Under the pieces are notes generated by a model. It was not told the DNA's origin. It searched no databases and saw nothing but the letters and a program-made list of their open reading frames with translations. Positions 1 through 32,330 of a stretch of 32,330 bases of DNA are shown here, in pieces (position 1 is the first letter of the stretch; each line of letters starts with the position of its first letter). Location: NCBI RefSeq assembly GCF_015207665.1, contig NZ_JADEWL010000077.1, positions 1 to 32,330 on the forward strand, in the 5' to 3' direction. Made by a program: the position numbers and the translations under genes. Origin of the DNA: Plectonema cf. radiosum LEGE 06105 (lineage in GTDB: Bacteria; Cyanobacteriota; Cyanobacteriia; Cyanobacteriales; Nostocaceae).

Positions 1-24
1 TCTCCCCATCTCCCCATCCCCCCA

Positions 25-1569
25 TCATTCCTCCATCTCCTCATCCATTTCCAAATCTTCATCCGTTAGCGTCTGCTGTGGTATGGCTGCAATAATTGCG
101 TCTATGACTTTAGAAACTTGGACAATTTCTATATCTAATTCGGGAAATTTTTGCCCTTTGGGGACAATCGCTCGTTGAAATCCTAGTTTCGCTGCTTCTT
201 TTAACCGTAGTTCCATTTGCGATACTGAACGTACTTGTCCTCCTAAACCGACTTCACCAATTAATACGGTACCTGAATCTACAATCCGATCTCGAAAACT
301 AGCAACGATCGCGATCGCAATTCCCAAATCTACTGCTGGCTCTTCTACATTTAACCCCCCAGCAGAAGCAACGTAGGAATCCAATTTGGACATGGGAATC
401 CCGACTCGTTTTTCCAATACTGCCAAAATTTGCACCAAACGACTGTAATCTACTCCGGTGGTGGAACGACGGGGAGAAGAGTAACTAGTCGGACTTACTA
501 AAGCTTGTAATTCCACAACAATCGGACGAGTACCTTCACAAGCTACCACAATAGCAGTACCCGGTGCTGGGTCGTCGCGACTACCTAAAAATAATTCACT
601 GGGGTTGGGAACTTCCCGCAAACCGTTGGCAACCATTTCAAAGATACCAATTTCATGGGTAGCACCAAAACGATTTTTTACGGTTCTCAATAATCTATGG
701 GAAGCAAACCTGTCTCCTTCAAAATACAGTACGGTATCAACCAAGTGTTCTAGAACTTTCGGACCGGCAATGGCTCCTTCTTTGGTAACATGACCTACAA
801 TTAACATAGTGATATCTTCATTCTTGGCAACTTTCATTAAAGCCGCAGTACATTCACGTACCTGTGCTACCGAACCTGGTGCAGAAGTTAAGGCTGGGAA
901 AAATACCGTTTGAATACTATCAATTACCGCTAAATTTGGTCTGAGGGATTCAATTTCCTTGAGAATTTCTTCTAAATCGGTTTCCGGTAAGATATATAAA
1001 TCACTCTCAACTTGGACAATTTTACCGTTTTTTTCACTTGCTTTAATCTCTTCTACTACCGGAACCTTGCCATTGCCATTTGCTTCTTCATGCTGTTGCT
1101 GAGCAACCCCCAAACGCGAACCTCTTAATTTCACTTGTTGTCCGGATTCTTCCCCCGATATATAAAGAACCCGATATTGTTGAGACAATGCATTTGATAC
1201 TTGTAATAGCAGAGTAGATTTACCGATACCGGGGTCGCCTCCAATTAACACCATAGAACCCGGAACCACCCCACCACCTAACACCCGATCTAATTCTCCA
1301 TAACCAGAACTCCAACGTTCAACTTGGCGATCGCTAATTTGGTCTAACCTTAAAGAAGCTCTGGGTTTAGCTGGTTTGTTAGCAGTTTTCTTCTTACTCA
1401 TCTGAGAGTGCCAAGCACCCACACCACGAGAAGGTATATCAGTGGAGCTTTGTACAGCAATTTCCTCTTCCAAGGAGTTGTAAGTTCCGCAAGCCGGACA
1501 CTTACCAAACCATTGAGGAGTTTCTGCACCACATTGAGAGCAAACGTAATGGGTTTTTGGCTTTGCCAT
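25..1569 (-). CDS. radA: DNA repair protein RadA (Sms)
   Basis: RadA is a RecA-like ATPase that promotes branch migration during homologous recombination and repair. The 514-residue product begins with a four-cysteine zinc finger (C10, C13, C24, C27). It has a Walker A motif GDPGIGKST at 111-119, the family signature KNRFG at 298-302, and a C-terminal Lon-like domain (from about 330 onward). It is about 55 residues longer than E. coli RadA. The extra length is mainly a hydrophilic insert at roughly 155-190 (rich in Q, E, N and K) between the ATPase motifs, plus an acidic tail. The ATG start gives the zinc finger directly at the N-terminus, so it is well supported. The gene is divergent from rpaB with a 176 bp spacer. 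Family assignment is close to certain. Confidence 0.97.
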   Translation of the reverse strand: MAKPKTHYVCSQCGAETPQWFGKCPACGTYNSLEEEIAVQSSTDIPSRGVGAWHSQMSKKKTANKPAKPRASLRLDQISDRQVERWSSGYGELDRVLGGGVVPGSMVLIGGDPGIGKSTLLLQVSNALSQQYRVLYISGEESGQQVKLRGSRLGVAQQQHEEANGNGKVPVVEEIKASEKNGKIVQVESDLYILPETDLEEILKEIESLRPNLAVIDSIQTVFFPALTSAPGSVAQVRECTAALMKVAKNEDITMLIVGHVTKEGAIAGPKVLEHLVDTVLYFEGDRFASHRLLRTVKNRFGATHEIGIFEMVANGLREVPNPSELFLGSRDDPAPGTAIVVACEGTRPIVVELQALVSPTSYSSPRRSTTGVDYSRLVQILAVLEKRVGIPMSKLDSYVASAGGLNVEEPAVDLGIAIAIVASFRDRIVDSGTVLIGEVGLGGQVRSVSQMELRLKEAAKLGFQRAIVPKGQKFPELDIEIVQVSKVIDAIIAAIPQQTLTDEDLEMDEEMEE

Positions 1570-1745
1570 TCTTAATCTTATTAAATAATCGTGAATATTC
1601 TTAATTTTGTTTTAAATTTTTGACCAAACAAAAATCTAATAATAGTAATAGTTGTAGGTTTTCACTAATTAATAATTGGAATGATATCTTAATAAGATGG
1701 TACTAAAAATTAATCTTGAAAAACTTTAGTTAAGGAGCGTTGAGA

Positions 1746-2474
1746 TTGGAGAGTCATAAAGAAAAAATCCTGGTAGTAGACGACGAAGCCAGCATTCGCC
1801 GGATTTTAGAAACGCGCCTTTCAATGATAGGCTACGATGTAGTCACGGCTGGTGATGGGGAAGAAGCTTTAGAAACCTTTCGTAAAGCAGTCCCAGACTT
1901 AGTAGTTTTAGATGTCATGATGCCCAAGCTAGATGGTTACGGTGTCTGTCAAGAATTACGTAAGGAATCAGATGTCCCTATTATTATGCTAACAGCTTTG
2001 GGTGATGTCGCAGACAGAATTACCGGCTTAGAACTCGGTGCTGATGACTATGTAGTAAAACCATTTTCTCCCAAAGAGCTAGAAGCTCGCATTCGTTCGG
2101 TATTACGACGAGTAGATAAAACTGGTGGTTCAGGTATTCCCAGTTCTGGGGTAATACACGTAAGTACGATCAAAATCGACACCAATAAGCGCCAAGTTTA
2201 CAAAGGTGATGAACGCATTCGCTTAACGGGAATGGAATTTAATTTACTAGAACTCTTAGTCAGTCGTTCGGGAGAAGCTTTCTCCCGGTCAGAAATTTTA
2301 CAAGAAGTTTGGGGATATACACCAGAACGTCATGTAGATACCCGCGTAGTAGATGTACATATTTCCCGTTTACGAGCCAAATTAGAAGATGATCCTTCAA
2401 ACCCAGAATTAATACTCACCGCCAGAGGTACGGGATACTTATTTCAACGCATCATTGAACCAGGGGAGGAATAA
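1746..2474 (+). CDS. rpaB: OmpR-family response regulator RpaB
   Basis: RpaB is the essential cyanobacterial response regulator of the Hik33 (NblS) pathway. It binds HLR1 sites and controls high-light and photosystem genes. The receiver domain shows the acidic pair D12-D13, phospho-acceptor D56 in LDVMMPK, and the conserved lysine in VVKPFSPKE. A C-terminal OmpR/PhoB winged helix follows, ending about 242 residues from the start. I chose the TTG at 1746, giving MESHKEKILVVDDE. A good AGGAG Shine-Dalgarno at 1733-1737 is then 8 nt away, whereas the in-frame TTG at 1740 would leave only 2 nt. The N-terminus from this start also fits the RpaB family as I remember it. Next downstream is a Ccb-type factor on the same strand. 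Confidence 0.95.
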   Translation: MESHKEKILVVDDEASIRRILETRLSMIGYDVVTAGDGEEALETFRKAVPDLVVLDVMMPKLDGYGVCQELRKESDVPIIMLTALGDVADRITGLELGADDYVVKPFSPKELEARIRSVLRRVDKTGGSGIPSSGVIHVSTIKIDTNKRQVYKGDERIRLTGMEFNLLELLVSRSGEAFSRSEILQEVWGYTPERHVDTRVVDVHISRLRAKLEDDPSNPELILTARGTGYLFQRIIEPGEE

Positions 2475-2573
2475 GAAAAGATAGTGAGGAGTTAGGAGTC
2501 AGGAGTGAAGAGTTAAATGTAATACGGTGCTTTTCTTGTGTTCAACTTGAAATCACAATCCCGATTCTTAATT

Positions 2574-2601
2574 CATAACTCATAACTCATAACTCATAAC
2601 T
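2574..2601. repeat. Heptanucleotide tandem repeat (CATAACT)4
   Basis: Four perfect copies of CATAACT lie immediately before the start of the next gene. A looser run of GGAGTTA/GGAGTCA-type heptamers is seen just after rpaB, at about 2485-2512. This is typical cyanobacterial STRR material. Confidence 0.85.
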
Positions 2602-2609
2602 AGATAAAA

Positions 2610-3266
2610 ATGGCAAATCAAGACCCCAACCGCTTTTTGAGGCGTCTACCGATCATTGTAGGTGGGCTAGGCGCTGTACTTTTGTTAATTAACCGTTTGC
2701 GATCGCCAGAATTAAGCCCATCTCAAGCTCGTGCTGATGTGCTTGGTGTAATTTTAAGTGCCGTTTTAATATTAACGGGTTTAATTTGGCAGCAAGTACA
2801 GCCGCGAACTCCGGATAGTGTAAAGCTTATAGGTGAAGAAGGTTTTTTTCTCGTGCCAGATTTGCCTGATGCCGTAAAAACAGAATTAGCTTGGGCATCT
2901 CATTTATTATTGACCAATACAGTAACTCGTTGCGTAGTAGTCTACTATCAAAGCAAAGTTTTGTTACGTCGCGGAATCTTGGGAGAAAAATCAGTTGTGA
3001 CACCAGGAGCAATATTAAAACGAGTTTTAGAAAAGCATCAGCCAGTTTATTTAGTAGATTTAAAAGTGTATCCCGGAAGAGTTGAATTTGACTATTTACC
3101 AAGTAATACTCAAGGTGTAATTTGTCAACCAATTGGTCAAGAAGGAGCTTTAATTCTAGGAGCGCACGCTCCACGTAGTTATACTAAACAAGATGAAAAA
3201 TGGATAGCAGGAATTGCCGACAAATTAGCAGTTACTTTAAACGAGGGAATGGGGAATGGGGCATAG
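2610..3266 (+). CDS. Cofactor assembly of complex C subunit B-like protein (Ccb2/Ccb4 type, DUF2930)
   Basis: The 218-residue protein resembles the cyanobacterial family related to plastid CCB2/CCB4. Those factors help attach heme c(i) covalently to cytochrome b6 on the stromal side of the thylakoid membrane. Two hydrophobic segments near the N-terminus (about 13-30 and 43-60) form a membrane hairpin. A soluble, GAF-like alpha/beta domain follows (about 75-215). The ATG start lies right after a CATAACT repeat run and has no obvious Shine-Dalgarno. It follows rpaB on the same strand with 135 bp between, which is possible cotranscription. The assignment rests on overall sequence recognition rather than on a catalytic motif. 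Confidence 0.8.
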   Translation: MANQDPNRFLRRLPIIVGGLGAVLLLINRLRSPELSPSQARADVLGVILSAVLILTGLIWQQVQPRTPDSVKLIGEEGFFLVPDLPDAVKTELAWASHLLLTNTVTRCVVVYYQSKVLLRRGILGEKSVVTPGAILKRVLEKHQPVYLVDLKVYPGRVEFDYLPSNTQGVICQPIGQEGALILGAHAPRSYTKQDEKWIAGIADKLAVTLNEGMGNGA

Positions 3267-3330
3267 GGGACAAGGAGATAAAAGAAAATAGTAACTATTA
3301 ACTCTTTAAATCTAAAATCCAAAATCATTT

Positions 3331-3551
3331 AACTCCTAACTCCTAACCCCTAACTCCAAACTCCAAACTCCTAACCCCTAACTCCAAACTCCAAACTCCT
3401 AACTCCTAACTCCAAACCCCTAACTCCAAACCCCTAACTCCAAACCCCTAACTCCAAACCCCCAACTCCAAACTCCAAACTCCTAACTCAAAACTCCAAA
3501 CTCCTAACTCAAAACTCAAAACTCCTAACTCAAAACTCAAAACTCCTAACT
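3331..3551. repeat. Long STRR block of AACTCCT/AACTCCA/AACCCCT heptamers
   Basis: About 220 bp is made almost wholly of 7-base units of the type AACTCCT, AACTCCA, AACCCCT and AACTCAA, fading into AACTCAA near the 3' end. It fills the spacer between the Ccb-like gene and the DUF456 gene. AACTCCT is the reverse complement of the AGGAGTT unit at 13757-13851. There are no unique spacers, so this is not a CRISPR array. Confidence 0.95.
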
Positions 3552-3558
3552 TAAAAAT

Positions 3559-4080
3559 ATGCAACTTATTTACGGGTTATTGATTGCCTTAATGCTTGTG
3601 GGTATTATTGGTGCTGTGGTTCCTGGTATTCCGGGAACTAGTTTGATTTTAATTGGAATTATTATTTGGGGATTTATTAAAGGTTCCTTTGCTGCTATCA
3701 GCTTACCTTTGATTGTTACCGGAGTCGTTTTACTATTGAGTATGGGAATTGATTTTTTTGCTGCATACTGGGGAGCGAAAAAAGCCGGTGCAAGCAAATG
3801 GGGACAAATTGGAGCAATGGTTGGTTTAGTAGTAGCCTTTTTCGGATTATTACCACCTTTTTTAGTAGTTGGTGGTCCGTTGATCGGAATTTTTATTGGA
3901 CCACTTTTAGGAGCAATTATTGGTGAATTCATTTATCGAAGGGATTTATTAATCGCAATTAAAGCCGGTTTGGGAATTGTTGTAGGTAGTTTAATTGGAA
4001 ATATCATTCAAGGTTGTTTAGCCTTAGCAGCAGTTATAGTTTTTGTTGTCACTACTTATTCTCAGGTATTTGTAAGTTAA
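3559..4080 (+). CDS. DUF456 family membrane protein
   Basis: The 173-residue protein is very hydrophobic and rich in glycine and isoleucine. It has an opening GIIGAVVPGIPGTSLILIG stretch and about four or five membrane segments, including a tight G-rich pair around 95-130. This matches the DUF456 family of small integral membrane proteins, whose function is unknown. The ATG at 3559 comes directly after the STRR block with no clear Shine-Dalgarno. The reading frame ends before a hairpin-rich spacer that probably terminates transcription. The gene is convergent with the PEP-CTERM gene downstream. Confidence 0.85.
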   Translation: MQLIYGLLIALMLVGIIGAVVPGIPGTSLILIGIIIWGFIKGSFAAISLPLIVTGVVLLLSMGIDFFAAYWGAKKAGASKWGQIGAMVGLVVAFFGLLPPFLVVGGPLIGIFIGPLLGAIIGEFIYRRDLLIAIKAGLGIVVGSLIGNIIQGCLALAAVIVFVVTTYSQVFVS

Positions 4081-4116
4081 GCTTTTATCTTAATTATGAA
4101 TAATTTAACGTGATTT

Positions 4117-4150
4117 AGAAGTCGGGTTTTTATTAAAAAAGCCGACTTCT
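4117..4150. terminator. AGAAGTCGG hairpin, likely terminator of the DUF456 gene
   Basis: AGAAGTCGG at 4117-4125 pairs perfectly with CCGACTTCT at 4142-4150. The inner arms are T-rich and A-rich (TTTTT/AAAAA after one mismatch). It lies 36 bp after the DUF456 stop. Two further single arms of the same family follow: AGAAGTCGGGTTTTT at about 4168-4182 and an inverted partial copy at about 4216-4230. Confidence 0.6.
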
Positions 4151-4249
4151 CACCCGATGAGATAATCAGAAGTCGGGTTTTTAGGATAATTGTCTTTTGT
4201 AACCGATATTCAAAGAAAAATTCGACTTCTCACCCCACGAAACAATATT

Positions 4250-4339
4250 AGACATCTGATGGAAATGAAATATGTGTTAACCGAAACCCTTGTAGAGACG
4301 GGAACCCTTGCGTCTCTATATTCTTTATCGGAGATGTCT
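4250..4339 (+). mobile_element. MITE-like 90 bp element, copy 1
   Basis: The element runs from AGACATCT to CGGAGATGTCT, so its ends are inverted repeats. Inside is a hairpin built on TGTAGAGACG...GCGTCTCTA. A copy in the opposite orientation lies at 29314-29402. Both copies, read in the same direction, have ATT immediately outside each end. No coding capacity is present, so any movement would depend on a transposase elsewhere. Confidence 0.65.
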
Positions 4340-4354
4340 ATTCGATACAAAATA

Positions 4355-4384
4355 AGAAACCCGGTTTTTTAAAACCAGGTTTCT
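4355..4384. terminator. AGAAACC hairpin between convergent genes, likely bidirectional terminator
   Basis: A 14 bp stem with one mismatch and a 2-nt turn runs from AGAAACC to GGTTTCT, with T and A runs in its arms. It sits between the convergent DUF456 and LEVG PEP-CTERM genes, where a terminator usable from either side would be expected. Confidence 0.5.
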
Positions 4385-4470
4385 GCAATATATCGTAAAT
4401 ATTTTAGTCGATAAAAAAAAGAAGCTTCAAAAAATTATTTACTATGGTGGTGCTTAGTTAATTTAAAAAA

Positions 4471-5250
4471 CTACTTCTTAAACTTTTGACGCTTCTTCAC
4501 ACCAAACATACCAGCTACAGCTAAAGCACCAAGACTAAAGGTGGTTGTGGGTTCAGGTACAGCTTTAACAGCGGATAAACTTACACCATCACCAGTTTTA
4601 GAAAAGCCTTCAGTTCTTGGCTGACCCAATTGTAGAACAAAAGAACTGACATTCTTCAAGGTCAATGTTTGAGTATTTCCGTCAGGTTTTGCTGCTAATA
4701 ACATATCTTCGATTTTCTGTCCGTTGACTTCGAGGATACCGCTAAACCCAGAAGCTTCTACATCAAATAAGTCTAATACAATTTGGTCAAACTCTTTCGA
4801 GAATTCAAACAAGAAGCGACCTACTTCTAACTCTCCTTTTTCAGCAGGATTAAACTTTCCATCTTTTCCTTGTTCATAAGCTACACTACGTAGCCAAAAT
4901 TCTCCTTCTCCTTCATTAGTTCCTAAATCTTTAGCAGAAAACTTAATACCGGAACCATAATCATTTTCAGTTCCTTTTTGATCAACAAATAGTCTGCTCA
5001 GTCCATAAATTGGGCTTTTATTATCAAAGTCATAGTGCAAACTGGTGACTGAAAAACCGTTTTTTGAAGTGTCAATACAGTTTTCCCCAGCAAGACATTG
5101 GTATCCTGAATCGTCGTTAAATAGTCCTTGATTTTTTAATATAATTTCACCTTCTTGACTAGGAATTAATGAGGCAGCATGAGCAGCAGGTGCAGCAGCT
5201 AACCCTAATCCTAAACCAAAAATTGCAGCAATAATGTTAAACTTACCCAT
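4471..5250 (-). CDS. LEVG family PEP-CTERM exported protein (copy 1)
   Basis: The 259-residue exported protein begins with a signal peptide (MGKFNIIAAIFGLG...AHAA). It carries the LEVG motif in GELEVGRF that names this family. It ends in a PEP-CTERM tail: VPEPTT, a short hydrophobic segment and a basic end (KKRQKFKK). By family knowledge such tails are processed by an exosortase during export. The ATG at 5250 is chosen over an upstream in-frame ATG at 5298 because it starts the signal peptide directly and has GAAGGGA just upstream. It is paralogous to the gene at 5801-6598, sharing the LEVG block, an NCIDT motif near the N-terminus and the GDGV motif before the tail. The molecular role is unknown; a cell-surface or matrix protein is likely. 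Confidence 0.9.
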   Translation of the reverse strand: MGKFNIIAAIFGLGLGLAAAPAAHAASLIPSQEGEIILKNQGLFNDDSGYQCLAGENCIDTSKNGFSVTSLHYDFDNKSPIYGLSRLFVDQKGTENDYGSGIKFSAKDLGTNEGEGEFWLRSVAYEQGKDGKFNPAEKGELEVGRFLFEFSKEFDQIVLDLFDVEASGFSGILEVNGQKIEDMLLAAKPDGNTQTLTLKNVSSFVLQLGQPRTEGFSKTGDGVSLSAVKAVPEPTTTFSLGALAVAGMFGVKKRQKFKK

Positions 5251-5800
5251 GATTTCCCTTCTTCTCTTTTTCTTCTCTTTGTTGTAGTAAGGAGGCAATT
5301 AATTTATTTTTTCACCTCTTAACTAATCACTAAGTTAATAAACAAACTTGCAAAAACGTAAGTCCTAATCAGCAGAATTAATTCAAACTTTATTTTGAGA
5401 GAAAAATCGAATATTCTTCCGAAAAATTACCATATTGGATGTGTGATTAATTATCCATAACCATTTTGGATTTACTATTTATACCGAAGAAATACTAGAT
5501 TTTTTAGTTTTACTTTCAGATTAATAAATAATTATTTAGGTAATAACTAGGAAATTTAGATAGGAATCCTGATATTTTTCAAGCAAAAAAAATTGAGTAG
5601 CCAGATAATTTAACTGCTGAAGTTAGATTATCTATCTACTCAATAAAAGTTTAAAGAGAAGGGAATTTTTTTAATTAATAAATATAGATGTGGCTGACCT
5701 GATGAATTTTACATTATTTCATACCAAGTAGGGTTTAATTTAGTTTAGTAGTAAGATGCGACCCTTAGTCCAGGAAGTAAAGGTAAATCACTAATTGGAT
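5251..5800. other. AT-rich spacer between the two PEP-CTERM genes
   Basis: About 550 bp, very AT-rich, with no coding potential that I can support. It must contain the promoter of the downstream PEP-CTERM gene. I see no strong hairpin terminator for the upstream one and no repeat family member. Confidence 0.6.
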
Positions 5801-6598
5801 TTATGCTTTTTGAGAAGCTCTTTTGCGGCTTTTTAAGGTAAGAATTCCAGCGACTGCTAAAACGCTCAAACCAAAAGTGGTTCCAGACTCAGGTACGCTG
5901 ACTGTTAATGCGACACCATCACCAGTTCTTTTAAAAACGCTCTCTGGACCAGGTTTACCAAGTTGAACTACGAAATCTTTGACATCTTTTAATACTATGG
6001 TTTGAATGTTGCTATCAGGCCCTGCGGGAAGTAACATATCGAGCAAAGCTTGTCCGGTAAGTGCAACTCCGTTGACTTCGATAATCCCAGTAAACTTTTC
6101 GTCCTCTGTATCAAAGAAGTCTAGTCTGACTTCACTAACCATTTTACCTAAATCGAACTTGAAGCGACCAACTTCTAAGCGTCCATTTTCAAAAGGAACC
6201 AGATTACCATTACTATCTAAGACGTTAGCTACAGGACGGAACCATGTCTGTCCAATCAGTGGATTAGTTCCTTCGTCCTCAGCTTTGAATGTGATTCCGA
6301 AAGCTTTTAATTCGGGGTTTGTGGTGGTTCTGTCATCAGCAAACAAGCGGCTTATACCAAACTGTGGACCTTTACCATCGAAGTCATAATCTAAACTCTC
6401 AACTGTGTAACCAAATGGAAGGGTGGTTGTATCAATACAGTTAATACCGGGTAGACAATCAAGGTTAGTAAGCTTGATTTGACCTTCTGTTTGAGGAACT
6501 AACGAAGCCGCTTTTGCTTCTGAAATTGATGCGGTAGCAATACCTAAACCGAGAGTGGAAATTGCGAGTGTTTTTACTAACTTGTTAAAGCTTTTCAT
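5801..6598 (-). CDS. LEVG family PEP-CTERM exported protein (copy 2)
   Basis: The 265-residue paralogue of the preceding protein has a signal peptide (MKSFNKLVKTLAIS...SEAKAA), the LEVG motif in GRLEVGRF, and a conserved NCIDT motif. The C-terminal sorting tail reads VPES rather than VPEP, followed by a hydrophobic segment and a basic end (KSRKRASQKA). The ATG at 6598 is chosen because TGGAG lies 8 nt upstream and the signal peptide starts at once. The upstream in-frame ATG at 6709 would add 37 polar residues before the signal peptide. Each copy probably has its own promoter, given the 550 bp spacer. Function is unknown beyond export and probable surface sorting. Confidence 0.9.
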   Translation of the reverse strand: MKSFNKLVKTLAISTLGLGIATASISEAKAASLVPQTEGQIKLTNLDCLPGINCIDTTTLPFGYTVESLDYDFDGKGPQFGISRLFADDRTTTNPELKAFGITFKAEDEGTNPLIGQTWFRPVANVLDSNGNLVPFENGRLEVGRFKFDLGKMVSEVRLDFFDTEDEKFTGIIEVNGVALTGQALLDMLLPAGPDSNIQTIVLKDVKDFVVQLGKPGPESVFKRTGDGVALTVSVPESGTTFGLSVLAVAGILTLKSRKRASQKA

Positions 6599-7251
6599 TT
6601 TAATTACTCCAGAAAATACTGATTTTTTAAAGTCTCTCTCGGATACTTGGTGTGTGTGTTTCCTCGTATCCATATTTGTATAGTATTTCGGTGTACGTGA
6701 ATATGTCATCCTTTATCCCTAGGATTCATGACAACTTAATCTTGGTAATAAATTAAGGTAAATTACTTAACTTAATACGTATTTTAAATACAATATGTTG
6801 CGTAGTTATTGTCATAAAAATAGCTGTTGATAAATCAGTAATTCGGATGCTTTGTTAAAGCTTATAGATGTTTAGGGCAAAACTTGATAAAAAATCAAAG
6901 ATTAGCAAATTTCTCGTAGTTTAATAAGTCTAATTTCTGCAAAAAATGTGGTGCGAGTTGGCAGGTATAAGACGTAAAAAACAGAATTTTCTCGGACGAT
7001 CAAGTTCCCAGATGATTTCCCAATAAATAGCATTATGCTCTTAAACGGTTAGAAGATTTAGAAAAACGATTGCGAGATGCTGGGATGGAGCCTTAGTTAA
7101 TTATGGCTTTGTCAAACCTGAATTTTTCGTGAGGGTTAGAAATCGGGTTTTTACTAGAATTGTCTGTTACTAGAGATATTTATCCTAAAAACCAGACTTC
7201 TGTGCTATTCGTGGAATTTACGTTAATTATAGATCGGCAGCCAGAGCCAAA
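6599..7251. other. AT-rich spacer with a decayed coding remnant and a hairpin repeat
   Basis: This holds the promoter region of the PEP-CTERM gene and a 19-codon open stretch ending at 7096 that looks like the tail of a lost gene. It also holds a member of the AGAAGTCGGGTTTTT repeat family at 7138-7201. The rest is AT-rich and carries nothing I can name. Confidence 0.5.
7138..7201. repeat. AGAA(G/A)TCGGGTTTTT inverted-repeat family member
   Basis: The left arm AGAAATCGGGTTTTT and right arm AAAAACCAGACTTCT form an imperfect hairpin with about a 34 nt loop. It lies 50 bp beyond the stop of the response regulator gene (read on the minus strand), where it may act as a terminator. Relatives lie at 4117-4230 and 30592-30687. 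Confidence 0.65.
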
Positions 7252-7890
7252 TTAATTATCTACACTCAACAACGAACTGGCAATAATTGCAGCTTGAGTG
7301 CGATCGCGCAAATTTAGCCGATTCAAAATTCGGGTAATATGATTTTTAACTGTTTTCTCAGTAATATACAAAGTTTCGGCAATTTCACGGTTGCTAGCTC
7401 CTTTAGCAATTAATTTCAAAATATCGAGTTCTCTGGGTGTCAGTTCGTTCCAACCAGGGGGTGTGGATTTAGAAGCAACGGGAATTTGTCCCATAATTTT
7501 TCCCAATCCTGGTCCTAGTTGAGTATATCCTTTGTATACCATGCGGATGGCTTGGGCAAGTTCTTCTGAAGGGGTGTCTTTGAGCAAGTATCCCGCAGCG
7601 CCATAATGCAATGCTTGAGCTACATAATCTTCATCAGCAAAAGTAGTAAGTATGAGAACTTTTGTGTTACTAAATTGTTGACAAATTTGACGAGTTGCTG
7701 CTACACCATCCATAATTGGCATCCTGATATCCATCAATACAACATCGGGATACAGTGATTCAACCTTTGCGATCGCATCAATCCCATTTTCCCCTTCTCC
7801 GACTATTTCTAAATCTGCTTCTAATTTGAGTAATGCTTTGAGTCCACGACGAATTAAACTTTCATCGTCAACTAGTAATAAACGAATCAT
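7252..7890 (-). CDS. NarL/FixJ-type response regulator
   Basis: The 212-residue DNA-binding response regulator has a receiver domain with the acidic pair D8-D9, phospho-acceptor D54 in VLMDIRMP, and the usual threonine and lysine further on (LTTF, LLKD). A LuxR-type helix-turn-helix occupies about 145-205 (ELTPRELDILKLIAKGASN and the following TEKTVKNH). It lies 96 bp downstream of the histidine kinase gene on the same strand, so the two are very probably partners. The targets are not visible. The Spy-like gene divergent from the kinase is an obvious candidate. No clear Shine-Dalgarno was seen. Confidence 0.93.
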   Translation of the reverse strand: MIRLLLVDDESLIRRGLKALLKLEADLEIVGEGENGIDAIAKVESLYPDVVLMDIRMPIMDGVAATRQICQQFSNTKVLILTTFADEDYVAQALHYGAAGYLLKDTPSEELAQAIRMVYKGYTQLGPGLGKIMGQIPVASKSTPPGWNELTPRELDILKLIAKGASNREIAETLYITEKTVKNHITRILNRLNLRDRTQAAIIASSLLSVDN

Positions 7891-7986
7891 ATTGATTATG
7901 GATTATGGATTTTAGATTTTAGATTTGTTTTGTGGAGATGTGATACATCGCGTCTTTTCCTCATATTATTGAATACATTGCATATT

Positions 7987-9186
7987 TTAATTTAGAGGAA
8001 CGGTAACAATAATTTTACATCCGCCATTTGGTGTAGTTTCAATATTGAGATTACCCCCAATAGCAAGAGTGCGATCGCACATACTTTGTAAACCAAAACC
8101 TGTTGTATTTTTATTAATTTTAAACCCTTTGCCATTATCTTGAATAATTAATATTATATCCGTTGTTGTTTGAAGACTGATTGTTACTTCTGTCGCTGAT
8201 GCGTGCTTGCAAATATTTGTTAAAGATTCCTGAATAATTCGATAAATAGCAACTTTAATTTCATTTTTAACTGTGGATTGTAGATTAATTTCTAGAATAG
8301 TTAAAATCCCGCTCGAACGTTTAAACTCCTTCACCAAATTTGCGATCGCTTCTGAGAGGGATAATCCAACAAGTGGGTCAAATCGCAATGTTGCAATCGA
8401 TTGACGTACTTCCTTCAGGGCATTGGAACCCAATTGTTTAGCTTCCATCAGAAATTCTGTTGCTTCTTCTGGGTCAGTTTTCCATAGTTTTAAGGCAGCT
8501 TCTAAATGTAAATTGGAAACCGTTAAAGCATGACCAACTGAATCGTGAATATCGCGAGCAATACGATTACGTTCCTGAACTGTGGCTAATTCTTCAATTT
8601 TCAAAGCATACTCTCGTAACTGAGCATTGGCAACAGCTAGTTTTTGCCGACTTTCAAATTCTTGAACTATCGCATTAACTGCCATCTGCATAAAAACTGT
8701 GCTAATTCCTAAGATTAATACAGAAACTAATAATACCAATCCCAGTTGTTGATTAATTGCCAGAGGTTGAACCATATTAATATATTTGGCTCGATATAAT
8801 TGGGTTACTAAAGCAAAAATCATCGCCAAGCTACTAACTATTGAGCGAGTAACACCCTCAAATATCAAACAATTACGAGCTATCAAAACTAGATAAAGTA
8901 GGGGAACAACTAAAATTCCTCCTACCATTGAAGCCAGGATGATTAAAATAAATTCAAAACCAGTATAGATAATTTTATTCTGTCTATTTTTCGATGGTAA
9001 TTTTAAGCCGATAATTCCAAATATAAGCAAACAAAATAAATTTATTAACGGCATTCTCGGTAAACGCGATGCCAAGCTAAACCAAGAAGATAAAACTTCA
9101 CTACAAATTATAATACCCAGCAAAAACCACTCAAAATAAAGCAAAAACCGTAGAGGATATTTTCGGTTTTGAAGTAGGAGAATCAT
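7987..9186 (-). CDS. Membrane sensor histidine kinase (HisKA_3 type)
   Basis: The 399-residue kinase has about five or six hydrophobic segments in the first 170 residues with only short loops, so it probably senses something in or at the membrane. A short coiled linker follows, then the HisKA_3 dimerisation block with H214 in RNRIARDIHDSVGHALT. The C-terminal HATPase domain has DNGKGF and a GFGLQSM box. This arrangement is that of the DesK/NarX-like class that pairs with NarL-type regulators, as found 96 bp downstream. There is no large periplasmic domain. The gene is divergent from a secreted Spy-like protein with a 185 bp spacer. Signal unknown. Confidence 0.93.
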   Translation of the reverse strand: MILLLQNRKYPLRFLLYFEWFLLGIIICSEVLSSWFSLASRLPRMPLINLFCLLIFGIIGLKLPSKNRQNKIIYTGFEFILIILASMVGGILVVPLLYLVLIARNCLIFEGVTRSIVSSLAMIFALVTQLYRAKYINMVQPLAINQQLGLVLLVSVLILGISTVFMQMAVNAIVQEFESRQKLAVANAQLREYALKIEELATVQERNRIARDIHDSVGHALTVSNLHLEAALKLWKTDPEEATEFLMEAKQLGSNALKEVRQSIATLRFDPLVGLSLSEAIANLVKEFKRSSGILTILEINLQSTVKNEIKVAIYRIIQESLTNICKHASATEVTISLQTTTDIILIIQDNGKGFKINKNTTGFGLQSMCDRTLAIGGNLNIETTPNGGCKIIVTVPLN

Positions 9187-9271
9187 GCAACAGATTCAAT
9201 AATTGTTCTACAACAAATCAATATAACTTTTATGAAGCCAAGATACCAGGGAAATCGGTCATTAGCTAAAC

Positions 9272-9311
9272 AGGGACTTTAGTCCCTATCAAATTGAGGA
9301 CTTCAGCCTCA
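9272..9311. repeat. Paired small palindromes in the kinase/Spy-like divergent spacer
   Basis: AGGGACT-TT-AGTCCCT (9272-9287) is a perfect 7 bp hairpin. It is followed closely by TGAGG-ACTTCAG-CCTCA (9295-9311). Together they resemble dispersed cyanobacterial hairpin repeats. They lie between the divergent start codons, so they fall in the 5' untranslated or promoter region of one or both genes. Confidence 0.55.
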
Positions 9312-9371
9312 TGTGTTGGAAGTCTTGTAGAGCTTAGGATGTAAACATCGAAACAGCCAAGGAAACGCAAG

Positions 9372-9773
9372 ATGAAAGGTACGCTAGTTTCAATGTTGAC
9401 AAGTGCAATGGTATTGACCACAACGACAGTTGTTCAAGCCCAAACCACACCTCTAACCCAGATGTTTCCTGCTCTATCGGGAGTTTCACTAACTCAAGAA
9501 CAGCAAACCCAACTAGAAAAGTTAAGTGAGCAAACCCTCTCAGAAGTTACCAATCTTCTCACGGAAGAACAGAAAACACAATTCCAAGCAGCATTAGCAG
9601 CAGGTAAAGGGGTAAGGGTTGCCGTATTATCTGTAAATCCTTCTACCCAACAACAAAAGCAAATACGTGGGATTTTGCAAGCGAAAAAAACTCAAATTAA
9701 TAAAACATTAACCTCGCAACAAAAACGGCAGGTAATGCAAAATTTGTGGTCGCTTCAACAGCAAGGCAATTAA
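9372..9773 (+). CDS. Secreted Spy/CpxP-like protein (LTxxQ type)
   Basis: The 133-residue protein has a signal peptide (about 1-23, ending VVQAQ). It is followed by a helical, glutamine-rich body with repeated LTxxQ-type motifs (LTQEQ, LTEEQ, LTSQQ). These are the hallmark of the Spy/CpxP/ZraP periplasmic family, which act as chaperones or feedback inhibitors of envelope stress sensors. It is clearly related to the 180-residue protein at 18279-18821. The ATG has AAGGA 8 nt upstream. The gene is divergent from a sensor kinase and is followed after 55 bp by the repeat protein gene, probably as an operon. The exact function in cyanobacteria is unknown; the family match is by motif only. Confidence 0.8.
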   Translation: MKGTLVSMLTSAMVLTTTTVVQAQTTPLTQMFPALSGVSLTQEQQTQLEKLSEQTLSEVTNLLTEEQKTQFQAALAAGKGVRVAVLSVNPSTQQQKQIRGILQAKKTQINKTLTSQQKRQVMQNLWSLQQQGN

Positions 9774-9828
9774 TTGACTTGCAATTGAACAAAAAAATCA
9801 ACCAATAAATTTAACAACGGAAAAAATC

Positions 9829-10104
9829 ATGAAATCTCTTCTTAGTCTTTCTTTAATTGGGTTAGCTTTAACTGCATTTACACCATCAGTTTTAGCTGGG
9901 CAAACCACAACCCGCACTGGTCCAAATGGTAAAACTCAGACCACCAATCGTACCTATGGAAATGGGCAGCAAACCACAACCCGCACTAGTCCAAATGGTA
10001 AAACTCAGACCACCAATCGTACCTATGGAAATGGGCAGCAAACTACAACTCGCACTGGTCCAAATGGTAAAACTCAGACCACCAATCGTACCTATGGAAA
10101 TTAG
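9829..10104 (+). CDS. Small secreted protein made of three 23-residue repeats
   Basis: The 91-residue protein has a signal peptide (MKSLLSLSLIGLALT...SVLAG). The rest is three near-identical 23-residue units rich in Thr, Asn, Gln and Gly. Each unit itself looks like a doubled half-motif of the type TTxRTxxNGxxQ (TTTRTGPNGKTQ then TTNRTYGNGQQ). The third unit ends early at TYGN plus stop. The matching DNA units start at 9901, 9970 and 10039, with a 69 bp period and only one or two differences between copies. There are no cysteines, and no hydrophobic segments outside the signal peptide. I do not recognise a function. The composition suggests a surface or matrix protein. It follows the Spy-like gene at 55 bp and ends before a strong terminator. 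Confidence 0.8.
   Translation: MKSLLSLSLIGLALTAFTPSVLAGQTTTRTGPNGKTQTTNRTYGNGQQTTTRTSPNGKTQTTNRTYGNGQQTTTRTGPNGKTQTTNRTYGN
9901..10101 (+). repeat. 69 bp in-frame minisatellite, about 2.9 copies
   Basis: Units begin at 9901, 9970 and 10039. Units 1 and 2 differ at one base and units 1 and 3 at two over the shared length. Because the period is a multiple of three, gain or loss of a unit keeps the frame, so copy number may vary between strains. Confidence 0.92.
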
Positions 10105-10167
10105 ATAGTAACCCTATCATTAAGTATTTTTTACTTAAAGTTTTTCAAATTAATTGTCCGTGATATC

Positions 10168-10211
10168 AGCAGTAGAGATTAGAGATTGAGGATGACACTC
10201 TACTGCTTTTA
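10168..10211 (+). terminator. Strong intrinsic terminator after the repeat protein gene
   Basis: AGCAGTAGAG (10168-10177) pairs perfectly with CTCTACTGCT (10198-10207) around a 20 nt loop and runs straight into TTTTATTT. A weaker AT-rich hairpin (TTAAGTA/TACTTAA, 10120-10138) precedes it. Together they close the Spy-like plus repeat-protein unit. Confidence 0.75.
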
Positions 10212-10258
10212 TTTCATCCCAAAAAACCCAATTTAAACCTAATTAAAATTGAAAACAT

Positions 10259-11107
10259 ATGAATTATGCAAATTTATCTCTCAAATTTTTCCCTTTCTTC
10301 TTAATTCTGATTTTAATAGAAATAATTTTAATTGTGGGATGGAAAAAACAAAAATATCCCTGGAAAGAGAGTTTTATTTCATTCCTAATTGCCATTGGAC
10401 ATCGCATCTCACAAATAATTCCCACTGCTGGCTGTTTAATATTTGCTTGGAACCATCGCATTTTTACGATTTCCCTCAACCATTGGTGGAACGTTGGATT
10501 ACTTTTTCTAGGGATAGAATTTTTCTACTACTGGTTTCATCGTGCATCCCACCGTATTCGTTGGTTTTGGGCTAGTCATGTCGTCCATCATTCACCCGAA
10601 CATTTTAATCTTTCAGTAGCTTATCGTTTGGGATGGACAGGGGGAATATCCGGTAGTGCCATATTTTTTATGCCACTAGCTTGGCTGGGTTTTGAACCAT
10701 TAACGATCGCGATCGCACTTTCCCTAAATTTACTCTATCAGTTCTGGATTCATACTGAGTTAATCCCCAAGCTGGGTTTTTTGGAATGGGTTTTCAATAC
10801 TCCTTCCCACCATCGAGTTCATCATGCATCCAATTCTGAATATATCGATCGCAATTATGGAGGTGTTTTAATTATTTTTGACCGATTGTTTGGTACTTAT
10901 TCTGACGAAAATATATCAAACCCACCAATATATGGGTTAACTCATCCAATTAATTCTGATAATCCATTGAAAATAGCTTTACATGAATGGATACAGATTT
11001 TAAAAGATATAGTTTCGACTCATTCTTGGAAAGAACGCTTTTGTTATGTATTTGCTTCCCCCGATTGGAAACCCAATCATATTTCCTTATATAGTGGTAA
11101 TTCATGA
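10259..11107 (+). CDS. Fatty acid hydroxylase / sterol desaturase superfamily membrane protein
   Basis: The 282-residue integral membrane di-iron enzyme has histidine motifs in the expected order: HRASH (94-98), HVVHH (107-111), a lone H165 in a membrane-proximal WIHTE, and HHRVHH (184-189). The family-typical DRNYGG and DRLFGTY segments follow. Hydrophobic spans lie at about 8-27, 39-65, 77-92 and 130-165. By family it hydroxylates or desaturates a lipid. The substrate cannot be told from the sequence; relatives act on fatty acids, carotenoids and sterols. The ATG start places the first membrane span at the N-terminus. A strong terminator separates it from the gene upstream, so it probably has its own promoter. 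Confidence 0.9.
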   Translation: MNYANLSLKFFPFFLILILIEIILIVGWKKQKYPWKESFISFLIAIGHRISQIIPTAGCLIFAWNHRIFTISLNHWWNVGLLFLGIEFFYYWFHRASHRIRWFWASHVVHHSPEHFNLSVAYRLGWTGGISGSAIFFMPLAWLGFEPLTIAIALSLNLLYQFWIHTELIPKLGFLEWVFNTPSHHRVHHASNSEYIDRNYGGVLIIFDRLFGTYSDENISNPPIYGLTHPINSDNPLKIALHEWIQILKDIVSTHSWKERFCYVFASPDWKPNHISLYSGNS

Positions 11108-11224
11108 ATTACAACTACTTTCCTCTTCGTTTTGCATAAGTGCTGAGTTATTGCTCCCTACTCCCGAACGAACTACTCCCTATTCCCTAGATTACAAGTG
11201 TTTAACCAGACATAATATTACTTC

Positions 11225-11257
11225 ATAAAAAAACCGGGGAACAATACTTACCCGGTT
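11225..11257 (-). terminator. Intrinsic terminator for the aldolase gene
   Basis: On the minus strand AACCGGG and CCCGGTT (11232-11238 with 11251-11257) form a perfect 7 bp stem followed directly by a T run. It lies about 80 bp beyond the aldolase stop. Confidence 0.65.
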
Positions 11258-11287
11258 CGGTCATTCTTTTGAGAATCCTCAGTAATT

Positions 11288-11315
11288 TAGGGACACCCGA
11301 TTTGTAGTGTCCCTA
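11288..11315. terminator. TAGGGACAC hairpin after the aldolase gene
   Basis: A perfect 9 bp inverted repeat (11288-11296 with 11307-11315) has a 10 nt loop. On the plus strand it is followed by a T-rich stretch, so it could stop plus-strand readthrough. On the minus strand the tail is weaker. It may instead be a dispersed repeat. Confidence 0.4.
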
Positions 11316-11338
11316 TTTACTTGTTTATTTAATTAAAA

Positions 11339-12418
11339 TTATACTTTAGCAGCAGACTTGGTTTTAGCAGCAAGTTCACCACTAGCATACTTAGCAGCAA
11401 ACTCATCCAAAGGAATTTGCTTAATCTTGCTAGCATTTCCAGCAGTACCAAAGGCTTGATATCTGTCTAAACAAACCTGCTTCATGTACTTAATGGAAGG
11501 CTTGAGGAAGTGACGGGGGTCGAAGTTGGATGGATCTTTCGCAGCAGCTTCGCGGAAAGCCGCAGTAATAGCCAAACGGTTATCGGTGTCAATATTCACC
11601 TTACGTACACCGCTCTTAATACCCTTCTGGATTTCTTCCACAGGTACACCGTAGGTTTCAGGAATCTTACCACCGTACTGGTTAATCATATCTAACCACT
11701 CTTGAGGTACGGAAGAAGAGCCGTGCATTACCAAGTGAGTGTTGGGTAAGCGATTGTGAATTTCTTCAATACGACTGATTGCCAAAATTTCACCAGTAGG
11801 CTTACGAGTGAACTTGTAAGCACCGTGGCTAGTTCCAATCGCAACTGCTAGCGCATCAACTTGAGTTCTTTCTACAAACTCAACAGCTTCATCAGGGTCA
11901 GTTAAAAGTTGTTCTCTGCTGAGTTTTCCTTCAGCACCGTGTCCATCTTCAGCTTCACCCATGCCAGTTTCCAAAGAACCCAAACAACCGAGTTCTCCTT
12001 CTACACTAGCACCAACGGAGTGAGCTACTTTCACAACTTCAGCGGTAACACTCACGTTGTACTCAAAACTAGCTGGAGTCTTCGCATCAGCTTCAAGGGA
12101 ACCATCCATCATGACGCTGGTAAAACCGTTGCGAATTGCAGAATAGCAAGTTGCAGGGCTGTTACCGTGGTCTTGGTGCATCGCAATGGGAAGATGTGGA
12201 TAAGTTTCCACTGCGCCTAAAATCAGGTGACGCAGAAAGTTTTCTCCCGCATACTGACGCGCACCACGAGAAGCCTGTAAAATCACAGGGCTATCAGCTT
12301 CTTGAGCAGCCTGCATAATTGCCAGGATTTGCTCCATGTTATTCACATTATAAGCCGGGATACCGTAGCCGTTTTCAGCAGCGTGGTCAAGCAGCAGACG
12401 CATTGGTACGAGCGCCAT
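11339..12418 (-). CDS. fbaA: Class II fructose-bisphosphate aldolase, Calvin-cycle type
   Basis: This enzyme condenses glyceraldehyde-3-phosphate with dihydroxyacetone phosphate to fructose-1,6-bisphosphate, and also makes sedoheptulose-1,7-bisphosphate. It therefore serves the Calvin cycle, gluconeogenesis and glycolysis. The 359-residue product is full length for the CbbA/FbaA type of cyanobacteria. It shows AMHQDHG with the catalytic aspartate D83 and metal-ligand H84, a second metal-binding region in HGSSSVP, and the phosphate-binding NIDTDNRLA segment. An AGGAGG Shine-Dalgarno 7 nt before the ATG implies strong translation. A terminator lies just downstream. The symbol cbbA is also used. 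Confidence 0.97.
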
Positions 12419-12723
12419 AGATATTCCTCCTAGTTTGGTTATTCGCTAATCCGTTGAAGACAAGCGTAATCTTTACAATTAATCTTAAGATAATTTTCAA
12501 CTTATAGGAAATTATAACTATTCGTGGGTAACTATAAAAAAAATTTTCTATTCTAAGGTCGAAGGTCAAAGGTTAAAGGTTAAAGGTCTAAGGTTAAAGT
12601 TCCTAAAGTTCCCGAAGTAATTCTATCTCCCCTTTTTCTTGTCCGAAGCAAGAAAGTGAGAGATAAAAATATATAAAGAACATTTTAAAAAATACATGAA
12701 GATATTATGTTACTATCTTTACA
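12419..12723. other. Spacer upstream of the aldolase gene, with a heptamer repeat
   Basis: About 300 bp between the tRNA-Lys gene and fbaA. Next to fbaA is the AGGAGG ribosome binding site. A degenerate heptamer run (AAGGTTA, AAGGTCA, AAGGTCT types) occupies about 12554-12600. The rest is AT-rich and must carry the fbaA promoter, which I cannot place. Confidence 0.6.
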
Positions 12724-12795
12724 TGGGTAGCCTGGGATTCGAACCCAGAACAAATCGGTTAAAAGCCGAGTACTCTACCATTGAGTTAGCCACCC
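12724..12795 (-). tRNA. trnK-UUU: tRNA-Lys (anticodon UUU)
   Basis: The 72 nt sequence folds as a full cloverleaf. The acceptor GGGTGGC pairs with GCTACCC (one G-U). There is a D-arm with ACTC/GAGT, an anticodon loop CTTTTAA giving anticodon TTT, and a T-arm CTGGG-TTCGAAT-CCCAG. The outermost anticodon-stem pair is a C/T mismatch. The CCA end is not encoded. Confidence 0.95.
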
Positions 12796-12856
12796 TTCGC
12801 GTTTTGCGCGACTAATGAATAATAGCACACAACCCTAGCCATTTGTAAAGGGGGTG

Positions 12857-13726
12857 CTAGGAAAAATTTGCTATGAGCCGAATTATTGTTGATTGAGTAG
12901 CACCAGGTTCGACTATAGTTAAGTTTTCTCCGGTATTCATAGCATTACGCGGTCCGCTCCAAGGTTCCAAACAATAAAAGTCTTTACCTTTAACTGTCCA
13001 AAATACCAAAGTTGAAAAATTATCGTCGTATTCCAAGGTAATTTTTAAGTTACGACCTTTATCTGTAACGCTGGCAGATTTTCCACTGAGTTTGTTAAAT
13101 GCAACATCAATTTCATCGCGGCTAAAATCGAAATTACCGTTAAACGGGTGAATTTCCGGGCTACCTTTCTCTTGGAACTCAATAGAGGGAATATCAAACT
13201 CTAGCTGACTTTTGTCGTGGGTTAAGAAATAAGGATGAAAACCCACCGAGAAAGGCATTGGTTCCGAAGACTTGTTGGTAACTTCTTGGACTATTGTTAG
13301 CGTATTACCATGGAGTTGATAGCTAAAATTGACCTGAAAATCAAAAGGATAAACTTTTTTGGTTTCTTCGTTGCTGTGAAGAGCCAACTTGAGACAAACA
13401 TGATCAACAGTAACTTCCTCACTCACTCCCCAAGGTAAATTACGAGCAAAGCCGTGTTGTTTGAGCGTAAATGTTTGACCGTTTACAGTGTAAGAATCTT
13501 CAGGTAAATTTCCGCAAATAGGAAACAAAATCGGATTCCCACCGCGAATGCTCATTTCCGGGTTCTTGAATCGTTCCTCATCCAGATAAAAAACTTCTTG
13601 ACCGTTAATCCGCCATTTTGTAATAATACCGCCACGCTTGGGCAGCACTTCCAACTGAGACTGAGATTTTTCATCAGTCAGAATATAAGTTTCGTACTGT
13701 CTTTGTTCGACATCTATAGTAAACAT
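12857..13726 (-). CDS. Aldose 1-epimerase (galactose mutarotase-like) family protein
   Basis: The 289-residue, single-domain beta-sandwich protein resembles the aldose-1-epimerase/mutarotase family, which interconverts alpha and beta anomers of sugars or sugar phosphates. Supporting motifs are a GGxPILFPICGN segment early on, KQHGFAR (probable active-site histidine and arginine), and the later GFHPYF block with the second conserved histidine. WSGPRNAMNTGE near the C-terminus is a typical family ending. The substrate cannot be set from the sequence; a hexose or hexose phosphate is likely. The ATG start lacks a visible Shine-Dalgarno. The gene lies between tRNA-Lys and pdhA on the same strand, separated from pdhA by repeats. 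Confidence 0.88.
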   Translation of the reverse strand: MFTIDVEQRQYETYILTDEKSQSQLEVLPKRGGIITKWRINGQEVFYLDEERFKNPEMSIRGGNPILFPICGNLPEDSYTVNGQTFTLKQHGFARNLPWGVSEEVTVDHVCLKLALHSNEETKKVYPFDFQVNFSYQLHGNTLTIVQEVTNKSSEPMPFSVGFHPYFLTHDKSQLEFDIPSIEFQEKGSPEIHPFNGNFDFSRDEIDVAFNKLSGKSASVTDKGRNLKITLEYDDNFSTLVFWTVKGKDFYCLEPWSGPRNAMNTGENLTIVEPGATQSTIIRLIANFS

Positions 13727-13756
13727 AATTCAATAATTGCGAATTGGACGGAGAAT

Positions 13757-13851
13757 AGTTAGGAGTTAGGAGTTAGGAGTTAGGAGTTAGGAGTTAGGAG
13801 TTAGGAGTTAGGAGTTAGGAGTTAGGAGTTAGGAGTTAGGAGTTAGGAGTT
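13757..13851. repeat. STRR block of (AGGAGTT)n, about 13 copies
   Basis: A near-perfect 7-base tandem repeat AGGAGTT fills 95 bp of the spacer between the epimerase-like gene and pdhA. It is the reverse complement of the AACTCCT unit at 3331-3551. Confidence 0.95.
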
Positions 13852-13870
13852 ATTACTTATTACTTAGCAT

Positions 13871-13944
13871 CACCCCATCACCCCATCCCCCCATCACTCT
13901 ACCATCCTACCTTTGACCTTTGACCTCTAACCTTTAACCTTTGA
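13871..13944. repeat. Mixed STRR: CACCCCAT-type then CCTTTGA-type heptamers
   Basis: A run of CACCCCAT/CCCCATC units (13871-13897) and then a run of CCTTTGA/CCTTTAA/CCTCTAA heptamers (13911-13944) end exactly at the pdhA stop codon. The first unit resembles the CTCCCCAT run at 1-24, also next to a stop codon (radA). Confidence 0.75.
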
Positions 13945-14979
13945 TTACTCGTCTTCAGCGAAGATAAAGCGATACAACTCGCCCGGGTCGGGTTCGGGAC
14001 TGCTTTCGGCGAATTGCACTGCTTCGTCAATGGTTGCTTGAATTTTGCGGTCTATGTTTTTTAGTTCTTCTTGAGAAGCTAAATTTTGTTCGACTAGATA
14101 GGCGGCAAACTTCTTAATCGGGTCACGAGAAAACCAAAATTCTTTTTCTTCCTTACTACGCATTTCATCTGGATCTGCTAAAGAGTGACCCCGGAAACGG
14201 TAGGTAAGTGCTTCGATTAAAGTCGGACCTTCTCCAGCACGAGCGCGTAATACTGCGTCCGTAGCAACGGAACGGACTGCTAATACATCCATTCCATCGA
14301 CTTCAACCCCAACCATACCGAATGCGCTGGCTTTTTTGTAAATTTCTGGTACAGAAGTAGCGCGTTCGTGGGACATCCCAATTGCCCACTTGTTATTCTC
14401 GACCACGAAAATAATCGGCAGTTTCCATAGGGCTGCCATATTTAGGGTTTCATAAAATTGACCATTATTGCAGGCTCCGTCGCCAAAAAAAGCCGCCGTT
14501 ACTTGGTCTGCGGTTTCATCTCCCATGACTTCACGACGATACTTGGTTTGAAAAGCTGCTCCTGCTGCTACAGGAATACCCTCAGCCACAAAGGCATAAC
14601 CACCTAAAAGACGATGTTCGGCGGAAAACATATGCATCGAACCACCGCGTCCTTTGCTACAACCTGTTGCTTTACCAAATAACTCAGCCATCACCTCTTT
14701 GGCAGGGACTCCCGCACTCAAAGCATGAACGTGGTCGCGATAGGTACTGCAAACGAAATCTTCACCCGGTCGCATAGCTTTGATTACACCGCTAGCAACT
14801 GCTTCTTGACCGTTGTACAGATGAACAAAACCAAACATTTTGCCTCTGTAATACATTTCGGCGCACTTGTCTTCAAACAGTCGCCCCAAAACCATATCTT
14901 CGTAAATTCGCAGACCTTCTTCTTTGGTTATTTGCGCGGTAGTCGCGTTGAAATCGGGTAAAGTACGTTCTTGAATCAT
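13945..14979 (-). CDS. pdhA: Pyruvate dehydrogenase E1 component, alpha subunit
   Basis: This is the alpha half of the heterotetrameric E1 enzyme, which decarboxylates pyruvate with thiamine diphosphate and passes the acetyl group to the E2 lipoyl domain. The 344-residue protein is full length. The ThDP-binding motif GDGACNNG is at 166-173 with the usual NNKWAIG following. The conserved loop [12 protein letters not shown] lies in the C-terminal third. No beta-subunit gene is adjacent; in cyanobacteria the PDH genes are generally scattered. The ATG start gives the usual short N-terminal arm. It is divergent from ftn2 across a 656 bp spacer. Confidence 0.96.
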
Positions 14980-15635
14980 TATTTTTCGTAAAAACTCCGT
15001 GGTAACACTTAAAGGTATGATTTTAGTAAAGTGACTCTATATTGCCAAATGCACAGGATTTACTGTTAATTTAGAAGACTTTGCTAAATCTTTTAATCCT
15101 TATTCTATAAGTAGTTAGGCTGCTATCAGCTTATAGATTACTGTTTGAGGATATCAATATTCTGCATTTTGGTTAACAAATCAAAAACAGGCAATAATAA
15201 ATATCCGGAATATCTCTGTGGATATTTGTACTTAAGTCACAATTGTGATAGTATCTTTTTCTCGTTTGGGGAAAAGTCTTTGTGTACTTTGCTATTGTTA
15301 CTCATCGTACACAAGTATTGTTGTGCAAATACAAAGTTTATATGTAGTGTGTATTTAACAATGTAATTGTCAGCAAGGGTGATATCTTCTAATGTTATGG
15401 GGGCATAAATACGAATGTTAAACTAAGCACATTTAACTATGATGGGAGGTCGAGTAAAACTTTAATTTACATTCGTTTATAAGGGCTTAACTCTATATTA
15501 AGGGAGGTATAAGTAAAGTTGTTGCGATACATACTTGTAGTGTGCAGTCACTGGGTTATTATTATGGCACGGTTTTACAAGCCCAAGATTTATTAAGAAA
15601 ACCTTATTGATGAAAGCTGAGCGGGGAAGTAGGCT
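14980..15635. other. Long divergent spacer between pdhA and ftn2
   Basis: About 650 bp, AT-rich, carrying promoters for two divergent genes. I see no convincing gene; a 73-codon plus-strand frame inside it lacks a plausible composition and a ribosome binding site. Two similar segments, GGGAGGTCGAGTAAAACTT at 15444 and GGGAGGTATAAGTAAAGTT at 15502, lie 58 bp apart. Confidence 0.55.
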
Positions 15636-17927
15636 GTGCAAATTCCGCTGGATTATTACCGAATTCTAGGAATACCGATGGCGGCAAGTGATGAGCAGTT
15701 GCGTCAGGCATATAGCGATCGCATTGTTGGATTGCCGCGACGCGAATATTCCTCCGAAGCAATTGCATCTCGAAAAAAATTTATAGAAGAAGCATACGTG
15801 ATTTTATCAGATCCAAAGGAACGCAAGGAGTACGACCGAGTTTATCTGACACACGCTTATACTCCTGAAAAAACGGGTGATAGTAGTGTAGCGGTCGAAG
15901 AACGGGGAATGGACAGCAAAACAGATGTAAAATCTACGACTCTGGGCATTGACATTTCACAAGATGAATTGATTGGTGCTTTATTACTTTTGCAAGAGTT
16001 GGGAGAATACGAACAAGTTTTAAAATTAGGTCGTCCATACCTAGTTAGTAAAAATGGCAAAGTAGTGGGTAATTTGGGTGAGTCTTCCAGGGAAGCACAA
16101 CTGACCCCTGAACAAACTGCTCAACGTCCGGATGTGGTTCTCACCGTTGCTTTAGCCTGCTTGGAATTAGGTCGCGAACAGTGGCAGCAAGCTCATTATG
16201 AAAATGCTGCTGTCTCCTTAGAAACTGGGCTGGAACTGTTATCCAACGAAGAGTTATTTCAAAGCGTTCAAGCTGAAATAGAAGCAGATTTGCACAGACT
16301 GCGACCTTATCGAATTTTGGAATTGTTGGCATTGCCAATGGAAAAAACTGCCGAACGACAGCAGGGTTTACGATTACTCCACGAAGCACTCGATCAACGC
16401 AGTGGGATTGATGGTACTGGCTTGGACAAGTCGGGTTTAAACGTCGATGATTTTTTGCGATTTATTCAGCAACTGCGCCACTATTTAACAGTTGCCGAAC
16501 AGCACAAGTTGTTTGAACAAGAAAGTAAGCGTCCCTCTGCTGTCGCCACATACTTGGCTGTATATGCTTTGATAGCACGAGGATTTACTCAACGTCAACC
16601 TGCTTTAATCCGTCAAGCAAAACAAATGTTGATTCAGTTGGGTAAACGTCAAGATGTACACTTAGAACAATCTTTGTGTGCTTTACTTTTGGGACAAACC
16701 CAAGAAGCGACTCGTGCATTGGAATTAAGTCAGGAGTACGAAGCTCTCGCTTTTATTCGAGAAAATTCTCAGGATTCCCCTGACTTGCTTCCCGGACTGT
16801 GTTTATACGGAGAAAACTGGTTACAAAATGAGCTATTTCCTCATTTTCGGGATTTGAAAAACCAGCCAGCTTCTTTGAAGGAATATTTTGCCGATACTCA
16901 GGTACAGGCTTACTTGGAAGCTTTACCCAGAGAAAATCACCAGTCTGCTCCCCCGAATCAACCGAATCATCAAAATCATCAAAGTAATCACAATTCTAAT
17001 GTCGTTTACCGTTCATTTAATAACCATAGACAAACACCACCGGGATATTCTCAAAAGACAATTACCGATGCTGTTAGTAAACCTACTAATGGAGTAACAC
17101 CCATTAACGAAACACCCACACCAGCGGCACCACTTCCCACAACAGAACGTTTCATTCGTCGCGATCGCACTCCAAATAATCCTGCAAGAATGACTACGGG
17201 TATACCAACGGAAACCAACAGTCATAGAAGACGCAAGCGCAGCAATATCCCTAACCCTCAACGTGCTGCTGGAGGTACGACTCGCATCCCCAGACAAAGA
17301 CGACGAAATGCACCAAGCAATTTACAAAAAAGAACCCGTTTTATTTTGCTCGCCTTGGGTTCTTTATCGGGTTTATTAGTTTTATGGTTATTAGTAGGTG
17401 CTGGTGTCGGGCTTTTGCAAAATATATTCTTCCGCGAACCAGCTTTGCAAGGAGAACAACTAAATATACAAATAAATAAACCAGTAATAGAAATACCAGA
17501 TCCGAACAGTCAAACCGCTTTGGATAGCGGTACTTTAACAAAATCTTCCGCAGAGGCAATAGTTAATACTTGGCTATCTACCAAAAAAACTGCTTTAGGA
17601 CCAAATCATGAGATTGAAAGTTTAAACAACATCTTAGTCGGTACATCCCTTGCTAGTTGGCAAATAGTTGCTCGGCAAGATAAAGCCAATAACCGCTATC
17701 GAACCTTTGAGCATAGTGTGAAAATTGAATCCGTCGATACAGTTCCCAACAACCAGAATCAAGCTGCGATCGAAGCGATTGTGAGTGAGCAAGCGAATTT
17801 CTATGAAAACGGTCAAGTTAATGAACAAAAGTCCTATAACGAAACCTTACGAGTCAGGTATATGGTGGTTAAAATCGACGGCAATTGGCGTATTAAGGAT
17901 ATGTCAGTAGTGAATAAAGTTAGTTGA
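15636..17927 (+). CDS. ftn2: Cell division protein Ftn2/ZipN (ARC6 homologue; IMS domain protein)
   Basis: This is the cyanobacterial counterpart of plastid ARC6, which anchors FtsZ to the membrane and organises the divisome. The 763-residue protein begins with a J-domain-like region (about 4-70) lacking the HPD tripeptide of true DnaJ proteins. A long helical region follows (about 110-440), then a low-complexity, Asn/Pro/Arg-rich linker (about 440-565). There is a single membrane span at about 568-592 and a C-terminal IMS (DUF4101) domain from about 637. This order matches the family. The start is GTG with a purine-rich GGGGAAG upstream. A strong terminator follows at 18124-18153. ZipN is the name used in Synechocystis. 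Confidence 0.93.
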   Translation: MQIPLDYYRILGIPMAASDEQLRQAYSDRIVGLPRREYSSEAIASRKKFIEEAYVILSDPKERKEYDRVYLTHAYTPEKTGDSSVAVEERGMDSKTDVKSTTLGIDISQDELIGALLLLQELGEYEQVLKLGRPYLVSKNGKVVGNLGESSREAQLTPEQTAQRPDVVLTVALACLELGREQWQQAHYENAAVSLETGLELLSNEELFQSVQAEIEADLHRLRPYRILELLALPMEKTAERQQGLRLLHEALDQRSGIDGTGLDKSGLNVDDFLRFIQQLRHYLTVAEQHKLFEQESKRPSAVATYLAVYALIARGFTQRQPALIRQAKQMLIQLGKRQDVHLEQSLCALLLGQTQEATRALELSQEYEALAFIRENSQDSPDLLPGLCLYGENWLQNELFPHFRDLKNQPASLKEYFADTQVQAYLEALPRENHQSAPPNQPNHQNHQSNHNSNVVYRSFNNHRQTPPGYSQKTITDAVSKPTNGVTPINETPTPAAPLPTTERFIRRDRTPNNPARMTTGIPTETNSHRRRKRSNIPNPQRAAGGTTRIPRQRRRNAPSNLQKRTRFILLALGSLSGLLVLWLLVGAGVGLLQNIFFREPALQGEQLNIQINKPVIEIPDPNSQTALDSGTLTKSSAEAIVNTWLSTKKTALGPNHEIESLNNILVGTSLASWQIVARQDKANNRYRTFEHSVKIESVDTVPNNQNQAAIEAIVSEQANFYENGQVNEQKSYNETLRVRYMVVKIDGNWRIKDMSVVNKVS

Positions 17928-18123
17928 TTTCTAGCGTTGAATAGCATAATTATTCAACTTAAAAACTTTTTATAAGTTAATTATGTCTTGCTCATTTAGC
18001 TAAAATCTGAAGTCTTCATTGCACAAACTTTGGTTAGCTGAATGCTTCAATTATCAATTTTATAAGTACAATACACTCTTTGAAATAAATTTATAGCTTG
18101 ACTTAATCAAGTTGCTAAAAATA

Positions 18124-18153
18124 CCCCCAGGCTTACAGTCTGGGGGCGTTTTT
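18124..18153. terminator. CCCCCAG hairpin, bidirectional terminator
   Basis: CCCCCAG (18124-18130) pairs with CTGGGGG (18140-18146) around a 9 nt loop. T runs follow the stem on both strands. It lies between the convergent ftn2 and Spy-like genes, about 200 bp after ftn2. The rest of this spacer is AT-rich, apart from a short ACGTCTCTAC fragment at about 18231. Confidence 0.8.
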
Positions 18154-18278
18154 ATTGAGGAGTTAGGATTATTTTTGGATTATTGAAAAATTTCGTTTGA
18201 ATTAGATATTGCTGGAAACATAGCAATGCTACGTCTCTACATTATTATCTAAGTTAATGGGTAAGCCAGATTAACAAC

Positions 18279-18821
18279 TTAGGGATTATAATCCATACCA
18301 TAACCTACCGTATCGCTAAACCTTCTTAACATTTCCATATCGTGATTGAACTGACTTATTGGATTTGAACCATTAGCAGTCGGATTTTCATTACTTTGAT
18401 TAGCACGCCATTGTAATAATGTTCTCTTCTGTGCAGGAGTTAAGACACTTTCCATTTGTTTTTGCGAATATAGCATAATAGTCCGCAATTGATTCTGCTG
18501 TTGCTGGGTAAACAGAATAGATGCAAAAACTTGTTGAGGATTGTTACCCACTTGCAAATCATCTTGGATTTTTTGGCGTTGCTGGGCTGTCAAAACGTTT
18601 TGAATCTGGGTGCGAGTTTTGGAGCGAATTACATTGATTGCGTTGATTTGCTGTTGAGATAGTTGTAAGTTTGGCAGATTTTGACCACGAGCTTGAGAAA
18701 CTTTTTGTGGTGCATTAGAGTTAAGTTGGGCGTTGGCAGCTAGGGGAAGGATAGTAAAAGCTGATGAAGCAGTAGCTAATACTAAGGTAGCGAATGTCAT
18801 AGCACGCATTTTGTTAAACAT
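18279..18821 (-). CDS. Secreted Spy/CpxP-like protein (LTxxQ type), second copy
   Basis: The 180-residue exported protein has a signal peptide (about 1-32, ending ANAQ) and a helical, glutamine-rich body with LTxxQ motifs (LTAQQ, LTPAQ) and related LSQQQ/FTQQQ. It is homologous over its core to the protein at 9372-9773. By family it would be a periplasmic chaperone or stress-sensor modulator. Unlike the first copy it has no adjacent two-component genes. It ends with a longer polar tail. Start at the first ATG with AAAGGTAA upstream; an in-frame ATG four codons later is also possible. Confidence 0.8.
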   Translation of the reverse strand: MFNKMRAMTFATLVLATASSAFTILPLAANAQLNSNAPQKVSQARGQNLPNLQLSQQQINAINVIRSKTRTQIQNVLTAQQRQKIQDDLQVGNNPQQVFASILFTQQQQNQLRTIMLYSQKQMESVLTPAQKRTLLQWRANQSNENPTANGSNPISQFNHDMEMLRRFSDTVGYGMDYNP

Positions 18822-19391
18822 GAGAAAAATTACCTTTGAATTTTGGGTTATGTATTGTTTGTCTGGAGTAACTAACCAAAATTACGCATAAGTTATATTT
18901 GTTAATAATTCAGGTTATATATATTACAGTTATCAGAACAATGAAATTGACTGGATACAATGCTGTTATCTGGACTATAAGAAGTGAACAGCCGATGCAG
19001 TCGTATATTGCCGAAGAAATATACTTAGTAATATAATTTATATTTTTTTAAATATATATACATAAAAGTGCAATTAATTAGTAACACGGTGCGCTCACGG
19101 CTAACGACCTATCACAGCTTAGGAGAAAAATACGGATATTGAATAATTCTTAATAATCAGGCTTAACAATGTTTACTTTTGACTTGTACGTGACAACAAT
19201 TCAAAGATTTTTAATTGATTAGTTTGGCGTTCTAATTGATTGTTGGGCTACGGCATCCGCATAATTATTTCGTTATGATTAAAAATTTTTAAGCCGTAAC
19301 CCAACCTACTGTCTTTACTTCTTTCCTCTGTGTTCTCTGCGTCAAGTATCGGTTTTTTTCTCGGTAATATAAAAGCCGGGAAGGGAGTAGC
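18822..19391. other. AT-rich spacer with dispersed inverted repeats
   Basis: No gene is seen. It holds a GC-containing inverted repeat, TTGGGCTACGGC (19243-19254) with GCCGTAACCCAA (19293-19304), of a kind common in cyanobacterial spacers. It also holds a CCTCTGTGTTCTCTGCGT segment (about 19325) that resembles, inverted, the CGCAGAGTCACGCAGAG segment near 23231. Confidence 0.5.
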
Positions 19392-19397
19392 TATAAT
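19392..19397 (+). promoter_or_regulatory. Candidate -10 box TATAAT for the antitoxin-like gene
   Basis: A perfect TATAAT lies 30 bp before the chosen ATG. No convincing -35 element is seen, which is not unusual in cyanobacteria. Confidence 0.35.
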
Positions 19398-19426
19398 CTA
19401 ATTACAAAAAGAGATTGGATGATTCT

Positions 19427-19681
19427 ATGGCAATTACGCTTGAATTAACTCCAGAAATTGAAGCGCGTTTGATAGCTCAAGCAGCAGCGCAAGGTATGAC
19501 AACGGAGGCTTTTTTGCAAGCTGCGATCGAAAATTTACTTAATGCCGAACCTTTGGTATACCAAGTTGGAACAACTTTAGTTGTTCAATCTACTCCCATT
19601 AGTAATTTAGAAACTTCTGTCGAACAAATGCGCTCCGAACGAATCAACAGCTTAATTGCGGATTGTGAAGGTTATATTTGA
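19427..19681 (+). CDS. Antitoxin-like small protein, probable partner of a PIN toxin
   Basis: The 84-residue protein begins MAITLELTPEIEARLIAQAA, a helical N-terminal segment of the kind found in many small cyanobacterial antitoxins. The rest is unremarkable apart from a TTLVVQSTP strand in the middle. The ATG at 19427 is preferred over a TTG four codons upstream. Directly overlapping its 3' end in another frame is a truncated PIN-domain start (19665-19757), which supports a toxin-antitoxin origin. With the toxin broken, this is probably an orphan antitoxin. The family assignment is by resemblance only. Confidence 0.65.
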   Translation: MAITLELTPEIEARLIAQAAAQGMTTEAFLQAAIENLLNAEPLVYQVGTTLVVQSTPISNLETSVEQMRSERINSLIADCEGYI

Positions 19682-19757
19682 TACTTCAGCATTAGTGGCT
19701 GCTTTTGAAACGTCAAATATGAAAACGACCAAAGCTTGTGCGATCGCTTTGGTTTAG
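19665..19757 (+). pseudogene. Truncated PIN-domain (VapC-like) toxin
   Basis: From a GTG that overlaps the antitoxin gene by 17 bp, the frame reads MKVIFDTSALVAAFETS, the classic first strand of a PIN ribonuclease with its first acidic residue (D6). It stops after 30 codons. PIN toxins are usually about 130 residues, so nearly all of the nuclease is missing. The break falls next to an inverted repeat, ACCAAAGC...GCTTTGGT (about 19729-19754). The overlap with the antitoxin is the normal toxin-antitoxin arrangement, which supports this reading. Confidence 0.6.
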
Positions 19758-19871
19758 ATTAGATTCATTTGTAACATCGTAAAGATATACGCCAATTCCT
19801 ATACCAATAACGAAATTCAGACCGACGGCAATAGCAATTACAATCTTTTTTTTATCTGAAGTAGACATCAT
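19713..19871 (-). CDS. 52-residue single-span membrane protein behind the RND pump
   Basis: The frame begins MMSTSDKKKIVIAIAVGLN. It has one hydrophobic span (about 10-31: a run of I, V, A, G and L with GIGIGVYLY) and a polar C-terminal tail of about 20 residues. TAGGAG stands 8 nt before the ATG, a good ribosome binding site. The gene begins 25 bp after the stop of the RND pump on the same strand, so it is probably the last gene of the efflux operon. It overlaps the truncated PIN toxin on the other strand. I do not recognise the family. Size and topology recall AcrZ, a small partner of AcrB, but that is only an analogy. Confidence 0.65.
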   Translation of the reverse strand: MMSTSDKKKIVIAIAVGLNFVIGIGIGVYLYDVTNESNLNQSDRTSFGRFHI

Positions 19872-19896
19872 GTTTTTATCTCCTAAATAACTTTTA

Positions 19897-22800
19897 TCAA
19901 GATACCTCAGTCTTCGGAGTTAATATCAAATATAAACAAGGCACTACAACCAATGCAATCAAAGTAGCGGCGAGTAAACCGAAGATAATTGCGCTACACA
20001 AGGGCATCCAAGTTGGGTCGCTCAAGGCTAGGGGAATTAAACCAATGATTGTAGTGATACTAGTAGTTAAAACGGGTCGTAGGCGGTCGGCGGCTCCTCT
20101 AGCGGCGGCTAATCTAACTTTCATTCCTTCTTGCTGGTAGCTGTTCATGGTATCAACCATAACAATGGCATCGTTAACTACAATCCCCACCAAGGCAATA
20201 ATGCCGATAAAGGCTGAGAAAGAAAAAGGAATTTTCGCTAAGTAAAATCCGCCGAAAGTACCAATCAAAGCGAAGGGAATCGCGAGTAAGATGATAAACG
20301 GCTGTCGGAAGGAACCGAGTTGCAGTACTAACACGGCAAATACTAAGAAAACAGCTAAACCGAGTGCTTGTCCTGCGGAACCAAAGGTTTCTGCTTGATC
20401 TGCTGTCTCACCCCCGAAGCTGTAGCTATAGCCACTAGGCCAGGACTTTTTCATTTCTTCTAATTTCGGTTCTAAATCTGCGAGAATTTCCCCTACAGTG
20501 CGGCTTCCATTCTTCGCTAACACCGTCGCGGTGCGTCGTGCATTTCTCCGGGCAATGGAAAGAGGAGCTTGTGCTTGTACTGGTTCAACAACGGCGCTTG
20601 CGGAGATTAATTCTTCGTTGGGATTATCGGTAAAAAAGCGTACTGCCAGTAATTCATCTCTACGAGTGGGTCCGCCAACTCTACCATTACGAGAAGGCCA
20701 AGCCGTACTCAAACGGATTTCTAAGTCTTCTTGATTGCCACCAACAGCAAAATTACCAACGTCGATGGCTCTGGTATAATACTGGGCTTGGGTAGTCAGT
20801 TGTTCTTCAGTTAACCCGTAAAAACTCAATTCCTCGCGTTTGGGTATCAAGCGTAAATCTGCTTGCAAAGTCCCCAAGCTATCCCGGACATCAGTAGCAC
20901 CGGGAATTTGCTGTAACTCCATCTGCACTTGCTGAGAAATTTCGCGCAGTCGAGTTAAATCGGTACCAGTAATTTCAATTTGAATCGGGTCGCCGCTTTG
21001 CCCGGATTGTTGGGCATTTAGTACCATTGATGCCCCTGGATATTTATCTACTACTGCTTTTAATTCTTCACGCAAATCATCTAAGTATTCATAAGAAATT
21101 TTTTCTCTTTCGTCTTCAGGAAGCAAAACTCCAGAGAAACCAAGTAAATAGCTACCTTCATTTGGTTCTAGTTCGCCGGATGATACTAAATTACTGCGTT
21201 GACCGACGTATTTAATGACGCTTTCTAAGTAATCTTTCTCGCGTAAAATTTCTCCTAAATCATCGGCAAATTCTTGGGTAACATTCAGAGTTGTAGTCGG
21301 AGGTAATTCTACGTTGACGCTGAAGTTGCGCTGATCGGATTGGGGAAAAAATTCTACGGGAATTTGAGTAAAAGCGTATACAGCACAGGCAAATAAAGCG
21401 ATTGTTCCTAATGCCCAAGCACGGGCTGTAGCTTTATTTTTTACGGTGTAGTTAAGACTCCAGCGTACCCAGCGTTCGGATGCACGTTCGCTGAGTCGGT
21501 CAATACGAGATTTTTTTTCACCACCTTTGACATTGGCTAACAAATAGCGAGATAGGGGAATATCTACGAGAATGGCGATCGCAAAACTCAACACTAAACA
21601 AATAATTGCGGCAATGGGTAGCAACTCGATAAATTTACCCAAGGTACCGCTAATCGCCATCAACGGTGTCAAAGCTAAAATTGTTGTCAACTGCCCCGCA
21701 AAAGCTGGTCCTGCATAAGTTTTCACTGTTTGCAATGCTGCTTGATCGAAGCTCAAACCCTTGACAAAAATCGCTTCATGCATTCCTTCCATCATCAAGA
21801 TGAACACATCCACCAAAATTCCCAAAGCCAACACCATGCCAATTAGCACCATGTTGTTGAGAGTTTGACCCATCAGCCACAGAACCGCTAATGCTCCTAA
21901 AAACGTCAGCGGAATCGAAAGTCCGGCTATCAAAGCTTCGCGCCAGGAAAGAGCAATAAATAAGATGACAAATACCGCAGCCATAGCCTGCAAAGCATTT
22001 ACGAACAAATTACCCAACTGCTCCCAAATAATTTCCGATTCATCGGCAATAATCCGGTATTCCAAACCAAAAGGCCAAACGTTAGCATTTTGCTTAATTT
22101 CGTCCATTGTTTCCAGGACGCGATTAATTACCTCAATAGAATCTTGACCCGGTACTTTTACCACCCCAATACTGACAACAGGCTGATATTCTTCCCCTCC
22201 GGTACTAATAAAAGCGCGGGTGTTTTCTTGTTCGAGTTCCCGACTTACAGAAGCAACTTCATTTAAGCGGACAACCCGTCCAGATAGACGTGCAATCGGC
22301 AATTGTTGTAAATCCTCAACTGTACGAAAGCGACCGTAGAATCTTACTTGTGAACCAATAACATCGCTTTCGATTTCGTTGAGAGGAACATCTCGGTTAG
22401 CAGCGCGAATTTGATTGGCTACCGTAGTCGGTGAAATACCCAACGCAGCTAAACGAAAGGGATTCATTTGCACGCTGACAACTTCTTCCCTAGCACCACC
22501 AAGATTTACTTCACTGACTCCACCCACCTGTTCCAAACGGTCTTGGATTTCTTCAGCAGCTTGAGAAATTACTGTTGCGTCGATATTACCGTACAGCGCT
22601 AAGGTAATAATAGGAGCATCATTAAGCGAAACTTGCTGTACTACAGGCTCATCAGCATCTCTAGGTAATTCCGGTTCTGCTTGAGAAACCGCTTGTCGTA
22701 ACTCTTGAATTGCTTCTTCTGTATTGGCATCACTGGTAAACTCGACATTGATTACCGAGAAACCTGTATAAGAAGCACTTTGAATCTGGCTAATATTTTC

Positions 22801-23091
22801 CACCGAAGTAATTTCAGTTTCGATTTCGTCAGTGATTTGCTGCTCAATAGTTTGGGGGTCAGCACCAGCCCAGGTAGTAGTAATAGTTGCAACTGCAATA
22901 TCAATATCCGGTTGGGATTGTTTGGTCATGGAAAAGTAGCCCAATACTCCGCCAATCACCATCAATAAGCTTAAAAGAATAGCGAAAATAGTGTTTAAGA
23001 AAAAGAAACGTTCTAATCGTGAAGGTTTGCGGACATTAGGAATTTCTTTTTGGTTTTGTGAGGAGTGTGTGTCTTTGTTTTCTAATCGCAT
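19897..23091 (-). CDS. RND-family efflux pump permease (AcrB/HAE-like)
   Basis: The 1064-residue inner-membrane proton-driven pump has the RND layout: a first span at about 34-55, a periplasmic domain, spans 2-6 at about 365-520, a span near 560-580, a second periplasmic domain, and five spans at the end. In span 4 the motif reads GILVDVFILMMEGMHEA. The first aspartate (D428) matches AcrB D407, but the neighbour matching D408 is valine. In span 10 the motif is GIVVNDAIVMVD, with no lysine at the AcrB K940 position. The gene lies 177 bp after its adaptor gene. No outer-membrane channel gene is adjacent, so a TolC-type protein elsewhere would be needed. Substrate unknown. No clear Shine-Dalgarno. 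Confidence 0.95.
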   Translation of the reverse strand: MRLENKDTHSSQNQKEIPNVRKPSRLERFFFLNTIFAILLSLLMVIGGVLGYFSMTKQSQPDIDIAVATITTTWAGADPQTIEQQITDEIETEITSVENISQIQSASYTGFSVINVEFTSDANTEEAIQELRQAVSQAEPELPRDADEPVVQQVSLNDAPIITLALYGNIDATVISQAAEEIQDRLEQVGGVSEVNLGGAREEVVSVQMNPFRLAALGISPTTVANQIRAANRDVPLNEIESDVIGSQVRFYGRFRTVEDLQQLPIARLSGRVVRLNEVASVSRELEQENTRAFISTGGEEYQPVVSIGVVKVPGQDSIEVINRVLETMDEIKQNANVWPFGLEYRIIADESEIIWEQLGNLFVNALQAMAAVFVILFIALSWREALIAGLSIPLTFLGALAVLWLMGQTLNNMVLIGMVLALGILVDVFILMMEGMHEAIFVKGLSFDQAALQTVKTYAGPAFAGQLTTILALTPLMAISGTLGKFIELLPIAAIICLVLSFAIAILVDIPLSRYLLANVKGGEKKSRIDRLSERASERWVRWSLNYTVKNKATARAWALGTIALFACAVYAFTQIPVEFFPQSDQRNFSVNVELPPTTTLNVTQEFADDLGEILREKDYLESVIKYVGQRSNLVSSGELEPNEGSYLLGFSGVLLPEDEREKISYEYLDDLREELKAVVDKYPGASMVLNAQQSGQSGDPIQIEITGTDLTRLREISQQVQMELQQIPGATDVRDSLGTLQADLRLIPKREELSFYGLTEEQLTTQAQYYTRAIDVGNFAVGGNQEDLEIRLSTAWPSRNGRVGGPTRRDELLAVRFFTDNPNEELISASAVVEPVQAQAPLSIARRNARRTATVLAKNGSRTVGEILADLEPKLEEMKKSWPSGYSYSFGGETADQAETFGSAGQALGLAVFLVFAVLVLQLGSFRQPFIILLAIPFALIGTFGGFYLAKIPFSFSAFIGIIALVGIVVNDAIVMVDTMNSYQQEGMKVRLAAARGAADRLRPVLTTSITTIIGLIPLALSDPTWMPLCSAIIFGLLAATLIALVVVPCLYLILTPKTEVS

Positions 23092-23112
23092 CGGAGTAAT
23101 CTATTTTTTTAA

Positions 23113-23162
23113 CGCAGCGTTAGCGTTCACGCGGAGCGTGCGGCTCAGCGTGTCCGCTAGGA
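23113..23162. repeat. GC-rich palindromic cyanobacterial repeat
   Basis: A GC-rich island in the spacer between pump and adaptor carries nested palindromes such as AACGC/GCGTT and CACGC-GGA-GCGTG, and GCGGAGCGTGCGGCTCAGCG-like segments. It resembles dispersed repeats of filamentous cyanobacteria. If the two genes share a transcript, it would fold within it and could uncouple their expression. Confidence 0.55.
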
Positions 23163-23268
23163 CATAAAGTGTGGTCTTGGGGGTTTCCCCCATGAACAAC
23201 TTTTCAAGACAGAGGAACGCAAAGGTAAGCGCAGAGTCACGCAGAGTTTTTTAGTAACTGATAATTGT

Positions 23269-24906
23269 TCACTGTTCATTGATAACTGTTACAGGTGCGC
23301 CATCAACAAGGCGATTTTGTCCTTGGGTGATGACGGATTCTCCAGCTTTGACTCCACTAATAATCTGCTGTTGGGTAATGCCTCTAATTCCTAGTTCTAC
23401 TTTTCGCTGTTCTACTACCTCTTTCTCGTTAACTACGAATACATAGGGAGTTTGGTCGCGGTAAACTACTGTATTAATAGGAACAACTATGGCGTTTGGT
23501 TCTTCTTCTACTGCAATCCATGTTAAGACTCGTTCACCATGTCTGATATTTTTGGTAGTTGCCGGATTTAGACGAATTCTGGCTTCAATTGCCCGTCCTC
23601 CGGGACTAATGGCGGGGTTAACCGCAAAGACTTCACCGCTGGCACGAGCGTTAGCAATTAAACTATCGTTGGTGGTATTTCCACCGTTATTATTTTTAAT
23701 ATTTGTTTCAGAAGCAACATATGCTGTTTGATTGGGTTCAACTTGCTCGCCGGTAGGTCCAGCCAAATCTACAATTACCTCATACTGGCTGGGATCGATA
23801 ATTACCATCGGTATTCTTTCCAAAATTCCCTGGTAATCTCCACCAAGTTGGGAGCTTACTGCTTGAGGTGTGAAATATTCCCCTTCGGTGTAATTAAGGT
23901 AAGCAACAACACCGTCAAAGGGAGCATAAATGCTGGCTCCTTCTAAAGCAACTTGTGCTTGAGTTAGTCGGGCTTCGGCTGTGGTAATACTACTTGATGT
24001 GGCTTCGAGTTGTTGTTGAGCGGCTGTAACTCCGGCTTGTGCTGACTCTACTTGCGATCGCGCTGATTGTACTTGAGATTCGGCTGAGTTTACTTGAGAT
24101 TGAGCCGCTCTTACATCAGCTTCGGCATCGCGGAGGGCGTTTTGTCTGGTGTCGAATTCCTGACGAGCAATGGCTCCTGAGTTAATCAGCAAGCGATAGC
24201 GTTCGAGATTGGTAGCTGCTAGATTGCGAGCCGTTTGCGCTTTTTGGACTTGCGATCGCGCATTTTGAACTTGCGATTGCGCTTGGGATACTTGCGAACG
24301 CGCTTGAGATACTTGAGATTGGGCTTGAGCAACCTGTGCAGCGGATGCCGCTCTTTGTTTACGGGCTTCAGCTATAGCAGCTTCGGCTTGTCGAACATCA
24401 GCTACAAGTTCGCGATCGTCAACCCGTGCAAGTAGTTCTCCTTGTTTGACTGTATCTCCTTCTCGCAGTCTTCTGCCGTTGCGACGAGCTAAATAAGTTA
24501 CGTCTCCTTCTACTTCAAAGGTTAGATGCTTGTATTTTGCGGCTCTGACTCTACCCTCACTCGATACCCAAGAGCGGATTGCTTCTCGTTGCGCTTTGAT
24601 CGTTCTCACGGAAAGGGGTGCAGTCTGAGTAGTAGGAGTTTCTTCAGGAGTACTTTCCCAGGGACGTACTATTGCTACACCCCCAGCTAAGGCACCTAAC
24701 AAAGCTAATAACCACCAATACTTTTTAAAGCCTGCTTTAATTTTGTGATCTTTCTCTTTTTTTGAAGGCTTGTCAGGCTTGTGTTCATCTGGATGTTCTT
24801 CAGGTGGTAACTCGCGTACTGCTGTTTGAGTAAAATGAGATTCATCAGAATGGGAATGATGGGAATTATTTAATTTTTCATCCTTTGATGGTGAATATTC
24901 TTTCAC
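23269..24906 (-). CDS. RND efflux membrane-fusion (periplasmic adaptor) protein
   Basis: The 545-residue HlyD/AcrA-type adaptor links the RND pump to an outer-membrane channel. It has a long charged N-terminal cytoplasmic extension (about 1-62, rich in H, E, K and P) before a single span (about 66-84), instead of the usual signal peptide or lipobox. A lipoyl half-motif (ARVDDRELVADVRQAEA) follows. Next is a long coiled-coil hairpin made of near-repeats of SQVSQARSQV type, then the second lipoyl half (GASIYAPFDGVVAYL) and beta-barrel domains. The ATG at 24906 is accepted because the frame is charged and continuous; a later start cannot be excluded. It is upstream of the pump on the same strand. 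Confidence 0.93.
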   Translation of the reverse strand: MKEYSPSKDEKLNNSHHSHSDESHFTQTAVRELPPEEHPDEHKPDKPSKKEKDHKIKAGFKKYWWLLALLGALAGGVAIVRPWESTPEETPTTQTAPLSVRTIKAQREAIRSWVSSEGRVRAAKYKHLTFEVEGDVTYLARRNGRRLREGDTVKQGELLARVDDRELVADVRQAEAAIAEARKQRAASAAQVAQAQSQVSQARSQVSQAQSQVQNARSQVQKAQTARNLAATNLERYRLLINSGAIARQEFDTRQNALRDAEADVRAAQSQVNSAESQVQSARSQVESAQAGVTAAQQQLEATSSSITTAEARLTQAQVALEGASIYAPFDGVVAYLNYTEGEYFTPQAVSSQLGGDYQGILERIPMVIIDPSQYEVIVDLAGPTGEQVEPNQTAYVASETNIKNNNGGNTTNDSLIANARASGEVFAVNPAISPGGRAIEARIRLNPATTKNIRHGERVLTWIAVEEEPNAIVVPINTVVYRDQTPYVFVVNEKEVVEQRKVELGIRGITQQQIISGVKAGESVITQGQNRLVDGAPVTVINEQ

Positions 24907-25199
24907 TTTTGTTATATTTTAATTGAAGATTTACGCAATAATTTATACTGAAAAAATCAGCTTAAAATTTGACTATATTTCAAGATAATTTTAAAGGTAA
25001 ATCGAAAGTTTTATCATCATCTTAAAGAAGTAGCTCTGACTCTTACCAAAGTTGGATTATTAAATCAAAGTGAGCGCTGGCTCCAAGCAACCAGGATAAT
25101 AGTTTCAAGCTGAAAAATTCATCGAATTCACCTTGTGTTAAGAGATTGGGTAATATCATGTCCGGTTAAACACTTGTCATAAAGTTGGCTTGGCAATAA
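24907..25199. other. Spacer upstream of the efflux adaptor gene
   Basis: About 290 bp, AT-rich, presumably carrying the promoter of the efflux genes. No operator, regulator gene or hairpin that I can support is seen here. Confidence 0.5.
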
Positions 25200-25314
25200 T
25201 TACCCATCACCCATTACCCATTACCCATCACCAATTACCCATCACCCATTACCTATTACCCATCACCAATTACCCATCACCAATTACCAATTACCAATTA
25301 CCAATTACCAATTA
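25200..25314. repeat. STRR block of TTACCCA/TCACCCA/TTACCAA heptamers
   Basis: A 115 bp run of 7-base units (TACCCAT, CACCCAT, TACCAAT types) ends exactly at the stop codon of the next gene on the minus strand. It is the same class as the other tracts but with a different heptamer. Confidence 0.92.
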
Positions 25315-27102
25315 TTAATTAAGCTTACGTTCATAAATTACATTACCTTGAGCATCATAAACAATCAGGGGTACGTCAGCATTATCACTAATTGCTTCTA
25401 AGGCTTGCTGCAATGTCTGTAAGTGCTGGTTGACACCTGCAATAATTTCTGGGTCTCCTTGAGCGCTGGCTTCCATCAAGCTGTCTTGGAGGCTTTGCTC
25501 GTAATCGGGAGCTATCCGCACGGTAATTCCTTGGTTATTCATGATGTAAGTACAAACACGAACTTCACCGGAACAGGTTCGATCTAAATCGGAACGGGTT
25601 TTTTGTATACGACTGTAAACATTTAGCTTTTCTTGCGCTTGTTCGAGAGAAACAGATGCAGGTTCAATTAATTTTTGGGCTTCGGTATTATATGGACTGT
25701 TGCTGGAAACTTGTTTTGCAGAACTCAAAGCCGTTTGCCACTGCGCTACTGCTGCATTCCACTGGTTTTGCTCTTCGTAACTTTTGGCAAGATTAACAGC
25801 GTTGAGTGCTTGTTTATAAGCTTTGGCTGCCATTAATTCATTTGTATTGCGGTTTTTTACTGCTAATAATCGGGGTTTATACTCGAATATCAGTTTTTGT
25901 GCATCTGAATATGCCGAACTTCCCAAAGGAATCACAGCTAATGCATTAATTACAACTTGCCAAGTAGATTCAACTTGTTGCCATTCTGAAGTGGTTTTGG
26001 CGGTTGTTTCTCGTTTTTCGGCAACTATAGATACAGCTTTGGCGGCAGTAATTTTTTTCAACCACTTATCTTCTGCTAGTAACTGTTGGTTAACTGCTTG
26101 CAAATTATCGCGATAGCTTACTGCTTTTGCTTGTACAAATTCATACAGCGCGTCATTGCGACTAATTGCCTCTATTGGTGCGATCGCTTGCCGCCATAAT
26201 CTTTTTCTATCTTGTAATTCTGATAAACTTGAGACGGGTACTTGACTTTTCTGAGTGGCGATTTGTGCTGCTTGAGTTGCTGTAAATACCTGTTGTATTT
26301 GTTGTGATTTCTCGGACAAACTGAGCGCTAGCTGTTGCGATTGTTGAGAATAAGGAGAGAAGCCGGGAATTTTGCCTAGACTTGTTGTGGTAAAATCTAT
26401 TTTGCGCTGTAATCTAGCTAAATCTTGTTCGGAGTTGATTTTACCGATCAGTTCTCCATAAGAATTATTCAAATACTCTGCGGTTTTGAGTTGATTACAC
26501 TTGGTTATCAAACAAGGACGAGTTGCAATGTAGGCACCTGCTAAAGTTGCGGAAACTATTACCCCAATTACCGTAAGCAATATTAATTTGGGGTTAAAAC
26601 CGACCAAGTTTGATTCTAACCGGGGAACGCCGCTCGCCTTACTGCTCGCCGAGAATCGGCGGAGTACCGGCGACTTTGTTGATACAGGTATTTTGTCAAG
26701 ATAATTATTAGACTCATCTTCCTTAATTGGTGAATAGATCAAGGCTGAAGAATTCTCAACATCAGAAAGTTCTGGCTTTTTATTAGTATTAATGTATTGT
26801 TTTTCTATAGTTAAGGAACGTTTAGCATAAGGAAGCTTGACTCCGACTACTCGCAAAAAAATCTCTATTTTTTCTTGTGGGTACTCGCGGGAATTATTTT
26901 GCAACGCTTCTTGAAGAACTGTAAAAATATGTTGGGTATCGACTGCCACACCTTGGGGATGCTCAGTTAAAATCATCAACTGGTGATTTTTTACAGCACA
27001 CTTAACCCCAAAGAATTCTCCAGATCGAACGTCTGCACGTAAGTATTCCTCTAAATTGCTTGCTAATAATTGTAAATTGTCCTGCTGAGTCGCTACTGTC
27101 AT
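25315..27102 (-). CDS. Single-span membrane protein of unknown function
   Basis: The 595-residue protein is one I do not recognise. It has an N-terminal soluble alpha/beta domain (about 1-110) and a polar linker (about 110-165). One membrane span follows (LILLTVIGVIVSATLAGAYIA, about 171-191), then RPCLITKC with two close cysteines just after the membrane. A long helical region (about 205-500) contains motifs that look like TPR or coiled-coil segments. A small C-terminal domain (about 500-595) has a CSGEVRVC cysteine pair and the ending DVPLIVYDAQGNVIYERKL. The four cysteines after the span could form disulfides if that side is periplasmic. The gene stands alone between long spacers. Confidence 0.8.
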   Translation of the reverse strand: MTVATQQDNLQLLASNLEEYLRADVRSGEFFGVKCAVKNHQLMILTEHPQGVAVDTQHIFTVLQEALQNNSREYPQEKIEIFLRVVGVKLPYAKRSLTIEKQYINTNKKPELSDVENSSALIYSPIKEDESNNYLDKIPVSTKSPVLRRFSASSKASGVPRLESNLVGFNPKLILLTVIGVIVSATLAGAYIATRPCLITKCNQLKTAEYLNNSYGELIGKINSEQDLARLQRKIDFTTTSLGKIPGFSPYSQQSQQLALSLSEKSQQIQQVFTATQAAQIATQKSQVPVSSLSELQDRKRLWRQAIAPIEAISRNDALYEFVQAKAVSYRDNLQAVNQQLLAEDKWLKKITAAKAVSIVAEKRETTAKTTSEWQQVESTWQVVINALAVIPLGSSAYSDAQKLIFEYKPRLLAVKNRNTNELMAAKAYKQALNAVNLAKSYEEQNQWNAAVAQWQTALSSAKQVSSNSPYNTEAQKLIEPASVSLEQAQEKLNVYSRIQKTRSDLDRTCSGEVRVCTYIMNNQGITVRIAPDYEQSLQDSLMEASAQGDPEIIAGVNQHLQTLQQALEAISDNADVPLIVYDAQGNVIYERKLN

Positions 27103-27821
27103 AAAGCCCTGTTCCGTTTATCAGAAATTAAAGTTTGTTCAAGCAAGTAGGATTAACTTTTGACGAACTAGTCGCTATATCAAATCCGAACGTTCATTTT
27201 GTAACACAATAGACGAGTTTTTACAAAAAGCTTAACTATCAACTAAGCTCTTATTTCTAAATCATCTCAAGGATAACTCCATTTATTTTGATTGCAGAGT
27301 AAATACGTAATTATCTGCCTTTCTCCCTCAACCTAATTACTTTATAAAATATTTTTATCGATATGATAAATTTTCGCACAAAGGGCGGGAATAATAAGAA
27401 TTTGCAATATTTTGACGTTTTGAATTTTGGCAGAAATTGTTTTAAAAATTAATAAATAAGTCTCCAGGCAGATACATTTTTCTACCGATAATATTTAATA
27501 TTACTTTTGATGAAAAATTACTCAACGCCCTAATTGGTGGGATGTATAGCTATCTACCAATTAAATTGCGACTTCCGAAAAAAATGTAAGCATTTTTACT
27601 GATATTATGTATTACTTCCTATAAAGTAATAGTTGTGAAAATCAATTTTTAATTTACCCTAACTACACTATTGGATAAAATTAATAATAGAAAGATAACT
27701 GGTTTTTAACAGCTTGTTTTTTACGGCTTGAAATTAAAAACAGATTGTTAGGGTGTATGCTGTATGTTTTAGACAGCACCGTAGTAAACCTCCACAAGTT
27801 GTAATAGAAAGGTGTGCGTCA
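27103..27821. other. Long AT-rich divergent spacer
   Basis: About 720 bp between the unknown single-span protein gene (-) and the sucC-like gene (+). No gene, repeat family member or clear hairpin is seen. An in-frame ATG at 27753 would add 23 residues to the sucC-like protein, but they do not belong to the family, so this is treated as leader. Confidence 0.55.
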
Positions 27822-29069
27822 ATGGAATTATTGGAATATCAAGTAAAAGAATGGTTTGGAAAAATAGGTATTCCCGTATTACCTTCCCAAACAATTGACC
27901 ATCCTACCGATCTTAAACGTTTACAAATTAATTATCCAATAGTTTTGAAATCTCAAATTTATGCTGGAGGACGCGCAAAAGCTGGTGGAATCAGGTTTGT
28001 AGAAACTACAATCGATGCGATCGCAGCCGCGCAAAACATTTTTAATTTATCGATTTATGGCGAATTACCCGAAGTTTTATTAGCGGAAACGAAATATAAC
28101 ATTGAACAAGAGTTTTATTTAGCGATTGTTTTAGATACTGCTGTATGTCGTCCGATACTATTGGGCTGTAATGAAGCGGATATAGATTGGGATGAAGCGG
28201 GAGAGAAAATGCAGCACGTTGTAGTCGAAGAGCGATTTTCTCCGTTTTATGCTCGTAGATTAGCTTTAAAAATGGGCTTACAAGGAACGCTGATGCAGTC
28301 GGTAAGCAACGTCATCGAAAAAATGTACCAATTGTTTATAGAAAAAGACCTGGATTTGGTAGAAATTAACCCTCTAGGTGTAGATTCTTCCGGACAAGTA
28401 GTGGCTTTGAATGGCAACGTCAGCATAAATGAAAGAGCTATCCGTCGTCATCCAGATATTGCTGTGATGGCTCGAAAATTGGCTAGTCGTGACATCTCAA
28501 AACAGACTAATGGCAAAATTGGTAATTGGGATGGAACCCAAATGCGCGGTAAGATTGGTATTTTAGGAAACGGTGCTGGTTCGGTGATGGCAACTTTAGA
28601 TTTAGTTGTCAGCAATGGTGGTAAACCTGGAGTATGTCTAAATTTGCGACACGCATTTCTGACTGACACTATACCAACAACTTTTAACAGCCGTTTGCAA
28701 CAAGCATTGCAAATCTTAGCTGCTGATAAAAGTATTCAAGTAATACTGATTAACTTTTTAGGTAGTATTCCTCAAGCAACAGAAGTCGCGGAGTTAATTG
28801 CCAATTTTATTCACAAGCAACCCAATCAATTTAGTCCCCAAGGGTTTATTACCAATGGTACGAATAGTACGAATGGTAATAAAGGTTTTCGGGAAGGTTG
28901 TTCTCTTCCTAATTTGATTATTCGTTTAGCTGGCTCCGATTTGGATATAGCTAAAAAATATTTATCAAATTTAACCATCGAAGGAGAAAGTCCGATATTG
29001 CTAGTAGAAAGTTTAGATAATGCGGTAGCTCAAGCAGTTAAATTATCAAAAATTAGCGCTAAAAAGTAA
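27822..29069 (+). CDS. Succinyl-CoA synthetase beta subunit-like protein, active site altered
   Basis: The 415-residue protein aligns end to end with SucC: an ATP-grasp N-terminal half (MELLEYQVKEWF, then KSQIYAGGRAKAGG at about 43-56) and a C-terminal ligase domain. E181 and N183 in VEINPL are kept. The Mg-ligand aspartate of E. coli (D213, in LDGK) is N197 here (LNGN). The glycine-rich loop after FLDV is replaced by LNLRHAFLTD (about 273-282), and the later FGGI segment reads LGSI. A Ser/Thr/Asn-rich insert (about 348-358) interrupts the C-terminal domain. The ATG at 27822 has AAAGG upstream and starts where the family starts. I therefore leave the symbol blank: it is SucC-like, but succinate ligase activity is doubtful. 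Confidence 0.85.
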   Translation: MELLEYQVKEWFGKIGIPVLPSQTIDHPTDLKRLQINYPIVLKSQIYAGGRAKAGGIRFVETTIDAIAAAQNIFNLSIYGELPEVLLAETKYNIEQEFYLAIVLDTAVCRPILLGCNEADIDWDEAGEKMQHVVVEERFSPFYARRLALKMGLQGTLMQSVSNVIEKMYQLFIEKDLDLVEINPLGVDSSGQVVALNGNVSINERAIRRHPDIAVMARKLASRDISKQTNGKIGNWDGTQMRGKIGILGNGAGSVMATLDLVVSNGGKPGVCLNLRHAFLTDTIPTTFNSRLQQALQILAADKSIQVILINFLGSIPQATEVAELIANFIHKQPNQFSPQGFITNGTNSTNGNKGFREGCSLPNLIIRLAGSDLDIAKKYLSNLTIEGESPILLVESLDNAVAQAVKLSKISAKK

Positions 29070-29313
29070 CTTTTAAATCTATAGGAATCCGGTTTAATTT
29101 GTGTTGTTCGGCTATGGTGGCGCAGCCATATAACTCCTAGCGGTTAGGGACTAGGGGGTAGGCATTAGGGAAAAGAAAATATACTGAGTCTTTTATACAA
29201 AATTCAAATAGGAGTACCATATGTTCTGATACCAATTCTTAATCGTCCTTAGCGGGGTTATACAAACTAAGCCTACCTTAAGGGTGGGCTACATTTAGTG
29301 GCTATTTATCAAT
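29070..29313. other. Spacer after the sucC-like gene with repeat remnants
   Basis: It holds a degenerate TTAGGGACTAGGG-type heptamer run (about 29143-29170) and a small hairpin AGCCTACC...GGGTGGGCT (about 29270-29290). No gene is seen. The sucC-like and sucD-like genes are 633 bp apart, so they may be separately transcribed. Confidence 0.5.
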
Positions 29314-29402
29314 AGACATCTCCGAAAAAGAATGTAGAGACGCAAGGGTTCGCGTCTCTACAAGGTTTCTGGATGATGCATATTTGATTTCCGGAGATGT
29401 CT
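29314..29402 (-). mobile_element. MITE-like 89 bp element, copy 2
   Basis: The ends AGACATCTCCG and CGGAGATGTCT are perfect 11 bp inverted repeats. An internal hairpin, TGTAGAGACGC-8 nt-GCGTCTCTACA, is perfect. The reverse complement matches the element at 4250-4339 over its full length with scattered differences. AAT flanks both ends. It lies between the sucC-like and sucD-like genes. Confidence 0.7.
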
Positions 29403-29702
29403 AATAAATATTTTTAGGTGGTAAAAAATCAGCGATTAAAAAACTAGATACAGACAGTTTCCACAGCACCTACTACAACGATTGTGTTCCTCTGCTTTCC
29501 GAGTTGCTATCCAGATGAAATTAAACATTAACCTTTCAATAACCTTATCTTAATCTAGAATCTTTTTTTTTACAAGGTTCTAAATTATTTTTGGTTTATC
29601 TGATTCGCGATAGGCTAAACGTGAAGCCTTTTACATATCGTGGTAATACTGTTTCTTAGTGACTTTAACGGCTAAGTTCTCCTTCAACTATTATGTTTTT
29701 TT

Positions 29703-30584
29703 ATGAATTTAACGCCAGAGAGTAAAGTAATCATCCAGGGATTTAGCGAGTTTATTTCAGCGAGCCATATTGCTCAAATGAAAGCTTACGGAACAAATTT
29801 AGTGGCCGGGGTGAATCCGGGATGCGGTGGAAGTAAACTGTGTGATTTACCCGTATTTGATTTAGTTGAGCAAGTGGTAGATAAATTTGGGGATATCGAT
29901 ACCACAATTATCTGCGTACATCCTTATCAAGTTTTAGATGCAGCATTAGAAGCCATGGCTTGTGGTATCAATCAAATTATTATCATTTCTCCTGGAGTAC
30001 CTCCGTTAGACATGGTGAATTTATTTCGTCGTGCTGAAACAGAGGAAACCATAATTGTCGGACCAAATAGCCCTGGAATTATTGTACCGGGAAAGATTTT
30101 ATTGGGGACTCACCCCAGCGAATTTTACATTCCCGGAGAAGTGGGAATAGTTAGTCGTAGCACCACTTTAACCTATGAAATTGCCTGGGAATTGACACAG
30201 GTAGGATTGGGACAGTCAATTAGTGTGAGTATCGGCAGTGATGGGGTTGTGGGTTCTTCGTTTATCCAGTGGTTGCAAATTTTGGATGAAGATGAAAATA
30301 CTCAAGTAATTGTTTTAGTAGGTCAACCTGGTGGAGGACGTGAAGAAGCCGCAGCAGCTTACATATCTGAAATGATAGATAAACCAGTTATAGCTTATAT
30401 TGCCGGATTACACGCACCACCTGCAAAACATTGGCGACAAACGGGGACATTAGCAGCAGTCATCGGACGCGATCCGGAATTTGGTTCTGCAAAAAGTAAA
30501 TTAACAGCCTTTAAACAAGCGAAAATACCTGTAGCAGAACGTCCTTCTCAGATTGCGGAATTGGTAAATAAGGCATTGAAATAA
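29703..30584 (+). CDS. Succinyl-CoA synthetase alpha subunit-like protein lacking the catalytic histidine
   Basis: The 293-residue protein aligns end to end with SucD: a CoA-binding Rossmann half (VIIQGFSE..., GVNPGCGG) and a ligase half (GIVSRSTTLTYE). The phosphohistidine of the family (H246 in the GHAGA motif of E. coli) is Q246 here (RQTGT). Its partner glutamate in GEIGG is Q208 (GQPGG). The CoA-binding TGSQGT is replaced by SEFISA (15-20), GPNCPG reads GPNSPG (S123), and the SRSGT glycine is T154. The frame is intact and the surrounding sequence is well kept. It is most likely a paralogue that no longer does the standard phosphoryl-transfer chemistry. No strong Shine-Dalgarno. A hairpin terminator follows. 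Confidence 0.87.
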   Translation: MNLTPESKVIIQGFSEFISASHIAQMKAYGTNLVAGVNPGCGGSKLCDLPVFDLVEQVVDKFGDIDTTIICVHPYQVLDAALEAMACGINQIIIISPGVPPLDMVNLFRRAETEETIIVGPNSPGIIVPGKILLGTHPSEFYIPGEVGIVSRSTTLTYEIAWELTQVGLGQSISVSIGSDGVVGSSFIQWLQILDEDENTQVIVLVGQPGGGREEAAAAYISEMIDKPVIAYIAGLHAPPAKHWRQTGTLAAVIGRDPEFGSAKSKLTAFKQAKIPVAERPSQIAELVNKALK

Positions 30585-30591
30585 TTTAACT

Positions 30592-30637
30592 AAAAACCTG
30601 ACTTCTAATTTTGTGCGGGGAAAGAAGTCGGGTTTTT
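30592..30637 (+). terminator. AGAAGTCGGGTTTTT hairpin, terminator of the sucD-like gene
   Basis: AAAAACCTGACTTCT pairs with AGAAGTCGGGTTTTT (one weak pair) and ends in a T run. It begins 8 bp after the stop codon. A further inverted arm AAAAAACCCGACTTCT follows at 30672-30687. Same repeat family as 4117-4230 and 7138-7201. Confidence 0.7.
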
Positions 30638-30803
30638 ATTTGAAATATCTGTTACCCAAGAAAATCATCGTAAAAAACCCGACTTCTCGGCGTTTATTTT
30701 AACCTTTGACCAAAAATAAAGGTTGATACCACTCTACAAATAAGTACCCTTGCCCGGTATGATATGTAATCAGCCCTATTTTTAAGAATCCTTTAAAACT
30801 ACT

Positions 30804-31889
30804 ATGACCCAAAACTACCGCATTACCCTACTTCCCGGTGATGGTATCGGACCTGAAATCATGGCAGTAGCGGTAGATGTACTCAAAGTCGTAGGAAAGA
30901 AATTTGACATCCGGTTTGAATTTCAAGAAGCCTTAATTGGTGGTGCTGCGATCGATCGCACAGGTGAACCTCTTCCAGAAACTACATTAAAAACTTGTCG
31001 CGATAGCGATGCTGTTTTACTCGCTGCGATCGGTGGTTATAAATGGGATGAATTACCATCTGATAAGCGTCCCGAAGCTGGTTTGTTGGGATTACGGGCT
31101 GGTTTAGAATTATTTGCTAATTTGCGCCCAGCGAAAATCATTCCTCAATTAATTGACGCTTCAACTCTTAAAAAAGAAGTTGTTGAAGGTGTTGATATTA
31201 TGGTGGTGCGGGAACTGACTGGTGGAATTTACTTTGGTAAACCCAAAGGCATTTTTGATACGGAAACCGGCGAAAAGCGGGGAATAAATACAATGGTGTA
31301 TACTGAGGCGGAAATTGAACGCATTGGTAGAGTTGCTTTTGAAACAGCCCGCAAACGAGGAGGTAAACTTTGTTCTGTAGATAAAGCCAATGTTTTGGAA
31401 GTATCTCAACTGTGGCGCACGACTATGACTCAACTGGCTGAAGAATACCCCGATGTAGAATTATCTCATCTTTATGTAGATAATGCTGCTATGCAGTTGG
31501 TTCGCGCTCCCAAACAGTTTGATACTATCGTCACCGGAAATTTATTCGGCGATATTCTTTCCGATGCAGCAGCCATGCTTACCGGCAGTATTGGTATGCT
31601 ACCATCTGCTAGTCTAGGCGCATCCTCCCCCGGAGTATTTGAACCAGTCCATGGTTCAGCTCCTGATATCGCAGGAGAAGATAAAGCCAATCCCTTAGCA
31701 CAAATTCTCAGCGCAGCCATGATGCTACGTTATGGTTTAAATCAAGCCGATGCAGCCAACCACATAGAACAAGCTGTGTTGCAAGTTTTACAAAATGGTT
31801 TTCGTACTGGGGATATAATGTCCGCAGGAATGAATCAAGTGGGTTGCCGAGCTATGGGTGAAGCAATGATTCAAACTTTAGAGAAATAA
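30804..31889 (+). CDS. leuB: 3-isopropylmalate dehydrogenase
   Basis: LeuB oxidises and decarboxylates 3-isopropylmalate to 2-oxoisocaproate with NAD+ in leucine biosynthesis. The 361-residue protein is full length and begins with the typical [14 protein letters not shown]. It keeps the substrate-binding LRPAK and [10 protein letters not shown] segments, the catalytic tyrosine in the latter, and the lysine of DKANVLE. It ends with the metal-binding and family signature [19 protein letters not shown]. The ATG at 30804 gives the expected N-terminus. No other leu gene is nearby, which is common in cyanobacteria. A stable hairpin (31928-31961) follows. Confidence 0.97.
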
Positions 31890-31927
31890 TTATAAATAAT
31901 AGTTTTAAATTACTTTTCTAATTCTCA

Positions 31928-31961
31928 CGAAAGATTTTAACTTCCATTGTTAAAACTTTCG
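31928..31961. terminator. CGAAAG hairpin after leuB, possible terminator
   Basis: CGAAAG plus TTTTAAC pairs with GTTAAAA plus CTTTCG: 13 base pairs with one bulged A around a 7 nt loop. It is 39 bp after the leuB stop. It lacks a strong T run, so termination is likely but not certain. Confidence 0.5.
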
Positions 31962-32004
31962 GATAAACTTAATTGAAAACCTAGCCAAATAACAAAAGTA
32001 ATTC

Positions 32005-32265
32005 GTGTACGCATTACGACAAGGGCAGCAAAATTTTACGAACCCCGTGACACAATCTCCGTTGATTGACTCTTCTCTCATCCGGTCTGCGGGTCAAATA
32101 TATTACACTTACTGCGAGGTGCATCCGGAAATGGCAGGACAAGCTTCAGGAGTCGCGATTAATCGCGGAAATCATCGAGGAAAGGTAATTTTTACTCTCC
32201 AACCAGTACTTTTACCACAAGAGTGTTTCGTTCCGTTAAGTCAAATCGAATCTCATATGTATTAA
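32005..32265 (+). CDS. Hypothetical protein, weak candidate
   Basis: An 86-codon frame with a GTG start and no visible Shine-Dalgarno. The product is soluble, with no signal peptide or membrane span. It has a segment IYYTYCEVHPEMAGQASGVA with one cysteine, and a C-terminal KVIFTLQPVLLP strand. I do not recognise it. It could be a real small gene, a remnant, or chance. It ends just before a heptamer repeat tract. Confidence 0.35.
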   Translation: MYALRQGQQNFTNPVTQSPLIDSSLIRSAGQIYYTYCEVHPEMAGQASGVAINRGNHRGKVIFTLQPVLLPQECFVPLSQIESHMY

Positions 32266-32276
32266 TCGTTGATGGT

Positions 32277-32327
32277 GGTTAGTTGATGGTTGATAGTGGA
32301 CAGTTGACAGTGGACAGTTGACAGTTA
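32277..32327. repeat. STRR-like run of TTGATGG/ACAGTTG/ACAGTGG heptamers
   Basis: Seven-base units such as TTGATGG, ACAGTTG and ACAGTGG run in tandem to the window end, so the tract may continue beyond it. Confidence 0.75.
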
Positions 32328-32330
32328 ATT

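Follow-up and report, generated by a model that had tools for sequence, protein, structure and literature searches.

The window, i.e. the entire 32,330-nucleotide stretch of DNA from Plectonema cf. radiosum LEGE 06105 that was analysed, contains a SucC-like and a SucD-like gene, related to the genes for the beta and alpha subunits of succinyl-CoA synthetase (SCS), respectively (Table 1). In agreement with the preliminary description, both genes were found to be full-length with intact reading frames; an in-frame GTG at position 27753 represents a possible alternative start of the beta gene. Domain searches and structural alignments identified the SCS fold in both products of the paired genes, with identities of 37-42% between the window alpha protein and SCS alpha chains and of 25-31% between the window beta protein and SCS beta chains, as judged from singly modelled chains of which the beta model was of middling confidence (pLDDT 70.5). 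The scores of the pair remained below the NCBIfam cut-offs for TIGR01019 (274.1 versus 353.2 bits) and TIGR01016 (215.6 versus 375.55 bits), and no acetyltransferase domain was matched in either protein at an E-value of 0.001. An Rfam scan of positions 27000-32330 gave zero matches above the gathering scores, and the matches from promoter and terminator scans at the locus did not exceed chance level.

Table 1. Positions in the window of the SucC/SucD-like genes and of the residues and loops discussed in the text.
Feature	Position	Strand	Remarks
SucC-like (beta) gene	27822..29069	+	415 aa; ATP-grasp domain and CoA-ligase-like C-terminal domain; ATG start
Beta GGRAKAGG, ATP-grasp glycine loop	27966..27989	+	Retained with one Gly to Ala change; E. 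coli GGRGKAGG
Beta N197	28410..28412	+	Codon AAT; replaces Mg-ligand Asp213 (aligned to E. coli D213)
Beta N250-G-A-G253, power-helix tip	28569..28580	+	Retained; N 78/79, first G 79/79, last G 79/79
Beta R276-H277	28647..28652	+	New fixed pair at the first two Gly of GGGA; 79/79 Nostocaceae rows
Gap between beta and alpha genes	29070..29702	+	633 bp; inverted repeats at 29311-29403
SucD-like (alpha) gene	29703..30584	+	293 aa
Alpha C41	29823..29825	+	At canonical Lys42 position (alignment to E. coli SucCD)
Alpha S151-R152-S153-T154-T155, power-helix tip	30153..30167	+	Retained; S151, R152, S153 and T155 in 83/83 Nostocaceae rows
Alpha Q208	30324..30326	+	Codon CAA; replaces partner glutamate (E. 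coli E208); Q in 83/83 Nostocaceae rows
Alpha W244, former phosphohistidine loop	30432..30434	+	Newly fixed; W in 82/83 Nostocaceae rows, M in 17/17 canonical rows
Alpha Q246	30438..30440	+	Codon CAA; replaces phosphohistidine (E. coli K-12 H246)

A profile search revealed no second, canonical sucCD pair in the genome: Ligase_CoA matched this locus only, and TIGR01019 and TIGR01016 matched one place each. The proposal in the preliminary description that the pair might regulate the true enzyme is therefore not supported, because the genome is without a canonical SucCD. In a plasmid search, the identity of the window alpha protein to ordinary sucD reached no more than about 41% among the best 15 of 105 rows. 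Furthermore, none of 2-oxoglutarate dehydrogenase E1, methylmalonyl-CoA mutase, homoserine O-succinyltransferase and DapD, all of which make or use succinyl-CoA, scored above its family's cut-off in any of 40 Nostocaceae genomes. The only conserved neighbour of the pair is an uncharacterised divergent gene, the surroundings being otherwise uninformative.

Alignment to E. coli K-12 SucCD confirmed the glutamines that had been reported at the positions of H246 and E208 in the alpha protein, and the same holds for the loss of the TGSQGT motif (SEFISA in the window) and of the cysteine of GPNCPG (C123 to S). In addition, K42 is replaced by C and E97 by P. Judged by its sequence, the window alpha protein thus lacks the phosphohistidine, its partner glutamate, the CoA-binding loop and Lys42, the last two of which take part in CoA binding in the canonical enzyme. 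Column 246 contained Q in 79 of the 83 Nostocaceae rows (E in 2, T in 1, K in 1), and no conserved histidine was found elsewhere in this loop, His being present in column 243 in 38 of these rows, in column 245 in 9 and in column 246 in none. The Lys42 column was K in 17/17 canonical rows; in the 83 Nostocaceae rows it was C in 46, Y in 16, S in 11 and never K, and the former CoA positions 16, 42 and 97 are variable in this family. The E. coli H246D enzyme is reportedly inactive, as is said to be an ATP-citrate lyase in which the matching glutamate was changed to glutamine; entry 6uuw is, by its title, an E599 mutant of ATP-citrate lyase, E599 corresponding to E208 of SCS. The C123S change is weak evidence for lost function, because structures of E. 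coli C123 A/S/T/V mutants are on record as solved and these mutants reportedly kept some activity.

In the beta protein, the Asn that had been noted at the place of a Mg-ligand Asp does align to D213, so that only one of the two Mg ligands, N199 (N183 in the window), is kept. Column 213 was N in 79/79 Nostocaceae rows and D in 35/35 other cyanobacterial rows of the same alignment; one Picosynechococcus row that was fetched later has G. The N199 column is itself H or K in 11 of the 79 Nostocaceae rows. The view that the beta protein lacks the glycine-rich phosphate loop holds in part: the ATP-grasp loop is retained, and it is the C-terminal GGGA that is replaced, by R276-H277-A278-F279 followed by an insertion. 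In most Nostocaceae rows the ATP-grasp loop is more changed than in the window (e.g. GERAKAGG) and its first half, columns 50-55, is variable. Each of the 77 rows with a letter at these positions retains K46 and R54, and E99 and E107 are found in 78/78. The variation at beta 50-55 and at alpha 16, 42 and 97 does not favour tight binding of a nucleotide or of CoA.

The Gln/Asn-type SucCD pair is a family trait of the Nostocaceae, which are heterocyst-forming cyanobacteria. The dN/dS ratio had a median of 0.101 and a maximum of 0.18 for alpha (609 Nostocaceae pairs with dS 0.05-1), and a median of 0.148 and a maximum of 0.27 for beta (242 pairs), which is well under 1 and indicates purifying selection. 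These estimates draw on 82 alpha and 79 beta rows, each with a frame of more than 250 aa; since rows had been found as open frames, broken copies may be under-represented. 10 of the 17 family-specific fixed residues lie within the ligand loops, as compared to 14.5% of positions, these loops having been hand-picked after viewing the alignment. Since dN/dS is far below 1 and 10 of the 17 fixed residues fall in the ligand loops, the pair does not represent random decay, in line with what had been presumed from the intact frames. It should be noted that the row counts are not independent, because near-duplicate species and two like copies from a single genome (L054 and L055) are among the rows. 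Both partners are co-retained across the sampled class even when their genes are unlinked, with one exception (G237) whose beta gene lies at a contig start.

60 regions spread over families were fetched from the matches below the top 30 for inspection at the residue level. The catalytic His was lost at least four times, and a single origin of its loss was rejected by an AU test (p 0.0003) on a tree built without the columns of the trait. This tree comprised 68 of the 82 rows of a larger tree, the rows left out being 6 of the 14 extra Nostocaceae and a further 8, including 7 without His, that were near-identical or had long branches. Either tree yields 4 changes of His. His is missing from the canonical place in 5/5 Synechocystis and 6/6 Picosynechococcus genomes, and so is E208, as in the window pair. 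However, these are losses separate from that in Nostocaceae, with D or N at the position, and the tip of the alpha helix is changed, the reverse of the situation in Nostocaceae. Asp213 of beta is kept in 5/6 Picosynechococcus rows, unlike in Nostocaceae. The other His-less cyanobacterial rows with a beta partner have K46, R54, E99, E107, N199 and D213 kept in 20/20. Among 30 rows the His position is D in 17 and N in 10; a phosphoaspartate in the H-to-D rows is considered unlikely, because close relatives carry Asn there. In 5/6 Picosynechococcus genomes a His is located one residue before the canonical place, the sixth having Tyr, and this may be a shifted functional His.

The His-containing SucCD pairs of other Cyanobacteriia (L091-L104, L108, L110-L112) belong to the same alpha clade as those of Nostocaceae (support 100), and share with them an altered CoA loop and an insertion after the beta GGGA position. 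By contrast, they keep H246 and E208 (18/18) and D213 (15/15 beta rows). Alterations of the CoA site and of the C-terminal loops in beta are found even in members of the class that bear His. The preliminary description had proposed a coordinated loss in both partners. Both have indeed changed, but not in one coordinated event: the CoA-site and C-terminal changes are present before any loss of His, His changed at least four times, and N213 is fixed in Nostocaceae.

In published work, cyanobacterial SucCD is handled as a succinate-CoA ligase in a review and a metabolic model (PMC7133116, PMC7999273), and its overexpression in Anabaena has been proposed for succinyl-CoA production (PMC7999273). 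It was not possible to grow a sucCD deletion mutant of Synechococcus 7002 when cultures were sparged with 2% CO2, and its succinate and malate were lowered to about 60%, which the authors read as support for SCS activity (PMC5160925). The His state of this strain was taken from its genus, i.e. from the 6 Picosynechococcus genomes, which form a His-less clade separate from Nostocaceae. In Synechocystis, succinyl-CoA was measured in cells, and addition of a succinyl-CoA-using carboxylase raised 2-oxoglutarate (PMC9855186). No mention of the missing histidine in cyanobacterial SucCD was found in the parts of the literature searched, which lay outside subscription papers.

The Nostocaceae pair probably does a job other than its name says, because it is without the histidine that succinyl-CoA synthetase, an enzyme of the Krebs cycle, needs. 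The conserved replacements strongly suggest that it has no succinate-CoA ligase activity, and they hint more faintly at ligand binding, a regulatory role and a partner for that role. The explanation that we tentatively put forward, with somewhat less than even confidence, is that of an SCS-derived heteromer without ligase activity by the phosphohistidine route, most likely a ligand-binding regulator. Such a heteromer would neither make nor use succinyl-CoA via a phosphohistidine. The ATP-grasp half of beta would bind a nucleotide and, with the Mg ligand gone, transfer no phosphate. At the alpha/beta interface, the two helix tips that hold the phosphate in the true enzyme are kept, and the site is relined by the newly fixed alpha Q208, W244 and Q246 and beta R276 and H277; it could bind an anionic metabolite, and the bound state could be signalled to a partner in carbon or energy control. 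This explanation is favoured because His and Glu are absent while the fold is kept, dN/dS is low, the beta residues K46, R54, E99 and E107 are retained whereas D213 is lost, and the new residues cluster in ligand loops; the four makers or users of succinyl-CoA below cut-off, the acetyltransferase sensor described below and the 7002 deletion phenotype also argue for it. Against it speak the drop in succinate and malate in 7002, the succinyl-CoA in Synechocystis, the possibly shifted Picosynechococcus His, the variable positions in beta (50-55) and alpha (16, 42 and 97), the uninformative neighbourhood and the middling beta model.

It is quite improbable that the pair still functions as a succinate-CoA ligase with normal output, be it through residual activity or by a route that dispenses with the phosphohistidine: the window shows changes at every one of His, Glu, an Mg ligand, K42, E97, the CoA loop and the GGGA loop, the corresponding E. 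coli and ATP-citrate lyase mutants are said to be inactive, the NCBIfam cut-offs are not reached, and the four succinyl-CoA-related enzymes fall below theirs. The treatment of the pair in the review and the model, the metabolite changes in the 7002 mutant, the succinyl-CoA in Synechocystis and the His one residue off in Picosynechococcus would fit such a ligase. Hardly credible is a pseudogene pair in the course of being lost. The absence of both genes from 2 of the 51 other genomes of the same order (G054 and G121), and likewise from further genomes of the class, would agree with decay, but the dN/dS medians refute it for Nostocaceae, barring gross errors in the dS estimates, and the long frames and the retention of the pair in Richelia intracellularis (L083) also speak against it.

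A new enzyme, in which a different ligase or transferase reaction takes place on the ATP-grasp/Rossmann/flavodoxin scaffold and beta H277 or another group may act instead of the phosphohistidine, is conceivable but doubtful. The newly fixed pocket residues (beta R276-H277 and alpha W244), the power-helix tips kept in Nostocaceae, the ATP-grasp residues kept in the other His-less rows and the precedent of FdrA recruitment (PMC11326118) argue for it. However, D213 is lost in exactly the Nostocaceae, which speaks against ATP-driven phosphate transfer; the CoA loop, K42 and E97 are gone, and the gene neighbourhood suggests no pathway. An unlikely reading is that of a scaffold or moonlighting heteromer with empty pockets and a structural or protein-protein role. 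The co-retention of partners encoded by unlinked genes, the repeated loss of active-site residues and the variable beta glycine loop and alpha positions 16, 42 and 97 in Nostocaceae are in line with this, but other pocket positions have acquired new residues now fixed across the family.

Going further than the ligand-binding regulator that we favour, it is imaginable, if rather unlikely, that oxygenic cyanobacteria rebuilt SCS at the base of the class with loss of the CoA site, and that Nostocaceae then fixed a new interface site in which beta Arg276-His277 replaced the glycine loop and stands in for the phosphohistidine. The result would be an undescribed enzyme or carbon-status sensor, perhaps behind the failure of the sucCD deletion at high CO2. 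If the pairs of Nostocaceae, Synechocystis and Picosynechococcus indeed have no working phosphohistidine, the steps assigned to SucCD in the review, the metabolic model and the Anabaena proposal are without an enzyme, and the reported sucCD mutant phenotype would reflect an unknown function in carbon metabolism.

Among known systems, the type I/II GNAT acetyltransferases contain an SCS-like domain that also has no catalytic His, is inactive without it, and is described as an acetyl-CoA sensor (PMC8556138). This domain is part of a single chain fused to an acetyltransferase and is distantly similar to the window pair (28 bits); membership of the pair in this family was rejected, as it has no fused acetyltransferase domain. 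FdrA/AllF is likewise related to SCS alpha and serves a different reaction, having been recruited into oxamic transcarbamylase with AllG and AllH as partners (PMC11326118). Its score was 43 bits as compared to 455 for the window, with a profile that had included the window sequence, and membership of the window alpha protein was rejected (NF004760, 38.1 bits versus a cut-off of 433). Compared to E. coli SucCD, the window pair is without the phosphohistidine, Glu208, Asp213, the CoA loop and Lys42, and has RHAF plus an insertion for GGGA, while the fold, the heteromeric gene pair, Lys46, Arg54, Glu99, Glu107, Glu197 and the power-helix tips are shared.

The two proteins of the SucC/SucD-like pair match chains of succinyl-CoA synthetase (SCS) across most of their lengths (alpha, 2yv2, 8e-61; beta, 3ufx, 7.6e-47), and both score below the NCBIfam curated cut-offs for SucD (274.1 vs 353.2 bits) and SucC (215.6 vs 375.55 bits). 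No second sucCD was found in the same genome, where the Ligase_CoA family matches this pair alone, with the beta half below its cut-off. On re-reading, both frames were unbroken, as the preliminary description had claimed, and each of the three codons that it singled out (alpha Q246, alpha Q208 and beta N197) was confirmed. Relative to E. coli K-12 SucCD, the alpha protein carries the changes H246->Q, E208->Q, C123->S, K42->C and E97->P and has SEFISA in place of TGSQGT, in agreement with the reported loss of this motif and of the GPNCPG cysteine. The beta protein carries D213->N and has RHAF in place of GGGA, with an insertion after it. However, the ATP-grasp loop is retained as GGRAKAGG, and the supposed loss of the glycine-rich loop in beta was therefore only half right. 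The roles given here to SCS residues, save those of the His loop and the power-helix tips, are taken by us to be those established in E. coli work. PMC11494057 describes a His loop that swings and power-helix tips that bind an anion; the assignment of E. coli residues to these tips is our own mapping and not that of PMC11494057.

The altered active sites are a family trait of the Nostocaceae. Among the alignment rows of this family, which include near-duplicate species, Q208 and S123 are present in 83/83 alpha proteins and W244 in 82/83, while position 246 is Q in 79, E in 2, T in 1 and K in 1. The beta rows number 79, since L013, L042, L058 and L089 have no beta within the fetched stretch. 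All 79 have N213 and R276-H277, and position 199 is N in 68, H in 9 and K in 2. Altogether, 17 residues (9 in alpha, 8 in beta) are at least 95% fixed in the Nostocaceae and rare (≤20%) in both other groups; 10 of these lie in ligand loops, which account for 14.5% of positions (binomial 3e-5, to be read as a guide only because the loops were hand-picked after the alignment was seen). The pocket is not fixed throughout: columns 50-55 of beta and 16, 42 and 97 of alpha are variable in the family. Two contigs of Mastigocoleus testarum BC008 (L054 and L055) match the pair equally and represent either an assembly duplicate or a real duplication.

The Nostocaceae pair is not decaying. Pairwise dN/dS (Nei-Gojobori, custom script, Nostocaceae pairs with dS of 0.05-1) had a median of 0.101 and a maximum of 0.18 for alpha (609 pairs, 82 rows), and a median of 0.148 and a maximum of 0.27 for beta (242 pairs, 79 rows). 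These low values agree with the earlier view that the changes do not reflect random decay.

In a survey of 292 genomes of the phylum, SucD exceeded the curated cut-off in 24 and SucC in 18, none of them in the window's class. Among the matches listed, a full-length alpha was found in 32/32 genomes of the same family (own included), in 48/51 others of the order and in 9 further genomes of the class; the corresponding numbers for beta are 32, 49 and 9, the last being the same genomes as for alpha. The sole mismatch in co-occurrence among these matches is genome G237, whose beta lies at a contig start. Both partners are kept even where they are far apart or on separate contigs (genomes G101, G118, G143 and G076). 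The only widely conserved neighbour of the pair is a 595-aa gene, with relatives located upstream at 50 of the loci fetched (Nostocaceae group, 41; other-cyanobacteria group, 8; neither, 1). The inverted repeats are accompanied by a terminator-like minus-strand stem.

Features surrounding the pair in the window
Feature	Position	Strand	Remarks
595-aa gene	25315-27102	-	divergent from the pair; no Pfam match
Inverted repeats	29311-29403		between the beta and alpha genes; arms 29311-29343/29352-29384 and 29313-29328/29388-29403
Tandem arrays	3331-3551, 13757-13852, 25198-25314, 32281-32326		units of 7 bases or multiples of 7
69-bp repeat	9900-10101		2.9 units

Trees of cyanobacterial SucD, which the preliminary description had proposed, place the alpha proteins of the window's class in one clade (support 100) on a stem of 0.79 changes per column. 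H246 and E208 are both present in 18 rows of this clade, only 2 of which have K42, and the beta loops are already altered in these rows. Outside the Nostocaceae, 30 rows have no His at 246 (D in 17, N in 10, others in 3). A tree that excluded the trait's own columns implies a minimum of 4 changes at the His position and of 2 at E208; a single clade for all His-less rows was rejected (AU p 0.0003). L091, the closest relative of the Nostocaceae type that still bears the His, is an intermediate in which W244, the TGT flanking the His and a His at beta 277 are already in place, and this makes the change look stepwise. Six loci of one family (L141-L146) have strongly diverged alpha proteins (~28-38% identical to that of the window); in an unsure alignment these lack a His at the catalytic position, and the fetched stretches contain no beta.

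The Nostocaceae and the other His-less rows show opposite patterns. The Nostocaceae have fixed helix tips (alpha S151, R152, S153 and T155 each 83/83; beta N264 78/79, G265 and G267 79/79) and have lost the Mg ligand, whereas in the other His-less rows the alpha tip is broken up (R152 16/30, T155 3/30) and, where a beta is present, the ATP-grasp residues K46, R54, E99, E107, N199 and D213 are complete (20/20). One of six Picosynechococcus rows fetched later has D213->G. From these residues it looks as if different lineages retained different parts of the old cycle.

Judged by its residues, the Nostocaceae pair is very probably not a working succinate-CoA ligase. The makers and users of succinyl-CoA covered by our search, 2-oxoglutarate dehydrogenase E1, DapD, methylmalonyl-CoA mutase and homoserine O-succinyltransferase, each exceeded the family cut-off in 0/40 Nostocaceae genomes, with weak matches below it for 2-oxoglutarate dehydrogenase E1 in 1 and DapD in 22. 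The homoserine O-succinyltransferase family was matched in the control Synechococcus elongatus, and its absence is therefore no rule for all cyanobacteria. We count against a non-ligase reading that succinyl-CoA has been measured in Synechocystis (PMC9855186). D or N stands at the His place in all 5 Synechocystis genomes, with Q or H for E208, and in all 6 Picosynechococcus genomes, with R for E208; these are genus-mates of strains 6803 and 7002, which were themselves not among the sequences. Five Picosynechococcus rows (L152, L154-L157) have a His one residue ahead of the phosphohistidine position (SCHDAG, SCHNAG or SCHDAS), and PCC 7117 has Tyr there. Genus assignment relied on plasmid contigs identical over the compared stretches to those of PCC 7117, PCC 7003 and PCC 7338. 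In PLSDB, a feature of the Picosynechococcus plasmids (H4-H7), surrounded mainly by hypothetical genes, is labelled ACT beta-lactamase, which may be an artefact of the database. The sucCD deletion strain of Synechococcus 7002 could not be cultivated with 2% CO2 sparging, and its succinate and malate dropped to ~60% in the light and 40% in the dark, a drop that the authors take as support for SCS activity (PMC5160925). Synechocystis SucC/D amounts are lower in heterotrophic, glucose-fed cells (PMC9175036), and sucD transcript levels go up early in the light (PMC4959675).

For the Nostocaceae pair, the most economical reading is a regulator that binds a nucleotide and an anion; new chemistry on the SCS scaffold ranks second, and a scaffold role for the heteromer third. 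The literature searched gave no account of a free-standing His-less SucCD heteromer under selection across a whole bacterial family. Sensors built from His-less SCS-like domains exist (PMC8556138), and an SCS-alpha relative acts in a transcarbamylase (PMC11326118).
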